A DNA stretch of 64,000 nt from Tractidigestivibacter montrealensis (GTDB taxonomy: Bacteria; Actinomycetota; Coriobacteriia; Coriobacteriales; Atopobiaceae): NCBI RefSeq assembly GCF_024741235.1, contig NZ_JANSKA010000005.1:186001-250000 (forward strand). The letters are read 5' to 3'. Positions 1 through 64,000 of this stretch are shown here, piece by piece. The notes under the pieces are model-generated. The model was not told the DNA's origin and did no database searches. It was given only the letters and a program-made list of their open reading frames with translations. The position numbers and the translations under genes were made by a program. The first letter of the stretch is position 1, and each line of letters opens with the position of its first letter.

Positions 1-714
1 CTCGCCTGCTGCGTCGTGGATGGCGTGGACAATGCGCACCGGGAAACGGTAGCGGTTCTCGCGCGAGCCGCCGTAGATGTCGTTGCGGTGGTTCACATAG
101 GGGAGGGTGAACTGGTCGAGAAGGTAGCCCTCGTGGACGGCGTGCACCTCCACGCCGTCAACGCCGGCATCACGCAGCATCTTTGCGCAGGTGGCAAACG
201 CCTCCACAATCCGGTCGATCTCACCGATGGTCATCTCGCGTGAGGGGACCTTGTCCGACCAACGGTTGGGCGAGGGGGACGCTGTGGCGCAAATCTTGTC
301 CAGGTCCAGGAAGGGCTTTGACAGCGCGCGCAGCAACGGGTTGGTGTAGAGCTCCTCCATGGAGTCAGACACCGTGAAGCTTCGCCCAAAGCCAGCCGTG
401 AGCTGCACGAACATCTTGGCTCCCGTGGCGTGCAGCTCCTCCATGAAGGGCTTGAGCTCCTCGTACATGGTGCGGTTCTGATCTAGCCACTGGCCGCCGA
501 TGGGGTTGTAGACGGGCTGGCAGCCGGGAAGCAGTAGCCCCACGTTGTTCTGCGCGCGCTCCATGAGGAAGCGGGCACCGTCCCGGTCGAAGTGGTTTCT
601 CTCCATCCACCCAAAGATGTTGGTACCGCCCATGGACGTCATGACGATGCGGTTCTTGATCTCGCAGCCGCCGATGCTCCACGGAGTGAACAGTGGTTCA
701 AGCCTTGAATCCAT
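1..714 (-). CDS. NADH:flavin oxidoreductase, Old Yellow Enzyme family (partial, N-terminal part)
   Basis: This is the first 238 codons of a flavin-dependent enoate/dienoyl reductase; the window edge removes the rest. Starting at ATG 714 it reads MDSRLEPLFTPWSIGG, the usual opening of the FMN TIM-barrel, and near the edge carries HEGYLLDQF-x6-N-x-R-x-D-x-YGGS-x-ENR-x-RFP, the conserved substrate/FMN block of the family. Relatives include 2,4-dienoyl-CoA reductase and the bile-acid enzyme BaiCD, which reduce or form C=C bonds next to a carbonyl. Whether the protein has the extra FeS/FAD half of those longer members cannot be seen. The HAD gene lies upstream on the same strand with a 41 bp gap. 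The family is certain, the substrate is not. Confidence 0.85.
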   Translation of the reverse strand, partial: MDSRLEPLFTPWSIGGCEIKNRIVMTSMGGTNIFGWMERNHFDRDGARFLMERAQNNVGLLLPGCQPVYNPIGGQWLDQNRTMYEELKPFMEELHATGAKMFVQLTAGFGRSFTVSDSMEELYTNPLLRALSKPFLDLDKICATASPSPNRWSDKVPSREMTIGEIDRIVEAFATCAKMLRDAGVDGVEVHAVHEGYLLDQFTLPYVNHRNDIYGGSRENRYRFPVRIVHAIHDAAGE

Positions 715-755
715 ATCCTGCCCTCTCTCTTAGCGTGTGCCCATCATAGTGCGCC

Positions 756-1535
756 TTATGTGTGCGAGAACCGCCAAAAGGACTCGCTGCCGATTAGCGC
801 ACGGAGCTCCTCCTCGCTCCCAACCTCCCAAGTTGGGGAGACCCCCCTTGCGTCCTGCGGCCGCATGCGCCCACGACGGTTGAGCCATACGCACGGCATC
901 CCCGCCGCACATGCACCCACGACGTCCGTGTCCCAGGCATCACCAACATAGATGCAGCGACCGGGCGTTGTGCCAAGGTGGTCGCATGCGTAGTCAAAGA
1001 GCGCCGGGTCGGGCTTTGCCAGGCCCACGGCCTGTGAGACAAAGACGGCCCCGGGAGAGACCCACCGCGCTATGCCGAGAATGCCGAGCTTCTCAGCCTG
1101 GAGCTCCTTGCGGCCATTGGAGATCACGCCCACGCCCAGACGGGCTCGCGAGCGGCACGCATCCAGGCAGGATGCCATGGCAGGGGAGAGCGACATGGCC
1201 ACGCCCGACTCGTCAGCATAGACGCGCTGCGCCTCCACAGCGGTCTCGTGGTTGATCGAGACGCCAAAGTCGCCAAGCGTCTGTTGCATGCGCAGGGCGT
1301 ACTCCTCTGTACTAGGGGTGCGCCGCGCCGAGAAAGCAGCAAAGATGGGGCCGCTGTGCCTGCGACTCGCGTCGTAGAGGGCTGCGTCAGTTGCGCCGGG
1401 AAGGTCACCGCAGACGCGCCTCACCGCATAGGCAAAGGGCTTTGCCTGGTTGTACAGGGTATCGTCGATGTCAAAGAAGACCACGTCTACGCCCGGGCGA
1501 GCATCAGGCTCGCCGCTTCCTGCCGCCTGTCCCAT
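756..1535 (-). CDS. HAD-superfamily hydrolase (phosphatase-like)
   Basis: A 259-residue haloacid-dehalogenase-fold hydrolase, probably a cytoplasmic phosphatase of small phosphorylated metabolites. Motif I is FFDIDDTLYN (nucleophile Asp and acid Asp), motif II sits in VISNGR, a Lys follows in AVGLAKPDP, and motif III is YVGDAWDTDVVGA. The helical cap between motifs I and II fits the subclass I type seen in YjjG or PhoE-like enzymes. I chose ATG 1535 because AAGGAGG precedes it; the frame stays open further upstream but without a ribosome site. The substrate is unknown. It could share a transcript with the flavin oxidoreductase downstream. Confidence 0.85.
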   Translation of the reverse strand: MGQAAGSGEPDARPGVDVVFFDIDDTLYNQAKPFAYAVRRVCGDLPGATDAALYDASRRHSGPIFAAFSARRTPSTEEYALRMQQTLGDFGVSINHETAVEAQRVYADESGVAMSLSPAMASCLDACRSRARLGVGVISNGRKELQAEKLGILGIARWVSPGAVFVSQAVGLAKPDPALFDYACDHLGTTPGRCIYVGDAWDTDVVGACAAGMPCVWLNRRGRMRPQDARGVSPTWEVGSEEELRALIGSESFWRFSHT

Positions 1536-1688
1536 GGAACGCCTCCTTGCTCGAAGCCGTTGGTCCAAGTCTAGCAGCTGGTGCAGGGGCAGCGTTCGAT
1601 GGTCGCGAGGCAACACCCCCGCACAAATTCCCACCGGGCGCCTAGGTTATCAAAGCGTAACGGATGAAAACTCTCGTCATTCGCCGGC

Positions 1689-1779
1689 TATCATGTTGAA
1701 ACACGAGCCGACTACGAGTCGAGCGCCTGCGCGGCTGCAGCCGGGAAACCACGATGCACCAGAATTTGGAGTGATCTAC
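1689..1779 (+). promoter_or_regulatory. Probable serC leader with weak -10 and small hairpin
   Basis: TATCAT at 1689-1694 could be a -10 box for serC, but no good -35 lies 17 bp upstream. A short perfect stem CGACT-acg-AGTCG follows at 1709-1721. GGAG at 1768-1771 is the likely ribosome site for ATG 1780. I see no known amino-acid riboswitch. Confidence 0.25.
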
Positions 1780-2868
1780 ATGGCACGCGTGTACAACTTC
1801 TCCGCCGGCCCCGCCGTACTTCCGGAGGAGGTGCTCTCTCGCGCGGGCTCTGAGATCCTCGACTACCAGGGTTCCGGCATGTCCGTCATGGAGATGAGCC
1901 ACAGGTCCAAGGTCTTCCAGGGCATCATCGACAAGGCCGAGGCCGACATCCGCACCCTTATGGGTATTCCTGAGAACTACAAGGTCCTCTTCCTGCAGGG
2001 TGGTGATTCGCTGCTCTTTGCGACCACCTTCATTAACCTGGCACCGCACCGCAAGGCAGACTTCGTGATCACGGGCAACTGGGCAAAGAAGGCATACCAG
2101 GAGGCCCAAATCCTTGGCGACCCCAACGTGGTTGCAAGCTCGGCAGACAAGAACTTCACCTACATCCCCGACTGCTCGGACCTCCCCATCCGCGAGGACA
2201 CCGACTACCTCTATATCTGCCAGAACAACACCATCTACGGCACGCAATACCACACCCTGCCCAACACGAAGGGCCACACGCTTGTTGCCGACCAGAGCTC
2301 GATGTTCCTCTCCGAGCCTGTTGACGTAACCAAGTTTGGGTGCATCCACGCGGGTGTCCAGAAGAACGTTGGCCCCGCTGGTGTGCAGATTGTGATTGTG
2401 CGCGAGGACCTCATCCCCGATGACCTCCCCGGCGTTCCCACGATGCTGCGCTTCAAGACGCAGGCCGACAAGGGCTCGCTCTACAACACGCCCAACTGCT
2501 GGGGCATCTACATGTGCGGCCTGGTGTTCCAGTGGCTGCTCGAGAACGGTGGCCTCGCGGCAATGCACGAGAAGAACACCGAGAAGGCCAATCTCCTCTA
2601 CGACTACCTCGACGCCTCCGAGCTCTTCCACCCCACGGTGACTGACCCGGAGAGCCGCTCGCTCATGAACGTCCCCTTTGTCACGGGTGACAAGGACCTC
2701 GACGCCGAGTTTGTCGCGGAGGCGGCAAAGGCCGGACTGGTGAACCTCAAGGGTCACCGCACCGTTGGCGGCATGCGTGCCTCCATCTATAACGCCATGC
2801 CCAAGGCGGGCGTCGAGGCGCTCGTGAACTTCATGGATGGCTTCGAGCGCTCACACAAGAAGGCCTAG
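1780..2868 (+). CDS. serC: Phosphoserine aminotransferase
   Basis: Class V PLP aminotransferase of 362 residues that converts 3-phosphohydroxypyruvate and glutamate to phosphoserine and 2-oxoglutarate, the second step of serine synthesis. It opens with RVYNFSAGPAVLP, typical of SerC, has the HRSKVF phosphate-contact segment near residue 41, and the PLP lysine is K195 in AGVQKNVGPAG. Length is normal for SerC. ATG 1780 is preferred to upstream codons of the long open frame because homologous sequence begins there and GGAG precedes it. serA follows after 53 bp, so the two are probably one operon. No serB is visible in the window. Confidence 0.96.
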   Translation: MARVYNFSAGPAVLPEEVLSRAGSEILDYQGSGMSVMEMSHRSKVFQGIIDKAEADIRTLMGIPENYKVLFLQGGDSLLFATTFINLAPHRKADFVITGNWAKKAYQEAQILGDPNVVASSADKNFTYIPDCSDLPIREDTDYLYICQNNTIYGTQYHTLPNTKGHTLVADQSSMFLSEPVDVTKFGCIHAGVQKNVGPAGVQIVIVREDLIPDDLPGVPTMLRFKTQADKGSLYNTPNCWGIYMCGLVFQWLLENGGLAAMHEKNTEKANLLYDYLDASELFHPTVTDPESRSLMNVPFVTGDKDLDAEFVAEAAKAGLVNLKGHRTVGGMRASIYNAMPKAGVEALVNFMDGFERSHKKA

Positions 2869-2921
2869 CCCCTCCTTAGCAGCGTTTTCCCACTCTCAAC
2901 TAAACTCAAGGAGCCATCCAC

Positions 2922-4091
2922 ATGTATAAGGTTCACTGCATGAACAACATCGCCAAGGCAGGCACCGACCGCCTTGGGGCCAACTACGAGCTCACCGACG
3001 CCCTCGAGGACGCCGACGCCATCATGGTGAGGAGCGCGAGCCTCCACGAGACCCAGTTCCCCAAGGGCCTTCTCGCCATCGCACGTGCCGGTGCCGGCGT
3101 GAACAACATTCCGCTCGACCGCTGCGCTGACGAGGGCATTGTTGTCTTCAACACGCCTGGCGCCAACGCAAACGCCGTGAAGGAGCTCGTCTTTGCGGGC
3201 CTGCTCCTTGCCAGCCGCGACATCGTGGGCGGCATAGAGTGGGTGCGCGCCAACGCAGACGACCCCGACCTCGCCAAGCATGCCGAGAAGGCAAAGAAGC
3301 AGTTTGCCGGCCACGAGCTTGCCGGCAAACGCCTGGGCGTCATTGGCCTCGGCGCCATTGGTGCCGCCGTGGCCAACACGGCCACCCGCTTTGGCATGCA
3401 GGCCGTGGGCTATGACCCGTACCTCTCGGTCTCTGCTGCGTGGAACCTCGACCGTCGCATCGAGCATGCTGATGACCTCTCCCGCCTTGTCGCCGATTGC
3501 GACTACATCACCATCCACGTTCCCGCAATGGACTCCACCAAGAACATGGTGAACGCGGAGCTCATCTCCCAGATGAAGCCCGGTGCCGTTGTGCTCAACT
3601 TTGCCCGCAACACCATCGTGGACGAGCGGGCCATGGCAGCCGCCCTTGCCGAGGGCCACATCGCCCGCTACGTGACTGACTTCCCCAACCCCGTATCGGC
3701 TGACATGAAGAACGCAATCGTCCTGCCGCACCTGGGCGCCTCCACCACCGAGGCCGAGGAGAACTGCGCCGTCATGGCCGCTGAGGAGCTACGTGACTTC
3801 ATCGAGAACGGTAACATTACTCACTCCGTGAACTTTGGCGCCGTTGACCTTGGTCCCATTGCCTCCGGCGAGCGTCTGGCAATCATCCACCAGAACGTGC
3901 AGGGCATGATCGGCAAGTTCTCGCAGTACTTGGCAGACAATGGCATCAACATCGAGAACATGGCAAACAAGAGCCGTGGCTCGATGGCCTATACGCTCAT
4001 CGACATTGCGGGCGAGGTGCCGGCAGACGTCATCGACCGCCTCGCCCAGGCCGGGGGCGTCCGGCGCATTCGCGTGATTCGTTCAAAGTAG
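2922..4091 (+). CDS. serA: D-3-phosphoglycerate dehydrogenase with ACT domain
   Basis: NAD-dependent dehydrogenase of 389 residues that oxidises 3-phosphoglycerate, the entry step to serine. The Rossmann motif GVIGLGAIGAAVA is near residue 140; the catalytic Arg is in LNFARNTIVD and the His in VLPHLGAST. A C-terminal ACT domain (from about residue 320, with NINIENMANKSRG-like sequence) suggests serine feedback control. It is the short form without the intervening ASB domain of the long actinobacterial enzymes. ATG 2922 follows CAAGGAG. It sits directly behind serC and is closed by the terminator at 4115-4150. Confidence 0.95.
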   Translation: MYKVHCMNNIAKAGTDRLGANYELTDALEDADAIMVRSASLHETQFPKGLLAIARAGAGVNNIPLDRCADEGIVVFNTPGANANAVKELVFAGLLLASRDIVGGIEWVRANADDPDLAKHAEKAKKQFAGHELAGKRLGVIGLGAIGAAVANTATRFGMQAVGYDPYLSVSAAWNLDRRIEHADDLSRLVADCDYITIHVPAMDSTKNMVNAELISQMKPGAVVLNFARNTIVDERAMAAALAEGHIARYVTDFPNPVSADMKNAIVLPHLGASTTEAEENCAVMAAEELRDFIENGNITHSVNFGAVDLGPIASGERLAIIHQNVQGMIGKFSQYLADNGINIENMANKSRGSMAYTLIDIAGEVPADVIDRLAQAGGVRRIRVIRSK

Positions 4092-4114
4092 GGCTTTGGG
4101 TTTCGAAGGTGATA

Positions 4115-4150
4115 AAGTGCCCCTCTCAGACGGACCTGAGAGGGGCACTT
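4115..4150. terminator. Bidirectional intrinsic terminator between serA and the DUF1292 gene
   Basis: A perfect 15 bp stem AAGTGCCCCTCTCAG pairs with CTGAGAGGGGCACTT across a 6-base loop. The genes on both sides converge on it, and T-rich bases follow in both directions, though no long T run is present. Confidence 0.85.
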
Positions 4151-4189
4151 GCTTTCCGGGCAACGACTGACAGGCAAAGTTGCCTTCGT

Positions 4190-4531
4190 CTACTCCATAA
4201 GTGACTGGTACTCAGCGGCCACGGCGTCGAACTCGGCGTCGTCCTCGATGGGCACGATGTCATTGGTGCCGTCATCATGCTCTACGTACCCATATAGGTA
4301 GAGTGACTCCTGGTTGTCCTCCGGTGCGAGTGCAATGTACTCCCTACCATCATATGGGAAAATCCCCAGTACGTCGCACTTTTCTGAGGTGCCGTCATCG
4401 TATTCGAGTGTTATGGTCTCGGGGTCGTCGTCGGCCCAGCCGCCTTGGTCCCCAAAGTCATAGTCATCGTCTCTCTCCAGCTCGTCAAAGTCGAGCTCGG
4501 CGTCCTCGAAGGACTCCTCGTCTTCCGCCAT
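4190..4531 (-). CDS. DUF1292 domain protein
   Basis: A small, very acidic protein of 113 residues of the DUF1292 family (YrzB-like in Firmicutes), function unknown. The N-terminal third is almost all Asp/Glu (EESFEDAELDFDELERDDDY). The family core follows: ITLEYDDGTSEKCDVLGIF, then YIALAPED, then LYLYGYVE. The start ATG 4531 is set by AAGGAG a few bases upstream; longer readings in this frame have no ribosome site. It converges on serA at the shared terminator and is divergent from the M20 peptidase gene. Confidence 0.85.
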   Translation of the reverse strand: MAEDEESFEDAELDFDELERDDDYDFGDQGGWADDDPETITLEYDDGTSEKCDVLGIFPYDGREYIALAPEDNQESLYLYGYVEHDDGTNDIVPIEDDAEFDAVAAEYQSLME

Positions 4532-4700
4532 GGCTACTCCTTCTTTTGGGACCGGGCGTCTCCTGCGCCCATAGACTGAGTTTATCTGCATAATCGTTTC
4601 TTGAACGTGAAAGCGTCGCCTTCTCGGTGAGTAGCCCAAATTACGCCGTTTACCATGGAAAAGACAACTTTGACAAGCCGTGGGCGGTAGAAGGGAAACC

Positions 4701-6095
4701 ATGAGCGGTATCAATGTATATGCACATTACACAAGCGAGGAAGACTACCCAGACCTCGACTACACCGGTGCCTGCGAGCGTCTTGCGCGCGCGATTTCCT
4801 GCAAGACCATAGACCATGGCGAGAAGACCGAGGGCGCGCCCTTCGAGAGGCTGCACGCGCTCGTGCGCTCCTCGTTTCCGCACATCATGGCGGCGTCCAC
4901 CTTCGAGGAGGTGGGAAGGAACCTTCTCATTACCTGCCCGGGGACAGACCCCTCGCTTCCCTGTGCGCTGCTCCTGGCCCACCAGGACGTAGTTCCCGTA
5001 GTCCCCGGCACGGAGAATGACTGGCTGCACGACGCCTTCGCCGGGGAGCTCGACGAGACCTTCGTCTGGGGTAGGGGAGCGCTCGACATCAAGGACATGC
5101 TCATGGGGGAGCTTGAGGCCCTCGAGTACCTCCTCGCCCGTGGCAACCGACCGCGCCGCACCGTCATTCTCGCCTTTGGCGCCGACGAGGAGACCGCTAG
5201 CGCAGGCGCAACCAAACTTGCAGCCATCCTTGAGGCGCGCGGCGTCCGTGCCGAATGGCTGCTCGACGAAGGTACGACAACCATGTTTGCCGGCGCCCTG
5301 TGGGGTGCACCCGAGCGCGTGCTTACTGATGTGTGCATCTCGCAGAAGGGCTACCTTGACCTGCGGTTGGATGCTCACGGAGAAGGCGGGCACTCCTCCA
5401 ACCCCTTTGGAGGCACCTCGCTTGAACGCCTAAGCGTGGCCATCTCGCACCTCGTGGAGTCGCGACCGGCGCCCGAGCTCACTCCCATCGTGCGCGACAC
5501 TTTCCGCGCGCTTGCGCCGCACATCACAGAGGAGCAACTTCGCACGCTCGTCCAGGACGTGGACGCCAACGCCGAGAAGATAGCCTCCCTTGCCGCCGCC
5601 AGGCGCGGCCTCTATCCCTTCGTGGTAACCACGATGGCCGTCGACATGCTCGAGGGTGGGTCTGCCGCGCCAAATGTGATGCCGGGCGACGCAAGTGCGA
5701 CCATCAACTTCCGCCTCCTGCCGGGAACAACGGCAGACGACGTGCTTGCCTGGGTCGAGGGCGCTCTGGATGGCACTGGCGTCACCGCAACGGCCGTTCA
5801 CTACACGCCTGCAGGAAGGATGGACTCAACGAGTGGCGCAGGCTATGCAGAGGTGTCGGAGGCGCTCGAGCACTACTACCGTGACGTCGACGTGGTGCCA
5901 TCCTTTGTCTGTGGTGGTACCGACGCCATTCGCTATGAGGCAGTCTGCGACTCTATTCTTCGCGTCATTCCTTTTAGGCCTACGCCAGAGGAGGAGGCAA
6001 CGGGCGTCCATGGCGTAAACGAGCGCATCTCTCGCCGCACGTACGCACAGGGCATTCGCGTTCTGGTGCGTCTTCTGGAGCGGACCGTCCTCTAG
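4701..6095 (+). CDS. M20 family metallopeptidase (carboxypeptidase S / PM20D1-like)
   Basis: A 464-residue zinc amidohydrolase of the M20 family; such enzymes cleave dipeptides or N-acyl amino acids. Metal-site residues are visible: His in LLAHQDVVPV (residue 94), Asp in GRGALDIKD (129), the catalytic/ligand Glu pair in GADEE (163-164), and the last His in GVHGVNER near the C terminus. The phrase HQDVVPV with a following WxHDAF resembles the CPS1/PM20D1 branch more than DapE or PepV. No signal peptide is seen, so it is probably cytoplasmic. ATG 4701 is preceded by GAAGGG. The substrate is not determinable. Confidence 0.88.
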   Translation: MSGINVYAHYTSEEDYPDLDYTGACERLARAISCKTIDHGEKTEGAPFERLHALVRSSFPHIMAASTFEEVGRNLLITCPGTDPSLPCALLLAHQDVVPVVPGTENDWLHDAFAGELDETFVWGRGALDIKDMLMGELEALEYLLARGNRPRRTVILAFGADEETASAGATKLAAILEARGVRAEWLLDEGTTTMFAGALWGAPERVLTDVCISQKGYLDLRLDAHGEGGHSSNPFGGTSLERLSVAISHLVESRPAPELTPIVRDTFRALAPHITEEQLRTLVQDVDANAEKIASLAAARRGLYPFVVTTMAVDMLEGGSAAPNVMPGDASATINFRLLPGTTADDVLAWVEGALDGTGVTATAVHYTPAGRMDSTSGAGYAEVSEALEHYYRDVDVVPSFVCGGTDAIRYEAVCDSILRVIPFRPTPEEEATGVHGVNERISRRTYAQGIRVLVRLLERTVL

Positions 6096-6251
6096 GCAGG
6101 CTCATCTGCGCATGGGCCTTTGGGTCTGGTCAGGTTTTGGGGTCGGTGGCCAAAGGACGGAGTGCGCATGCTTTTGGGGTAGTATGAGGTTTTCGGGGGC
6201 ACCCGCCCACGTGCGGGTCGCCGGATTGGATAGCTCCAGAAGGGCAATACT

Positions 6252-6989
6252 GTGGCAAGAACACTCGAGAACTTGGGTTCCCAGATCAGGAGCGCGACCG
6301 ACTCGGATGCCGAGTCCGCCCAGCGGGCGGGTACCGCCACCGCGCCGGTAGGGACGCCAGAAAACCCCTCGTTCAAGATTCTCACCGTTGCTAACGTCAT
6401 CACGGCATGCCGCCTTGCGCTCACGATTGCCTTTCTTGTGCTCTTTGTTCAAGGAAACAATCGCGTGCTGGCTCTTTGCTTCTATGCAATCGCGGCCGTG
6501 ACGGACTTCCTGGACGGGCAGGTAGCCCGCCGAACCCAAACCGTAAGCTGGCTGGGCAAGGTCATGGACCCAATCATGGACCGCGTGCTGCTCTTCACCG
6601 GCGTCTTGGCTATCGTGCTTACCGGCGAGCTGCCCGCGTGGGTCGCGGTGCTCGTCATAGGCCGAGATTGCTACCTGGGAATTGGCGCCCTCGTCCTGCA
6701 GAAGTACCGCCGTCGTCCCGTTGACGTGGTCTACATAGGCAAGGTCACCACGGCACTTCTCATGTTTGGCTTCTGCGACCTTCTTTTGGGGGTCCCCGTA
6801 GTCCCCGGCCTGGGCGTGCTTGGCGTTGCGTGGCTCCCCGGCCTCAACGCGCAGCCTTCCGCACTCGGCATCTTCTTTGTCTACGCAGGCCTCATATGCT
6901 CGATAACCACTGCGGTCATCTATACTCGCGAGGGCATTCAGATTCGCCTCGAGGCGCTTGCCGGGCAGGAGGGGGAGAAGGGTAGGTGA
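6252..6989 (+). CDS. CDP-alcohol phosphatidyltransferase family protein
   Basis: Integral membrane enzyme of 245 residues that transfers a phosphatidyl (CDP-diacylglycerol) or similar group to an alcohol during phospholipid synthesis. The CDP-alcohol signature D-x2-DG-x2-AR-x8-G-x3-D-x3-D is complete in DFLDGQVARR...GKVMDPIMDR. About six hydrophobic segments surround it; the first 40 residues are a polar Ala/Ser/Thr-rich extension. The start is GTG 6252. Its stop overlaps the GTG start of the carboxypeptidase gene by 4 bp (GTGA), so the two are translationally coupled. A second member of the family lies at 32236-32853; that one is the better PgsA candidate, so this one may make another phospholipid such as cardiolipin or phosphatidylinositol phosphate. 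Confidence 0.85.
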   Translation: MARTLENLGSQIRSATDSDAESAQRAGTATAPVGTPENPSFKILTVANVITACRLALTIAFLVLFVQGNNRVLALCFYAIAAVTDFLDGQVARRTQTVSWLGKVMDPIMDRVLLFTGVLAIVLTGELPAWVAVLVIGRDCYLGIGALVLQKYRRRPVDVVYIGKVTTALLMFGFCDLLLGVPVVPGLGVLGVAWLPGLNAQPSALGIFFVYAGLICSITTAVIYTREGIQIRLEALAGQEGEKGR

Positions 6990-8134
6990 CCCCCCAGCGA
7001 ACTTGGACCACTACAATGGTCCTTCTGGTTTTTGCGCTGCTCCTCGTGCTGCCTCACGTGGCATATGCCGATGAGGTGAGCATTCCTGACCCCGTTCTGA
7101 GCGAGGCCCAGTGCGCCATCGTCGAGGACTCGGCAGGCAACGTGCTCTACGAGAAGAACGCAGACACACAGATGCCCATGGCGTCCATCACGAAGGTCAT
7201 GACTGCCATGGTGGCGCTCGACTCGGGTGTTGACCTTGACACTCCCTGTCAGATTCACGCAACGGACCTGGGCGCCGATTCCCAGACCGCGGGCTTTGTG
7301 GAGGGTGACATCCCAACGCTGCGCGAGCTTCTCCGCGTGATGCTCATCTACTCGGCAAACGACGCAGCGGAGAACATTGCAATTAACGTCGCCGGCTCGG
7401 AGGAAGCCTTTGTCGAGCTCATGAACGAGAAGGCCCAAGAGCTGGGCATGACCAACACCCACTTCATGAACCCGCATGGTCTGGACGAGGACGGGCACTA
7501 CTCCACCGTCTCTGACCTTGCCCTCATGGGCAGGGTGGCCCTCTCTGAGTACCCGTTCATCGCCGGTACCGTGCACACGCGCTCGGTAACCGTGAGCGTG
7601 GACGGAACGCAGAAGACGTTCTACTCGACAGACGAGCTCCTTGGGACCTACAAGGGGATTCGCGGCATCAAGACCGGCTACGTTGCGGGCAGTGCCGCCT
7701 TCCTTGGCGCCTGCCAGCGCAATGGTGTGGAGCTCTTCACCTGCGTTCTTGGCGCACAGACCAGCTCCGGTCGCTTTACCGACACAGTGTCGCTTCTCAA
7801 CTGGGCATACGCCAACTTCAAGCAGACCCCTGTGGCCAAGAGCTCGTGGATTGTGGGCGTGAGGCCCTATGCCGACAACTTCGCCATGACCTGCGAGGTT
7901 ACACCCGCAGACGACGAAACCGCCATCACGTGGCCGCAGGGCGGGAGCCTCTCCTTTAGCACGACCATGCTCCAGCACAATCTCTTGGTTCAAGACGGGC
8001 AGCTCGTTGGGTCAACAACCTGGACGCAAGAGGGCAAGACGGCGGGAAGCGTCCACTACACGGGTCGCCTCACCTTGGACAACATTCCTCGCGTAAACGT
8101 GTTCACCCTGCCTCTCTATGGGTATGCCGCATAG
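6986..8134 (+). CDS. D-alanyl-D-alanine carboxypeptidase (S11, DacF-like)
   Basis: Secreted penicillin-binding protein that trims the terminal D-Ala from peptidoglycan pentapeptides. The 382-residue protein has a Sec signal (hydrophobic stretch around residues 11-22, cleavage expected after AYA) and the three active-site motifs of the family: SITK (67-70), SAN (123-125) and KTG (229-231). The C-terminal part after residue 275 fits the PBP5 C-terminal beta domain, but no clear terminal membrane anchor is visible. GTG 6986 overlaps the end of the upstream phosphatidyltransferase gene. Confidence 0.93.
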   Translation: MTPQRTWTTTMVLLVFALLLVLPHVAYADEVSIPDPVLSEAQCAIVEDSAGNVLYEKNADTQMPMASITKVMTAMVALDSGVDLDTPCQIHATDLGADSQTAGFVEGDIPTLRELLRVMLIYSANDAAENIAINVAGSEEAFVELMNEKAQELGMTNTHFMNPHGLDEDGHYSTVSDLALMGRVALSEYPFIAGTVHTRSVTVSVDGTQKTFYSTDELLGTYKGIRGIKTGYVAGSAAFLGACQRNGVELFTCVLGAQTSSGRFTDTVSLLNWAYANFKQTPVAKSSWIVGVRPYADNFAMTCEVTPADDETAITWPQGGSLSFSTTMLQHNLLVQDGQLVGSTTWTQEGKTAGSVHYTGRLTLDNIPRVNVFTLPLYGYAA

Positions 8135-8182
8135 TAGGCAATGCAAACGGTGCTCGCAGAGTGGCACCAGAAGGAGGCTCTT

Positions 8183-9076
8183 GTGGCAGACGAGCGTGAG
8201 CAGGGAAGCGGTCGTGCATCCCGAACGGTGCGAGGAGAACTTTACGAGGAGCACCTTGCCCTTGGTGTGAGCTTTGATCGCGCCGAGGACACCGGACTTA
8301 CCTATCCTGCATCGTATGCGCGCGAGCAGCCACTAGACCTTGCGCTTGAGGGGGCGGTGGTTTCAGATCTTACCGGCGCAACGTACCGGCTGGTCTCCGG
8401 TGCACACCCGCAGGAGCTTTGCGAGGCGGCGTTCTGCGCGCGCAAGCTGCGCGTTGGCCAGTGTGCCTTCGAGCCGGCGCTTACGGGTGACGGAGCCATA
8501 ACCTCGGTCGCGTTTCTCGCACGCACGGGAACGCATGAGCACGTGCTGCTCGACCCCACGCGCAGGGGGTCTGTGGTGGCAGGTTGGCTCACGTTCCTCT
8601 CGCACGTGAGCATCAACGGAAACGCGCCCTACGAGGGAACCTCTGTCGAGGAGGCAAGCGGCATGCTCGTGCCACTGCTCATCATGGGCGCCCGGGCAAA
8701 CGAGCTCCTGGCAGACTACCTTCCTTCTGCGGCCCGTGCGCTTCCCGCGCGAGGCGCCGTCGAGAGCGTGACGCTTGACGGCCACATTCCCGCGCTCCTT
8801 GTGGGCATGCCGGTAGACATTGCCGGGGGCGTGCCCGCCTACGTGCTTCTTGTCCCAAAGACAGCCGCACGCGTGATGTGGCGAAGCCTCCTCTCGTTTA
8901 CCTGGGTCGAGCCTGTGGGCCGCACCGCCGTTTTGGGCACCTGGTCGCAACTCCCCTGGGCGCAGAGGCTCGACTCCACAGACGTGGTGGAGATAGCGGA
9001 GCAGGACCTGCGCGCGTGGGGGCTTCTGCGCCGTGGGAATGACTTTGTCGGCGCACGCGGAATCCTTGAAGGGTAG
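8183..9076 (+). CDS. GcvT-like folate-binding domain protein (function uncertain)
   Basis: A cytoplasmic protein of about 297 residues whose layout resembles the folate-binding domain of aminomethyltransferase GcvT/YgfZ: a DLTGATYRLVSG segment, a RVGQCAFEPALTGDGAI strand pair, then a LVPLLIMGARANELLADYLP segment. The YgfZ signature KGCYxGQ is absent and no glycine-cleavage partners (GcvP, GcvH) lie nearby, so a true glycine-cleavage role is unlikely. The frame is open from ATG 8141, but AAGGAGG at 8171-8177 sits 5 bases before GTG 8183, which I take as the start. It lies between the carboxypeptidase gene and ridA in a tight plus-strand run. Confidence 0.6.
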   Translation: MADEREQGSGRASRTVRGELYEEHLALGVSFDRAEDTGLTYPASYAREQPLDLALEGAVVSDLTGATYRLVSGAHPQELCEAAFCARKLRVGQCAFEPALTGDGAITSVAFLARTGTHEHVLLDPTRRGSVVAGWLTFLSHVSINGNAPYEGTSVEEASGMLVPLLIMGARANELLADYLPSAARALPARGAVESVTLDGHIPALLVGMPVDIAGGVPAYVLLVPKTAARVMWRSLLSFTWVEPVGRTAVLGTWSQLPWAQRLDSTDVVEIAEQDLRAWGLLRRGNDFVGARGILEG

Positions 9077-9085
9077 GGAGGTCAG

Positions 9086-9463
9086 ATGAAGTACGCGATC
9101 AACGCGGCCCAGGCGCCAGATGCCTACGGCTCCTGCTCGCAGGGCACGACAGCTGGAAGGTTTGTCTACACATCGGGCCAGCTCCCCGTGGGACCAGACG
9201 GCAAGACCATCGTAGGCGCCTCCGTCGCAACGCAGACGTCGCGCGTTATCGACATCATCGAGGCCATTCTCGCTGAGGTGGGCTGTTCGCTCTCGGATGT
9301 TGCGCAGACCACCGTCTACCTGTCCCGCATCGAGGATTTTGAGGCGATGGACAAGGTCTTTGCACAGCGCTTTCCGCAGCCCGCGCCCTCGCGCTCGGTG
9401 GTTGCGGTGTCTGTCCTTCCTCTTGGTGCGCTTGTCGAGATGGACTGCGTGGCCTGCAGGTAA
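9086..9463 (+). CDS. ridA: RidA family reactive-intermediate deaminase
   Basis: A 125-residue YjgF/YER057c/UK114 protein. RidA proteins hydrolyse reactive enamine/imine products of PLP enzymes such as serine/threonine dehydratase. Family marks are visible: YTSGQLP near residue 29, the conserved Arg in APSRSVV and the Glu in LVEMDCVA at the C terminus. Length is typical. GGGAGG precedes ATG 9086, and the gap to the previous gene is only 9 bp, so it is probably co-transcribed. Confidence 0.92.
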   Translation: MKYAINAAQAPDAYGSCSQGTTAGRFVYTSGQLPVGPDGKTIVGASVATQTSRVIDIIEAILAEVGCSLSDVAQTTVYLSRIEDFEAMDKVFAQRFPQPAPSRSVVAVSVLPLGALVEMDCVACR

Positions 9464-9505
9464 GCGGTATCATGAGAGAGTAAGGTTTACTCGAGGGGAG
9501 ATTCG

Positions 9506-9940
9506 ATGCAGCCCACCAACAACCACTCCACCGACATGGGGGCAACGGAGATTTTCCGTATGCCCTCTGCAGACGCCACCGTCCCCGACCTCATGGCCGA
9601 GGAGAAGCCAGCACATCCTACTCTGACAATCGTCAAGGGTCCCCAGATTGGCGAGACGTTCGAGCTTGACGCACCCATCATCACCCTTGGGCGCGACCCG
9701 CGCAACAGCGTCTTCCTGAATGACATGACGGTCTCTCGCCACCACGCGAAGATGGACCTCTCCGCCTGCCCGCAGGGGAGGGCCACGGTCGAGGACCTTG
9801 GCTCGCTCAACGGCACTTGGGTCGACGGCGCAATCGTGAGCAAGGCATCCCTCAAGGACGGCTCCACCATCCAGATCGGCACGTTCCGCATGGTGTTCCA
9901 CACCAACGCACGTCCGCGCAGGATCGACGCCGAGGGCTAG
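9506..9940 (+). CDS. FHA domain protein (GarA/OdhI-like)
   Basis: A 144-residue phosphothreonine-binding protein. The FHA core covers about residues 45-135 and shows GRDPRNSVFL, the SRHHA signature and DLGSLNGTWVDG. The N-terminal tail has GATEIFRM, which resembles the ETTSVF phosphorylation motif of mycobacterial GarA and corynebacterial OdhI, where Ser/Thr kinases phosphorylate the tail and the FHA domain then binds it, switching control of 2-oxoglutarate metabolism. That role here is an inference. GAGGGGAG precedes ATG 9506. The MerR-like gene starts 3 bp after its stop, the same pairing as garA and its neighbour in mycobacteria. Confidence 0.9.
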   Translation: MQPTNNHSTDMGATEIFRMPSADATVPDLMAEEKPAHPTLTIVKGPQIGETFELDAPIITLGRDPRNSVFLNDMTVSRHHAKMDLSACPQGRATVEDLGSLNGTWVDGAIVSKASLKDGSTIQIGTFRMVFHTNARPRRIDAEG

Positions 9941-9943
9941 GCC

Positions 9944-10681
9944 ATGCCTGACGCCGGATACCTCACCATCGGCAAGGTCGTAAAACGGCTTCAAGGCCTT
10001 TACCCCGACCTCACCATATCGAAGGTCCGTTACCTCGAGGACGAGGGGCTTCTCAATCCCTCTCGCACTCCCGGGGGATACCGCCTCTACTCGCAGCGTG
10101 ATATCAAGCGGCTGGAAACCATCCTCTACCTGCAGAAGAATAGGTTCCTGCCACTCTCTGTCATCAAGGACGAGCTTGACCGCCAAGACGCCGGGGAGCC
10201 GCCCGCAGCTGCCGCAGAATCTGCAGTCGAGGCCTCACTCGTAGGCCCCGTGGACGAAGAGGTTGTCGAGAAGTTCCACCCCATTGATCGCATGCCAGAG
10301 GTTGCTGGCGTCTCCGTGAGTTTCGTGCGACAGCTTTCCGAGGCAGGCGTCATCACGCTCAAGCGATCCCCCCATGGCCGCGACCTTGTTGACGGCCATG
10401 ACATCGGCCTCATCCGTACCTGCGACGAGCTGCGGCACTATGGGATTGGCCCCAAGAACCTTCGCCAGTACGTGAACTCGGCTAACCGCGAGTCAGCCAT
10501 GTTCGAGCAGGCGTTGGTTGTTTACGCCAAGAAGGGCGGCGGCGTGGAGGCCGAGGTCACAGACGAGACGCGTGAGCGCTTTGAACAGGCCTTCTCGCGC
10601 ATGCTCGCACTGACGGACGTGGTGCGCGCCGAGCTCATCCGCAGGCTTGTTCATCAGTCATTCAAGGACATGGAGGGCTAG
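9944..10681 (+). CDS. MerR family transcriptional regulator (FtsR-like)
   Basis: A 245-residue DNA-binding regulator. The N-terminal winged helix reads LTIGKVVKRL...SKVRYLEDEGLLNPSRTPGGYRLYS, and a coiled segment LYLQKNRFLPLSVIKDELDR follows. A second helix-turn-helix-like stretch begins near residue 105 (EVAGVSVSFVRQLSEAGVI). This two-part layout matches Rv1828 of Mycobacterium and FtsR of Corynebacterium, which sit behind the FHA gene and control cell-division or central metabolic genes. There is no cysteine set for metal sensing. It is almost certainly co-transcribed with the FHA gene. Confidence 0.88.
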   Translation: MPDAGYLTIGKVVKRLQGLYPDLTISKVRYLEDEGLLNPSRTPGGYRLYSQRDIKRLETILYLQKNRFLPLSVIKDELDRQDAGEPPAAAAESAVEASLVGPVDEEVVEKFHPIDRMPEVAGVSVSFVRQLSEAGVITLKRSPHGRDLVDGHDIGLIRTCDELRHYGIGPKNLRQYVNSANRESAMFEQALVVYAKKGGGVEAEVTDETRERFEQAFSRMLALTDVVRAELIRRLVHQSFKDMEG

Positions 10682-10734
10682 CCCACGGGCCCCTCCCTGC
10701 CATAGCCAGAACAATAACGAGGAAAGGACTGCAC

Positions 10735-11271
10735 GTGTCTGATTTCGACTACGAGAGCCGCATCGTGAGCATCCCCGACTATCCGGAGAAGGGGGTCATC
10801 TTCAAGGACATCACGCCGCTGTTTGCTGATCCCGATGGCCTCGTGCACCTCGTTGATGACATTGCCGACCACTTCCTCGGCCGAGGCATCACCAAGGTCG
10901 TTGGGGCAGAGGCCCGCGGCTTCCTCGTTGGCGCTCCCGTTGCCTACAAGCTTGGCGCGGGCTTTGTCCCGGCGCGCAAGCCCGGAAAGCTTCCCCGCGA
11001 GGTCTACTCTCAGTCCTACTCGCTCGAGTACGGAACCGACGAGCTGCAGATTCACAAGGACGCCCTCAGCCCAGATGACGTGGTCCTTATCGTCGACGAT
11101 CTTGTCGCGACCGGCGGTACGGCGGCAGCGACCGCAAAGCTTGTCGAGCAGTCTGGGGCTCGCATCGAGGGCTTCTCGTTCATTCTCGAGCTCACGTTCT
11201 TGAATCCCCGCGACGTAATTGCCAAGGAATACCCCGATCGCGAGGTCTACACGCTCATTCCCGTCAAGTAG
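10735..11271 (+). CDS. apt: Adenine phosphoribosyltransferase
   Basis: Purine salvage enzyme of 178 residues that joins adenine and PRPP to AMP. It shows the N-terminal IPDYPEKGVIFKDITPLF block, the RGFL loop in GAEARGFLVG, and the PRPP-binding motif VVLIVDDLVATGGTA. Start is GTG 10735, with GAGGAAAGGA upstream. It follows the MerR gene after 53 bp and ends at a hairpin (11297-11327). Confidence 0.96.
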   Translation: MSDFDYESRIVSIPDYPEKGVIFKDITPLFADPDGLVHLVDDIADHFLGRGITKVVGAEARGFLVGAPVAYKLGAGFVPARKPGKLPREVYSQSYSLEYGTDELQIHKDALSPDDVVLIVDDLVATGGTAAATAKLVEQSGARIEGFSFILELTFLNPRDVIAKEYPDREVYTLIPVK

Positions 11272-11296
11272 GATAGCCTCACATAATGGCAAGATC

Positions 11297-11327
11297 CTTG
11301 GCCGCCTCCTCCATGGGGGCGGCCAAG
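11297..11327 (+). terminator. Hairpin after apt
   Basis: CTTGGCCGCC pairs with GGCGGCCAAG over an 11-base loop, followed by TTG-CATT. The stem is strong but the T run is poor, so termination may be partial. Confidence 0.6.
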
Positions 11328-11420
11328 TTGCATTAGAGCCTTCTGCCTATCGTATGGAAAGCCGTGCCCTTTACTGGCGCCTGGCGTAGAATGTTCATCA
11401 AGCGTCGAAAGGACTACGCA

Positions 11421-12611
11421 ATGACCCACGCAAGATGCATCATCACTGCCGGATTGGTTCTTGCCCTCGCCACGCCCTGCGCGCTCACCGTTGCGCCTAC
11501 TGTTGCCATGGCAAGCCCCGAGGATGATCTTTCTGCCGCCTCTGCAAAGCTTGACTCGCTGGGCTCTACGCTCTCCTCCCTGCAGGACCAGCTTTCCTCT
11601 GCCACCTCAGAGCTCGAGCAGACCACCTATAGCATCGCAGACACCGAGCAGCAGATCTCCGACACCCAGACCCAGCTGGACGAGAAGCGCCAGGAGCTGG
11701 GCACCCGCATGAAGAGCTCGTACAAGTCGGGTTCCTCGAGCGCACTCGACCTCATCCTCTCTTCTGCCTCCTTCGAGGAGCTTTCGTCCAACATCTACTA
11801 TCTCGACAAGGTTTCCGAGGCCGATGCCGCTGCCATTTCTGAGGTGCAGTCGCTCTCCAACCAGCTCGAGCAGCAGAAGAGCGACCTCGAACAGCAGCAG
11901 GCAGATCAACAGGCTCAGGTTGACAGCCTCCAGTCGCAGACGTCTGACTACCAGAACCAGGTAGCCGAGGCGCAGGCCTACTATGACTCCCTCAACGAGG
12001 AGGTCCAGGCACAGCTTGCCGCAGAGGCAGCCGCAGCCGCAGATTCCCAGGAGTCCAATTCGGTTACCACCGTTGTCCAGGCCATCCAGACGCAGGAGAC
12101 CATCGCCTCCAACGGTGGTGGCACAACCGGGACAGCGGCCGCGGACAACTCCACTACCAGCAACACCGCGAGCAGCACAAGCAATAGCTCAAGCACCAGT
12201 AGCTCCAGCTCAAGCTCAAGCAGCCACTCGAGCTCTAGCAGTAGCTCCAGTACCTCCAACACCTCCAACGTGCCTTCTGGTGGCGGCGTGTCTGCGGCAC
12301 TTGCACTTGTTGGCCACCCCTATGTCTACGGTGCCTCCGGCCCCAACGCGTTCGACTGCTCCGGTCTTGTCTGCTATGTCTATGGCTATGCACGCGATCG
12401 CACCACCTATTCCATGATCAATTCCATCAAGGCAAGCGGCGGCTGGAAGACCAGCATCGACCAACTCTCCTATGGTGACCTCGTCTTTGAGTACGGTGGT
12501 AGCCATGTGGGCCTCTATCTTGGCAACGGCCAGATTGTCCACGCAGCCAACCCGTCCTCGGGCGTGATAGTTGGTCCCATTTACGGCTTCTATGGTGGCG
12601 GTTCCTACTAG
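11421..12611 (+). CDS. Secreted NlpC/P60 peptidoglycan hydrolase with coiled-coil N terminus
   Basis: A 396-residue exported cell-wall endopeptidase. It has a Sec signal peptide (residues 1-31, ending AMA), a coiled-coil region rich in Gln/Ser/Glu (about 35-205) like CwlO, PcsB or RipA-type hydrolases, a Ser/Thr linker with runs of Ser (about 240-285), and a C-terminal NlpC/P60 domain. The catalytic Cys is C312 in AFDCSGLVCY, the His is H361 in GGSHVGLYLG and the third polar residue is H373 in IVHAAN. Such enzymes cut stem peptides and usually need activation through the coiled coil by FtsEX, which is not in the window. I chose ATG 11421 because GAAAGGA precedes it and it begins the signal peptide. 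Confidence 0.92.
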   Translation: MTHARCIITAGLVLALATPCALTVAPTVAMASPEDDLSAASAKLDSLGSTLSSLQDQLSSATSELEQTTYSIADTEQQISDTQTQLDEKRQELGTRMKSSYKSGSSSALDLILSSASFEELSSNIYYLDKVSEADAAAISEVQSLSNQLEQQKSDLEQQQADQQAQVDSLQSQTSDYQNQVAEAQAYYDSLNEEVQAQLAAEAAAAADSQESNSVTTVVQAIQTQETIASNGGGTTGTAAADNSTTSNTASSTSNSSSTSSSSSSSSSHSSSSSSSSTSNTSNVPSGGGVSAALALVGHPYVYGASGPNAFDCSGLVCYVYGYARDRTTYSMINSIKASGGWKTSIDQLSYGDLVFEYGGSHVGLYLGNGQIVHAANPSSGVIVGPIYGFYGGGSY

Positions 12612-12638
12612 TTCCACCTGCACGTTATTGGCATATTT

Positions 12639-12670
12639 GCGCGCCCCTGCGTTTGCAGGGGCGCGTTTTT
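12639..12670 (+). terminator. Intrinsic terminator after the NlpC/P60 gene
   Basis: GCGCCCCTGC, loop GTTT, GCAGGGGCGC, then GTTTTTGT. Stem and T run are both good. Confidence 0.9.
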
Positions 12671-12703
12671 GTCTGTGCGGGCGACAAGCATCTCGGGCAT
12701 TGG

Positions 12704-12725
12704 AGTAAGCTGATTGATGCTTACT
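12704..12725 (+). repeat. Inverted repeat upstream of the ClC gene
   Basis: AGTAAGC and GCTTACT face each other across 8 bases, ending 14 bp before ATG 12739. It could be an operator or a small leader hairpin near the ribosome site; no function can be assigned. Confidence 0.45.
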
Positions 12726-12738
12726 TTGGAATAATTGC

Positions 12739-14373
12739 ATGGAGAGTGGTGGTTTGTGCATGACTGAGCGCGCGGTGCGCAAGCTCTCGGTGGGGCGTCG
12801 GCTCTCTCGGAGGTTTCAGGTCAACCTGGTAGGGGAGGGTGCTCTTGCCGGTCTTCTCGGCGGCGGTGTTGTGACACTCTATCGCCTTGCCCTGTCCCTT
12901 GCCGAGAAGGGTCTGCGCGCCATTACGGGCGCTTTCGCCGGTCACGCAATCCTCGTCGCCGCTTGGTTTGCCATTCTCGCCGTACTGCTCCTGGTGGTCT
13001 CGAAGCTTCTGCTGTGGGAGCCCTACACGCAGGGGAGCGGCATCCCCCAAGTAGATGCCGAGGTAATTGGACGCATTGACATGCCCTGGCATCGTGTCAT
13101 TGCGGCGAAGTTCGCCGAGGGTACGCTATGCGCCTTTGCCGGCCTATCCCTTGGACGAGAGGGACCATCCGTCCAGCTTGGAGGGATGTCTGGCAAGGCG
13201 GTCGCCCGAGCTCTCAAGCGTGGGAGGGGAGAGGAGCGGCTGCTTGTTACCTGCGGGGCAGCCGCCGGCATGTCCGCGGCGTTCCATGCGCCGCTCACGG
13301 GCGTCCTCTTTGCAGTCGAGGAGATTCACAAGCAGTTTGGCGCCGCGCTCATTGTCTCGGTCATGACAGCCTCGGTTGTCTCGGATTTTCTCGTCTCACA
13401 GGTGCTGGGAGTGCGACCGGTTCTCAGCCTCTCCTTTGCGGCCGACCTACCTCACGTCGACTACGCGCTCGTCGTGGTTCTTGGCATTGCCTGCGGCATC
13501 CTTGGTGCCCTCCACAACAGCGGCATGTTCTTTGCCCAGCGCTGCTACGACAAGATTCAGCGTCACCTACCGTATGCGCGCCTTGCTATCCCGTTTGCTC
13601 TTGCCGGATTAGTTGCTTTCACGTTTCCCCAGCTCATGTGTGGCGGCGATGCCATAGTAGAGACCATCCAGCAGACAGGTGGCCTCACCTGGTGGGCCAT
13701 TATGGGGCTTCTCCTTGGCAAGTACCTCTTCACGACCATCTGCTTCGCATCTGGGGCACCAGGGGGCACGCTCTTTCCGTTGGTAGCCATGGGGTCTCTC
13801 GTCGGCGGCCTCTTTGGCGTCATCGCCATCAACGGCCTGGGGCTTCCTCAAGCCTATGTCGTGAACTTTGTGGCACTGGGAGTGGCAGGCTGCTTCTCTG
13901 GAGTCGTGAGGGCTCCTGTGACTGCCGTGGTGCTCGTCTTTGAGCTTACGGGCTCTCTTGACTCGCTGCTCTCCGTCTCCATAGTCGCAATTCTTGCATA
14001 CGTCACGGCAAACGTCCTGCGTGTCGACCCGTTCTACGAACATCTGCTCGCCAAGCTTCTGGGAGTGACGCCCGACGACCCCATGGTTAATGGCGAGGCT
14101 GGCGAGAAAATCCTGCATACCTACGCGGTAGGCACAGGTGCACGCATCGAGAACATGCTCATCAAAGACATTCCCTGGCCAGACAACGTACGCGTGGTGA
14201 CAGTCGAACGCGCCGGGCAAGAGATTGTCCCCACCGGAAGCACGCGAATCATGGCGTTGGACAGTCTGCTCGTCATCATGGATACCGATACGGAGAGCGA
14301 CGCAAGTCTCAAGCTTCAACAGATGACACGCGCAAGCATCGACACGCAGTGGACGCCGTCAAATACACGGTAA
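12739..14373 (+). CDS. ClC-family H+/Cl- antiporter with C-terminal TrkA-C domain
   Basis: A 544-residue membrane transporter. The ion-path motifs are all present: GSGIPQV, GLSLGREGPSVQLG (with the gating Glu), and the APLTGVLFAVEEI segment whose Glu corresponds to the internal proton glutamate, pointing to an exchanger rather than a channel. About ten membrane helices are followed from residue 460 by a soluble TrkA-C/RCK-C-like domain (IENMLIKDIPWPDNVRVVTVERAGQEIVPTG in outline). Fluoride-type CLC-F motifs are not seen. Such proteins serve acid resistance or anion balance. The start is ATG 12739, weakly supported by TTTGGA; ATG 12760 is a second option. Confidence 0.9.
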   Translation: MESGGLCMTERAVRKLSVGRRLSRRFQVNLVGEGALAGLLGGGVVTLYRLALSLAEKGLRAITGAFAGHAILVAAWFAILAVLLLVVSKLLLWEPYTQGSGIPQVDAEVIGRIDMPWHRVIAAKFAEGTLCAFAGLSLGREGPSVQLGGMSGKAVARALKRGRGEERLLVTCGAAAGMSAAFHAPLTGVLFAVEEIHKQFGAALIVSVMTASVVSDFLVSQVLGVRPVLSLSFAADLPHVDYALVVVLGIACGILGALHNSGMFFAQRCYDKIQRHLPYARLAIPFALAGLVAFTFPQLMCGGDAIVETIQQTGGLTWWAIMGLLLGKYLFTTICFASGAPGGTLFPLVAMGSLVGGLFGVIAINGLGLPQAYVVNFVALGVAGCFSGVVRAPVTAVVLVFELTGSLDSLLSVSIVAILAYVTANVLRVDPFYEHLLAKLLGVTPDDPMVNGEAGEKILHTYAVGTGARIENMLIKDIPWPDNVRVVTVERAGQEIVPTGSTRIMALDSLLVIMDTDTESDASLKLQQMTRASIDTQWTPSNTR

Positions 14374-14419
14374 GGGATATTTGACCAATTTCGACGTTAT
14401 TTTATGAGAGGGGAGAGCT

Positions 14420-15100
14420 CTATATGGGCTGGGCACACCAAGCCCTGTACGTACCGTCATCTGTAGTGAGCTCCGAGAACCAAACGCCGATTGAGTCGCC
14501 AACGCTATAGTCAGCGAGGTATTCGCGCATGGTCCACGCCGAAAGGTCAAACGAGCACATGGAGCCAGCCACAAGCCCAAGATCTTGCGCGTTGGACGAA
14601 GTAGAGTCAACTAGCAGCGTTACCACGCCATCCTCGGCATCAAGCGAGTCAATGGTTCCTTCGCAGGAATACACGGCCGACGAAGACAGGTCCCTCGCGT
14701 TGGCGAGCATTGGGTCGCGCGCAGATGGAGAGTCCAAGTCTTTAACCTCGAAGCAGTATCCATCTCGCGCACCTTCTACACCAACTGAGTTGTGGAAGTA
14801 GCCTATGGTTATCCTATGGCCAAGGTCAGAGTCGTAGAGCTCATCGTTGTTCCGAAAAACAAAGCGAATAGGATCCTCTGAGAAAGGCGCGTCACTACCC
14901 ATAGCTTCAGGATGGATAGACAAAGCATGTTCCGCAGGCTCTACAGAGACGACGGTTCCGGTGACATAGTCTAGGTGAGCATTGTTCGAAGCGTTAGAAG
15001 GTCTCTTGGAGACTGCGAGCAGAGCAATGATAGCGCCAGCGATGCAGCAAAACCCAATTGCAAGCATAAGCACTATTGAACGTCTCTGCTTTGCAACCAT
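14420..15100 (-). CDS. Membrane-anchored protein of unknown function
   Basis: A 226-residue protein I do not recognise. It has one N-terminal hydrophobic segment (about residues 8-30, IVLMLAIGFCCIAGAIIALL) without a proper lipobox, then an extracytoplasmic domain of mostly short strands. Two halves look alike: one with VTGTVVSVEPAEHALSI (about 46-62), one with SCEGTIDSLDAEDGVVTLLV (about 145-164), suggesting two tandem OB-like beta domains. ATG 15100 follows AAGGAGG. Its base composition is visibly more A/T-rich than the ClC gene beside it, and no neighbour suggests a role, so it may be a recent arrival. Confidence 0.75.
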   Translation of the reverse strand: MVAKQRRSIVLMLAIGFCCIAGAIIALLAVSKRPSNASNNAHLDYVTGTVVSVEPAEHALSIHPEAMGSDAPFSEDPIRFVFRNNDELYDSDLGHRITIGYFHNSVGVEGARDGYCFEVKDLDSPSARDPMLANARDLSSSAVYSCEGTIDSLDAEDGVVTLLVDSTSSNAQDLGLVAGSMCSFDLSAWTMREYLADYSVGDSIGVWFSELTTDDGTYRAWCAQPI

Positions 15101-15181
15101 GCTCCAGCCTCCTTCTAAGTGGGGGACATTAGCTGTAAGTGTTGCACATTCGGAGTATTCTCGCTACTTTACATAAGATAT

Positions 15182-15211
15182 ATTATCGCGGTTAGATGCA
15201 GGGGAGTCCAA
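15182..15211 (-). promoter_or_regulatory. Promoter for the 14420-15100 gene
   Basis: On the minus strand TTGGAC (15206-15211) and GATAAT (15182-15187) are separated by 18 bp; transcription would begin about 75 bases before the start codon. Confidence 0.45.
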
Positions 15212-15221
15212 TGTCATGCGC

Positions 15222-15261
15222 GGCGCGTCCCAAGCGGCTTCAATGCCACGTGGGACGCGCC
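15222..15261. terminator. Large inverted repeat downstream of trxB
   Basis: GGCGCGTCCCA and TGGGACGCGCC form a perfect 11 bp stem with an 18-base loop. It lies just after the trxB stop on the minus strand and may be its terminator, but no T run follows. Confidence 0.5.
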
Positions 15262-15297
15262 ACAGACAAGCATTCAGACCCAAAGGGTCATCGGTGA

Positions 15298-16254
15298 TTA
15301 GCCCTCCACAGGCCTGCCAAGGTACGCGGCCGCACTGTTTGCCGCAATAGCACCATCAGCTGCGGCGGTCACAATCTGGCGCAGCGGAGTCCTGCGAACG
15401 TCTCCTGCGGCAAAGAGCCCCTGAGTCCTTGTCGCCATTCGCCCGTCTGTCTTCACGTAGCCGGCAGGGTCAAGCTCGGCAAGGCCTTCGACAAGCTTGC
15501 TCGCGGGAACACGACCCACGAACACGAACACACCAAAAGACCCCTCGTCATAGGTCTCGACCGTTGTTTCGCCTGTCTCGTTGTTTCTGAAGGTGATGGT
15601 GCTGGGAAGCTCCCCGCCTTCCAACGACACAATACTCGTAAGGTACCTTACGGTCACCTTCTCATTCTCTTCAAGTTCGCGAGCAACGGCAGCCTGGGCA
15701 CGCAGGTGATCCTTGCGAACAATCAAAATAACCTCGTTTGCAAAGCGTGTGAGAAACAGGGCCTCCTCGGCAGCGGAGTTCCCGCCACCCACAACGTAGA
15801 CGCGCTTGCCCCGGTAGAACATGCCGTCGCAAGTAGCACAGTACGATACGCCATGAGAGGCGAACTTTTCCTCACCTTTAAAGCCAGCGCGACGTGGCGT
15901 GGCTCCACCAGCGAGAATGACGGACTTGGCGAGAAGCTCACCATCTGGTGTGGCAAGCGTGAATAGCCCGCTCTTGTCATCGTGCGCGATGCTTGTGACC
16001 TGTTCCATGCGCACCTCGGCCCCAAGGTCCGTTGCCTGGGAACGCATGGCCTCCGAGAGCGTATAGCCATCTGTGTGCGGGAGCCCCGGATAGTTGTCAA
16101 TCTCGCTAGTCAAGATGGTCTGGCCGCCAAAGGCCTCCTGCTCTAGGGTAACCGCATCCAGGAGCGACCGCTGGGCATAGATTGATGCCGTAAGTCCGGC
16201 GGGACCGCCTCCAACGATGATAAGGTCTTTAACCTGCTTGTTAGTGCTTTCCAT
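15298..16254 (-). CDS. trxB: Thioredoxin reductase
   Basis: A 318-residue FAD/NADPH flavoprotein that reduces thioredoxin. It has the FAD-binding GGGPAGLTAS motif near residue 13, the redox-active disulfide in SYCATCDGMFY, the NADPH-binding VVGGGNSAAEEA and the C-terminal FAD motif GLFAAGDVR. Length is normal. ATG 16254 is chosen since homology begins there; the ribosome site is weak (GGATTGG). It appears to be a single-gene unit with no thioredoxin gene beside it. Confidence 0.95.
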   Translation of the reverse strand: MESTNKQVKDLIIVGGGPAGLTASIYAQRSLLDAVTLEQEAFGGQTILTSEIDNYPGLPHTDGYTLSEAMRSQATDLGAEVRMEQVTSIAHDDKSGLFTLATPDGELLAKSVILAGGATPRRAGFKGEEKFASHGVSYCATCDGMFYRGKRVYVVGGGNSAAEEALFLTRFANEVILIVRKDHLRAQAAVARELEENEKVTVRYLTSIVSLEGGELPSTITFRNNETGETTVETYDEGSFGVFVFVGRVPASKLVEGLAELDPAGYVKTDGRMATRTQGLFAAGDVRRTPLRQIVTAAADGAIAANSAAAYLGRPVEG

Positions 16255-16377
16255 GTGTATCCAATCCGGCAAGGCGTGCGGAGCGTATAAGACTCCCCTG
16301 GCCAACAGTAGTCCTTTGCTCTCCCCTGCTATACCCAACCTGACGGATATCATATACGACTATCTCGCTTACATATG

Positions 16378-16419
16378 CGTATCCCCACGGGAATCTCGCA
16401 CAGAGTCCGTGGGGATACG
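16378..16419. terminator. Strong hairpin between uraA and trxB
   Basis: CGTATCCCCACGG pairs with CCGTGGGGATACG (13 bp) over a 16-base loop, located 55 bp after the permease stop codon. Probably the permease terminator, although the following bases are not T-rich. Confidence 0.55.
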
Positions 16420-16449
16420 TGCCAGCTCAAGCGACACGATGCGCTATTT

Positions 16450-16479
16450 AATTGTGTCTAGTCTAAATTGTGTCTAGTC
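16450..16479. repeat. Tandem 14-bp repeat at the uraA 3' end
   Basis: AATTGTGTCTAGTC occurs at 16450-16463 and again at 16466-16479. The second copy includes the stop codon of the permease gene, so a short duplication seems to have happened across its 3' end. Confidence 0.7.
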
Positions 16480-17787
16480 CTGTGAAGCAGTAGAACTCCC
16501 CTGGGCTGACTCTGGTTCTGCGGCCTTCTCCTCAGGTGGCATGGGCAGCACGAGGTTCATGATGATGCCCACCAGCGTTGAGGTGGCCATACCAGGCAGT
16601 GCATACTGCCCAATAGGAATCGAGATTCCGGATGTCTCCATGCCAACCCCCAGGATGATGACCACGGAGGCAATCATCAGGTTGCGGTTGACGCCAAAGT
16701 CAACCTTGTTGGTAACGAACATCCTAAGGCCGTTAGAAGCGATGAGACCAAAAAGCAGGAGGCTCACACCGCCCATGACAGGAGACGGAATGGAGCGGAT
16801 GAGCGCAGAAAGCTTGGGGCAGAAGCCACCAACAATCAGCGCGAAACCCGCTGCGTACCAGAAGACCTGCGTAGAGTAGACACGGGTGACGCTCATGACG
16901 CCGATATTCTCGGCATACGTAGTGGTAGGAGGCCCTCCAAGGAAGCCCGAGATCACCGTCGAGATGCCGTCGCCGGCAAGAGAGCGCGGAAGCATGGGGC
17001 GATAGTCCTTGCCAACAATCTCGCCAACCGCCAGGAGGTGACCGATGTGCTCAATCACCACGACAAGCGCGACAGGCCCAATGAGCGCGATGGCGCCCCA
17101 GTCCCACACGGGATGCTGAAACGTGGGAAGCCCTATCCAGGCGGCGTCAATAACTGGCTGAAAGTCGACGAGCCCGCAGGCCAAAGAGACAATGTAGCCA
17201 AGAATGATTGCGAGAAGCACAGGAACGGTACCGATCAGGCCGCCCATGCTCGAGAAGATGACTGCCGCGAACAAGGTGATTGCGGCAATGGCGGCACCAA
17301 GCCCATAGAACACGCTTGTCCCGTCTGCGGCCGTTGTCTGGAAGGCCATCTTGGCAGCTGTCGCAGAGAGGCCGACGCCAATGACGACCATAACAGAGGC
17401 AACGAGGACTGGTGGCAACAGCCGGTCGAGCCATCCCGTACCCACAAGCTTGATGATTCCCGCAACGGCTAGGAACACGAGGCCAGCAACAACGACACCG
17501 GAAAGTGCCGCATTGAGGCCACGTGTGGCGCCGATAATCACGATGGGGCTGATAAAGGCAAACGAGCTACCGAGGTAGCTGGGAATCTTGTTCCTTGTGA
17601 CTAGGAGATAGCAAATAGTTCCGATACCCGAGCACATGATGGCCACGTTTGGGTCGAGGCCTGTGAGGACAGGAACAAGGACGGTAGAGCCAAACATGCT
17701 CATCATATGCTGGATGCCCAGCGGAATGGCGCGCGATACAGAAACCCTGTCATCGACGCCGATTATCTCTCGTTCATGTCTTTGCAT
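16474..17787 (-). CDS. uraA: Uracil/xanthine permease (NCS2 family, UraA-like)
   Basis: A nucleobase:proton symporter of 437 residues with about 14 membrane segments. It opens with the UraA-type sequence VSRAIPLGIQHMMSMFGSTVLVP. The two substrate-site glutamates of UraA are matched by IEHIGHLLAVGEIVG and TTYAENIGVMSVT, which makes uracil the best guess over xanthine or urate. ATG 17787 is chosen; AAGGAG lies 13 bases upstream, a long spacing. The adjacent minus-strand gene is a purine permease, so this is a nucleobase uptake locus, but a hairpin between them suggests separate transcripts. Confidence 0.85.
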   Translation of the reverse strand: MQRHEREIIGVDDRVSVSRAIPLGIQHMMSMFGSTVLVPVLTGLDPNVAIMCSGIGTICYLLVTRNKIPSYLGSSFAFISPIVIIGATRGLNAALSGVVVAGLVFLAVAGIIKLVGTGWLDRLLPPVLVASVMVVIGVGLSATAAKMAFQTTAADGTSVFYGLGAAIAAITLFAAVIFSSMGGLIGTVPVLLAIILGYIVSLACGLVDFQPVIDAAWIGLPTFQHPVWDWGAIALIGPVALVVVIEHIGHLLAVGEIVGKDYRPMLPRSLAGDGISTVISGFLGGPPTTTYAENIGVMSVTRVYSTQVFWYAAGFALIVGGFCPKLSALIRSIPSPVMGGVSLLLFGLIASNGLRMFVTNKVDFGVNRNLMIASVVIILGVGMETSGISIPIGQYALPGMATSTLVGIIMNLVLPMPPEEKAAEPESAQGSSTASQD

Positions 17788-17887
17788 GCGATAGACCACG
17801 CTCCTTCTCTTGACACCTCGATAGTCTGGCGAAGAATCGGCCGGACGCTTCAAGGCTTGTTGGCGAACTTACGACTGGCTTTGAATT

Positions 17888-17917
17888 GGGGACCCGAAGA
17901 AATGCCTTCGGGTCCCC
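17888..17917 (-). terminator. Hairpin between the two permease genes
   Basis: GGGGACCCGAAG and CTTCGGGTCCCC form a 12 bp stem with a 6-base loop. It follows the purine permease gene on the minus strand and is the probable terminator, but it could also be a leader structure of uraA. Confidence 0.65.
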
Positions 17918-17969
17918 AGTAGGTTTCATTGCCTAGCGTCCATACACTGTGCTGCCCTTGGCGACAAGC

Positions 17970-19283
17970 CTAGGAAAGCAGGAAATAGACGACAAAGGCT
18001 GCGGTAGCAACCCACATGAGAGGCTTAATCTTCTTAATGTTACCGGTTACCAGCGCAACGATGACGTAGGCGATAAAGCCCATGCCAATGCCGTTGGAAA
18101 TCGAGTACGTAAAGGGGATGCCCGCGATGACCATGAAAGCAGGGAAGCCTTCCAGGAGGTTAGTCCAGTCGATGTCGACCACATCAGTCATCATGAGGAA
18201 TCCCACTATGACCAGGGCTCCACAGGTGGCGGCACTGCTTACGATCGAAATGACTGGCGCGAAGAATGCCGCGATTATGAAGAGGATGCCGGTGAAGACA
18301 GAGGAAAGGCCCGTGCGGCCACCGTCGGCAGCGCCAGAAGCAGACTCTACGAAGGTCGTAATGGAGGAGGCACCCACAAGGCCGCCAACGGCAGCGGCCG
18401 CAGAGTCTGCAATAAGGATCTCGCGGATGTTCTCGACAGTTCCGTCCTCATTCAGGAACTCGCCCTGCTTTGCAACGGCCATAGCAGTACCCATGGTGTC
18501 AAAGAAGTCAGACATCATGAGGGAGAACGCAAACACAAGAAGTATTGGCGTGGTGAGGACCTTGACAACGGCTACGGTACCCGTGGAGTCCGCCATGAAG
18601 GGAGCGCCAAAGGACGAGAAGTCAAGGGCAGAGACAACACCCGAGGGCATCTGCGTGACGCCAAGGGGAATGCCGCAAAGAACAGCAATGACGATGCCAA
18701 TGAGTATGGAACCCTTGACATTCATCGAGTAGAGAATGACCGTAGCGACAATAGAGATAAGGCCAACAAGAAACGTGGGGCTTGTGACGTCACCAAACGA
18801 AACCATGGTGGACTCGTTGGCAACAATGATGCCGCCGTCAGCTAGGCCAATCATCGCAATGAAAAGGCCAAGGCCAACGGAGATGGCGTGACGCAGCGAG
18901 ACGGGGATGGCATCCATGATTGCCTCGCGGAGGCCACAGAGAACCAGGATGAGAATCGCGCAGCCCTCAACGAAGATGACCGCCATGGAGACTTGCCAGT
19001 CCGCTCCATTAAGTGCGGCAAGGGTAAACGCGACCACGGCATTGATGCCCATGCCAGAGGCGCAGGCAAGGGGCCTGTTGGAAAAGAGGCCCATGAAGAT
19101 GGTCATAATGCCGGCGCCAACGCAGGTCGAGGTGACCGCAGCGTTCATAGGAACGCCAGCCGCAACGAGCAGCGAGGGGTTTACGGCGATGATGTAGGCC
19201 ATGGCGAGGAAGGTAGTAAGTCCAGCTCGAAGCTCCTGCCCCGTGGATGACCCTCTCTCCCCCATCTTGAAATACTTCTCCAC
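17970..19283 (-). CDS. Purine permease (AzgA/PbuG-type NCS2 transporter)
   Basis: A 437-residue transporter for hypoxanthine, guanine or adenine. The family marks are GLTTFLAMAYIIAVNPSLL at the N terminus, the GMGINAVVAFT segment, SDFFDTMGTAM, and SSITTFVESASGAADGGRTGLSSVFTG (given in two pieces in the chain), all typical of the AzgA branch. About 12-14 membrane segments. The start is GTG 19283 with AAAGGA upstream. The 90 bp before it hold no purine riboswitch that I can recognise. Exact substrate is uncertain. Confidence 0.9.
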   Translation of the reverse strand: MEKYFKMGERGSSTGQELRAGLTTFLAMAYIIAVNPSLLVAAGVPMNAAVTSTCVGAGIMTIFMGLFSNRPLACASGMGINAVVAFTLAALNGADWQVSMAVIFVEGCAILILVLCGLREAIMDAIPVSLRHAISVGLGLFIAMIGLADGGIIVANESTMVSFGDVTSPTFLVGLISIVATVILYSMNVKGSILIGIVIAVLCGIPLGVTQMPSGVVSALDFSSFGAPFMADSTGTVAVVKVLTTPILLVFAFSLMMSDFFDTMGTAMAVAKQGEFLNEDGTVENIREILIADSAAAAVGGLVGASSITTFVESASGAADGGRTGLSSVFTGILFIIAAFFAPVISIVSSAATCGALVIVGFLMMTDVVDIDWTNLLEGFPAFMVIAGIPFTYSISNGIGMGFIAYVIVALVTGNIKKIKPLMWVATAAFVVYFLLS

Positions 19284-19371
19284 TTGCCCATCCTTTCTTC
19301 CCGAACAGCAAGGCCTATGTCACAAGCTGCAATATGCATGCAGCAGCAACAAAGCAAATAGCGAGGTGAAG

Positions 19372-19818
19372 CTAGACTCCGCTTGAGCCAAAACCGCCGG
19401 CACCACGATCGGTCTCATCGAGCTCGTCTACCTCCTGAAGGGAGACCACAGGGACTCGTTTAATTACGAGCTGCGCAATCCTCTCACCACGCTCGATGTG
19501 AATGCTCCTGGATGGGTCGAGATTGATAGCGCAAACCTTGAGCTCGCCCCGATAATGAGCGTCTATGAGACCAGGCGTATTAGCCATGGACAGCCCCTCA
19601 CGCAGAGCAAGACCGCTTCTGGGCTGAACAAATCCCGCATATCCCTCGGGGATGGCAATGGCGAGACCAGTACCAACGAGCCTGCGCTCAAAAGGTGCGA
19701 GCGTAGCGTCCTCGTTGGAGCGCAAATCGAGACCGGCATCACCCTCATACGCATAGGTTGGGAGCTCAACTGTTGGGTCAAGCCGCTTGATGGGAAGTGT
19801 GAGCTTGGTTTCTATCAT
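19372..19818 (-). CDS. dut: dUTP diphosphatase
   Basis: Trimeric dUTPase of 148 residues that hydrolyses dUTP to dUMP, keeping uracil out of DNA. All five motifs are visible in order: [35 protein letters not shown] and the C-terminal GAGGFGSSG. Its ATG overlaps the stop of nrdR by 4 bp (ATGA), so nrdR and dut are translationally coupled, which links dNTP pool cleaning to ribonucleotide reductase control. Confidence 0.96.
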
Positions 19819-20264
19819 TTGTTGAGACTCCTCAGCTCCTCGCTGAACTCATCAACGTCCTTGAAGTCCCTATAAACCGAGGCAAAGCGTATGTAGGCAA
19901 CCTTGTCGACGTTAACCAACCGCTTGAGCACCATGCTTCCAAGGTCATGGGAAGAGACCTCGTTCATGCCTTCATCCCGCAGCTCTGACTCTATGTCATC
20001 GATGAGGCCGTCAAGTGCCTCGACAGGCACGCTACGCTTAACGGTGGCCGCCAGCAGTCCACGCATGAGCTTCTGACGATCAAACGTCTCTTTGCGACCG
20101 TCTTTCTTAACCACAAGGAGGGGCATCTCCTCGCGACGCTCGTACGTCGTGAACCGATAGCCGCATTTGACGCACTCACGTCGACGGCGAATGGCGTCGT
20201 TGCTCTCCGATGGCCTGGAGTCGACAACCTTGGACTCCTCGCACCCGCATTTTGGACAGCGCAT
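19815..20264 (-). CDS. nrdR: Transcriptional repressor NrdR
   Basis: A 149-residue ATP-cone repressor of ribonucleotide reductase genes. The zinc ribbon [18 protein letters not shown]...[14 protein letters not shown] is at the N terminus and the ATP-cone with [16 protein letters not shown] follows from residue 50. ATG 20264 is the start because AGGAGG stands 4 bases before it; a TTG one codon earlier is too close to the ribosome site. No classical NrdR box is evident in the 150 bp upstream. In actinobacteria nrdR commonly follows the LysM gene next to lexA, as here. Confidence 0.95.
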
Positions 20265-20414
20265 CAAACCTCCTAAAGGACTCCATTAGGAACTTAACAC
20301 AAAGCGTCCAAAATACCATCACAAAGACGCCTATAAATTCAAACTGGAAATGGAGCCAATGATATGAGCCACTTGATGCCGCCATCGCGAAGCAAGACGA
20401 AGGGGCTTGTCCTG

Positions 20415-20864
20415 CTAGCGTGACGCAGGGACAAGAAGGATCTGCCCAGGCTGGAGGTTGGATGTGGTAAGAGAGTTCTTCGCGGTTATCCACTGCGCAA
20501 GCTCCGCCGTACTGTAACCATCCACCTGATGCTGAGAGGCAAGCCCCCAGACGGAATCGCCGGACTCAACCACAACCTCTTGAGCCGGAAGGGAAGAAAG
20601 GGCCGAGTTCACACGAGCCTCAATGGATGCGTTGCTCGCAAGGAGTGCCCCAAAGAGCCCCGCGGCAACTAGGAGCGTGCAGACTATCACGGTAACGATG
20701 TCCAAGCGAGAAGTTACCTGAGGCTGCTGCTCTTTTCCGTGGCCTCGCCGAGCAACCCTGGAATTCATCTTCTCCGCTCCTCCCTCAAGAAGCGTGAGCG
20801 AAGAATAGGAAGGGACGAGAGCCGAAGAACCCTCGGTGCCATACATGCGATTAGCGTAAGTCAT
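20415..20864 (-). CDS. LysM-domain membrane protein, probable SOS cell-division suppressor
   Basis: A 149-residue protein with a cytoplasmic tail (1-50), one membrane segment (about 55-77, IVTVIVCTLLVAAGLFGALLA) and a C-terminal LysM peptidoglycan-binding domain (VVVESGDSVWGLASQH...NLQPGQILLVPA). It is divergent from lexA and its promoter region carries LexA boxes. The same arrangement is known for Rv2719c of Mycobacterium, DivS of Corynebacterium and, in function, YneA of Bacillus, which halt division during DNA damage. Sequence similarity of such proteins is low, so the role is inferred from layout and position. AGAGGGGAG precedes ATG 20864. Confidence 0.82.
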   Translation of the reverse strand: MTYANRMYGTEGSSALVPSYSSLTLLEGGAEKMNSRVARRGHGKEQQPQVTSRLDIVTVIVCTLLVAAGLFGALLASNASIEARVNSALSSLPAQEVVVESGDSVWGLASQHQVDGYSTAELAQWITAKNSLTTSNLQPGQILLVPASR

Positions 20865-20945
20865 TGTGTGCTCCCCTCTTGTGTGCTTATCGGGAACCGT
20901 TATAGCTGCCGCACGGGACAGAAATTAGAGTCTTGCGCGAGGGAC

Positions 20946-20958
20946 CGAACATCTGTAC
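20946..20958. promoter_or_regulatory. LexA box 1
   Basis: CGAACATCTGTAC fits the CGAAC-N4-GTTCG pattern with a degenerate right half. It lies just downstream of the -10 of the LysM-gene promoter. Confidence 0.65.
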
Positions 20959-20960
20959 TC

Positions 20961-20989
20961 TAGTATCAACGTACATTTGTTCGTGTCAA
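20961..20989 (-). promoter_or_regulatory. Promoter of the LysM/nrdR/dut side
   Basis: Minus-strand TTGACA (20984-20989) and ATACTA (20961-20966) are separated by 17 bp. The spacer is filled by LexA box 2. Confidence 0.65.
20970..20983. promoter_or_regulatory. LexA box 2
   Basis: CGTACATTTGTTCG, one half perfect and the other with one change (CGTAC for CGAAC). It occupies the spacer of the LysM-gene promoter. Confidence 0.75.
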
Positions 20990-20997
20990 GACTCATT

Positions 20998-21011
20998 CGA
21001 ACATTTGTTTG
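20998..21011. promoter_or_regulatory. LexA box 3
   Basis: CGAACATTTGTTTG matches the actinobacterial/Bacillus-type SOS box closely and overlaps the -35 of the lexA promoter, as expected for autorepression. Confidence 0.85.
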
Positions 21012-21037
21012 CAAAGTTTCGAGGGCAAGGGTACTAT
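21009..21037 (+). promoter_or_regulatory. lexA promoter
   Basis: TTGCAA (21009-21014) and TACTAT (21032-21037) with a 17 bp spacer. Transcription would start about 16 bases before ATG 21060. Confidence 0.6.
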
Positions 21038-21059
21038 TGACCCAACGAGAGGAGACGCC

Positions 21060-21722
21060 ATGTCAAAGGGAAAGCTCAGCAAGCGCCAGAGGGCCATCTA
21101 TGACTTCATCTGCTCGTACACTGATGAGCACGGCTATCCTCCCTCGGTAAGGGAGATAGGTGCCGCAGTGGGGCTTGCCTCGCCCTCGACGGTCCACATG
21201 CACCTAAAGGTGCTTGAGGAGATGGGGCTCATCAGCAGAGACCCCAAGAAGCCCCGCACGATTGAAGTGGTCCCCGACAAGCAGGTTTCGGAGGACGGTA
21301 GTGCCCAGGAGAAGCTTGTCGCCGTGCAGGAGGATGTCGACAAGAACTCAATCACCCTGCCCCTCGTAGGCCGCGTGGCTGCAGGTGTCCCCATTCTCGC
21401 CGAGCAGAACGTCGAGGAGACACTCACCCTCCCCACGAGCATCGTGGGTGACTCCAGTTCATTTATCCTTCGTGTTCGGGGCGAGTCAATGATCAACGCC
21501 GGGATATTCGATGGCGACTACATCGTGGTGAAAGAGCAGCATGACGCTCACGACGGAGAAATCGTCGTTGCGCTCATTGATGACTCCGCAACGGTCAAGA
21601 CCTTCTATCGCGAGAAAGACCGCATTCGTCTCCAGCCAGAGAACGATCACATGAGTCCCATCTACGCTGATAATCCAGTCATTCTTGGCCGCGTCACCGC
21701 ACTCATCCGCAGCCTTTCCTAG
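21060..21722 (+). CDS. lexA: SOS repressor LexA
   Basis: A 220-residue repressor and self-cleaving S24 peptidase. The winged helix covers residues 1-65 (KRQRAIYDFICSYTDEHGYPPSVREIG, shown here in outline). The cleavage site is A108-G109 in VGRVAAGVP; the catalytic dyad is S143 in RGESMINAG and K180 in SATVKTF. ATG 21060 follows AGGAG; the frame is open upstream, but that part overlaps the operator and promoter. RecA, which triggers cleavage, is encoded at 30374-31477 and carries a matching operator. The membrane protein gene downstream begins after 2 bp. Confidence 0.97.
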   Translation: MSKGKLSKRQRAIYDFICSYTDEHGYPPSVREIGAAVGLASPSTVHMHLKVLEEMGLISRDPKKPRTIEVVPDKQVSEDGSAQEKLVAVQEDVDKNSITLPLVGRVAAGVPILAEQNVEETLTLPTSIVGDSSSFILRVRGESMINAGIFDGDYIVVKEQHDAHDGEIVVALIDDSATVKTFYREKDRIRLQPENDHMSPIYADNPVILGRVTALIRSLS

Positions 21723-21724
21723 CC

Positions 21725-22513
21725 ATGACGGATCAATCCTGCGCCAACAGCACCCAAGGCTCGGCCACAGCAGAGAGCAACGTTGCTCATAACAACAGAA
21801 TTGGCATCTTCGACGCGGTAAGGGGATTCTCCGTCATCTCGATGGTGTTCTTTCATCTCTGCTATGACCTGAGGTTTCTTGCGGGTGTCAGCCTGCCCTG
21901 GTTTGCCCCTCCCCTGCAAGATATCTGGAGAGCAAGTATCTCGTGGACATTTCTGTTCATAGCGGGATGCATGTGCGCTCTCTCGAGAAACAATCTCAAG
22001 CGAGGGCTCTCATACGCTGCCGTTGCCCTTGCCATCTATGTCGTCACGGTTCTTGCTGCAGTCGATACCCCGATATCGTTTGGCATCATCTACTGCATGT
22101 CTGCATGCACGTTGGTGGCCTGGGCCCTCGGTAAGGCCAAGTGTCATCCCAAGGGACCAATTGCGGCGACCGTTCTTCTCATCTGTTTCCTGCTAGCGCT
22201 GGGGATACCCTCAGGTACGATTGGGATTGGTTCCTTCTCGGTTGCTCTCCCCCAAGCCATCTACAGAATTCCGGGTCTTGCATGGTTGGGAATTCCAGGA
22301 CCGGGATTCTCTTCTGGAGACTACTATCCCCTTGTTCCCTTTGTTCTCATGTACCTTGTGGGAACTTCAATGGGCGCTTGGTTCAAGGAACGCGGGTATC
22401 CCAATTGGGCAATCCGTACCAAGTTTGCACCCCTAAACTTTGTTGGTCGCCATGCGCTCTTTGTTTATGTGGTGCACCAGCCCATTCTGCTCCTGCTCAC
22501 TGGAGTGGCGTAG
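21725..22513 (+). CDS. DUF1624 / HGSNAT-like membrane acyltransferase family protein
   Basis: A 262-residue polytopic membrane protein. Near the N terminus it reads RIGIFDAVRGFSVISMVFFHLCYDL, the signature of the DUF1624 family, related to the catalytic region of heparan-alpha-glucosaminide acetyltransferase and to acyltransferase-3 proteins; the His in FFHL is a candidate catalytic residue. About seven hydrophobic segments follow, with HALFVYVVHQPILLLL at the end. Substrate unknown, probably a cell-surface sugar. It starts 2 bp after lexA with no promoter between, so it should be expressed from the lexA promoter. It converges with hflX, 17 bp apart. Confidence 0.8.
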   Translation: MTDQSCANSTQGSATAESNVAHNNRIGIFDAVRGFSVISMVFFHLCYDLRFLAGVSLPWFAPPLQDIWRASISWTFLFIAGCMCALSRNNLKRGLSYAAVALAIYVVTVLAAVDTPISFGIIYCMSACTLVAWALGKAKCHPKGPIAATVLLICFLLALGIPSGTIGIGSFSVALPQAIYRIPGLAWLGIPGPGFSSGDYYPLVPFVLMYLVGTSMGAWFKERGYPNWAIRTKFAPLNFVGRHALFVYVVHQPILLLLTGVA

Positions 22514-22530
22514 GGATATATGCGTAGTCC

Positions 22531-23856
22531 TCAGAGGGGAGCTCTCTCTTCACCAAGCGTGTCATCTGGAACCACGTAGGGGGCCAAAGTCGAACGCATT
22601 CTCTCGGAGGCACTCACGGTGGCAAGCAGGCCCTGCTCTGTATAGACCTCACGGAGAACCTGACAGCGCTCGTGGACCATCTTCATGAGAATGCCTTTGG
22701 AGAACGGCACCAAGACGGTGACCGTGGCATCACCGCGTGAGGCCTCCCGCGCCACACGATAGAGCAGCCCCGCGAGACCAGTGCCCTCACGGGCGGAGAT
22801 GATCTCGGCATCAGGATGCCTTGCCTGCAGATTCGAAAGTTCCTCGGCAGAAATGAGGTCGCACTTATTGAGGACGAGCACCGAGGGAATCTGAAGAGCC
22901 CCTATCTCATCAAGAACTGTCAGAACCGCACGAATCTGCCGCTCTACACCGGGGTCAGACGCGTCAGCCACAAGTAGGACAAGATCAGCAGCCCTAACCT
23001 CTGCCAGCGTGGATTTAAAGGCCTCCACCAATGTGGTAGGCAGCTTCTGAATGAAGCCAACGGTATCGGTGAGGGTGACCTTACGGCCCTCCTCGAGCTC
23101 GATAGACCGTGTTGTAGGATCGAGAGTGGCAAATAGCTCGTCGCGCACGTACACGTCAGACCCCGTGAGGGCATTGAGGAGCGTTGACTTTCCCGCGTTG
23201 GTGTAGCCGGCAAGCGCCACTCGATAGACGCCAGAGTCCCAGCGGGCCTTGGACTGCACCTCCCGTCTGGTCTCGAGGCGAGCAAGCTCGTCGCGGAGTG
23301 TCGAGATTCGCTTGCGCACAAGGCGCCTGTCTACTTCGAGCTGGCTCTCGCCCTGGCCAAATCTCGAACCAATGCCACCGCGCGTCTGCTCGCCCACCAG
23401 GTGGCTCCACATGCCACGCAATCTGGGCAAAACGTACTGGAGCTGCGCAAGCTGAACCTGGAGACGCCCCTCTCGCGTGGTTGCGTGCACGCCAAATATG
23501 TCGAGGATAAGCGCGGTTCGGTCGATGATCTTAACCGGCTCCCCCACAATCTTCTCGAGGTTAGACTGCTGAGACGGCGTGAGCTCGTCATCAAATATCA
23601 CTACGTCAGCATCGAGGTTGTGCACGTAGGAGACAAGCTCTTCGACTTTGCCCATGCCAATGAAGGTGCGGGGGACCGGCGCTTCGAGCCTTTGCGTAAG
23701 CGTGAGCACCACATCGGCGCCGTCCGTCTCCGCAAGACGGGCGAGCTCCCCCATTGACTCGTCAAGCGTCCATTCAGCGTTTTTACCAAAGTCAACGCCA
23801 ACGAGAATTGCCCTCTCGCGCACGGGGGCGGTCGATTTGGGCTCAAAGCGTGCCAT
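22531..23856 (-). CDS. hflX: GTPase HflX
   Basis: A 441-residue ribosome-binding GTPase involved in rescue or splitting of stalled and hibernating ribosomes. The N-terminal HflX domain contains TFIGMGKVEELV and FDDELTPSQQSNLE; the glycine-rich linker region has RGGIGSRFGQGESQLE; the G domain shows G1 GYTNAGKST, G3 DTVGF and G4 NKCD. It begins 2 bp after miaA ends, giving the familiar miaB-miaA-hflX order. Confidence 0.95.
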   Translation of the reverse strand: MARFEPKSTAPVRERAILVGVDFGKNAEWTLDESMGELARLAETDGADVVLTLTQRLEAPVPRTFIGMGKVEELVSYVHNLDADVVIFDDELTPSQQSNLEKIVGEPVKIIDRTALILDIFGVHATTREGRLQVQLAQLQYVLPRLRGMWSHLVGEQTRGGIGSRFGQGESQLEVDRRLVRKRISTLRDELARLETRREVQSKARWDSGVYRVALAGYTNAGKSTLLNALTGSDVYVRDELFATLDPTTRSIELEEGRKVTLTDTVGFIQKLPTTLVEAFKSTLAEVRAADLVLLVADASDPGVERQIRAVLTVLDEIGALQIPSVLVLNKCDLISAEELSNLQARHPDAEIISAREGTGLAGLLYRVAREASRGDATVTVLVPFSKGILMKMVHERCQVLREVYTEQGLLATVSASERMRSTLAPYVVPDDTLGEERAPL

Positions 23857-23858
23857 GG

Positions 23859-24833
23859 CTACCTTGTCCCCTCACGAATGATGCCGAAAGGCTCGGCCTG
23901 CTCAAGCGCATCGCTAATGATGAGCTCGCAGGCTTGGCCCGTGCCCATGTCACCTACGTCAATCCAGCGGGCGCGCCCATCCCTCTTGAGCCAAGAGAGC
24001 TGTCGCTTGGCATAGTGTCGCGTTCGGCGCTTGACTTCGTCCCTTGCCTCGTCCAGAGTGCACTCCCCCGCAAGGGCAGCAAGCACCTCTTTATAGCCAA
24101 TCGCCTGTCCCGCAGTGTGTGCACGGTCAAGGCCGCGCTCCCTCAGCCTGCGAACCTCCTCCACAAGACCGTCCTCGAACATCCTGTCGACACGCCAGTC
24201 AATGCGCTCGTAGAGTAGCTCACGGGGCATGGAGATGGCCCAGATGCGCGCAGCGTAGTGCGGAACATGACGCTTGAGCCCCTCATGGTTCTGGGCATAA
24301 CTCACTCCGTCGTCAAGCATCTCGAGAGCGCGAACACATCTCCGCACGTTGTTGGGATGTATGAGCGCAGCACTCCGTGGGTCGCGCTTGGCGAGAAGGT
24401 CATGGAGCACCTCGGGGCCCTGTTCGGCAGCAATGCGCTCGTATGCCATGCGACGGTCATCGCCCATCTCGCCAGACGGGAAGTCCATCTCGTCGATGAC
24501 CGCATCAAGGTAGAGACCCGTGCCCCCGCAGAGTACTGGGATATGGTCGCGCCGAAGAAGCTCGTCCACGCAAGAGCGGGCATCATTCTGGAAGCGCTGG
24601 ACCGAGTAGTCCTCGTCAACGTTGGCCACGTCGACCATGAGGAGGGGCACATGCCTCTCGGCCGGAGGCGTCTTTGCAGTTCCCACATCCATGCCACGAT
24701 AGACCTGCATGGCGTCAACAGATACAACGGAAGACCCGAGCCCCTCGGCAACGAGCTCGGAAAGCGCGCTCTTGCCAGAGGCTGTGGGGCCAACGATGCA
24801 GATCACGCGCCCGGAAGCAGCAGGTTCGCTCAC
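23859..24833 (-). CDS. miaA: tRNA dimethylallyltransferase
   Basis: A 324-residue enzyme that adds a dimethylallyl group to A37 of tRNAs reading UNN codons. The P-loop is IVGPTASGKSALS, followed by DAMQVYRGMDVGTAK and the LCGGTGLYLDA block; a Zn-independent C-terminal segment RTRHYAKRQLSWLKRD is typical. The start is GTG 24833, overlapping the miaB stop by 4 bp (GTGA). Its product is the substrate for MiaB encoded directly upstream. Confidence 0.96.
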   Translation of the reverse strand: MSEPAASGRVICIVGPTASGKSALSELVAEGLGSSVVSVDAMQVYRGMDVGTAKTPPAERHVPLLMVDVANVDEDYSVQRFQNDARSCVDELLRRDHIPVLCGGTGLYLDAVIDEMDFPSGEMGDDRRMAYERIAAEQGPEVLHDLLAKRDPRSAALIHPNNVRRCVRALEMLDDGVSYAQNHEGLKRHVPHYAARIWAISMPRELLYERIDWRVDRMFEDGLVEEVRRLRERGLDRAHTAGQAIGYKEVLAALAGECTLDEARDEVKRRTRHYAKRQLSWLKRDGRARWIDVGDMGTGQACELIISDALEQAEPFGIIREGTR

Positions 24834-26203
24834 GAGAGGTCGCCCTCGACAGTCCCCCGAAGATACCAGGTACGTGCCTCCTTGACGCGAACGCGCGCAA
24901 TCTTGCCCACCGCATCCTGCGGGCTCATCCCCGCGGGGAGCGGGAAATGGACAGTGCGGTTCTTCTCGCTGTGGCCAACCATGACAGAATCGTCTCGCTT
25001 AGACGGCCCCTCGACCAGGACACCAACGAGCTGCCCCAGGTCCTCCTGGTTGGCGTCGTGGGCCTGTTGTGCGACCTGCTCCGCAAGGCGGTCAAAGCGA
25101 TCCTGGATGACGTCATGGGGCGTGTTGTCAACCATCTTCGCGGCAGGGGTACCAGGCCGCGGGGAGTAGATGAACGTGAAGGCGGAGGAGAAACCTGCCT
25201 CGCGCACAAGCGAGAGCGTGTCCTGGAAATCCTCTTCGGTCTCGCCGGGGAAGCCGACAATAATGTCGGTGGAGAGCGCGATGTTGGGGATAGCGGCGCG
25301 GAGACGCCCCACAAGCGCCAGATACTCGTCCCTCGTGTAGCTGCGGTTCATTGCCTTGAGCACGCGCGTGGAGCCCGACTGCACCGCCAGGTGGAGATGA
25401 GGCATCACGGCTGGGACCTCAGCCATAGCGGCGATGGTCTCGTCGGAGAGATCCTTGGGGTTACTCGAGGTGAAGCGGATGCGCTCGATGCCCGTCTCAC
25501 CCACCGCACGCAGGAGCTCGGCAAAGTGAGGCTCTCCGTAGATGTTCCTCCCGTAGGAGTTGACGTTCTGCCCAAGGAGGCAAATCTCGCGCACGCCATC
25601 GGCAACGAGCAGGCGGCACTCGGCGACTACGCTCTCGATAGTACGGCTGCGCTCACGCCCGCGGACGTACGGAACGATGCAGTAGGTACAGAAGTTGTTG
25701 CAGCCGCTCATGATGGGCACCCACGCGTGGTAGCGCTCGGCACGATGGCTGGGCAGGTCGGTCGAAAATCCTGTGCCTGGCTCCTCCGTGTCCACCTCTA
25801 TGGCACCTGGCTGCTCGCCAAATGCCTCGGAAAGGAGCCTCGGGAGGCTCGCCAGGGCGCTTGTGCCAAAGACCACGTCGACGTTGGGGATGTGCGCGCG
25901 GAGGCGCTCGCCGTCGCGCTGCGCAATGCAGCCGCCCACGGCCACGATGCGCCTCCCTGAGGGTGGCGTGGGAGCCGAGACCATGGCAGATGCCTGGCCA
26001 TAGAGGCGCTGGTCAGCATTCTCGCGAACGCAGCAGGTCATGTAGACGACGATATCGGCATCGTCGGGGCTTGCAACCTCGATGCAGCCGCACGAGTCGA
26101 GAAGGCCTGAGACCCTCTCGGAGTCATGCATGTTCATCTGGCAGCCAAAGGTCTTGATGTGGTAGGTCTTGCCGACAAGGGCCTGGGTGTCAGGGGAAGC
26201 CAT
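24830..26203 (-). CDS. miaB: tRNA-2-methylthio-N6-dimethylallyladenosine synthase
   Basis: Radical-SAM methylthiotransferase of 457 residues that adds the 2-methylthio group to i6A37. The N-terminal UPF0004 domain supplies three cysteines (FGCQMN, TCCVRE, GGCIAQ), the radical-SAM cluster is in SGCNNFCTYCIVPYVRGRE, and a C-terminal TRAM domain ends the protein. The ATG directly follows the spoVS stop (TAA-ATG), so spoVS, miaB, miaA and hflX form one operon. Confidence 0.96.
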   Translation of the reverse strand: MASPDTQALVGKTYHIKTFGCQMNMHDSERVSGLLDSCGCIEVASPDDADIVVYMTCCVRENADQRLYGQASAMVSAPTPPSGRRIVAVGGCIAQRDGERLRAHIPNVDVVFGTSALASLPRLLSEAFGEQPGAIEVDTEEPGTGFSTDLPSHRAERYHAWVPIMSGCNNFCTYCIVPYVRGRERSRTIESVVAECRLLVADGVREICLLGQNVNSYGRNIYGEPHFAELLRAVGETGIERIRFTSSNPKDLSDETIAAMAEVPAVMPHLHLAVQSGSTRVLKAMNRSYTRDEYLALVGRLRAAIPNIALSTDIIVGFPGETEEDFQDTLSLVREAGFSSAFTFIYSPRPGTPAAKMVDNTPHDVIQDRFDRLAEQVAQQAHDANQEDLGQLVGVLVEGPSKRDDSVMVGHSEKNRTVHFPLPAGMSPQDAVGKIARVRVKEARTWYLRGTVEGDLS

Positions 26204-26521
26204 TTACGCGACCACGCTCCCGTTGTCCATAGCGTCAGCCGAGGTACTCTGGGGAGTGAGCCTATGGACGTAGACGGCAAAGCGAATGGCCGTGCGCTTT
26301 TCTCCCGCAATGTCGATATCAGAGAACGTGGGGGCGCAGGAGATATCGACTCCCGTTGGAATGAGGAAGCCGCGCGCGATGGCAAGCGCCTTGACGGCCT
26401 GGTTGACCGCACCCGCTCCAACGCACTGCATGTTGACGGGAACCCCGTCCTTTACCATGCCGGCTATGGCCCCGGCGACGGACGCCGGGGATGACTTGCT
26501 CGAGACCTTCAGAAAATCCAT
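26204..26521 (-). CDS. spoVS: SpoVS family protein
   Basis: A 105-residue protein of the stage V sporulation protein S family, with FLKVSSKSSPASVAGAIAGM, GAGAVNQAVKALAIARGFL and CAPTFSDIDIAGEKRTAIRF-like sequence. The C-terminal ~17 residues extend past the normal 86-residue length. In Bacillus SpoVS affects sporulation and septation; in non-sporulating bacteria its role is unknown. Members are Alba-like and may bind nucleic acid (family knowledge, not visible here). It is first in the miaB-miaA-hflX operon and close to rny, a neighbourhood also found in Firmicutes. Confidence 0.92.
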   Translation of the reverse strand: MDFLKVSSKSSPASVAGAIAGMVKDGVPVNMQCVGAGAVNQAVKALAIARGFLIPTGVDISCAPTFSDIDIAGEKRTAIRFAVYVHRLTPQSTSADAMDNGSVVA

Positions 26522-26599
26522 GCTGCTGATGCTCCAATGGTGCAGTGGTTGTCAGTATGGTGCGATTAGTCGTCCTTGGTGGAAGTGCATATATGAACG

Positions 26600-26628
26600 A
26601 TTGTAATGTCCCAGCTAGCTAATGCAAA
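26600..26628 (-). promoter_or_regulatory. Promoter of spoVS-miaB-miaA-hflX
   Basis: On the minus strand TTTGCA (26623-26628) and TACAAT (26600-26605) with exactly 17 bp between. The start site would lie about 70 bases before spoVS. Confidence 0.65.
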
Positions 26629-26666
26629 CGTGAAGTGTTTCGTACAGTGGCAAATGACAAAGCTGG

Positions 26667-27764
26667 CTAGTCCGCATCCTCCAGGTCAAAGGTCACGGTG
26701 ATGCGACCCTTGCCGACCCTCACCTTGGGGTCATGCACAAGCGACACGTAGTAGCGGTCCTCGATGAACGAGAAGTCCTTGGCAAGGACCCGTGAGAACT
26801 CCTCGGCATCTGGCTTGGAAAGCTTGAGGCCCCGCCTATCCCGATAGAGGTCGACAGGCTTTGGAGCGGTTGGGGCATCAGCTTTGCGGAGCATGCGGGA
26901 AGCGACGCTCTTTAGGGGTCGAATCTGTCCCGACACCACGCGATGAGCAGTGCGCTCGCTCATCTCAAGACCAAGCCCCTTGCAGACCGAGAGAAGCTCC
27001 CTAGCGTCTGCGGCAGCACGAAGACGCTCCAAAACCGGAAGCGCAGATAGGTCGTCGATGAAAAGCAGGTCAGAGCCATCCACCGAAGGGGTAATGCGAG
27101 CGCGGGCGGTTGCCGCAATCTCTGCCGGCGAGCCCACGTACACCTCACAGGTCCCGTACTCCTCGAGGGCGAACTCGCAGCAAGTGCGAACGATGTTGTG
27201 AGGGCCACGGGCGCAGGTGCGCTTGCCGTCCTCACCCTCGCCGAGCGAAGGCCAGGTTGACTGGTCAGTACGCTCGGCGAGCTTGGTTGCATTAGTGACA
27301 ACCGTGATGGAGGTGCCCTTCCCGGGGGCCGAGGACGCCACACGCGCAGACTCGGCGTTCTCCCTCACCGAGTAGAGCGCCATGCCTCGCCCGTGGACGC
27401 CCCACCTGTCCACGTGGATGCTCTCGAGCTTGGAGGTCACGCGCGCCTCGAAGATGCGCTCCTGCATATCCTGGGGTACGCCGGAGCCATCGTCCAGGAT
27501 AGTCGTGGTGCGCAGGTCTCCCTCACGTGAGGTGGCAAGGTAAATGCGCTTTGCCCCAGCGTCGCGGGAGTTGCGGAGAAGCTCAATGACCATATCCTCG
27601 ACACAACGAATGTCGTGCTTGGCTTGGCGACGCTCCGCCTCCGCAACGCGGAGGCGGACATAGCCCTCGCCAAGGTTCTCCTCCACGCGAAGCGAACGCT
27701 CCCCGCCCATGCGGGCAACGAAATCAGCCAGACCAGCCGCGCTGGGGGCCTGCTCCTCTGCCAC
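26667..27764 (-). CDS. GHKL-fold ATP-binding protein of unknown function
   Basis: A 365-residue protein with an N-terminal histidine-kinase/Hsp90/MutL-type ATPase domain: N-box VIELLRNSRDAGAKRI (about 59-74), G1 DDGSGVP (about 92), and lid GRGMAL (about 125). No H-box, receiver or membrane segment is present, so it is not a sensor kinase. The middle (about 230-290) contains a helix-turn-helix-like stretch (GLEMSERTAHRVVSGQIRPL) and the end is strand-rich (KGRITVTFDLEDAD). It starts at GTG 27764, 15 bp after rny, and is surely co-transcribed with it. It could be a conformational ATPase acting on RNA or on the degradosome, but no function is known to me. Confidence 0.82.
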   Translation of the reverse strand: MAEEQAPSAAGLADFVARMGGERSLRVEENLGEGYVRLRVAEAERRQAKHDIRCVEDMVIELLRNSRDAGAKRIYLATSREGDLRTTTILDDGSGVPQDMQERIFEARVTSKLESIHVDRWGVHGRGMALYSVRENAESARVASSAPGKGTSITVVTNATKLAERTDQSTWPSLGEGEDGKRTCARGPHNIVRTCCEFALEEYGTCEVYVGSPAEIAATARARITPSVDGSDLLFIDDLSALPVLERLRAAADARELLSVCKGLGLEMSERTAHRVVSGQIRPLKSVASRMLRKADAPTAPKPVDLYRDRRGLKLSKPDAEEFSRVLAKDFSFIEDRYYVSLVHDPKVRVGKGRITVTFDLEDAD

Positions 27765-27779
27765 AGTGACGACCCTCGC

Positions 27780-29330
27780 TTACTTAGCGACGTCGACCGC
27801 GCGAGACTCGCGGATGACCACCACGCGGACCTGGCCGGGATACTCCATCTCGTCCTCGATCTGCTTGGCAATGTCATGGGCGAGGACGGTAGCCTGCGCA
27901 TCGGAGATCTTCTCGGGCTCGACCATCACATGGAGCTCGCGACCAGCCTGCATGGCGTAGGTGCGCTCGACTCCCTCATGGGCGTTAGAGATCTCCTCGA
28001 GCTTCTCAAGGCGCTTGATGTAGGTCTCTGCAGACTCACGACGGGCACCAGGACGGGCGGCAGAGATGGCATCGGCCGCCTGCACGAGGACGTCGAGGAC
28101 AGTGTCCGGATCGACGTCGGCATGGTGTGCCTCGATGGCGTGCACGATCTCGGAGCGCTCGCCGTAGCGACGGGCGAGGTCGGCGCCAATGACGGCATGC
28201 GGGCCCTCGACCTCGTGGTCGATAGCCTTGCCAATGTCGTGGAGAAGGCCGGCACGCTTGGCGGGAGCAGGATCCAAGCCCAGCTCGGAGGCCATGATTC
28301 CGCAGAGCGCGGAAACCTGTATGGAGTGAGAGAGGACGTTCTGGCCGAAGGAGGTGCGGTACTTGAGGGCACCGAGGGTCTTAACGATCTCTGGGTGGAG
28401 ATCATGAATGCCCGCGTCGAAAGCCGCCTGCTCACCGGCCTCGCGAACGCGCCCGTTGACCAGGTCCTCGGCCTTCTTGTAGAGCTCCTCGATGCGGGCG
28501 GGGTGAATGCGACCGTCAGCGATGAGGTTCTCGAGCGCCACACGCGCAGTCTCGCGACGGACGGGGTCAAAGCTGGAGAGGACAACGGTCTCGGGCGTGT
28601 CATCAATGACGAGGGAGACACCGGAGACCTGCTCGAACGTGCGGATGTTCCTACCTTCTCGACCGATGATGCGGCCCTTGAGGTCGTCGGACGGGATGTG
28701 GACGGTGGTAACCGTGATTTCGCCGGCCTGGTCTGCGGCACAGCGCTGAATAGCAGTTGAGATGATCTCGCGGGCGGTCTTATCCGCCTTTGCGCGCACG
28801 TTCTGCTCGGACTCGCGCAGAATCTGGGCCTCGTCGCGTACGCTCTCGGCGCGAACACGGGCGATGAGCTCATCATGCGCCTCGTCCTTAGAGAGGCCTG
28901 CGATGCGCTCGAGCTCGGTGGTCTGCTTTCCTTCGAGGGCGTCAAGGTCGTTCTTGCGGCGGTCCAGCTGGCTCTGGAGGCCAGAGAGCTGACGCTCACG
29001 CTTGTCAAGGGCATCATTGCGGCGGTCGAGGGACTCCTCGCGCTGCATGATGCGACCCTCCATGGACTGCAGCTCGCCCTTACGCTTCTTCTCCTCGGCC
29101 TCGGAGTTCTGCTTGAGCTGCAGAATCTCCTCCTTGGCCTCGAGCACGGCCTCCTTCTTAGCCGTGTCAGCCTGGCGACGCGCCTCAGACGTGATGCGTT
29201 CCGCCTCGCCGCGCGCGCTTTCGATTTGTTCGTTGGCAGACTTGAGCTTAGAGTTGCTCTTCCCAGCAAGGAAGAAGTACGCCAACCCAGCTCCCACCGC
29301 TAGACAGATGATTCCTATGATGATTTCCAT
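27780..29330 (-). CDS. rny: Ribonuclease Y
   Basis: A 516-residue membrane-bound endoribonuclease that starts mRNA decay. It has an N-terminal transmembrane helix (residues 3-22), a long coiled coil (about 30-200), a KH domain with GRIIGREGRNIRTFE, and an HD domain with the metal motif LLHDIGKAIDHE. Length and order match RNase Y. GAGGAG-type sequence (CTGAGGAGCG) precedes ATG 29330. The leader of about 180 bases and a near-consensus promoter lie upstream. Confidence 0.97.
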   Translation of the reverse strand: MEIIIGIICLAVGAGLAYFFLAGKSNSKLKSANEQIESARGEAERITSEARRQADTAKKEAVLEAKEEILQLKQNSEAEEKKRKGELQSMEGRIMQREESLDRRNDALDKRERQLSGLQSQLDRRKNDLDALEGKQTTELERIAGLSKDEAHDELIARVRAESVRDEAQILRESEQNVRAKADKTAREIISTAIQRCAADQAGEITVTTVHIPSDDLKGRIIGREGRNIRTFEQVSGVSLVIDDTPETVVLSSFDPVRRETARVALENLIADGRIHPARIEELYKKAEDLVNGRVREAGEQAAFDAGIHDLHPEIVKTLGALKYRTSFGQNVLSHSIQVSALCGIMASELGLDPAPAKRAGLLHDIGKAIDHEVEGPHAVIGADLARRYGERSEIVHAIEAHHADVDPDTVLDVLVQAADAISAARPGARRESAETYIKRLEKLEEISNAHEGVERTYAMQAGRELHVMVEPEKISDAQATVLAHDIAKQIEDEMEYPGQVRVVVIRESRAVDVAK

Positions 29331-29666
29331 GGCCGCTCCTCAGGTGACAAGTTCACGAGATTGTTCAGGAGACCCAAGCGCATAGCGCTAGGGAACCCGC
29401 CATCGGGGTATCCGGCCGCAGATGCCAAAAACATGACGTTCCATGATGCTGACGCGGTGAAACAAATACAATGCACAGCTGGTAAACCAGCGGAAGATAC
29501 GCTCTCAGGCCTTTCAATCATATGTTCGCATTTGATACCTGTCAAACTGTTAGGGTACCGTCTGCGCCCAAACAAGCCACGCTTCACGGAATATACGGGC
29601 GTGGTAAGAGGGTGGCGCCAGGGCCATACGTACAAGGTCGAGCCCACCTCAAGGACGCGACACGCG
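29331..29666. other. Intergenic region between recX and rny
   Basis: These 336 bp hold the rny promoter (29517-29545) and its long leader. The leader can form short stems, for example GCTGGT-TT-ACCAGC at 29478-29491 and AGCGC-TAT-GCGCT near 29382. A plus-strand open frame crosses the region but has no ribosome site or recognisable product. No convincing terminator for recX is seen. Confidence 0.6.
29517..29545 (-). promoter_or_regulatory. rny promoter
   Basis: Minus-strand TTGACA (29540-29545), 17 bp, TATGAT (29517-29522). The start would be near 29510, leaving a 5' leader of about 180 bases. Confidence 0.8.
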
Positions 29667-30377
29667 TTAGGATTCGTCTTCCTCTTTGGACTCATCGAGC
29701 ACGCGACGAGCCGTACGTGTGGCAAGCCCCAACGGGTAACCCCTTGAGGAAAGAAAGCGGACTATCTTCTCGTAATCGTTCTTGCCCGTGATACGGCGAC
29801 GCGAAGCGAGCTCGTAGGCAGTCTCCTCCTCAGACTCCTCCGAGAGATAGAGCTCCGGCCAGCCAGGAACGTCACTCGCCTCGATGCCACGGCGAGAGAG
29901 CTCGCGCTCGATACGGACCCTGCCCCATCCCTGCGAGAGCTTGGAGCGAATAAAGGTATCCGCAAAGCGGGAGTTATCGACCAGCCCGCACTCGACCGAC
30001 CTCCGGACCGTGCTCTCGACCGTTTGGGATGCATAGCCATCCCTCGCGAGTCGCGAAGCGAGCTCATCCTCGGAGTAGTCCCTGCGGTCGATGAGCGCAG
30101 CGACGCGCTCCATGGCGCACTTGCGAGAGACCTCCCCCATCGCAAACATGAGCTCTGCCCGTGAGGATGGTAGAAGCTCCTTGCCCCTGGCCTTAGAGTC
30201 AAGAGAGCGGGCAACTGCAAGTGGCACACGAATGTGCTCCTCGCCACGCTGGGGTGTCCTTATCACGACCTCGGCCCGAGGAGCCGCCTGCCCCAACCCG
30301 CGAGAAGCGCGTTGGGGCAGGCGAATCTCCCAGTCAAGATCCGTCTTGGGCCACTCGCCCTTTACGGCACGCGTCAC
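29667..30377 (-). CDS. recX: Regulatory protein RecX
   Basis: A 236-residue modulator that binds RecA filaments and limits their activity. The N-terminal ~75 residues are an unusual basic extension ([21 protein letters not shown] in part); the RecX three-helix repeats follow, with [38 protein letters not shown] and [17 protein letters not shown] 30377 overlaps the recA stop codon by 4 bp, giving tight coupling of RecX to RecA production. Confidence 0.92.
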
Positions 30378-31477
30378 TTCTCAGTGCCCTCGGCGTTGGG
30401 GTCTGCGCCCTCGACAGGCTCGCCAACGCGCTCGTCGCCAAGCACGAGGCCACAAGCAACGCGAACCTTGTGATCAATCTCCTCCATGAGATCTGGGTTG
30501 GAAGCCAAGAAGGCCTTGGCCGCCTCACGGCCCTGGCCAAGCCGCTCGCCCTCGTATGTGAACCAGGATCCGGACTTGTCGACAATCTGGTACTCGACCG
30601 CCATGTCGAGCACCGAGCCCTCCTTGGAAATGCCCGTGCCGTACATGATGTCGAACTCAGCAGACTTGAACGGCGGAGCTACCTTGTTCTTGACGACCTT
30701 GACCCTCACACGGTTGCCAACGACCTCGCCATTGACCTTGATGCTGTCCACGCGCCTGATGTCCATGCGCACGGACGAGAAGAACTTGAGCGCGCGGCCA
30801 CCGGGCGTGGTCTCGGGGTTACCAAACATGACGCCGATCTTCTCGCGCAACTGGTTGATGAAGATGCAGGTGGTGTTTGACTTGGAGAGCGATCCAGCGA
30901 GCTTGCGAAGGGCCTGGCTCATAAGGCGCGCCTGGAGGCCTACCGTAGTGTCGCCAATCTCCCCCTCAATCTCAGCGCGCGGGACAAGGGCCGCTACGGA
31001 GTCGATGACCACAACGTCGATGGCACCAGAGCGCACCAGCATGTCGCAGATCTCAAGCGCTTGCTCGCCCGTATCTGGCTGGGAGATGAGCACCTCGTCA
31101 ATATCCACGCCGATGCGGGCCGCATAGCCAGGATCGAGCGCGTGCTCGGCATCGATAAAGGCAACGACCCCGCCCATGGCTTGAGCCTCTGCCAGAATCT
31201 CCAGCGAGAGCGTGGTCTTGCCCGATGATTCGGGGCCGTAAATCTCAACGATGCGCCCACGAGGCACGCCACCGATTCCCAGGGCCGCATCGAGCGCCAG
31301 AGAGCCTGTGGGGATAGCCTCGACCTCCAAGCTGGCGCTGTCATCGCCGTAGCGCATGATGGCGCCCTTGCCAAACTTCTTCTCTATCTCTTGGGTGGTG
31401 ACCTCGAGCGCCTTGTCACGCTCTTCAGTTGTCTCGGGGTGGTTGACCTCTTTGACCGTTCCCTTGCTCTTGGCCAT
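30374..31477 (-). CDS. recA: Recombinase RecA
   Basis: A 367-residue recombinase and LexA co-protease. Walker A is GPESSGKTT (81-89), Walker B is [10 protein letters not shown], and the DNA-binding loop lies around [20 protein letters not shown] (20 residues). Length is normal, with the usual acidic C-terminal tail. GAGGAG lies before ATG 31477. Expression is controlled by an SOS promoter at 31507-31535. Confidence 0.98.
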
Positions 31478-31506
31478 GCTTGCTCCTCATCTGTTGGCTG
31501 CCGTCG

Positions 31507-31535
31507 ATGATATACGAACACCCGTTCGTAGTCAA
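31507..31535 (-). promoter_or_regulatory. recA promoter with embedded SOS box
   Basis: Minus-strand TTGACT (31530-31535) and TATCAT (31507-31512) are 17 bp apart. The spacer and flanks form the perfect palindrome-type LexA site CGAACACCCGTTCG (31515-31528), so a bound LexA would block the polymerase. Confidence 0.88.
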
Positions 31536-31648
31536 CATCGCTGCGCACAGCGTACACGGGAGGCCTTGCAACAATTTGACGCCGGGCGTGCATCCAGCTG
31601 GCACAGCGCCGTCACGATTCTGTCACGCATAGTTCCTCACCTGCACAA

Positions 31649-31674
31649 ACGCGGCCTCGCAAACGAGGCCGCGC
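31649..31674 (-). terminator. Intrinsic terminator after cinA
   Basis: GCGGCCTCG and CGAGGCCGC pair over a 4-base loop (31651-31672) and are followed on the minus strand by GTTTGTG. It separates the cinA operon from recA. Confidence 0.7.
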
Positions 31675-31708
31675 TCAACAAAAACCCGTGGCGAGAACGA
31701 GAAAAAAC

Positions 31709-32263
31709 TTAGTTCTTCTCGGCTGTCTCCCTGACGCCATGCACGAGAAGTTCAACGGCACGCTTCACGGCGCGAGCACGCACCTCGGAGCGATCTCCCT
31801 CGAAGAGGTTGGGGAAAGTGCTGGTTGAGTTCGGGGTTGCAAGCCCCATCCATACCGTGCCCACGGGCTTACCTGGCTCTTCACCACCGGGACCCGCAAT
31901 TCCCGTAACCGAAACGGCGACATCGCACCCCAGAACCCTTCTAGCCCCCTTGGCCATGGCAGCGGCACACTCGCTCGAAACCGCTCCCACACCCGGGGCG
32001 TCGAGAATGCTGTTCGAGACGCCCAGTACCTCATGCTTGACCGGAATGGCATAGCTCACGACGCCACCACGTATGGCCTCAGAAGATCCCGGAATCGCCG
32101 TGACGGCCGACGCCACCAGGCCTCCCGTGCAAGACTCTGCAGTACCAACCGTCACGCTCAACGCCCTGCACGCAGCAACGAGTGCCTCGCAGAGGTCAAG
32201 CGTCTCGCCATCAAAGATGATTGAAGGAACCAAGCCTATCGCTTCCCAACGATGTAGGACCAT
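31709..32263 (-). CDS. CinA C-terminal domain protein (NMN amidohydrolase, PncC-like)
   Basis: About 184 residues, matching only the C-terminal half of CinA. This domain deamidates nicotinamide mononucleotide in NAD recycling. Family marks: TVGTAESCTGGLVASAVTAIPGSS, GGVVSYAIPVKHEVLGV, SVTGIAGPGG and KPVGTVWMGLA. The N-terminal MoCF-like domain of full CinA is missing. The start is unsure: ATG 32263 overlaps the end of pgsA, and TTG 32233, just after the pgsA stop, is possible. It ends the rimO-pgsA operon, an order common in actinobacteria, next to recA. Confidence 0.85.
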   Translation of the reverse strand: MVLHRWEAIGLVPSIIFDGETLDLCEALVAACRALSVTVGTAESCTGGLVASAVTAIPGSSEAIRGGVVSYAIPVKHEVLGVSNSILDAPGVGAVSSECAAAMAKGARRVLGCDVAVSVTGIAGPGGEEPGKPVGTVWMGLATPNSTSTFPNLFEGDRSEVRARAVKRAVELLVHGVRETAEKN

Positions 32264-32853
32264 GACTTCACGAAGTAATCGATGCCCGACCAAGCCGTGA
32301 GCACCACGGCAACGACCATGAGGACCTGTCCCAAGAGCTCGAACCCGCCCGAGACGCTGCCCGCGGGAAGCGCCATGGCCAGAAGCAAAGCTGAGATGGC
32401 AACCATCGTGACAGCCGTCTTACCCTTGCCCAGAGGCGATGCCGCGATCACAGTGCCAGCCGACGCCACGACCATGCGAAGGCCCGACACAAGGAACTCG
32501 CGCGCGACAATCACGAGAAGCACCCATGAGGATACCTCACCGCGCTCGAGGAGGAAGCACAGGGCAACCACCACAACGAGCTTGTCAGCGATGGGGTCCA
32601 GGAACTTACCAAATGTTGTGACCTCGTTCCTGCTCCGCGCAAGATAACCGTCGAGCTTATCTGTGAGAGAGAGCACCACAAAGAAGAGAAAAACGCCGAG
32701 AGACCACGCAGAGCCCGTGCCAGCCGCGGGAGAGAACTCAGCAACAAGGAGCCACAGAGGCACGGCCACCACGCGGACGCAGGTAACAACGTTGGCAGGA
32801 GTCCAAATGGAAGACGTCGTGCCGCCACCGCCCTTGGACGCAGCTGGGCTCAT
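32236..32853 (-). CDS. pgsA: CDP-diacylglycerol-glycerol-3-phosphate 3-phosphatidyltransferase
   Basis: A 205-residue membrane enzyme that makes phosphatidylglycerol phosphate, first step to PG and cardiolipin. The CDP-alcohol signature is complete: DKLDGYLARSRNEVTTFGKFLDPIADK. Four to five membrane segments fit PgsA. ATG 32853 overlaps the rimO stop by 4 bp. The rimO-pgsA-cinA order supports the PgsA assignment over the paralogue at 6252-6989. Confidence 0.9.
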   Translation of the reverse strand: MSPAASKGGGGTTSSIWTPANVVTCVRVVAVPLWLLVAEFSPAAGTGSAWSLGVFLFFVVLSLTDKLDGYLARSRNEVTTFGKFLDPIADKLVVVVALCFLLERGEVSSWVLLVIVAREFLVSGLRMVVASAGTVIAASPLGKGKTAVTMVAISALLLAMALPAGSVSGGFELLGQVLMVVAVVLTAWSGIDYFVKSWSYIVGKR

Positions 32854-34187
32854 CGGGTGCCCTCCTCGTCATCGACAAGCTCGCCCACGAGGTCATAGGT
32901 GAAGGAGTCGACAAGATTGCAGGTCACAACGTCACCAACGGCAAGATCCCCGCTCTCTATGTGAACAACACCATCGGAATCGGGTGCCTGGAACCACGCG
33001 TGGCCAATGAACTCCGCGCCGTCGGGGCCCTCCTCAACGCCGTCGATGATGACGCGCACGCGCTCGCCAACGTGCCTCTCGGCCGCCGCAAAGCCAAGCT
33101 GCTCCGTAAGGTCGATGAGGCGCTGCGTACGCTCGAGCTTGACCTCTTCGGGCACCTGGTCGGGCATGGCAGCGCCACGCGTGCCCTCCTCGGGCGAGTA
33201 GGTAAACACGGAGCAGTAGTCGAACTCCTCATCCTGAAGGAAGTCAAGCAGCTCCTGCGCCTCCTCATCCGTCTCGCCCGGGAACCCAGCCATGGCCGTC
33301 GTGCGGAGTACCATGCCGGGAATCTCTTTGCGCAGGTGCGCAAAGAGGGCGGAGAACTCCTCTGCCGACCCCTTGCGGCCCATGCGCTCGAGCACGGTAG
33401 CCGAGCAGTGCTGGATGGGGATGTCGATGTAGGGCAGCACCTCGGGGACGTCACGAATTGTGGAGACGAGCTCCTCGGTCATGCCCTCCGGCTGCAGGTA
33501 GAGAACGCGCACCCAGCCACCGTAGGGATGCACGACCTCGGCGACCTGGCGAAGGAGAGAAGCCAGGGTCCGGGGCTCATCAAGGTCTGAGCCCCAGATG
33601 CCGGTGTCTTGCCCAATGAGCACGACCTCGCGCACGCCGCCCTCCATGAGTGAGCGAACCTCGTCGCAGATCTCGCGGGCATCACGGGAGTGGTAGCGCC
33701 CGCGAATGTACGGGATGGCGCAGAACGCGCAGAACCTGTCGCAGCCCTCGGAGATCTTCACATACGCGCTCGCGCCGTTCACGGTACGCAGGACGCCCTG
33801 GGGAACGCCGGGTGCAACGTCGCGCTCAAGGCCCAGCACGTCATCCACAACGCTAACAATCCCATCCTCGTCATCAGCGTTCACGAAGGCCGAAACCTCC
33901 GGAAGCTCATCCGCAAGGGGGGCACCGTAGCGGGACGGCACGCAGCCGCACATCACGATGGGGAGGGTGCGACCCCCGTCCTCCTCCTGCTGCGCAATCT
34001 CGAGGGTGGTATCGAGCGACTCCTGCGTGGCCGAGACGAGAAAGGAGCAGGTGTTGATAAGCGCGAGGTCGGCCTTATCGGGATCGTCCGTCTCGTCGTA
34101 GCCGGCGCCGAGGAGCAGGGCGCGCATGCGGTCGGTGTCTACCTCGTTCTTGGCGCACCCACGGGTGATGAAGAGAATGCTTGGCAT
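32850..34187 (-). CDS. rimO: Ribosomal protein S12 methylthiotransferase
   Basis: Radical-SAM methylthiotransferase of 445 residues that modifies an Asp of ribosomal protein S12. The UPF0004 cysteines are in FITRGCAKNEVDTD, NTCSFL and MCGCVPSRY; the radical-SAM cluster is SEGCDRFCAFCAIPYIRGR; a TRAM domain closes the protein. The sequence CAKNEVDT and IPYIRGRYHSR distinguishes RimO from MiaB. The start ATG 34187 has a weak ribosome site (AAGG) that overlaps the yajQ stop region. Confidence 0.95.
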   Translation of the reverse strand: MPSILFITRGCAKNEVDTDRMRALLLGAGYDETDDPDKADLALINTCSFLVSATQESLDTTLEIAQQEEDGGRTLPIVMCGCVPSRYGAPLADELPEVSAFVNADDEDGIVSVVDDVLGLERDVAPGVPQGVLRTVNGASAYVKISEGCDRFCAFCAIPYIRGRYHSRDAREICDEVRSLMEGGVREVVLIGQDTGIWGSDLDEPRTLASLLRQVAEVVHPYGGWVRVLYLQPEGMTEELVSTIRDVPEVLPYIDIPIQHCSATVLERMGRKGSAEEFSALFAHLRKEIPGMVLRTTAMAGFPGETDEEAQELLDFLQDEEFDYCSVFTYSPEEGTRGAAMPDQVPEEVKLERTQRLIDLTEQLGFAAAERHVGERVRVIIDGVEEGPDGAEFIGHAWFQAPDSDGVVHIESGDLAVGDVVTCNLVDSFTYDLVGELVDDEEGTR

Positions 34188-34196
34188 AAGTTGACC

Positions 34197-34694
34197 TTAT
34201 CGGTAGTTGACGTACTGGAGGGGCTGGCCGTAGTCGTTGCCGCGAAGCAGGGCGATGACCTGCTGCAGCGCGTCTTTGGAAGGAGAGCTTACGCGAAGCT
34301 TGTCGCCCTCGATGGTAGCCTTTGCCTTGAGCTTAGAGTCACGGATATCCTTGGAAATCCTCTTGGCCAGCTCGGCGTCGATGCCCTGGACAAGGTGCCC
34401 CTGCTGACGCACGCTCATGCCCGAGGCAGCCTGCACCTTGTCCCAGCGCAGGGCAGTAAGGTCAACGCCGCGCTTAACGAGCTTGGATCCGAGGATGTCA
34501 CGAACCTGACCCGCGACGAACTCTGACGGGGCCTCCACCGTGAACACACCCTCGCCCTTGGCGAGGGTAAGAGACGCTCCGGTGCCCTTGAGGTCGTAGC
34601 GTTGGGCAATCTCTCGGGTTGCCTGCTGGTATGCGTTGTCGACCTCCTGCATGTCGACGGTAGAGACCACGTCGAAGCTGGAATCCTTGGCCAT
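34197..34694 (-). CDS. YajQ family cyclic-di-GMP-binding / nucleotide-binding protein
   Basis: A 165-residue protein of the YajQ (UPF0234) family, beginning MAKDSSFDVVSTVDMQEVDNA and containing TREIAQRYDLKGT and SKLKAKATIEGDKLRV. Some members bind nucleic acid or cyclic di-GMP; what it binds here is unknown. GGGGAGGATG precedes ATG 34694. It lies between the RodZ-like gene and rimO on the same strand. Confidence 0.92.
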   Translation of the reverse strand: MAKDSSFDVVSTVDMQEVDNAYQQATREIAQRYDLKGTGASLTLAKGEGVFTVEAPSEFVAGQVRDILGSKLVKRGVDLTALRWDKVQAASGMSVRQQGHLVQGIDAELAKRISKDIRDSKLKAKATIEGDKLRVSSPSKDALQQVIALLRGNDYGQPLQYVNYR

Positions 34695-34779
34695 GCGTCA
34701 TCCTCCCCTGCCCGCCGCGCGTCCCTCCCGGTCGCGCCAAGGCATTTCTCAACCATGGGACCGTTCGAGGCCCCTTTAC

Positions 34780-36441
34780 CTAGTTGCTCTTGGTAGTGCC
34801 GGTAGTACCAGACGACGTGGATGACATCGTGGTGCTACCAGTCGACGTCTGCGAGCCAGACGTGCTCGAGCTGCCCGTGGTGCTGGTGCTCGAGGTCCCC
34901 GTTGTAGTACCCGTCGTGGTATCCGTCGAGCTTCCGTCGGTGGTGGCTGGCGTCCCCTGGATGGTGAGGGACCCGATGCCAGAGACCCTAGAGTCGAAGC
35001 TCTTCTGGGTGCCGTTCTCGGTGACGGTGACCACGCCGGGATTGCCTGCGCGAATGGTGATGGAGTCGGTCACGGTGTAGCTCTGCTCCCAGGGCCCCGT
35101 AACCGTACTCGCCTCCTCGCTTGTGTCGTCGTTGGTGATCTCGAGCCATGAGGTCTCCCCACTGGCAACAGAAACCGTGACCACGGTCTCGGTGGAGGCC
35201 GAGGAGTCGGAAGAAGACGCGTCGGTGGTAGAAGAGCCATCCGTCGACGTAGTGGTATCCGTGGTAGTCGTTGTTGTCTGCGTCGACGAGGAATCGGTCG
35301 AGCCCGTGTCGCTCGAGGACGAGTCCGTGGAGGTCGTGCTTACGGGCACGGTGGTCTTCGACTCCTGTGAGGTAGTCGACCTGCTGCTCACGCACGAGCG
35401 AATCGAGAAAACCAGGATGAGCGTGAGCGCCAGCGCAAGCGCGCAGATCACGAGCAGCGTGGTGCGACGGTCCTGCCCACCATGGCCGCGAGAACTACCG
35501 GGAATCCTGCCGCGTTGCCCCTCAGAGCGGCGGCGCACATTTGGCCTGTCAACGCTGGCGATGTTTCTCGACGAGCGCCTTCCCGAGATGGTAGACGCGC
35601 GGTCATAGGGCCTGGCCCCATCGTCGTAGCGGAGGTCATCGGTATACTCTCCGGCACGGACGCTCCTGGTGCTCACATTGTCGCGCTCGTAGAGACGCTG
35701 GGCCCGAGAGGAGTCACGCCGATAGGCACGGGCGGTCTCGCGTCGCTCCTCGACGCCGTTCTGCCCCTCGCGAAGGAGCCGGTTTGCGGGGTCGTCAACG
35801 CGACGCCTCTGCTGCGCATATCTTCCACGCTGCCGTGTGGCATAGCGGTCCCTCTCGCGCTCGCGGTCTTCGTCGCGCTCCGAGGTGGCGTTGTACGGCC
35901 TTCCGTAGACATACTCGGCATGCGAGTACGCGGGGGACTGGCTCCGGGATGATGTGGGGTAGCTCGACCCGGCAAGGGGAACCGAGGACGGGATGCGCGG
36001 CCTGGGACCCGAGGTGGTGGCAAAAGCCCCCATGTCACCCGCAGGTCCTCCGGAGGTGGGAAGGAGCCCACGGTACTGCACGTATGCCTTGGGGCGGGAC
36101 TCTGCCTCGTTCACGACGTCGTAGCCCTGAACGCCACGGCCAGACTGGGTATCGCGCGTGCGGCGGCGCAGCTCATGCGAGGAGGTACCGTGCACGTGCT
36201 CGTAGAGCTCCTCCTGGAAGAGGTCCACGATCTCGCGCGGATTGAGGCCCAGGTAACGCGCATATGAGGAAAGCATACCCTGGGCGTAGCCGCTCTGGGG
36301 GATGTTATCGAAGTCCCCCTCCTCAAAGGCAATGAGGACCTGCTCCTTGAGCTTCAGGACCTGCGAGGCCTGGCCCACCGTGAGGCCTAGCTGGCGACGG
36401 CGGTCGAGAAGCATCTCGCTGAAGCGCGGACGCGACGGCAT
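34780..36441 (-). CDS. RodZ-like helix-turn-helix membrane protein
   Basis: A 553-residue bitopic protein. A RodZ-type HTH_25 domain occupies residues 1-75 (RRRQLGLTVGQASQVLKLKEQ), then a long Arg/Tyr/Ser-rich disordered region (about 85-325), one membrane helix (about 330-350, LLVICALALALTLILVFSI), a Ser/Thr-rich stalk, a DUF4115-like beta domain (ETSWLEITNDD...SITIRAGNPGVVTVTENG) and a final Ser/Thr/Gly tail of 60 residues. RodZ ties MreB to the wall synthesis machinery; the HTH binds MreB in model species. AGGAGG overlaps the ftsK stop just upstream, so it is co-transcribed with ftsK. Confidence 0.88.
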   Translation of the reverse strand: MPSRPRFSEMLLDRRRQLGLTVGQASQVLKLKEQVLIAFEEGDFDNIPQSGYAQGMLSSYARYLGLNPREIVDLFQEELYEHVHGTSSHELRRRTRDTQSGRGVQGYDVVNEAESRPKAYVQYRGLLPTSGGPAGDMGAFATTSGPRPRIPSSVPLAGSSYPTSSRSQSPAYSHAEYVYGRPYNATSERDEDRERERDRYATRQRGRYAQQRRRVDDPANRLLREGQNGVEERRETARAYRRDSSRAQRLYERDNVSTRSVRAGEYTDDLRYDDGARPYDRASTISGRRSSRNIASVDRPNVRRRSEGQRGRIPGSSRGHGGQDRRTTLLVICALALALTLILVFSIRSCVSSRSTTSQESKTTVPVSTTSTDSSSSDTGSTDSSSTQTTTTTTDTTTSTDGSSTTDASSSDSSASTETVVTVSVASGETSWLEITNDDTSEEASTVTGPWEQSYTVTDSITIRAGNPGVVTVTENGTQKSFDSRVSGIGSLTIQGTPATTDGSSTDTTTGTTTGTSSTSTTGSSSTSGSQTSTGSTTMSSTSSGTTGTTKSN

Positions 36442-36447
36442 GGCGGG

Positions 36448-38964
36448 CTACACCTCCTCAAAATCCTGCTCGGCGGCCTTGAGGTCTTCGAGGCTCTCCT
36501 TGTCGAGAAGGACGTCACGCGGCTTCGAGCCGTTGGCGGGCCCCACGACGCCCTTGTTCTCGAGCATGTCCATGATTCTTCCCGCCCTAGCGTACCCCAC
36601 CGAGAGGGCTCGCTGAAGGCTGGAGGTAGAACCCAGCTGAGAGTTCACAACGATGTCAGCTGCCTCCCAGAGAAGGGGGTCATCAGCAGGAGCAGATGCC
36701 TCGCTCGGACCACCAGGGGTGACGGGCGAGACGGCAGTAAGGATGTCGTCGTGATAGTCGGTGTCGTGGTGCTCCTTGATGAAGTCCACCACGTGCTCGA
36801 CCTCCTCCTCCGAGACAAAGCAACCCTGGGCACGCCTGGGACGAGAGCCGCGGAGCTTGTAGAGCATGTCACCATGGCCGAGAAGGCGCTCGGCGCCTGT
36901 CTGGTCGAGGATGATGCGAGAGTTCATGCCGTTATCGACCGAGAGTGCCACGCGGTTGTCGATGTTAGCCTTGATGAGGCCCGTCACAACGTCTGCCGAG
37001 GGGCGCTGCGTGGCAACGATGAGGTGGATGCCAGCAGCGCGCCCCAGCTGGGCAATGCGCACGATTGAGGCCTCGACATCCTTGCCGGCGACCATCATAA
37101 GGTCAGAGAGCTCGTCGATAACAATGACGAAGTACGGCATGTGCTTGGGAGGGTTCTCCATGACGGCATACTTGCCACCATCGACGTCACGGTTGTAGGA
37201 CTTGATGTCGCGGACTTTGTAGTGCTCGAAGACCTTGAGACGGCGCTCCATCTCGGTGACACCCCAGGACAGCGCGCTCGCAGCCTTGTTGGGCTCGGTC
37301 ACCACGGGAACGTAGAGGTGCGGCAAACCGGCGTAGTACGTGAACTCGACGCGCTTGGGGTCCACCATGATGAGACGGACCTCCTCGGGCGTGGAGCGCA
37401 TGAGGATGGTCATGACAATACTGTTGAGCAGCACAGACTTACCAGAGCCCGTGGTTCCCGCTACCAGAAGGTGCGGAAGTCCGGCAATGTCTACCACCAC
37501 GGGGTTGCCCTCGGAATCGCGGCCAAACGCCGCCTCGAGCGGACCTCCCTTGACGTAGGGAAGGACGTCTCCCAGGTAGACAGGCTGCGTTGTCTTGTTA
37601 GGAATCTCGATACCCACAAGTGAGGTGCCCGGAATGGGCGCAAAGATGCGCACCGAGCGCGAGGCCAGCGAGAGCGCGATGTCGTCCTGGAGGTTTGTGA
37701 TCTTGCTCACGCGCTCGCCCTCGCCCATCTCGATCTTAAAAGTGGTGACGGAGGGGCCGGCAACCCACCCGACCACGCGCGAAGTGAGGCCAAACTCCTC
37801 GAGCGTGCCCTGGAGCTTAGCCGCAACAGAGGAGAGCTCCTCGTCCGACTCGGCGCTCACGCCGGAGTTGGGATTCACCTTGAGCATGTCTGCGGGTGGG
37901 AGCTCCTTACCGTCCTCGCTGTTGGACGGCGCGGGCGCAGGTGCGGGCTTTACTGCAGAGGTGTGGCCGGCGAGAAACGCGGGAGTTGCCTCCTTGTCCT
38001 TGGTGCTGCGAGAAGCCCGTGCCTTGGAGGTCTTTGTCGCCTTCCCAGGCTTGTCAAGCAGCGTAGTAGGCGCCGCATCGAGAAGCGTTGTGGCGCCGAC
38101 GTCCTTCTCTCCCCCGTCGGCGGTGGCAACAGCGGCATCCGCCTTCTTAGCACGGCCGCGTCGCAGGACGCTCGTCTTGCGCGTGCCGATGAACGATGTC
38201 TCTCCCTCGCCGGTCTCGTCAAAGAGAGATCCCTGAGTGCGGCCGGAGGCAGCGCCTGCAGCCTGCGCCACGGGAAGGGCGGCCTCGCGAGCCGCGTCAC
38301 GCTCGGCCGCGCGCTCTTCACGAGCGATGCGGCGATTCTCGGACGCCTCCTGCGCGCGCAGGTGAATCTTTGACACAGCTCCGGAGATCGAGAACCCGCA
38401 GACCACAGCACCAGCAATGATGACGCCCACCAGGACCACGTTGCCCACAATCACGCCCACGAGCTGGACGAGCAGGAAGGCAACGAACCCTCCCACGTAT
38501 CCGCCGGCAGACTCGAGCGCGGGCTCGGCAAGGGCAGCGGCGGGATTCTCGGCAACGCCAGGCTGGTTAAGCGAGAGCTGGGCGAGGACGGCAAGCACAA
38601 TGAGCACGAGGCCACCCGCCACATGCGCGGAGATTGGCCCGTCCTCATCCATGAAGAATGTGCACGCAAAGATGAAGAGCGCTATGGGCACGAGGATCGC
38701 GCCAGCGCCAAAGCCCTGCGTGAGCAGGTGTCCAACTGCACTCGTCACGATAGCCGAGGATGGGGCAACCAGCGAGACGAACATGGCGACGGCCACCACT
38801 GCCAGAATCACGCCGAAGATGTCGTTCTGCGTTGACGAGAGGCCCTGCGAGGCCTTCTCGGCCGAGCCCCGGCCACGCGCCGCTTGGCGCGAGCCGGCAC
38901 CCCGCGAGTTTGACCCCTTCTTTGCTGCCTTGCCTGCTGCGTTTGATCTGCGATTTGAGGGCAT
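36448..38964 (-). CDS. ftsK: DNA translocase FtsK/SpoIIIE
   Basis: An 838-residue septal DNA pump. Four membrane segments lie in residues 45-200, an Ala/Lys-rich linker follows (200-340), then the motor with Walker A GTTGSGKSVLLNS, Walker B region VIVIDELSDLMMV, and the C-terminal winged-helix gamma domain (SSLQRALSVGYARAGRIMD). It moves chromosome ends through the closing septum and activates XerCD. It starts 4 bp after rnj and precedes the RodZ-like gene, linking chromosome segregation with shape control. Confidence 0.97.
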   Translation of the reverse strand: MPSNRRSNAAGKAAKKGSNSRGAGSRQAARGRGSAEKASQGLSSTQNDIFGVILAVVAVAMFVSLVAPSSAIVTSAVGHLLTQGFGAGAILVPIALFIFACTFFMDEDGPISAHVAGGLVLIVLAVLAQLSLNQPGVAENPAAALAEPALESAGGYVGGFVAFLLVQLVGVIVGNVVLVGVIIAGAVVCGFSISGAVSKIHLRAQEASENRRIAREERAAERDAAREAALPVAQAAGAASGRTQGSLFDETGEGETSFIGTRKTSVLRRGRAKKADAAVATADGGEKDVGATTLLDAAPTTLLDKPGKATKTSKARASRSTKDKEATPAFLAGHTSAVKPAPAPAPSNSEDGKELPPADMLKVNPNSGVSAESDEELSSVAAKLQGTLEEFGLTSRVVGWVAGPSVTTFKIEMGEGERVSKITNLQDDIALSLASRSVRIFAPIPGTSLVGIEIPNKTTQPVYLGDVLPYVKGGPLEAAFGRDSEGNPVVVDIAGLPHLLVAGTTGSGKSVLLNSIVMTILMRSTPEEVRLIMVDPKRVEFTYYAGLPHLYVPVVTEPNKAASALSWGVTEMERRLKVFEHYKVRDIKSYNRDVDGGKYAVMENPPKHMPYFVIVIDELSDLMMVAGKDVEASIVRIAQLGRAAGIHLIVATQRPSADVVTGLIKANIDNRVALSVDNGMNSRIILDQTGAERLLGHGDMLYKLRGSRPRRAQGCFVSEEEVEHVVDFIKEHHDTDYHDDILTAVSPVTPGGPSEASAPADDPLLWEAADIVVNSQLGSTSSLQRALSVGYARAGRIMDMLENKGVVGPANGSKPRDVLLDKESLEDLKAAEQDFEEV

Positions 38965-38968
38965 GTGC

Positions 38969-40633
38969 CTAGACCTCCATCACGACCGGTATCACCATCG
39001 GTCGCGTGTGCGTCTTGCTCCAGAGGAAGTTGGAAAGCGAGTTTCTCACGCCCTTGCGTACGGTGTCAATGCTCGCACCGTTGCCCTTCTCGAGACGCTC
39101 GACCTGGGAGCGAACGAGCGCTCGGGCATCGTCCATGAGCACCTCGTCCGTGGCGAAGGAGACGCCTCGCCCAGAGAGGTCGATGGTGTCGACGGAGTGG
39201 TTCCTCGAGCGGATGGCAACCACGCAGGTGATGACGCCATCCTGCGCAAGACGCTGGCGATCCCGCAGGACCACGGGGTTGGCATCGGTGATGGACAGAC
39301 CGTCAACGTAGACCACGCCGGAGTCGACCGAGGGTCCGCGACGGGCCTTGCCGTGACGAACCTCGAGCGAATCACCGTTGTCGAGGATGAAGATGTTATT
39401 CTCGGGAATGCCAACCTGCTGCGCGAGCTTGGCGTGGGCGCGCAGGTGCTGGGCCTCGCCGTGGACCGGCATGAAGTTGCGCGGCTTGACCATGGCGAGC
39501 ATGAGCTTGAGCTCCTCCTGCGAGCCGTGGCCAGAGACGTGAACCAGGGCCTGGCTCTTGTCGTAGATGTCGCAGCCCAGCTTTGAGAGCGAGTTGATGA
39601 TGCCCTGGACGCTCTTTTCGTTGCCCGGGATGGGGTTGGCCGAGATGATGACCGTGTCGCCCTCGTGGATCGAGAGGCTCTTGTGCTCGCCGTTGGCCAT
39701 GCGGGCAAGCGCCGAGAGGGGCTCGCCCTGGCTACCCGTGCAGAGGACCACGATCTGCTCGTCCGGGAGCTTCTCGAGGTCATATGCATCGATGATGTTC
39801 TCGTCGGAAATGCGCAGGTAGCCAAGCTCCCGGGCCACCTTGGTGTTGGTGACCATAGAGCGGCCCGTCACCACAACCTTGCGGCCAACCGCCACGGAGG
39901 CGTCGCAGATCTGCTGCAGGCGGTGGATGTGGCTCGAGAACGAGGCCACAAAGACGCGGCCTGGGGCGTTCTTGATGATATGGCGCAGCGCAGGGCCAAC
40001 GGCCGCCTCGGACGGCGTGAAGCCAGGGCGCGTGGCGTTGGTGGAGTCGGAGAGCAGGACGTCGACGCCCTCGGCAGCGAAGCGGTTGATGGCAGCGTAG
40101 TTGGGACGCACGCCGTCGATGGGGGTCTGGTCAAGCTTGAAGTCGCCGGTGTGCATGACGTTGCCCGCAGGCGTGTTCATGAAGACGCCAAACGCAGCTG
40201 GAATGGAGTGCGTCATGGCAAAGAACGTGATGTTGAAAGCACCCAGGGTTATGGTCGAGCCGTCCTGGACCTCGCGAAACTTGGGGCTCTTGATGTTGTG
40301 CTCGGCGAGCTTGCCCTCGATGATGCCAAGGGTGAGCTTACTGGAGTAGATGGGCACCTTGTGCGTGAGGTCCTGCAGCAGGTACGGAAGGGCGCCCGTG
40401 TGGTCCTCGTGGCCGTGGGTGATGATAATGCCGCGCAGCTTGTCCTCGTTCTCCAGGACATAGGTGTAGTCGGGCAGGATGAGGTCGATGCCAGGCTGCT
40501 CGTCATCGGGGAACATGAGGCCGGCATCGATCATGACCATGTCGTTTCCGTACTCGAACACGGTCATGTTCTTGCCGATCCCGTCAAGACCACCAAGCGG
40601 GATGATCTTGAGGGCGGTTTCTTTCTTTGGCAT
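38969..40633 (-). CDS. rnj: Ribonuclease J
   Basis: A 554-residue metallo-beta-lactamase/beta-CASP ribonuclease with 5'-3' exo- and endo-activity. It begins IIPLGGLDGIGKNMTVFEY, and the zinc motif HGHEDH is at residues 73-78. Later motifs HTGDFKLD and VHVSGHGS complete the active site. Length is typical. GAGGAAAGGA lies upstream of ATG 40633. RNase Y, PNPase and YbeY in the same window complete a Gram-positive style decay set without RNase E. Confidence 0.96.
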   Translation of the reverse strand: MPKKETALKIIPLGGLDGIGKNMTVFEYGNDMVMIDAGLMFPDDEQPGIDLILPDYTYVLENEDKLRGIIITHGHEDHTGALPYLLQDLTHKVPIYSSKLTLGIIEGKLAEHNIKSPKFREVQDGSTITLGAFNITFFAMTHSIPAAFGVFMNTPAGNVMHTGDFKLDQTPIDGVRPNYAAINRFAAEGVDVLLSDSTNATRPGFTPSEAAVGPALRHIIKNAPGRVFVASFSSHIHRLQQICDASVAVGRKVVVTGRSMVTNTKVARELGYLRISDENIIDAYDLEKLPDEQIVVLCTGSQGEPLSALARMANGEHKSLSIHEGDTVIISANPIPGNEKSVQGIINSLSKLGCDIYDKSQALVHVSGHGSQEELKLMLAMVKPRNFMPVHGEAQHLRAHAKLAQQVGIPENNIFILDNGDSLEVRHGKARRGPSVDSGVVYVDGLSITDANPVVLRDRQRLAQDGVITCVVAIRSRNHSVDTIDLSGRGVSFATDEVLMDDARALVRSQVERLEKGNGASIDTVRKGVRNSLSNFLWSKTHTRPMVIPVVMEV

Positions 40634-40783
40634 TGCTGGGGGAATCCTTTCCTCGTGGTCAATACGTACGGCATACGCCGTTATCTAGTGAGCGGTCCTG
40701 ATGGCCGTGTGCCACCAGCCGCAACAGCTACGGTTCGTGTTCCAATGGCCGCTGGGCGAACGCATTGGTGCTCTAGCCAATCT

Positions 40784-40813
40784 ATTGTAGCCAAGACGTA
40801 GCAGACGTGGTAA
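40784..40813 (-). promoter_or_regulatory. Promoter of rnj-ftsK-rodZ operon
   Basis: Minus-strand TTACCA (40808-40813) and TACAAT (40784-40789), 18 bp apart, giving a leader of about 140 bases before rnj. Confidence 0.5.
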
Positions 40814-40867
40814 GGCTCCACGATGATTGCGGAGAAGTGGGGGCACCGCTCCTGCCGTTCGAAAGTG

Positions 40868-42121
40868 CTATCGCGAGAGTCTGCCGAGAAGCCTGCGCAG
40901 CATGCCGGAGGCGCCGCCGGCACGAGAGGGGCTGCCACTTCCAGCTGGTGCGTTAGCGAGCCATTCCGCCTGGTCTGGATGGCGCTCGGCTAGCTCTCGA
41001 AGGTGCGTCTGGGCAACGCCTTTCATCTGGCGGTAGCGCTCGGAGCTCTCCCCGGGAGCGACAAGGGCGTCGGCGCGGCGTGCGAGCGTCAGCACCTGGT
41101 CGAGAGAGTCGCCTCGCGTGGGCTCGACATGGCGGTCAAAACGCTCGTAGGCGCGGTCGCGCACATAGCGCCAGAGCTCGCCCGCCACCGCGTCGGCCGG
41201 CCACTGCGAGAGCAGCATGTCGACGGCCTGAGGAAGCTCGGCTGCAGGCAGCCCGTCAATCATCTCGTTCGAGACGTTCTCGTAGATGCGATCGCGCGCG
41301 TCGGCAACGCGCTCCGACCAGTCGTCGCGCGGCAGGTCGGAGGCATGGTCACGCGCGAAGTCGCGCATGAGGTGCCAGCCCTTGAGCTCGCGCTCGGAGG
41401 TCCTACGCAGGGCGTCGAGCGTCTCTCGCGCGCCAAGCGTCTCTCCCCTGCCCAGGTGGTAGACGTACCACGGTGCATCGCCAAGGCCCACGTAGGAGCC
41501 CGCCAGCGAGTCAAGAATCATACAGAGGTAGATGTCATCCGAGAGGAGCAGGCGGGTCTTGGCAGACATCCCCCATGCACGGCGGGCGAGGTCGCCATCG
41601 TAGAGCTTGTGATGCACGTGCCAGTCGAAGTTTCCCTGTTCGGAGAATTGCACGCGGAGAATTTCTTTGCCCTCGAGGCGGCGGGCCACAGGCGTGAGAA
41701 AGCCCTCCATGCCGGCAGCAGCACTCTGGGCAGCCTCGCCCTCAGGCTCCACGCACACCCCAAAGTGCACGATGTCAGCCTCACCCGCATGCGCCATCAC
41801 CTTGGCAAGCGCCCCTGGGGCAAGCTCGTCATCCTGGTCGACAAGCGTCACGTACGCTCCCCTGCTTGCGGCAACACCTGCCTGCCGGGCTCCTAACGTA
41901 CCCTGGTTCTCGTCGAGAAGGACCGGCCTTACGCGGGGGTCGGCAGCCGCAAGGCGTCCGATCACGTCTCGCGTGGCGTCGGAGGATGCGTCATCCACGA
42001 GGATGAGTTCAAGATCTGTGAAGTCCTGCCCCAGCACGCTGGCCGCGCACTCCTCGAGGTAGCGCTCTCCGTTGTGCGCGGGGATTACCACCGAGAGCCG
42101 CGGAGAAGCCTGACTAGTCAT
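40868..42121 (-). CDS. Family 2 glycosyltransferase
   Basis: A 417-residue cytoplasmic glycosyltransferase with a GT-A fold. The N terminus reads [23 protein letters not shown], then [10 protein letters not shown] (nucleotide-binding Asp) and VTLVDQDDE, the metal-binding DxD-type motif. The second half (about 225-400) is helical and not similar to anything I know. ATG 42121 overlaps the rmlA stop by 8 bp, so it is coupled to nucleotide-sugar supply. It probably builds a surface polysaccharide or glycolipid; sugar and acceptor are unknown. Confidence 0.85.
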
Positions 42122-43016
42122 CGTAGGGCCTCGTGGGAACTATGCCGCCCTCGGCAACCATCCGCAGGTGCTTGCCGTAGTCGCTCTTGCCGTAGCGCTC
42201 GGCGCACTCGAGGAGCCGCTCGCGGGAGACCCAGCCGTTGTCGTAGGCGATCTCCTCGGGCACGGAGACGGGTAGGTCCTGCGCCGTCTCGACCGTGCGC
42301 ACGAACTGCGATGCCTCGAAGAGCGATGCCATGGTGCCCGTGTCCAGCCACGCATAGCCGCGGCCGAGCGTCACCACGTCGAGCGAGCCGTCCTCGAGGT
42401 ACATGCGGTTGAGGTCGGTGATCTCGTACTCGCCGCGGGCCGAGGGCCTCACGGCGGCGGCGAGTCCGGTCACGCGGGAGTCATAGAAGTAGAGGCCGGT
42501 CACGGCGTAGTTGCTCTTGGGGTGCGCGGGTTTCTCCTCGATGGAGACCGCGTTGTAGTTCTCGTCGAACTCGACGACGCCAAAGCGCTCGGGATCGTCC
42601 ACGCGGTAGCCAAAGACCGTCGCGCGGCCCGCCTCGGCGTTTGCCGCGGCGCGGCGCAGGTGGCGCGAGAGGCCGTTGCCGTAGAAGATGTTGTCGCCCA
42701 GCACAAGCGCGCACGGGCCGCCGTCGATGAAGGGCGCGCCTATGACGAAGGCCTGTGCGAGGCCGTTTGGCTCGGGCTGCTCAGCGTAGGAGAGCGAGAT
42801 GCCGAAGTCTGACCCATCGCCCAGGAGTCGCTCGAAGTTGGGCAGGTCGCGCGGGGTCGAGATGATGAGAATGTCGCGGATGCCCGCCAGCATGAGCGTG
42901 GAGAGCGGGTAGTAGACCATGGGCTTGTCGTAGACCGGAAGGAGCTGCTTGCTGGTGACCGTGGTGAGCGGGTAGAGCCGCGTGCCGGAACCGCCGGCAA
43001 GGATGATGCCCTTCAT
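42114..43016 (-). CDS. rmlA: Glucose-1-phosphate thymidylyltransferase
   Basis: A 300-residue nucleotidyltransferase that makes dTDP-glucose, first step to dTDP-rhamnose. The opening [18 protein letters not shown] is the pyrophosphorylase signature, followed by [28 protein letters not shown] and [12 protein letters not shown] 43016 follows GGGAGAG. Other rml genes are not in the window. It is divergent from the large glycosyltransferase gene, so this is a polysaccharide locus. Confidence 0.93.
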
Positions 43017-43057
43017 GTGAAGTCTCTCCCATCGGATGTGTGTGACGCAATGCGAAA

Positions 43058-43063
43058 ATTGTA
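43058..43063 (-). promoter_or_regulatory. Possible -10 box for rmlA
   Basis: Minus-strand TACAAT, 42 bases before the rmlA start. No good -35 element is present at the normal distance. Confidence 0.3.
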
Positions 43064-43158
43064 GAGGGCCCAGCCCAGGTACCAGCCTAGACGTTCCCCC
43101 TCGCCATGTAAATTGCAGGCCTCGACCCCTGCCACACCACTCCCCAACGAGCAAATCG

Positions 43159-43164
43159 TATACT
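43159..43164 (+). promoter_or_regulatory. Possible -10 box for the large glycosyltransferase gene
   Basis: TATACT on the plus strand, without a clear -35. If used, transcription begins near 43171, very close to ATG 43177, which would favour a start codon further in (TTG 43219 or ATG 43234). Confidence 0.3.
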
Positions 43165-43176
43165 TGGGCACTGCGA

Positions 43177-45654
43177 ATGCGCAGGACAAAGCCACAGGGA
43201 CAACACAAGGCGGTCAACTTGGACATCACTACCATGGGCATCTGCAGGAATGCCGAGAAGATCTACCAGCTCGTTTCTCTCGAAGGCGTCTCTCCAGACG
43301 CGCTCCTCGATATTAGCGCCCAGGACGACAACGGAGAGGATGTGCCCGCCAAGGTCTTCCGTGACACGCCTACCGAAGCCGTAGTCGTTCTTATCGACGC
43401 GCACTCCAACACCTCCAACATCTCCTACACCATCTATGCATCTGACGGGGCCATCCAGGATGCCAGCGCATGGCTTGAGGTTGGCGCGGCAACTGTGAGC
43501 CTTCGCGACGCCAAGCTGCAGTCCCGCATGAACTACCGCGTCCACAAGGACCTCACAAGCAGGATTCGCGACTACGACAATGGCCGCCAGTTCCTCTTCT
43601 CGACCATCTTCATCAAGAAGGCCATTCCCGACAGGGGCTCCGCCATCGTGCGCGTGGCAGTCCGCGTCCCATGGCGTGAGGATGGCGAGGTAGCACTTCG
43701 CGTGCGCGACCAGGCGCTGGCGCCTATAGACTCCGCGCCCATCTTCATGGGCTCCCAGAAGTTCGACGCCCGTTTCTCAGGCACAGTCAAGTTCCGCGAG
43801 ACAGTCTTCTCGGTCCGGCTGCCCAGAGACGAGCGCACCGTAATCTTTGACGCCTGGGACAAAGCTGACCCCCACCAGCACACCTTCTTCGAGCTGCCAA
43901 AGCCCGACCTCGACCACCTGATTTACGAGAATGAGGTCCTTACGAGGTCTGCCGATCGCGATCCCTACTACAACGAGTGGTTCCACAAGCAGCAGGCACA
44001 GCCATGGGAACTGAGGCTTCAGAGCGAGGTTAGCTTTGACAACGAGGTCACCTGGAGCGTTGTTGTACCGCTCTTCCACACCACCCACCAGCAGTTTACG
44101 GACCTTGTGGCCAGCTTTAGGGCGCAGTCCTACGCGCACTGGGAGCTTGTCCTGGTAAACGCCTCCCCTGAGGACGGGGAGCTTGCCGAAGAGGTTGCTG
44201 CCGCCGTTGCATCTGACGAGAGGATCCGCAGCATCACGCTCCACAAGAACCTGGGCATCACGCTCAACACTGCGGCGGGAATCCGTGAGGCAACCGGTGA
44301 CTTCGTGGGCTTTGTCGACCATGACGACACAATCGAGCCAGACCTCTTCTTCCACTACACCGAGGCCGTGAACAAGGAGCCAGAGACGGACGTGCTCTAC
44401 TGCGACGAGGACAAGATCGACCCCAGTGGCACGCATGTCAAGCCCTTCCTCAAGCCGCAGCTTGAGATTGACCTTCTTACCTGCAAGAACTACATCTGCC
44501 ACATGCTTGCCGTGCGCCGCAGCCTCCTCATGAGCCTAGAGTTTGACAACCCCGCATTCGAGGGCGCGCAGGACCACCACCTCACGCTGCAGGCCGTGGA
44601 GAAGGCCCGTCGCGTGACCCACGTGCCGCGCGTCCTCTACCACTGGCGCATGTGGGAGACCTCCACGGCAACCAGCGAGAGCTCTAAGGGCTACGCGCAG
44701 GAGGCGGGCATGAACGCCGTGCGCGCGCACTTCAAGCGCATTGGCGTGGACGCCGAGGTCACAGAGGGCGAGAGGCCCTTCTCGTATCATGTGTTCAACA
44801 GGCCGCCCGTCGAGCACCCGCGTGTCTCCATCCTCATCCCCTCTCGAGACCACGCAGAACTTCTCCAGCGCTGCATAGACTCCATCATTGGCAAGACTAC
44901 CTATGACAGCTACGAGGTTCTTGTTATCGAGAACAACAGCGAGCGCACGGAGACCTTCTCGTACTACCAGCAGGTGCAGCGCGAGAACAAGGGACTCGTA
45001 CGAGTGGTTACCTGGGAAGGCAAGGGAGGCTTTAACTACTCGAGCCTCATTAACTTTGGGGCCAAGGAATCCAGTGGCGACTACCTGTTGCTCCTGAACA
45101 ACGACATGGAGCTGAGGACACCGGACTGGCTCGAGCGCATGGTTGGACTGGCGTCGCGCAAGGACGTTGGTGCCGTTGGTGCGCTTCTCCTCTATCCCGA
45201 CAACACCGTCCAGCACGCAGGCGTCATTGTGAGCGGTAGCTGCGCCAACCACTTTGGCATCGATCTTCCGGAGAGCAACCATGGGTACTGCAACCTTATT
45301 GAGGATGAGCAAGACCTCTCGGCGGTGACCGGCGCATGTCTCATGGTGAGTAGAGAGAACTTCCAAGAGGTTGGCGGCTTCGACAGGGATCTTGCCGTTG
45401 CCTTCAACGACGTCGACTTTTGCCTCAAGCTAAGAGAGCAGGGGCTCCTCGTTGTCTACACTCCACAGGTTGTGCTCACGCACTTTGAGTCCGTCTCAAG
45501 AGGCTCTGATTACTCAACAGACAGAGTCAAGCGCTTTGCCCATGAGGTTGGCATCATGAGGGAGCGCTGGTCTGACTACTACGGACTTGGCGACCCCTAC
45601 TACAGCCCCCTCCTCCGCTCCTACGAGCCGCTCGACACCTACTGGAGCTTCTAA
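43177..45654 (+). CDS. Large glycosyltransferase with two GT2 domains
   Basis: A protein of about 825 residues. The first 260 residues form a strand-rich domain that I do not recognise. Two family-2 glycosyltransferase domains follow: the first with [15 protein letters not shown] and [15 protein letters not shown], the second with [32 protein letters not shown] and the late [22 protein letters not shown] block seen in rhamnosyl- and galactosyltransferases of surface glycans. It probably makes a cell-wall polysaccharide at the membrane face, perhaps a rhamnan given rmlA opposite. The start is uncertain: ATG 43177 has no ribosome site, TTG 43219 has AAGGCGG, and ATG 43234 is a third option. Confidence 0.83.
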
Positions 45655-45659
45655 ACGAG

Positions 45660-45698
45660 AGAGCGCCCAACGGTTTTTCCGTTGGGCGCTCAATTTTT
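45660..45698. terminator. Terminator between the glycosyltransferase and the amidase gene
   Basis: GAGCGCCCAACGG and CGTTGGGCGCTC pair across a short T-rich loop and are followed by AATTTTTCC on the plus strand. It lies between convergent genes and probably serves both. Confidence 0.9.
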
Positions 45699-45731
45699 CC
45701 TGCAAGATGAGATTCGAGTCTTTGACTCCCC

Positions 45732-47471
45732 TTAGATTTTGGAGAGCTTGTCGTACCACTCCTGGGCCTTAGTGATGTACTCGTCGTGCTGAGAACCGCC
45801 AACTGCAAGCGATGCTGGGCACTCCGTTGAAACGCACTCGTTGTGGCCCACCACATTGACGCCCCACTGCGGCCTGCCAAGACTGTACTGAAGGCAGAGC
45901 GCCGCAACCAGGCGAGCTCCCGAGTTGATGGTGGCTTCCGTCATGCGCCACTGGCCGTTCCCGTCTTTGTAATCCGCGTGCTCGATGCCTATGGACTGGG
46001 TGTTGATGGTCCAGTTGCCCGCATGCCATGCCGTGTTGGAGTCCAGGACGAGCTGTCCCACCGTGCCGTTGGCCTCCACCTGATAGTGGGCTGACGCGGC
46101 ACGCGTCTGCCAGGTGCTGTAGATGGTCTCTGTCGTAAGGTTGCCAACGTTGTGGTGAATCACGATCTTCGAGATTGACTGGCCAAAACGCCCAGTGGAG
46201 TAGTGGACGTTCATGAGCAGTTCCTTGACTGCGCCAGCCCCGGACCAGTAGGGAGAGCTCTTGAGCCAGCAGTAGCTCTCGCCGGCATTGGGGGCAATCG
46301 TCTGTGTGATGGTGCCGTCACTTGCGGTGGCATAGGTGTATCCGCTTGAGGGAGAAACCCAGGTGGAGCCCTTGGCCACAAATCCCACAGGAGTGAGGTA
46401 GCGAGACTGGCCGCTCTCGTTTGTAACAACGGCATCGGACTTCACCGCGCCACCAGACACAAGAAGCTCGTCTCCCGAGGAGGTTACGTACCAGCCATCA
46501 GCAGGCATAGCGGCACCATACCAGCCCGCACCCTCCTTACGCCACCCAATGGAGCCAAGGTAGTCATACTCGCTCTGAGCCGTGGTGTAGTGGTGCGTGG
46601 CCACAGTGACATATGGGTTGAAGAGACGGTACACCATGGTTGTCTGCGAGGAGTCAGAGTAAAAGCCAACGCCTTCGCCACTCCAGCCAAAGGAAACAAG
46701 CGAGTTGTACTCGTCACGGCTCGTCGTGTAGTGGTGGTCTCCCGAATACCTGTTGTAGAGGCGGAAGACGGCATTACCGGAATTGGGAGTAAACCAGGCA
46801 ACGGACTCGCCGGTCCACCCAAGAGAGATGAGGCTCTGCGCCTCAGAGGAGGACGAAGTAAAGAGGTGCTCGCCGTTGTACCTGTTATAGAGGCGGTACA
46901 TGGGAAGCTGAGAGATGCTCTCCTCTGCAGTCGTGACTGAAGAAGTCGTAGCTGCAGCAGAAACGCTCTCTGCGACAGCTGTCGTCTGAGGCGACGAGCT
47001 TGCCTCGGTAGTTTCCTCCGCATGGGATGACGCCTCGTCAGCATCGGAAGACGTGACGGACGTCTGGGTCTGACCGGCCCCCGGAGTCTTCTCCTCTTGA
47101 GCCTCCTGCTGCTGAGAAGAAGCGGGCATCTCGACTGTCGGCTGCTGCTCCGCGTTTGCCGTGTTTTCCTCGGTCGTTCCGGTAACAGTTGGAGATGTCT
47201 CGGCGCTGCTGCTTGCTGGCGCTTGGGGCTCAGCCTTTGGGGTGGCCCCGTTTGCTGTGCCCGTTTCAGCGACCTGGGACTCGTCGGGCTGAACAGTGCT
47301 CCTGGCGTCCTGCGACTGCACGGTCGTCAGGACTGAAGCAGTGTCGGTGGTGGCTGGGACGCCATTCTCGGCAGCAAAAACTATGGCAGGAGTCCCAAGC
47401 AGAGCAAGCCCCAGCGTAGTCACCAGTGCTACGCGATTAGGCAGCCAGTACGAGCGGTTCTCTTGTTGCAC
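45732..47471 (-). CDS. Secreted N-acetylmuramoyl-L-alanine amidase with tri-repeat module
   Basis: A 579-residue exported enzyme. Order: Sec signal (about 1-34), Thr/Ser/Glu/Gln-rich low-complexity linker (35-188), the A-B-C repeat module (190-320), a spacer with tryptophan- and glycine-rich wall-binding-like repeats (325-425), and an amidase_2 (PGRP-like) domain (430-579). Zinc ligands are H440 (IVIHHNVG), H543 (VGHNE) and C551 (TECPA). It would cut the bond between MurNAc and the stem peptide. The start is GTG 47471 with AAGGGAG 10 bases upstream. It is the last of four minus-strand genes for wall enzymes with the same module. Confidence 0.9.
   Translation of the reverse strand: MQQENRSYWLPNRVALVTTLGLALLGTPAIVFAAENGVPATTDTASVLTTVQSQDARSTVQPDESQVAETGTANGATPKAEPQAPASSSAETSPTVTGTTEENTANAEQQPTVEMPASSQQQEAQEEKTPGAGQTQTSVTSSDADEASSHAEETTEASSSPQTTAVAESVSAAATTSSVTTAEESISQLPMYRLYNRYNGEHLFTSSSSEAQSLISLGWTGESVAWFTPNSGNAVFRLYNRYSGDHHYTTSRDEYNSLVSFGWSGEGVGFYSDSSQTTMVYRLFNPYVTVATHHYTTAQSEYDYLGSIGWRKEGAGWYGAAMPADGWYVTSSGDELLVSGGAVKSDAVVTNESGQSRYLTPVGFVAKGSTWVSPSSGYTYATASDGTITQTIAPNAGESYCWLKSSPYWSGAGAVKELLMNVHYSTGRFGQSISKIVIHHNVGNLTTETIYSTWQTRAASAHYQVEANGTVGQLVLDSNTAWHAGNWTINTQSIGIEHADYKDGNGQWRMTEATINSGARLVAALCLQYSLGRPQWGVNVVGHNECVSTECPASLAVGGSQHDEYITKAQEWYDKLSKI
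46512..46904 (-). repeat. Tri-repeat (DUF5648-type) module in the amidase
   Basis: Unit A has YRLYNRYNGEHLFT, unit B FRLYNRYSGDHHYTT, unit C YRLFNPYVTVATHHYTT; each ends in a GW-x2-EG-x-(G/A)-(W/F) turn. Units are 40-45 residues. Confidence 0.85.
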
Positions 47472-47518
47472 GATACAAAAACTCCCTTAATATTCCGGGC
47501 ATCAATACCCAGCCAAAT

Positions 47519-48574
47519 CTAGATGCCGTAGAGAATGGCGAGAATGCTTGCGCCATAGCCAGTTCCGCTGGCCCACGTGCCCGAGAGTCCCTCCACCGTG
47601 GTCGCACGTCCAAAGAGCCAGGTGCCATAGCGCTGGTCAACGATGATCGACGAGAGTGGTGCGTACCCAGCATAAGCGCGCAGGTGCTGGGCTTGAGCTA
47701 AGAATCCCTCGTAGACGCTCGAGAACCTGTTGGGTTCGCCGCCGCTGTCAGTGGCACCAAGGCCGCTGAAGTTGCAGTACTCAGGCTTGACGGCGCCGCC
47801 AAAGCCAAGGTAGCCCGTCTCGACCATGGATTGCGCGTAGATGACGTCAGCCCGCACGCCCTCGGCCTCGGCGGCTTCGAAAAGCCTGTCGACAAACTCG
47901 TCAACGTTGCTCGCGCCGTACTGCGCATACACGTCGGACGGAAAATCCCTCCCGCGCGCCTTGAGAGCGGCAGTGAGGTTTGCCTTGACCTGCTCCCTCG
48001 AGTGCTCGCTGGTGCCCATGAAGGGGGTGCCGTTCACAACGCTACCAACAGAAGAAGGGTCAAGGCCGTACCATGCGGTGCCCTCCGCATGCCATCCCAG
48101 GGACACAAGGTAGTCATTCTCGGCACTGGATGTTGTGTAGTTGTGCGTGCCAATTTTCTCATAGGGGTTGAACTGCCTGTAGAGCGGAACGCCTTGAGCG
48201 TCATCGGAGTACCAGCCCACGCCCTCACCGCTCCACCCAAGGGAGACGAGCGAGTTGTACTCGTCCAGGCTCGTTGTGTAGTGGTGGTCTCCGCTGTAGG
48301 GGTTGTACAGCCGGTAAACCGGAGCGCTCGATTCAAGCGGAGCATACCAGCCAATGCCCTCGTATCTCCACCCGGCGCGGTCGAGGCTCGAAAGCTCGCT
48401 TGCGCTTGAGGTATACAGATGCTCACCGGTATACGGGTTATAGAGCCGGTACATTGCCACAGCCTGAACGTTGCCCTGTGCGAATGCAGGGGCAACGCCA
48501 AAAGACAGCACAGCCGCAGCGACAAGTCCAGCCACCAGGGGTAGCAGCTTCTGGAAAGCATTGTGACGCGTCAT
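47519..48574 (-). CDS. Secreted glucosaminidase-type peptidoglycan hydrolase with tri-repeat module
   Basis: A 351-residue exported protein. After a Sec signal (1-33, ending AFA) the A-B-C module comes first (about 41-170), then a spacer, then a GH73-like (mannosyl-glycoprotein endo-beta-N-acetylglucosaminidase type) domain from about 185. The predicted catalytic Glu is in YAQSMVETGYLGFGG, and NFSGLGATDSGG is the substrate-cleft segment of the family. It should cleave glycan strands beside GlcNAc. ATG 48574 is chosen because GGGAGGA precedes it. Here the module is N-terminal, while in the GH25 neighbour it is C-terminal. Confidence 0.87.
   Translation of the reverse strand: MTRHNAFQKLLPLVAGLVAAAVLSFGVAPAFAQGNVQAVAMYRLYNPYTGEHLYTSSASELSSLDRAGWRYEGIGWYAPLESSAPVYRLYNPYSGDHHYTTSLDEYNSLVSLGWSGEGVGWYSDDAQGVPLYRQFNPYEKIGTHNYTTSSAENDYLVSLGWHAEGTAWYGLDPSSVGSVVNGTPFMGTSEHSREQVKANLTAALKARGRDFPSDVYAQYGASNVDEFVDRLFEAAEAEGVRADVIYAQSMVETGYLGFGGAVKPEYCNFSGLGATDSGGEPNRFSSVYEGFLAQAQHLRAYAGYAPLSSIIVDQRYGTWLFGRATTVEGLSGTWASGTGYGASILAILYGI
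48065..48454 (-). repeat. Tri-repeat module in the glucosaminidase
   Basis: Unit A YRLYNPYTGEHLYT, unit B YRLYNPYSGDHHYTT, unit C YRQFNPYEKIGTHNYTT, each followed by a LGW-x2-EG turn. The same order as in the neighbours. Confidence 0.88.
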
Positions 48575-48660
48575 GACGTCCTCCCAAATTGCAACTAAAG
48601 GAATAGTATACACGCCTGAGAATTCGCCAAGTAATAACTACGTCACGTTATCCGTTAGGC

Positions 48661-49944
48661 CTACACACCGTACCAGGCGACCCCTTCGTCAACCCAGCCA
48701 AGTGAGACGAGGTGGTCTCGTTCCTCGGTGCTGGTTGTGTAGTTGTGCGTGCCTATCCAGGCATAAGGGTTGAACTGCCGGTAGATGGGAACTCCCGTAC
48801 TCTTGGGGGCAGAATGCCAGCAGACGTTCTCGCCCACCCACCCAACCGAGACGAGCGAATTGTACTCGTCGCGGCTCATCGTGTAGTGGTGGTCGCTCGA
48901 ATACGGATTGTAGAGGCGATAGACCTCGCTTCCCGAGGTTGGGGCGTTCCAGCCAAGCCCCTCGTAGTTCCAGCCCAGGCTCACGAGGTTGTCTCGCTCA
49001 CTTGCGCTCTCGGTGTAGAGGTGCTCGCCCGAGTATGGGTTGTAGAGACGATACATGGACACGTAGGAGTCCAGAGCGATGCGGAAGTCGATGTCCACGT
49101 TGCCGGAGATGCCGTTCACGCGGCCCGTCGAGCTGCATTGCCAGTACTCGTAGGAGCCCGCATAGGTGCAGGAGGAGTTGTACTGGGCAACCCAGCGCGA
49201 CCAATTCTCAAAGCGGGAATCCGTGAGGTAGTTATTCCACCAGTTGAGGTTCGCATAGACCCCAGGGGTGTACCCAGCGGCCTCAACGGCTTCGCAGAAC
49301 CGCGTAGCCATGTCTCCAAGCAGCGTGGCATCGCCATACGGCAACGTAACGTCTTCAAGGTCGTAGTAGACAGGAAGCGATGGAGAGGCATCGCCCATCG
49401 AGGCAAGGAGATAACGTGCCTCCTGCGCCGCCGAGGAAGCATCGACTGCGTAGGAGTAGTGGTAGATGCCATACGGGATGCCCACGCGCTCGCACTCCGA
49501 GGCGTTAAACGCAAACCTCTTGTCATGCTGCTTCGTCGAGGTTACGTCATCCGGCCAGCCGTAGCTGCAGCGGAGAATGGCAAAGTCGATTCCCGCCTCC
49601 TTGACGGAATCCCAGTCAATCTCTCCTTGATGCTCAGAAACATCGATGCCTTTGGCAACGGCGCCCTTGATGATGCTCCCGTCGCTTGAAAGATACCCAC
49701 CATCGGTCTTGGTCCACGCATCACTCGAAGCAACGGAAAGGCCGGATACGCCCCCGCTCTCGCCTGGTGCCCCCGCTGTGTAGCGGAAGCTCTCGGCAAA
49801 ATCGTTCTGCATGCGATACTGCAAGTCAGAGGTGGCGCCAGATGACGCCAAGGAAGACTGCTCTGCACGGGCAACATGGGGAAGCAGAAGCAACGGGACA
49901 GAACCGGCAATCCCAATAAAAGTTCGTCTGGATACGTGGGGCAC
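48661..49944 (-). CDS. GH25 muramidase with Tat-type signal and tri-repeat module
   Basis: A 427-residue exported lysozyme. The signal peptide contains SRRTFIGIAG, a twin-arginine motif, so it is probably exported folded by Tat, unlike its Sec-type neighbours. The GH25 domain covers about 97-292: KGIDVSEHQGEIDW, IDFAILRCSYG, and the catalytic YYDLE (D195, E197). The A-B-C module fills the C terminus (297-427) and the protein ends with it. It should cut the MurNAc-GlcNAc bond. The start is GTG 49944 with GGGAGG just upstream. Confidence 0.92.
   Translation of the reverse strand: MPHVSRRTFIGIAGSVPLLLLPHVARAEQSSLASSGATSDLQYRMQNDFAESFRYTAGAPGESGGVSGLSVASSDAWTKTDGGYLSSDGSIIKGAVAKGIDVSEHQGEIDWDSVKEAGIDFAILRCSYGWPDDVTSTKQHDKRFAFNASECERVGIPYGIYHYSYAVDASSAAQEARYLLASMGDASPSLPVYYDLEDVTLPYGDATLLGDMATRFCEAVEAAGYTPGVYANLNWWNNYLTDSRFENWSRWVAQYNSSCTYAGSYEYWQCSSTGRVNGISGNVDIDFRIALDSYVSMYRLYNPYSGEHLYTESASERDNLVSLGWNYEGLGWNAPTSGSEVYRLYNPYSSDHHYTMSRDEYNSLVSVGWVGENVCWHSAPKSTGVPIYRQFNPYAWIGTHNYTTSTEERDHLVSLGWVDEGVAWYGV
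48664..49056 (-). repeat. Tri-repeat module in the GH25 muramidase
   Basis: Unit A YRLYNPYSGEHLYT, unit B YRLYNPYSSDHHYTM, unit C YRQFNPYAWIGTHNYTT. The last unit ends at the C terminus (EGVAWYGV). Confidence 0.88.
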
Positions 49945-50089
49945 GGGAGCCTCCCGAAGTCAGTCAATACTTACCAATCCACACGTAGTCTACGAAGAAT
50001 GGCACCCCCTGCGCCATACTTGGCACGAATGCATAGAAAAAAATTCTGAGCTGCTGTGTTCTTCAAGCAATACAAACTTGTTGATTGAA

Positions 50090-50123
50090 TAAAGCGGCCT
50101 CGTCGGTATAGACGAGGCCGCTT
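50090..50123 (-). terminator. Terminator of the L,D-transpeptidase gene
   Basis: AAGCGGCCTCGTC pairs with GACGAGGCCGCTT over 6 bases; on the minus strand TTTATTCAAT follows. Confidence 0.88.
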
Positions 50124-50149
50124 CTTAGATACAGAGCGCTCTCAATAAC

Positions 50150-52159
50150 CTAGTACGTGACAACCTTGGTCCCACGCGGAATGGTGTCGTAGATCCACTT
50201 TGCGTTCTCGATGGCAAGACGCACACAGCCGTGGGACGCGTTGATGCCAAGCCTGCCATCCATGACGCGATTGCTGTTCTGGTAGTAGAGCACGGAGTGG
50301 AAGAGGTAGTCACCGTAGAACTGGGTGAAGTAGTAGCAGGTGAAGCCGCGACCAAAGGAGTAGCCCTTGAGGTTGGTGGCAAACTCCCCCTTGACGGTGC
50401 AGTTGTTGGCACCCGTCGTGCATGCCCATTCCTTCACCGCATACCAACCGTTGTCCCACTGATAAACGGCCGTCCTGTTGCTCCAACAATCAACGAGGAT
50501 GAGGTAGTTGGTCGAGCTGCGGTAGTTCTGAGCCTTCGCTGCCATGTCCTGCCAGCTTCCACACGAGAAGCAACCACCCCAGTCAACAGCGCGCCACCAT
50601 GCACCATTGGCGTAGAAGACGCCGCTGCGGTTGAGACGCCCACTGGAGGGATTGGCATAGAACGTATTGCCATCCTCGCCAAAGAAGCCATCGGCGCGCG
50701 CACCGACAAGGCCGTTGGGGCCATAGGCACCCATGCGGTAGAGGCAGGTGGAAGAGTCGTCGGCAGCCTGGAACCAGATGAACCCGGTGGACTCGTTGAG
50801 CCTTCCGTTGCCATCGGTGAGCACAAAGATGTTGCCAACGCGCGCGCGACCAACCGCAATGTAGCCCGCGCCGGGAACGCCGTAATAGGCGGAGCCACCG
50901 TCAACGAACCTGCCTGTCTTTGCGTAGGGCAGGCCATCGGAGCCCATCTCTATCATGTATCGGTGAGCAGAACCCGTGGGAGCAGAACTCTCCCACCAAC
51001 CAGTGGACTCGGGGAGCTCACCCGTCGAGGCGTTAGCAACAACGGTACGGCCATCAACGACTTCGGCGCCCCTCACCACATGGCCATTGGAGGAGGTTGC
51101 ATACGCACGAATACCCGGATTGCCGTCCTCGTTGGGCTCGATGACGCGTCCGGAAGCAAATGATCCGTCACGCTGGACCCACCAGCGTCCCGAAGGACCC
51201 GTGGCCCAGAAGGGCTCCACAGGAAGCGATGCGTGGTCGAGCGAGTACCATGCGACGCCCTCGCGCTTCCAGCCGAGAGCACCCAGCCACTCGTCCTCGG
51301 CTGTACTCAGGGTGTAGTTGTGGGTGCCGACGGTTTCATACGGGTTGAACTCACGCAGCACACCCCTCGTGCCGCTCGAGAGCCACGCCCTACCCTCACG
51401 CCTCCAGCCGATCGAGGCCAAAAAAGACGCCTCGGACTCTGAGAGAGTATAGAGGTGCTCGCCGTTGTAAGGGTTATAGAGCCTGATGACGGCATCGCCC
51501 GAGGAGGTCGAGGAGACCCAGCCCACGCCCTCCCAGGCCCAGCCGTAGCCTACAAGGCCCTTGGCCTCGGCAAGGTCCGCAGTGTAGAGGTGCTCGCCCG
51601 AGTAGGGGTTGTAGAGGCGGTAGATGTTCTGGAGGGAGTCGCTATCGTCAGAGGCAGGAGCTGCAGCAGCGGTGTCACCAGAGGTGGCGGCGGCAGCCGT
51701 AGTAGAAGAATCCTCGGGCTGAGGTGCCACGGGCGTCGGGGCAGGCTCAGATGCTTGCTCCGCCGCACTGGACTCAGAGCCTGTCGAGGCGGGCGCGTCA
51801 GTTTCTGCGGAGGTTGCCTCGGTGGAGTTGGCTTCCGAGGTGCTCTCTGTAGAGGTGGAGCCGGTGTCTACAGGGGCCGTCTCGTCCTTGTCGGCAGCTG
51901 GATCCTGGGGCGCGGCGCTTTGTTCCACCTCTTGCGTGGCCTGCGTGTGGTCACCGTTCTCCGTGACGGCCTGAGCCTCATTCTCGGCTACCGCTGCCTG
52001 GGGAGCGTCCCCAGCCCTAGTGAAAGTGTCCGAAGCCACGACCTCAGTCTGCTGCGCTCCCATGGCGTTGACCTCCTCCGCAACGGCAGACAGAGGCACG
52101 GCCGCAAGCGCGGCAGCAAGGACACCGCAGAAGAATGCACTTCTCACCTTTGGGCTCAT
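50150..52159 (-). CDS. L,D-transpeptidase (YkuD) with tri-repeat and wall-binding repeats
   Basis: A 669-residue exported enzyme. Order: Sec signal (about 1-27), Glu/Thr/Ser/Ala-rich linker (28-175), the A-B-C module (about 179-306), then some 220 residues of Gly/Trp/Tyr repeats that resemble choline/glucan-binding type wall repeats (for example TGRFVDGGSAYYGVPGAGY), and a C-terminal YkuD domain. The catalytic motif is INASHGCVRLAIENAKWIYD with the Cys in SHGCVR. It would make 3-3 peptidoglycan cross-links or attach proteins. ATG 52159 follows GGGAG; the TTG six codons earlier is less likely. Confidence 0.9.
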   Translation of the reverse strand: MSPKVRSAFFCGVLAAALAAVPLSAVAEEVNAMGAQQTEVVASDTFTRAGDAPQAAVAENEAQAVTENGDHTQATQEVEQSAAPQDPAADKDETAPVDTGSTSTESTSEANSTEATSAETDAPASTGSESSAAEQASEPAPTPVAPQPEDSSTTAAAATSGDTAAAAPASDDSDSLQNIYRLYNPYSGEHLYTADLAEAKGLVGYGWAWEGVGWVSSTSSGDAVIRLYNPYNGEHLYTLSESEASFLASIGWRREGRAWLSSGTRGVLREFNPYETVGTHNYTLSTAEDEWLGALGWKREGVAWYSLDHASLPVEPFWATGPSGRWWVQRDGSFASGRVIEPNEDGNPGIRAYATSSNGHVVRGAEVVDGRTVVANASTGELPESTGWWESSAPTGSAHRYMIEMGSDGLPYAKTGRFVDGGSAYYGVPGAGYIAVGRARVGNIFVLTDGNGRLNESTGFIWFQAADDSSTCLYRMGAYGPNGLVGARADGFFGEDGNTFYANPSSGRLNRSGVFYANGAWWRAVDWGGCFSCGSWQDMAAKAQNYRSSTNYLILVDCWSNRTAVYQWDNGWYAVKEWACTTGANNCTVKGEFATNLKGYSFGRGFTCYYFTQFYGDYLFHSVLYYQNSNRVMDGRLGINASHGCVRLAIENAKWIYDTIPRGTKVVTY
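51242..51625 (-). repeat. Tri-repeat module in the L,D-transpeptidase
   Basis: Unit A YRLYNPYSGEHLYT, unit B IRLYNPYNGEHLYT, unit C LREFNPYETVGTHNYT. Unit B here resembles unit A more than it does in the other genes. Confidence 0.86.
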
Positions 52160-52240
52160 CAAAACACTCTCCCTCAAGTCATAGACAGCTAGGGAAGATG
52201 GTAAAGCACGCTCAGGGTAATTTCAGCGAGAAGTCCACCG

Positions 52241-52275
52241 AAAAGGGGCGCCGCTCGATAACGAACGGCGCCCCC
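52241..52275 (-). terminator. Terminator of pnp
   Basis: GGGGCGCCG and CGGCGCCCC (52245-52274) with a 12-base loop; on the minus strand TTTTC follows directly. Confidence 0.88.
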
Positions 52276-52304
52276 TGCCAATGAGAAGCTGGTAGCAAGT
52301 AATC

Positions 52305-54584
52305 CTACTGAGCCTCGTGGTGACGGCGCGGCTGGCGCTTCTCGCCATTCTCGCCGCCGTTGTTGGTGCGAGAGGAACCCTCGCCACGGTCGCCGGGATG
52401 ACGACGAACGCGGGGACGACGCTCGCCGGAGCGCTCGGAACGCTCATGACCGTTGCCCTCGTCGTGGCCATTGTGGCCGGAGCCGGCAGGAGCCTCGGGC
52501 TTGTCGAGGCGGTCGAGGGAAATCTTGCCCTTCTCATCGACCTCGAGGACCTTAACGCGGACCTCGTCACCAATGTTGAGCACGTCCTCGACCTTATCGA
52601 CGCGACCCTTGGCAACGCGGGAGATGTGGAGCAGGCCGTCTTTGCCGGGCAGCAGCTCGACGAAGGCGCCGAAGGGCTGGATGCCCACGACGCGACCGGT
52701 GTACTCCTCCCCCACCTCGGGGACCTTGACGATGGCCTTGATGCGCTCGGCAGCAGCCTCGCCCGCACCGTTGGTGCCAGCGATGAAGACGGTACCGTCC
52801 TCCTGGATGTCGACGGTGGCGCTAGTGTCCTCCTGGATGCCACGGATGACCTTGCCGCCGGAGCCGATGACGTCGCGGATCTTGTCCGTGGGGATCTGGA
52901 GGCTGATGATCTGGGGAGCGGTGTCCTTGGCGTGCTCGCGAGGTGCGGGGATCTGCTCGAGCATCTTGTCCAGGATGAACATGCGGCCCTCGTGCGCCTG
53001 CATGAGTGCCTTGCGCAGGATCTCGGGCGTGAGGCCGGTGGCCTTGTTGTCCATCTGCATGGCGGTGATGCCCTTGGTGGTGCCCGTCACCTTGAAGTCC
53101 ATGTCGCCGAGGAAGTCCTCGAGACCCTGGATGTCGGTGAGGACGACGGTCTTGCCCTCCTCCTGGATGAGGCCCATGGCAACGCCGGAGACCGGGCGCT
53201 TGATGGGCACGCCGGCATCCATGAGCGCCAGCGTGGAACCGCAGGTGGAAGCCATCGAGCTGGAGCCGTTGGACTCCATGACCTCGGAGACCACGCGGAT
53301 GGCGTAGGGGAACTCCTCCTCAGAAGGAATCACGGGAAGCAGCGCGCGCTCGGCCAGCGCACCGTGGCCAATCTCGCGGCGCTTGGGGCTGCCCATGCGA
53401 CCGGTCTCACCGGTGCAGTAGGGCGGGAAGTTGTAGTGGTGGATGTAGCGCTTGCCGTCGACAGGCTCGATGGTGTCAAGGCGCTGCCACTCGTTGAGCA
53501 TGCCCAGGGTGCAGATGGAGAGCACCTGGGTCTGGCCACGCTGGAAGAGGCCAGAGCCGTGGACCAGGGGCAGGTAGTCGGGCTTGACCATGATCGGGCG
53601 AATCTCGGTGGGGGTACGGCCGTCGACGCGCTCGCCGGTCTCAACGACCATCTTGCGCATGGCGTGCTTCTCGAGGCCCTTGAGCTCGACGGCGATGGCG
53701 CGGCTCCACTGAGCCTGCTCGTCCTCGGTGAACTCGGCCTTGATGGACTCCTTGAGGGCCTCGACCTTGCCCATGCGGGAGAGCTTGTCGGCGTCCTTGA
53801 GGGCGGCGCTCATCTCGTCAAAGTGCGCGAAGATGCGGTCGTGAACCTCGGGGGTGGGCTCGTCGAGGACGTACTCCTTCTTGACGATGGGGCCGTTGGC
53901 CTCCTCCCACTTGGCGAAGAACTTCTTCTCCTCCTCGCAGAAGGCGGCAATGGCCTCCTGGCCAAACGCCATGGCGGCCAGCATGTCCTCCTCGCTGATC
54001 TCCTTGGCGCCAGCCTCGAGCATGGAGATGAACGTGGACGAGCCAGCCAGCTCGAGGTCGAGGTCGGAGGTGTCGCGCTCCTCGTAGGTGGGGTTCACGA
54101 GGAACTCGCCCGTCTCGGGGTTGCGGCCAATGCGCACGCAGGCAAGCGGGCCCTCGAAGGGCACGCCACCGACGGTGAGGGCGGCAGAGGCACCCATCAC
54201 GCAGATGGTGTCAACGGAGTGGATCTGGTCTGCCACGAGCGGAGTGGCGACGACCTGCACCTCGTTGCGGAAGCCGTCGGGGAAGGACGGGCGCAGCGGG
54301 CGGTCGATCATGCGGGCCGTGAGGGTGGCCTTCTCAGAGGGCCTGGCCTCACGCTTGAGGTATCCGCCGGGGATGCGGCCCACGGCGTACATCTTCTCGA
54401 TGAAGTCGACCGTCAGGGGGAAGAAGTCGTAATCCTTGCGCTCCTTCGAAACCACGGCGGTCACGAGGACGGTAGAGTCCCCGCACTTCACCAGGCAGGC
54501 GCCCGTGGCCTGCTTTGCGAGCTCGCCCGCCTCGAGAGCGTAGTGCTTTCCGTAGAGGTCGAACTCGTATGTAACCTTTGTCAT
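52305..54584 (-). CDS. pnp: Polyribonucleotide nucleotidyltransferase
   Basis: A 759-residue phosphorolytic 3'-5' exoribonuclease. Two RNase PH domains (first from residue 1; second around HHYNFPPYCTGETGR), a KH domain with IPTDKIRDVIGSGGKVIRGI and an S1 domain with EEYTGRVVGIQPFGAFVELL are in the usual order. A basic, Arg/Gly/His-rich tail of about 60 residues follows. ATG 54584 is chosen since AGAGGA precedes it. rpsO lies upstream on the same strand, the classical rpsO-pnp pair. Confidence 0.97.
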   Translation of the reverse strand: MTKVTYEFDLYGKHYALEAGELAKQATGACLVKCGDSTVLVTAVVSKERKDYDFFPLTVDFIEKMYAVGRIPGGYLKREARPSEKATLTARMIDRPLRPSFPDGFRNEVQVVATPLVADQIHSVDTICVMGASAALTVGGVPFEGPLACVRIGRNPETGEFLVNPTYEERDTSDLDLELAGSSTFISMLEAGAKEISEEDMLAAMAFGQEAIAAFCEEEKKFFAKWEEANGPIVKKEYVLDEPTPEVHDRIFAHFDEMSAALKDADKLSRMGKVEALKESIKAEFTEDEQAQWSRAIAVELKGLEKHAMRKMVVETGERVDGRTPTEIRPIMVKPDYLPLVHGSGLFQRGQTQVLSICTLGMLNEWQRLDTIEPVDGKRYIHHYNFPPYCTGETGRMGSPKRREIGHGALAERALLPVIPSEEEFPYAIRVVSEVMESNGSSSMASTCGSTLALMDAGVPIKRPVSGVAMGLIQEEGKTVVLTDIQGLEDFLGDMDFKVTGTTKGITAMQMDNKATGLTPEILRKALMQAHEGRMFILDKMLEQIPAPREHAKDTAPQIISLQIPTDKIRDVIGSGGKVIRGIQEDTSATVDIQEDGTVFIAGTNGAGEAAAERIKAIVKVPEVGEEYTGRVVGIQPFGAFVELLPGKDGLLHISRVAKGRVDKVEDVLNIGDEVRVKVLEVDEKGKISLDRLDKPEAPAGSGHNGHDEGNGHERSERSGERRPRVRRHPGDRGEGSSRTNNGGENGEKRQPRRHHEAQ

Positions 54585-54722
54585 ACGTTTCCTCTTATCT
54601 CCGCCTGCCCCATTGCAGGCGGGCCGTCTTGCGGGCCCCCGCACCACGCGCGGGGACGAGAATAGCGTGTGCGACGCATCGCACGCCCGCGGCGCGCCCT
54701 CGCTTCTCTCGGGCGCACAAGC

Positions 54723-54747
54723 AAGGGGCGCCCGCAGGCGCCCCCTT
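54723..54747 (-). terminator. Hairpin between rpsO and pnp
   Basis: AAGGGGCGCC and GGCGCCCCCTT form a stem with one bulged base. It may be an rpsO terminator or, as in other bacteria, a processing site in the rpsO-pnp transcript. Confidence 0.6.
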
Positions 54748-54754
54748 GAAACAC

Positions 54755-55033
54755 TTACTGGATGTTGTCGCGGATGCCGAGGCTCTTGATGAGGGAACGA
54801 TACTCCTCGATGTCCTGAGCCTTGATGTAGGAGAGCAGGCGACGACGCTTACCGACGAGCATGAGCAGGCCGCGGCGGGTGTGGAAGTCCTTCTTGTGGC
54901 TCTTCATGTGCTCGGTGAGGCCCTTGATGCGCTCGGTGAGCAGAGCAACCTGGACGGCTGCGGAGCCAGAGTCCTTCTCGTCCTTGCCATACTGCTTAAT
55001 GAGCTCGGCCTTGCGCTCCTTGGTGACTGCCAT
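54755..55033 (-). CDS. rpsO: 30S ribosomal protein S15
   Basis: A 92-residue primary rRNA-binding protein of the 30S subunit. It has [40 protein letters not shown], seen here in pieces, with the highly conserved HxxDxxxRRGL and GKRRxLL segments that bind 16S rRNA. GAAAGGGG lies before ATG 55033. The structured leader upstream could bind S15 itself for feedback control, which is known in several phyla. Confidence 0.96.
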
Positions 55034-55077
55034 GTGGAACCCCTTTCGTTCTTTGGATGCGCCCCGGACCGGGACGG

Positions 55078-55130
55078 TCGCCAGGCAGTTGGCGAGCCGC
55101 TAGGTGCGGGGTAATGACCTTGGTATGATA
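55078..55130 (-). promoter_or_regulatory. rpsO promoter and leader hairpin
   Basis: An extended -10 (TGC-TATCAT, the hexamer at 55125-55130) lies about 90 bases before rpsO. The leader holds a perfect stem TCGCCA...TGGCGA (55078-55095) next to a GC-rich CCCGG/CCGGG stem, a shape compatible with an S15-binding leader. Confidence 0.4.
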
Positions 55131-55189
55131 GCACGCGCCTTGGAGCTGCGGCGGTACCCACACAATCGCCGCATACAGCACGCCTTCAC

Positions 55190-57478
55190 CTACTTCGCCG
55201 CGTAGAAGGCCTCGCCCTCCTGGCTCCATCCGAGGGGCCCCAGATAGGAGTACTCGGAGTAGTCCGTGGTGAAGAGGTGGGTGCCCGCCGTGAGCCAGCG
55301 GTTGTAGAGGCGGTAGATGGGCGCGCCGCCCGAGGAGGCGTCCGCGGAGCGGAAGGACTCGCCCTCCTGCCGCCACCCGATCGAGCCCAGGTAGGCGTAC
55401 TCGGAGGCGCTGCCGGTGTAGAGGTGGTCGCCCGAGTAGGGGTTGTAGAGGCGCCACACCGGGGTGCCGCCCGAGGCCGGGGCGTACCAGGCGACGCCCT
55501 CCTGCGACCAGCCAATGGAGCCGAGGTAGGAGTACTCGGAGTAGTCCGTGGTGAAGAGGTGCTCGCCGGACCACCGGTTGTAGAGGCGGTACATGGGGAC
55601 GGTGGCAACGGGGGGCTCAACTATCATGAAGGTCAGCGACGTGGAGCCCGTATAACCTCCAATGCCGGTAATCGTGACTGTCGCGGTACCCGGATCCACA
55701 TTGTTGGAGTATGCCACCGTGTAGTCTGTGCCTTCCGTGAGCGTGAACCCCTCAAACGTGACGGTTACGGCGGTGGCAATGGCTGAGCCCGTGTAGACCT
55801 GGGACGGGATGGTGGCTACGCTCGCCAAGGAGATGTCCTTAAGGGATACGACTTGGGTGCCCTTCGCAAGCGAGACAGCCTTGTAGGCGTTGACCAGGCC
55901 ATACCCCGTCTGCCTGTCCCATCCCGCTGTCCCCAAATCCTCTGCGGACTCGTAGAGGTAGTCAATGGCCTGCTCGGCACTCAGGCTGCTGTTGGCGGCA
56001 AACTCCATGGCGAGCACTCCGGCAACCCACGGAGACGCCATCGATGTGCCGCTCAGCTGGCCATAGCTGCTATCACCCGTCCTCAACGTGCTCAGGATGG
56101 ATGTGCCTGGGGCACAGATGTTCTTGTTCGAGGTGCTGCTCGCCTGGGACGTAGTGTTGTAGTTGGAGGAGGACGAGAGGGTCCAGGCACAGTTCGTGTA
56201 GGCCACGTTCATAACGGCAACGAGGTGGGCGGAGAGGTCTGCGGGGGCAGACAGGTAGGGAACCGTAAGCCCCAGCGCCGAGTTCTGGTTGCCTGCGGCG
56301 CACACGGTAACAATGCCCTGCTCATAGGCCTTCTCTATGGACTCCGAGAGAGCCGCGTCCAAGCTCGAAAGAGCCCCACCAACACTCATGTTGACCACAC
56401 GGATGTTGTACGCCGAGGCGTTCCGGATCACGTAATTGTACGCGCACACCAGGTCATCGGTGTAGCAATTGCCCTCGAGCTTCTTGGTGCCGGCGGGGGT
56501 AGTGAACGTACTTGTGGGGAACACCTTCACGCCCACAATGCCCGCGTTGTAGGACGTGCCGGCAACGCCCTTCGCGTTGTTCGCCTCTGCGGCTACGATG
56601 CCGGCCACGTGGGTGCCATGCCCCTCGACGTCCGTGGCGTCGGTAACATCACCATCGAGTCCGTTAGCCGAGTTGGCCACCGTGGCATCATAGGTGGCCA
56701 CGACATTGTCCTTGAGGTCCTCATGAGACGACCGGATTCCCGTGTCCAACACAGCCAAGGAGACGGTCTTATCCGTTTGCACAAGGTCCCACGCTTCCGT
56801 GACCTCTGTGTCGTTGAGCCCCTCGTAGTTGGCAGCACCAGAGCCAGAGGCGCTCAAATACGGATCGTTCGTGAGCTTAGCGAGGCTCAGCGCGTCTTTC
56901 TCGTCATCCGCCAACGCGTAGGCGTAGTTGGGCTGCGAGTCCAAGCCGACGCCCTCAAGTTGCGAAACCGCATCCTCGACCGAGATGCCCTCGGAGGTTG
57001 CCACACGCACAAGGCCATTGGAGAGGTCCTGGTCATCCACGGACTTGGTGTTCACGCAATCGAGCTGTGCAAGCGCAGCGTCGATGTCCTCCGCGCTTTG
57101 CCCCTCTGCCACGCGGAGAAGGACTACGCCATCCTCGTAGCTTGCGCCATCGTCGCCACCAGAGGACGAGCCTTCATTGGCGTTGGCGTCGTCCTGCGAT
57201 GAGCCGCTTGACCCGCTTGGCTCGGTTGCTTGGGTGTCTTGGTCAGCGCTGTTCGTGTCTAAAGTGGCGGAGTCCGTGACGTCGTGCTCCCCGGGTGCCG
57301 GGGTGGCAGACGTGGTGGAAGGCGCAGCCACATCAGCTCCGCCACCGCCAATGATGCCCGTCGCAACGCCAGCGACGACAAGCGCAACGCCCAGGACGAG
57401 AAGGCCGGAAACGATCTTCTTCCAGAGGTGATGCTGCTGGTCACCACGTCGTTTACGACCGTCAACTCGTCTGCCCAC
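55190..57478 (-). CDS. Secreted subtilisin-like serine protease with tri-repeat module
   Basis: A 762-residue exported S8 protease. Order: basic N terminus and signal/anchor segment (about 20-45), Ser/Asp/Gly-rich linker, an I9-like propeptide (about 115-190), the catalytic domain with D245 (LAVLDTGI), H287 (EGHGTHVAG) and S479 (SGTSMASP), an Ig/MBG-like beta domain (about 540-620), and the A-B-C module (628-762) at the C terminus. I chose GTG 57478 because GAGGGGCGG precedes it; the frame also has TTG 57511 without a ribosome site. It may process or shed the wall enzymes, or feed on protein; the target is unknown. Confidence 0.9.
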   Translation of the reverse strand: MGRRVDGRKRRGDQQHHLWKKIVSGLLVLGVALVVAGVATGIIGGGGADVAAPSTTSATPAPGEHDVTDSATLDTNSADQDTQATEPSGSSGSSQDDANANEGSSSGGDDGASYEDGVVLLRVAEGQSAEDIDAALAQLDCVNTKSVDDQDLSNGLVRVATSEGISVEDAVSQLEGVGLDSQPNYAYALADDEKDALSLAKLTNDPYLSASGSGAANYEGLNDTEVTEAWDLVQTDKTVSLAVLDTGIRSSHEDLKDNVVATYDATVANSANGLDGDVTDATDVEGHGTHVAGIVAAEANNAKGVAGTSYNAGIVGVKVFPTSTFTTPAGTKKLEGNCYTDDLVCAYNYVIRNASAYNIRVVNMSVGGALSSLDAALSESIEKAYEQGIVTVCAAGNQNSALGLTVPYLSAPADLSAHLVAVMNVAYTNCAWTLSSSSNYNTTSQASSTSNKNICAPGTSILSTLRTGDSSYGQLSGTSMASPWVAGVLAMEFAANSSLSAEQAIDYLYESAEDLGTAGWDRQTGYGLVNAYKAVSLAKGTQVVSLKDISLASVATIPSQVYTGSAIATAVTVTFEGFTLTEGTDYTVAYSNNVDPGTATVTITGIGGYTGSTSLTFMIVEPPVATVPMYRLYNRWSGEHLFTTDYSEYSYLGSIGWSQEGVAWYAPASGGTPVWRLYNPYSGDHLYTGSASEYAYLGSIGWRQEGESFRSADASSGGAPIYRLYNRWLTAGTHLFTTDYSEYSYLGPLGWSQEGEAFYAAK
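55193..55597 (-). repeat. Tri-repeat module in the subtilase (GC-rich copy)
   Basis: Unit A YRLYNRWSGEHLFT, unit B WRLYNPYSGDHLYT, unit C YRLYNRWLTAGTHLFTT. Units A and C share the phrase DYSEYSYLG and near-identical DNA. This stretch is clearly richer in G and C than the rest of the gene. Confidence 0.86.
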
Positions 57479-57580
57479 GAATCCGCCCCTCGCCTTCGCC
57501 GGTGAAAACAATCAGCAACTAAACCAATTGTATTGTTTGCTTTGCTTAACTCGCTTTAAGATGAGAGGTCAGCCCCACAC

Positions 57581-58330
57581 TTAGAGTGCGAGCATGAACT
57601 CGAACGCCCTCAGGCGCGCGTCAAGATGTGTTGCCGCCCACCCGTGGGCGCACCCCACAAGCCAGAGCGCGAACTCGGAGGTGACGTCCGCGGCAAGGAG
57701 CTGGTCGAACGTAGACCCGATAAGCGCGCGCACCCAGGCAAGCTGGGACGGCGAAACAGGCTCTGCGCCAGGGACCTCACGCGCGCAGCTCTCACAGAGC
57801 GCGCCACCGGCGGCCGAGGAGAACCACATCGGTGACGGGTCCCCGCAGGCAATGCAGTGGTCAAGCTCCGGGCGCCACCCCTCGTGTGCAAGCACCTTGA
57901 AGACGTATGCGGCAACCGCCAGGTCGAGATGGGGTTGGTCGGTAGACTCCTCGAAGGCCTTGAGCGCACGCGACAGCAGCGGGTAGACAAAGGGATCCTC
58001 GGCATCCTCGAAAGACGTGAGACGTGCCACCTCGCAGGACGCCGAGGCGGCGCTCACGCGCTCGAGGTCCCCGCGCAGCCGCTCGTGCGGGTCGACAAGG
58101 GTGGCCTCGGAGACGATATCGAGATTCCTGCCCGAGGCCAGAAGGAAGTCCGTCTCGGAAAAGAGCTCCACACGCGCCGCCAGACGACCCCCAGGCTTGC
58201 GGGCGCCCTTCGCGACGGCCCGCGCCTGGGCGCCACTGGCTGTGAGCAGGGTCACGATGAGATCCTGTTCGCCCAGCTTGACGTGGTCGAGAACAATGCC
58301 GCGCGTGCGGTGTGTGCGGCTGCCGGCCAT
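57581..58330 (-). CDS. recO: DNA repair protein RecO
   Basis: A 249-residue protein that loads RecA onto SSB-covered DNA and anneals strands. The OB-fold N terminus reads RTRGIVLDHVKLGEQDLIVTLL and the zinc-finger-like CIACGDPSPMWF...ALCESCA is near residue 160. Length is normal. GGGGAG precedes ATG 58330, 14 bp after era. It is the last gene of the dnaJ-to-recO run. Confidence 0.94.
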   Translation of the reverse strand: MAGSRTHRTRGIVLDHVKLGEQDLIVTLLTASGAQARAVAKGARKPGGRLAARVELFSETDFLLASGRNLDIVSEATLVDPHERLRGDLERVSAASASCEVARLTSFEDAEDPFVYPLLSRALKAFEESTDQPHLDLAVAAYVFKVLAHEGWRPELDHCIACGDPSPMWFSSAAGGALCESCAREVPGAEPVSPSQLAWVRALIGSTFDQLLAADVTSEFALWLVGCAHGWAATHLDARLRAFEFMLAL

Positions 58331-58344
58331 GGGTGCCTGCTCCC

Positions 58345-59265
58345 CTAGTCCTCGGCGCTATAGCCAAGGCGGCGGATCTCGTTGGCGTCCCGGCGCCACT
58401 GGGGCTGGACGCGTACAGAGAGGTCCAGGTAGACCTTGCAGCCAAGCAGGCGCTCGATGTCGCGGCGCGCCTCTATGCCCACCGTCTTGATCATGGAGCC
58501 GCCCTTGCCAACCACGATGCCCTTCTGTCCCTCGCGCTCGACGAGCACCGTCGCCGTAACCGAGGCATGCCCGTCCTTGGCGTACTCGATGTCATCGCAG
58601 ATGACGCCAATCGAGTGCGGCACCTCCTGGCGAAGGTTGAGGAAGAGCTTCTCGCGCACGAACTCCGCCACAAGGTCCTCGGGTGTGGCGTCCGTGTCCA
58701 TGTCATCGGGGAACCACTTGGGGCCTTCGGGCAGGTGAGCCGAGACAAGCTTCACGAATGCGTCGACGTTGAAGCCCTCGCGCGCGGAGATGACCAGCTC
58801 GTCGTCGAAATGGGCAAGCTCGCGCGCAGCGCCAAGCTGGGAGGTGACCTGCTCGGGCGTCGCCTTGTCCGCCTTGGTGATCACCAGGAGCTTGAAGTCT
58901 GCCTCGGAGCCGTCGACGTGGCGCGCCACCCAGGCATCGCCCGTGCCAACGGGCTTGGTCGCGTCGACGAGAAAGGCAACCACGTCAGCATCGGCGAGCT
59001 CGGCCAGCGCAGCCTGGTTGAGCTCCTTGCCGAGGCTGTCCTTGGGCTTGTGGAGGCCCGGCGTGTCGATGATAACGAGCTGCGAGTTGGGCGTGTTCAC
59101 CACGGCGCGAAGGCGCTTGCGCGTGGTCTGCGCCACGGGGCTCGTGATGGCCACCTTCTCCCCCATGCACGCGTTGACCAGCGTAGACTTGCCAACGTTG
59201 GGCCTGCCGACCAGTGCCACGAAGCCGCTCCTGAAGGGCGTGCTGCTGTCGTTGTTGCTTTCCAC
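58345..59265 (-). CDS. era: GTPase Era
   Basis: A 306-residue GTPase that assists 16S rRNA maturation and 30S assembly. G1 is GRPNVGKST, G3 DTPGLHKPKDSLG and G4 TKADK; the C-terminal KH domain contains GKGGSMIKTVG. The start is GTG 59265, set by GAGGAG 6 bases upstream. The open frame extends further into the 27-bp palindrome, which is not coding. It follows dgkA and precedes recO, a common order. Confidence 0.96.
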   Translation of the reverse strand: MESNNDSSTPFRSGFVALVGRPNVGKSTLVNACMGEKVAITSPVAQTTRKRLRAVVNTPNSQLVIIDTPGLHKPKDSLGKELNQAALAELADADVVAFLVDATKPVGTGDAWVARHVDGSEADFKLLVITKADKATPEQVTSQLGAARELAHFDDELVISAREGFNVDAFVKLVSAHLPEGPKWFPDDMDTDATPEDLVAEFVREKLFLNLRQEVPHSIGVICDDIEYAKDGHASVTATVLVEREGQKGIVVGKGGSMIKTVGIEARRDIERLLGCKVYLDLSVRVQPQWRRDANEIRRLGYSAED

Positions 59266-59280
59266 GTGCCACTCCTCAAT

Positions 59281-59307
59281 GAGACAAAGGGACTGTCCCT
59301 TTGTCTC
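59281..59307. repeat. Perfect 27-bp palindrome between dgkA and era
   Basis: GAGACAAAGGGAC-T-GTCCCTTTGTCTC is fully self-complementary around a single central T. A partial extra half (TTTGTCTCGCTA) follows at about 59313-59324. It could be a terminator, a REP-like element or a protein site; it is not needed for either gene. Confidence 0.9.
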
Positions 59308-59321
59308 GCTACTTTGTCTCG

Positions 59322-59696
59322 CTAGAAAAAGATTGCGTTTGCAAAGACGATGATGCCCACCACGGCCACGAGCACCGAGAGAACCCACACGGCCGCCGCC
59401 GCGATGTCCTTGGCCCGGCCAGCAAGCGGGTGGAACTCGGGCGACACGAGGTCGACCACGGTCTCGACGGCGGTGTTGAGAAGCTCAGCCGAAATCACCA
59501 CGCCACAGCACACGAGCACGATCGCCCAGCTCAGAGGGTCAAGACCCACCACAAAGCCAGCCACGATGGCAGCAACGCCACCGCCGATCATCACCTTGAT
59601 GTTTCGCTCGGTGCGCACCGCCGTCCTAAAGCCCTGGATGGCAAACAGGAAGCTCTTGCGAAACGACGGGTGGTCGTTGTTCGACCCGGGAATCAC
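59322..59696 (-). CDS. dgkA: Diacylglycerol / undecaprenol kinase
   Basis: A 124-residue integral membrane kinase. In Gram-positive bacteria this family phosphorylates undecaprenol to recycle the lipid carrier. It shows the AVRTERNIKVM segment and the catalytic ELLNTAVETVVDLVSPEFHPLAGRAKD region (in pieces), with three membrane helices. The start is GTG 59696, overlapping the ybeY stop by 4 bp. Confidence 0.93.
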   Translation of the reverse strand: MIPGSNNDHPSFRKSFLFAIQGFRTAVRTERNIKVMIGGGVAAIVAGFVVGLDPLSWAIVLVCCGVVISAELLNTAVETVVDLVSPEFHPLAGRAKDIAAAAVWVLSVLVAVVGIIVFANAIFF

Positions 59697-60202
59697 TCGT
59701 CTACCCCCTCGCGGTGCCTGGTGAGCGTGACGGGCCGCGTTGCGCCATCATGCGGGAGCAGGGCGAGAAGGGCGTCCTCGCGTGCCTCCATGACCTCGGC
59801 CTCGTCGTCCTCAAGGTGGTCGTAGCCAAGGAGGTGCAGGGTCCCGTGAACGAGAAGCAGGCGGAACTCGTCTGCCGCCGTAGTCCCAAAGCGAGCTGCC
59901 TGGCGGGCGATGTAGTCCGGCGCGAGGACAATGTCGCCGAGTTCGCAGGGTTCGCCGGGGGCAAGGTCCGGGTCGTCTGGACGCTCGCACTCGAGCGAGA
60001 TGACGTCGGTTGCCACGTCACGCCCGCGCCACTCGGCGTTGAGCTCGCGGATGCGCTCGTCTCCCACGATGGAAATGGAGAGCAGGCAGTCGCGGGAGAC
60101 ACCTTCCTCGGCAAGCACGCGGTCGAGGTCGGCGCGAATCTCGTCATCGCTGATGGGAGCGGCCATGCCCTCCTCAGCCGTGATGTCATACTCGTTTGCC
60201 AT
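59693..60202 (-). CDS. ybeY: Endoribonuclease YbeY
   Basis: A 169-residue zinc enzyme for 16S rRNA 3'-end maturation and ribosome quality control. The metal motif is HGTLHLLGYDH, preceded by DVATDVISLE and GDIVLAPD. ATG 60202 is chosen since GGGGG precedes it; it overlaps the 3' end of phoH by 17 bp. The phoH-ybeY-dgkA-era order is widely conserved. Confidence 0.95.
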   Translation of the reverse strand: MANEYDITAEEGMAAPISDDEIRADLDRVLAEEGVSRDCLLSISIVGDERIRELNAEWRGRDVATDVISLECERPDDPDLAPGEPCELGDIVLAPDYIARQAARFGTTAADEFRLLLVHGTLHLLGYDHLEDDEAEVMEAREDALLALLPHDGATRPVTLTRHREGVDE

Positions 60203-61184
60203 GGCCGGCCCCCTTCCCAGGCGCCTTCGCGCCACACTCTTCCGTGGCACGATCATAGGCGTCAACAATGCGCGCGACCAGCGCGTTTCTCACGATGTCG
60301 TTGCGATCAAGGTCCACGAACTCGATATCGTCGATCCCCGCGAGCACCTCGCGCGCCTGGTCCAGGCCGCCTGGCCCCACCAGGTCGCGCTGGGAGGCAT
60401 CACCCGTGACCACAAACTTTGACGAGAAGCCCATACGGGTAAGGAACATCTTCATCTGCTGGGGCGTGGTGTTCTGCGCCTCGTCGAGAATCACGAAGGC
60501 GTCGCTGAACGTGCGCCCGCGCATGAAGGCAAGCGGCGCAATCTCGATGGTGCCCTGCTCCATGTAGGTGGCGACCTTCTCGGCGTCTGCCATGTCGAGA
60601 AGTGCGTCGTAAAGCGGTCTCACGTAGGGGTCGAGCTTCTCCTCGAGCGTGCCGGGGAGAAAGCCCAGGGACTCCCCCGCCTCGACGACCGGCCTCGTGA
60701 GCACGATGCGGCTCACCTCGTGGCGCTTGAGGGCCGCGACTGCCATGGCCATGGCCAGATACGTCTTGCCCGTCCCGGCCGGTCCCACGCCAAAGGTTAT
60801 GGAGTTCGAGCGGATTGCCTCCACGTAGCGGCGCTGGCCTGCGGTCTTTGGTCGCACGGGACGCCCGTGGTGGCTGAGGATGACGTCGCCCGCATGCCCG
60901 CGGTCATGGCGCACCCCATGCGTCACCTGGCCCAAGAGGATGTCGACCTCGTCGGAGGTTGGAATCTCTCCCCCCTCGACAACCTTGATGAGCTGAGAGA
61001 AGACCGAGGTGACCTGCTCGACCTGCTCGGCCGGCCCAACGATGAGGACCTGGTTGCCGCGCACCACGACCATGGCCTCGTCGAATGCTCCCTCGATGCG
61101 GCGAAGGTGAGTGTCAGCCGGGCCCATGAGGGCCGTAGGGTCAACGGTGTCGGGAATCGTGAGGCGGACGCGGGTGGGTTCCAT
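60186..61184 (-). CDS. phoH: PhoH-like ATPase
   Basis: A 332-residue cytoplasmic ATPase/predicted RNA helicase relative (PhoL type). It shows Walker A FGVGPAGTGKTYLAMAMAV, Walker B VILDEAQNTTPQQMK and SKFVVTGDASQRDL. The N-terminal part holds the short KH-like segment common in PhoH. ATG 61184 has GGAGGAGC directly upstream. Function is poorly known, but it is always near ybeY and era, hence probably tied to RNA maturation. Confidence 0.94.
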   Translation of the reverse strand: MEPTRVRLTIPDTVDPTALMGPADTHLRRIEGAFDEAMVVVRGNQVLIVGPAEQVEQVTSVFSQLIKVVEGGEIPTSDEVDILLGQVTHGVRHDRGHAGDVILSHHGRPVRPKTAGQRRYVEAIRSNSITFGVGPAGTGKTYLAMAMAVAALKRHEVSRIVLTRPVVEAGESLGFLPGTLEEKLDPYVRPLYDALLDMADAEKVATYMEQGTIEIAPLAFMRGRTFSDAFVILDEAQNTTPQQMKMFLTRMGFSSKFVVTGDASQRDLVGPGGLDQAREVLAGIDDIEFVDLDRNDIVRNALVARIVDAYDRATEECGAKAPGKGAGHGKRV

Positions 61185-61287
61185 GCTCCTCCGGGCTAGT
61201 CGCAGACGAACGTGCAGGTAGTTAGATGCGGTGCGCGACGCACAGCCGCAGAAACCAATCATAGCCAAACGGATGGCGCAGAACACG

Positions 61288-62676
61288 TCACAGGGCGTGC
61301 TCCCCATGCAGGCACACATGGCCAAGAAGCGTGGTTCCGTCTGGGGAGACGCCCGTCACGCGCACCGGGATCACAGCGTCAACGGGAGCCGCGGCATCCA
61401 GTGTGACGTCAAAGAGGCCTCCGGAGACGCCGCGGAAGGGCGCCTGCACGCAGACGAGGTCGTCCATGCCAACCAGGCGAGACGCCTCGCGTGCACGCAG
61501 GTCACGGGCCAGCTCTCGGGCACGGGCGCTTCTCTCGGCCATGACATGAGGGTCCACCTGGTCATCCGCGGTTGCCGCCGGCGTTCCCGGACGCCGGGAG
61601 TACCTAAAGACGTGCATGCGCGAGAAGCCCATCTCGCGGCAGAACGAGAGGGACCGCTCGAACTCCTCGTCCGTCTCGCCCGGGAACCCCACGATGAGGT
61701 CCGTCCCCAGGGACGCCTGCGGCAGAAGCTCGTGAGCGCGCCCGACGGCGGCGCGGAAGAATGCCGTGTCGTAGGCGCGCGCCATGCGCCTAAGCGTTGC
61801 GTCGCAGCCAGACTGCAGGCAGATGTGCAGGAAGGGCGCAATGCGCCCGTTGGAGGCGGCCATAGTCGAGAGGAGCTCGTCCGTGACGTCGGGCGGCTCG
61901 ATGGAGGAGAGCCTGATGCGCCCTACGGGCGTTGTCTTAAGGAGCCAGGCGAGAAGCCCGGGAAGCCCCACCTTGCGGCCGTCCGGCAGCTGGGAGCGAT
62001 AGACGCCCAGGTTGATCCCCGTGAGCACGACCTCGCTGGCATTGCGCTCGAGCGAGCGGAGCACGAGCTCGCGCACGCGGGCAGCGTCAACGGAGCGGGA
62101 AGCGCCTCTCGCCTTCCACACGATGCAGTAGGTGCAGCGGTTGTCGCAACCGTCCTGGATCTTGATGCCGGGGCGCGTGCGGCCGGTAGGCGTGGGGGCT
62201 GAGGCCGTCGAAGCTGGGGCGCCGCCGAGAAGCTCGCCGTCATCCCCCACGGCCAGCGCGCCGGTCCCCAGGCCCTCAAGCACAGCGGCAGGAACGCGAG
62301 ACTTGTCCCGCTCGACCGTCACGTTGGGCGCGAGGGCGGAGAGCTCGTCGGCAAAGAGGTTTGCTACACAACCGGTAGCCACCACGAGCGGGGCCTGGGG
62401 CAATGACGCCGCATGGCGCACGGCCTTCCTGGCCTTTGCCTCGGCCTCAGCCGTCACGGCGCAGGTGTTAATGACCACTGCCTGGGACTCTTCCTCGGAC
62501 GAGACCGCAAGGCCGGCGCGCGTGAGCTCGTCGGCGATGAGGTCCGTCTCGACACGGTTAACACGGCAGCCAAGGTTCACATAGGCGACGGATGGAACGC
62601 CGGCGTGGCTGTTATGCCCACTCCCAGCGCCAATACGTCCGCGCGGTGGCACGGAATTAGGGGACCCGGGGCTCAC
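61288..62676 (-). CDS. mtaB: tRNA t6A37 methylthiotransferase MtaB
   Basis: Third radical-SAM methylthiotransferase in the window, 462 residues; it converts t6A37 to ms2t6A37. UPF0004 cysteines are in VNLGCRVNRVE, INTCAVT and ATGCVANLF; the radical-SAM cluster is in QDGCDNRCTYCIVWKARG. CRVNRVET and the CIVxKARG ending are typical of MtaB rather than MiaB or RimO. GTG 62676 overlaps the dnaJ stop by 4 bp, so the two are coupled. Confidence 0.94.
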   Translation of the reverse strand: MSPGSPNSVPPRGRIGAGSGHNSHAGVPSVAYVNLGCRVNRVETDLIADELTRAGLAVSSEEESQAVVINTCAVTAEAEAKARKAVRHAASLPQAPLVVATGCVANLFADELSALAPNVTVERDKSRVPAAVLEGLGTGALAVGDDGELLGGAPASTASAPTPTGRTRPGIKIQDGCDNRCTYCIVWKARGASRSVDAARVRELVLRSLERNASEVVLTGINLGVYRSQLPDGRKVGLPGLLAWLLKTTPVGRIRLSSIEPPDVTDELLSTMAASNGRIAPFLHICLQSGCDATLRRMARAYDTAFFRAAVGRAHELLPQASLGTDLIVGFPGETDEEFERSLSFCREMGFSRMHVFRYSRRPGTPAATADDQVDPHVMAERSARARELARDLRAREASRLVGMDDLVCVQAPFRGVSGGLFDVTLDAAAPVDAVIPVRVTGVSPDGTTLLGHVCLHGEHAL

Positions 62677-63941
62677 CTGCGACCGCCCTTGCCGCGAGAG
62701 CGCGGCTTGCGCTTTGCGTCCTTGAACGGGTTCTTGGGCGCGGTCCAGCGCTCGCCGGCGAGGTGCTCGGCCTCCTCGTCCCTGGCGGGAGAGTCACCCT
62801 CCTCCTCGGCGCGCGCGTCGCGGCCGGAGTCATTGCCCTCCTCGCCAAGCGTGCGCTCCGCGACGATGCCAGCAATGTCAAGCAGCTGGCGCTTGTCAAG
62901 GTCGGTGGGAACAACAACCTGCACCACGGCGATGAGACTGCCGCGAGAGATCATGCCCTGCCGCGGCATGCCACGGCGCTCGACCTTGATCTGCTGGCCG
63001 TACTGGCAGCCAGCGGGAATCTCGACCTTGACGCGCTCTCCCTTCATGATGCCGTCAACCGTCACCGTGGTGCCCAGGATCGCCTGGAGCGCATCCACGC
63101 GCACGGTGGTGTAGAGGTCGTCACCCTGGCGCTCGAAGCGCTCGTCCTGGGCGATCTCGATGCTCACGACAAGGTCGCCGGATGCGTCGCCACGCACGCC
63201 GGCCTCGCCCTTGCCGGCCACGCGGATGGTCTGACCCGAGTGGACGCCCGCAGGCACCTTGACCTCGACGGTCTCGCGCGAGGGGGTGCGACCCTGGCCC
63301 CCGCAAGTCTCGCAGGGCTTGTCGACGACCTTGCCCGAACCATGGCACACGGGACAGGTGGTCTGGGTTTGCATCTGGCCAAAGATGGTGCGCTGGACCT
63401 CGATGACGCGGCCGGTGCCGTGGCAACGATCGCAGGTGCGCTCGTGGCCGCCCTCGGCAACGCCCGTGCCACCGCAGTCGTCGCAGGGGGCAAGGCGGTC
63501 GTAGGCGAGTGTCTTGGTGACGCCTGAGGCAGCCTCGGCGAGGGTCACCGTGAGACGAATGCCCATGTCGCGACCGCGCGTGCGTGCCCCACGGGCACCC
63601 GCGCCACCAGTTGCGCCGCCACCAAAGAACGAGTCGAAGATGTCGTTGATGCCAAAGCCCGAGCCATTGAAGATGTCGGACATGTCGACGTAGTCAGAGC
63701 CAAAGCCGGCAGGGCCGTTCTCGTCGCCATAGCGGTCATAGTTCGCACGCTTGCGCTCGTCGGAGAGGACCGAGTAGGCCTGGTTGACCTCCTTGAACTT
63801 CTCCTCGGCGTTGGGGTCGTCTGAGACGTCGGGGTGGAGCACCCGTGCCTTCTTGAGAAATGCCCGCTTGATCGTCTTTGCGTCCGCGTCACGAGGCACG
63901 CCAAGGACCTCGTAGTAGTCCCTCTTCGATTCCACTCTCAC
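62673..63941 (-). CDS. dnaJ: Chaperone DnaJ
   Basis: A 422-residue DnaK co-chaperone. The J domain has RDYYEVLGVPRDA and the essential HPD in VLHPDVSDD; a Gly/Phe-rich region follows; four zinc-finger motifs are CDDCGGTG, CDRCHGTG, CPVCHGSG and CETCGGQG. The C-terminal ~70 residues are an acidic then basic tail not present in typical DnaJ. The start is GTG 63941 with GGGAG just upstream (GTG 63935 also possible). hrcA usually stands upstream but would be beyond the window. Confidence 0.95.
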   Translation of the reverse strand: MRVESKRDYYEVLGVPRDADAKTIKRAFLKKARVLHPDVSDDPNAEEKFKEVNQAYSVLSDERKRANYDRYGDENGPAGFGSDYVDMSDIFNGSGFGINDIFDSFFGGGATGGAGARGARTRGRDMGIRLTVTLAEAASGVTKTLAYDRLAPCDDCGGTGVAEGGHERTCDRCHGTGRVIEVQRTIFGQMQTQTTCPVCHGSGKVVDKPCETCGGQGRTPSRETVEVKVPAGVHSGQTIRVAGKGEAGVRGDASGDLVVSIEIAQDERFERQGDDLYTTVRVDALQAILGTTVTVDGIMKGERVKVEIPAGCQYGQQIKVERRGMPRQGMISRGSLIAVVQVVVPTDLDKRQLLDIAGIVAERTLGEEGNDSGRDARAEEEGDSPARDEEAEHLAGERWTAPKNPFKDAKRKPRSRGKGGRR

Positions 63942-64000
63942 CAAACTCCCAAAACCGCCCCGACCCCCGGGGCCAACCTGCAGACAAGGCGCCGCCATAG

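Follow-up and report, generated by a model that had tools for sequence, protein, structure and literature searches.

Is the divergent pair formed by lexA and a LysM gene in Tractidigestivibacter montrealensis governed by LexA alone, or does a second DNA-damage pathway act on one of the two genes? The locus lies in a window of 64,000 nucleotides (the whole stretch of DNA that we analysed) from a genome of 2.46 Mb. The lexA gene (21060–21722, + strand) encodes a protein of 220 residues with a LexA DNA-binding domain and an S24 peptidase (Pfam and NCBIfam), which matches the LexA repressor model TIGR00498 over its full length at 222.4 bits (cut-off 110.95). Divergent from it, across an intergenic region of 195 bp, is a gene (20415–20864, − strand) for a 149-residue protein that has a LysM domain at residues 98–146 (PF01476, 30.4 bits) and a hydrophobic, transmembrane-type stretch spotted by eye. 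This protein is closest to the NCBIfam YneA model (NF010723; E = 1.8e-14), at 53.5 bits and under the cut-off of 60. Because it combines a transmembrane segment with a LysM domain, adjoins lexA and lies under LexA boxes, we regard it as a candidate SOS division inhibitor of the YneA/ChiZ type. The next gene on its strand is nrdR (19815–20267, −; TIGR00244, 187.2 bits; starting from the first ATG its end would fall near 20264), which we take to be also the next gene after Rv2719c in M. tuberculosis, and nrdR is followed by dut, for dUTP diphosphatase (19372–19818, −; profile matches). Of 66 Atopobiaceae lexA loci, 65 have a LysM ORF divergent from lexA and the last is truncated; in 57 of 64 loci the N-terminus of nrdR is on the strand of the LysM gene. 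A LysM relative was found somewhere in the genome for 117 of 140 Atopobiaceae genomes and nowhere in the other 23.

Three predicted LexA boxes lie within 66 bp of the intergenic region: box 1 (CGAACATCTGTACT, 20946–20959), box 2 (CGTACATTTGTTCG, 20970–20983) and box 3 (CGAACATTTGTTTG, 20998–21011). Their starts are 24 and 28 bp apart and each departs from GAACN4GTTC at a single base. Of 20,000 dinucleotide shuffles of the region, only 3 produced as many as three boxes at a tolerance of one mismatch (mean 0.12 per shuffle), which confirms that the boxes exceed chance; they also recur across Coriobacteriia. In the window as a whole, 15 12-mers have at most one mismatch to GAACN4GTTC, and the eight-base rule is by itself insufficient to define an operator. 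Three of the 15 are boxes 1–3 and one is a perfect box in the spacer of the recA promoter (CGAACACCCGTTCG, 31515–31528; promoter read by eye as TTGACT at 31535–31530 and TATCAT at 31512–31507, recA recognised by eye from its translation), which came from the same kind of one-mismatch scan and served as an in-window comparison. The remaining 11 include two perfect matches (688 and 6269) and one, at 14038, inside an ORF.

A promoter scan of positions 20850–21070 returned a single promoter-like site, TTGACA-N16-GATACT on the minus strand (−35 at 20984–20989, −10 at 20962–20967), with 10 of 12 matches against a shuffle mean of 0.1. This site, P1, is directed towards the LysM gene, and a similar promoter (TTGAC, a gap of 16–18 nt and at least four of the six bases of TATAAT) is present in 61 of 65 Atopobiaceae loci. 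For lexA, a putative promoter was read from the sequence as TTGCAA (21009–21014, +) and TACTAT (21032–21037, +) with a 17-bp spacer; it is predicted under the threshold of the scan that returned P1. Box 1 is just downstream of the P1 −10, box 2 occupies the P1 spacer and box 3 overlaps the putative lexA −35. In placement and in distances, the three boxes thus bear out what an earlier note on this DNA had described.

The arrangement is conserved. All eight genomes of the genus keep the distances of 24 and 28 bp, and box 1 has the same 14 bases in all eight. We compared loci from four families, namely Atopobiaceae (f1), two that by inference are probably Eggerthellaceae (f2) and Coriobacteriaceae (f3), and a fourth (f4). 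Three or more boxes lie within 150 bp of lexA in 58 of 66 Atopobiaceae loci, and three or more are found at lexA in 26 of 31 f2, 5/5 f3 and 3/3 f4 loci; three boxes by themselves are ordinary. A canonical triple, with boxes 1 and 2 separated by 24 bp (40 loci), 23 bp (8) or 22 bp (3) and box 3 following at 27–30 bp, fits 51 of the 66 Atopobiaceae loci and does not fit the other 15. Within these 51, box 1 has the form GAAC..GTAC in 44, box 2 GTAC..GTTC in 37 and box 3 GAAC..GTTT in 50. In f2, on the other hand, box 1 is perfect in 30 of 31 loci and box 2 in 29 of 31, and both are perfect in all five f3 and all three f4 loci. The distance between boxes 1 and 2 is mostly 28 bp in f2 and f3 versus 22–24 bp in Atopobiaceae, and to our reading it tracks the promoter geometry. 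Among the four families, then, the GTAC half-site and the 24-bp spacing are mainly Atopobiaceae traits. Five loci (L094, L104, L100, L101 and L107) have a different layout, with two boxes 15–16 bp apart, at least one of them with a GTGC half, and a lexA box about 50 bp further on.

The earlier note held that the boxes repress lexA and the LysM gene at once. They do sit over both promoters, but this account is incomplete, as it overlooked P2, another promoter-like element, which lies between box 1 and the start codon of the LysM gene. P2 reads TGTCCC-N10-TATAAC (20899–20920, −; TGTC at 20917–20920, −10 at 20899–20904), and a likely ribosome-binding site comes after it, ahead of the LysM start. 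No LexA box covers it, and with about 60 bp from the centre of box 1 down to the expected P2 start, LexA bound there should leave P2 free. The element is conserved: of 65 Atopobiaceae loci, 50 have TGTC-N12-TATA on the LysM strand and 1 has it on the other strand, and every other gap from 6 to 18 gives at most one locus on the LysM strand. We arrived at this pattern after seeing the data, with the gaps and the strand serving as controls: a first, stricter pattern ending in C or T matched 45 of 65 loci (1 on the other strand, 0 backwards) and missed the closest members of the genus, in which six P2 copies end in TATAAA. A still looser TAWR form matches 55 of 65, with gap 14 also giving 14 loci, presumably identical sites with the reading shifted by two bases. 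Upstream of the corresponding LysM position, TGTC-N12-TATA occurs in 5/5 f3, 0/31 f2 and 0/3 f4 loci; two of the three f4 loci match TGTC-N12-TANNNT, with TGTCAG. Since a conserved P2 lies outside the boxes, LexA is probably not the sole controller of the LysM gene.

P2 resembles the promoters activated by PafBC, a sigma adaptor that responds to single-stranded DNA (as described in PMC11804915). The motif of these RecA-independent promoters (RecA-NDp) is given as tTGTCRgtg-N8-TannnT (PMC5656591) or, in an alternative form, as TGTCGG-N10-TA-N3-T with variants (in the account of PMC8151990). P2 has the published spacing, TGTC-N12-TA, but differs in the flanks (TGTCCCGT...TATAAC), with C in place of R after TGTC, no GTG, and C in place of the last T. 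Across the family copies of P2 the base after TGTC is C in 45 of 55, followed mostly by G or C. In the whole genome, TGTCS-N11-TATAAC has four matches and its reversed control none. One match is P2, and a second stands upstream of a Y-family DNA polymerase gene, flanked by two perfect LexA boxes. The remaining two fall within or next to predicted ORFs and have no LexA box nearby. At the polymerase gene (locus L160, G000 C4:428375-428488, 1435–1548) the two boxes are 100 bp apart with TGTC-N12-TATAAC between them, and the stretch upstream of this element, TTATTTGTGTC, also occurs at P2 in L047 and L048.

A candidate for the protein that would read P2 is also present. All eight genomes of the genus have exactly two WYL-domain matches, adjacent and on one strand, as a tandem pair. 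The profile of the second protein matches the PafBC structure 6sj9 with E = 1.8e-16; its score for HTH_PafC (PF19187), 13.7 bits, is below the cut-off of 32. The profile of the first protein has its best PDB matches, at a non-significant E of 0.057, in 9fnd_X and 7p5x_AY, the M. smegmatis partner chains of PafC and so by inference PafB, and its single sequence gave no match in the PDB. From these comparisons, the order of the putative pair fits pafB-pafC. A helicase gene (Helicase_C_2, DinG-like by eye; locus L157, G000 C4:676500-682500, 4054–6000, −) is convergent with the pair.

Counted from match positions, the tandem pair is present in 46 of 50 Atopobiaceae, 5/5 f3 and 3/3 f4 genomes, and in 0 of 40 f2 genomes, 36 of which have some WYL protein, none of them in tandem. 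A WYL search of the family genomes in which at least 132 of 140 had a match was left out of these pair counts, and PF19187, which matched in 110 of 140 genomes and exceeded its cut-off in 8, was set aside as a PafC detector. A LysM-profile ORF likewise faces lexA in 5/5 f3 and 3/3 f4 loci and in 0 of 31 f2 loci. P2 and the PafB/PafC-like pair therefore appear largely to co-occur by family, with the f2 contrast counting as one evolutionary event in which the LysM gene is absent too. One further Atopobiaceae genome, G036, outside the 66 loci, has two boxes, no P2, no LysM gene and a single WYL match. We rejected the correlation of P2 with the pair inside Atopobiaceae as uninformative: nearly all genomes have both, and there are exceptions both ways, with P2 and no tandem pair at L079, L088 (fragmented assembly) and L100, and a tandem pair and no clear P2 at L094, L095, L099 and L104.

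Our preferred reading, to which we give a probability of roughly 0.65, is that the locus is the coriobacterial form of the region that holds lexA and an SOS division inhibitor, with a LexA-repressed P1 and lexA promoter and a second promoter, P2, of the PafBC type. Reading binding and regulation from the positions and conservation of these elements, we propose that in undamaged cells LexA dimers at boxes 2 and 1 would block P1 of the LysM gene, while LexA at box 3 would block the lexA promoter. RecA-stimulated LexA cleavage would then open both promoters. Each gene would have its own box or boxes, and joint or cooperative repression would not be required. P2 would give the LysM gene a second start about 60 bp further downstream, outside the boxes, where the PafB/PafC-like pair probably activates transcription upon build-up of single-stranded DNA, so that the presumed division inhibitor could be made without loss of LexA. 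The predicted transcript starts of the LysM gene are near 20955 for P1 and 20892 for P2.

The main competing reading is that LexA alone controls both genes and that P2, unconnected with PafBC, is either an ordinary sigma-A promoter, constitutive or weak, or some conserved feature of the leader. A basal promoter would account for low constitutive expression, P2 departs from the mycobacterial consensus, and P2 and the WYL pair are sometimes separate within Atopobiaceae. Furthermore, Streptomyces has PafBC homologues, and the M. smegmatis motif was seemingly not conserved there in the initial search described in PMC9380542. This reading leaves unaccounted for the constant spacing of TGTC and TATA (12 nt at 50 of 65 loci), the like element in the LexA-flanked promoter of the Y-family polymerase and the joint absence of P2 and the pair from f2, and a PafBC site is directed away from lexA in M. 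tuberculosis as well (PMC8151990). On balance we consider it unlikely, if a serious competitor. Much less probable still is that the three boxes bind LexA cooperatively, as one unit over both promoters. The boxes do lie inside 66 bp and the triple recurs across the class; however, the argument that their distances are near helical repeats fails. With 10.5 bp to the turn, the distance of 24 bp spans 2.29 turns (103 degrees out of phase) and that of 28 bp spans 2.67 (240 degrees), and phasing is thereby ruled out as evidence for cooperativity. The distance between boxes 1 and 2 depends on the family, that between boxes 2 and 3 varies from 27 to 30 bp within Atopobiaceae, and in M. tuberculosis a single box governs lexA (PMC8151990).

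A further proposal was that boxes 1 and 2 are deliberately weak, through their degenerate GTAC half, so that release is graded and the LysM gene is freed before lexA. The GTAC half is indeed unusual, but box 3 is also one base off the perfect palindrome, and we rejected the claim that degeneracy is confined to boxes 1 and 2: each of the three deviates by one base, box 3 having a common operator form. The contrast between boxes 1 and 2 and box 3 holds only in a weaker form. In favour of graded release, GTAC is common in Atopobiaceae at positions where f2–f4 nearly always have perfect boxes, the recA box in the window is perfect, and the form of box 3, GAACN4GTTTG, is that of the C. difficile recA operator, reported among those with the slowest LexA dissociation (PMC4234289). 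Against it, GTAC is the LexA half-site of cyanobacteria (RGTACnnnDGTWCB, as given in PMC2248561), and when each operator was scored in its better orientation over the 14 positions of the published Gram-positive consensus CGAACRNRYGTTYC, box 1 matched at 11, boxes 2 and 3 at 12 each and the recA box at 13. Box 2 thus ties with box 3 and is not plainly the worse operator. Paired boxes at one promoter would also compensate for weakness, and the Atopobiaceae LexA itself differs at one position of the recognition helix, so that GTAC may bind well. Graded release is therefore possible, though on the whole we doubt it.

The difference in the recognition helix is a Met in 63 of 66 Atopobiaceae LexA proteins versus Val in f2 and Ala in f3 and f4, at the position that aligns with E. 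coli Glu45, a residue listed among those contacting DNA (PMC3091678). On a loose count, 60 of the 63 Met LexAs go with a box that has a GTAC half, and the sole Ala LexA of the family (L083) goes with two perfect boxes and no GTAC. There are counter-cases, namely Met with perfect boxes (L086), Met without GTAC (L097 and L100) and Thr with GTAC (L094 and L104), and the GTAC half also occurs in 6 of 31 f2 loci. On a quick tree the operator label changes 10 times versus 4 for the residue, with L083 and L086 in an unresolved basal fork. A co-change of LexA and its operator, Met with GTAC, is suggestive at best. Comparison operators before a uvrB-like gene (by eye), the Y-family polymerase gene and a radical-SAM gene came from an exact-match search and are therefore no evidence that operators elsewhere are always perfect. 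The radical-SAM gene (locus L155, G000 C5:157800-161000) follows a perfect LexA box at 1571–1584, with a one-mismatch box 41 bp further, and has weak helix-hairpin-helix matches, possibly pointing to DNA repair.

The type of arrangement is already known: M. tuberculosis (lexA/Rv2719c) and B. subtilis (yneA) both have the gene for an SOS division inhibitor next to lexA. The closest known system is M. tuberculosis lexA/Rv2719c. There, as here, lexA adjoins a LysM membrane division inhibitor (chiZ) with several SOS boxes, a PafBC-type motif points away from lexA, and the inhibitor operon runs into further genes (as described in PMC8151990 and PMC3989709). In M. tuberculosis one SOS box serves lexA and three others plus the PafBC site serve the Rv2719c operon, unlike the one and two boxes of our locus (PMC8151990; its Discussion prints Rv2019c and its supplementary legend rv2719c). 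Further differences are the sequence of P2, which is not that of the mycobacterial motif, and the GTAC half in boxes 1 and 2 of our locus. The B. subtilis lexA/yneA region is similar in that a LysM and transmembrane SOS division inhibitor adjoins lexA (as described in PMC3989709 and PMC13396833) and in its GAACN4GTTC operators (PMC4234289). Unlike YneA itself, the LysM protein here scores under the NCBIfam YneA cut-off. We know of no PafBC-type promoter at B. subtilis lexA/yneA. C. glutamicum also has an SOS-induced division suppressor near lexA, DivS, which PMC3989709 describes as having no significant homology with YneA.

The locus would extend a layout well studied in mycobacteria, with SOS boxes and a PafBC promoter upstream of the gene for a LysM division inhibitor, to another class of actinobacteria, found in the gut. 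More specifically, we tentatively suggest, at somewhat less than even odds, that the Atopobiaceae division inhibitor is wired to both damage pathways, through a LexA-repressed P1 with GTAC/GTTC hybrid operators, perhaps accompanied by the change to Met where the recognition helix of LexA contacts bases, and through P2, which would work independently of LexA and be recognised by a diverged PafBC whose promoter motif is its own. If so, the PafBC response extends to Coriobacteriia, with a sister family, f2 (probably Eggerthellaceae), that is without the pair, P2 and the LysM gene together. A review (PMC8223512) has already described RecA-NDp promoters as extending outside mycobacteria; among the matches listed for SOS or PafBC in Coriobacteriia in the open-licence PMC literature, we found nothing relevant. 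P2 supplies a concrete variant of the PafBC-type motif to test, and the GTAC half-site, being specific to the family, offers a case in which a change of operator can be tested.

Two observations concern the gene that faces lexA. At the f2 loci L172 and L175, a membrane-type ORF without LysM faces lexA and is followed by nrdR, and the LexA boxes are kept. At its N-terminus the LysM protein has a tail, presumably cytoplasmic (20800–20864, −), with a short motif, G-(S/T/N)-(S/A)-A-L, that by eye recurs in the corresponding tail of the LysM-less ORF (homologues at L168 and L175).
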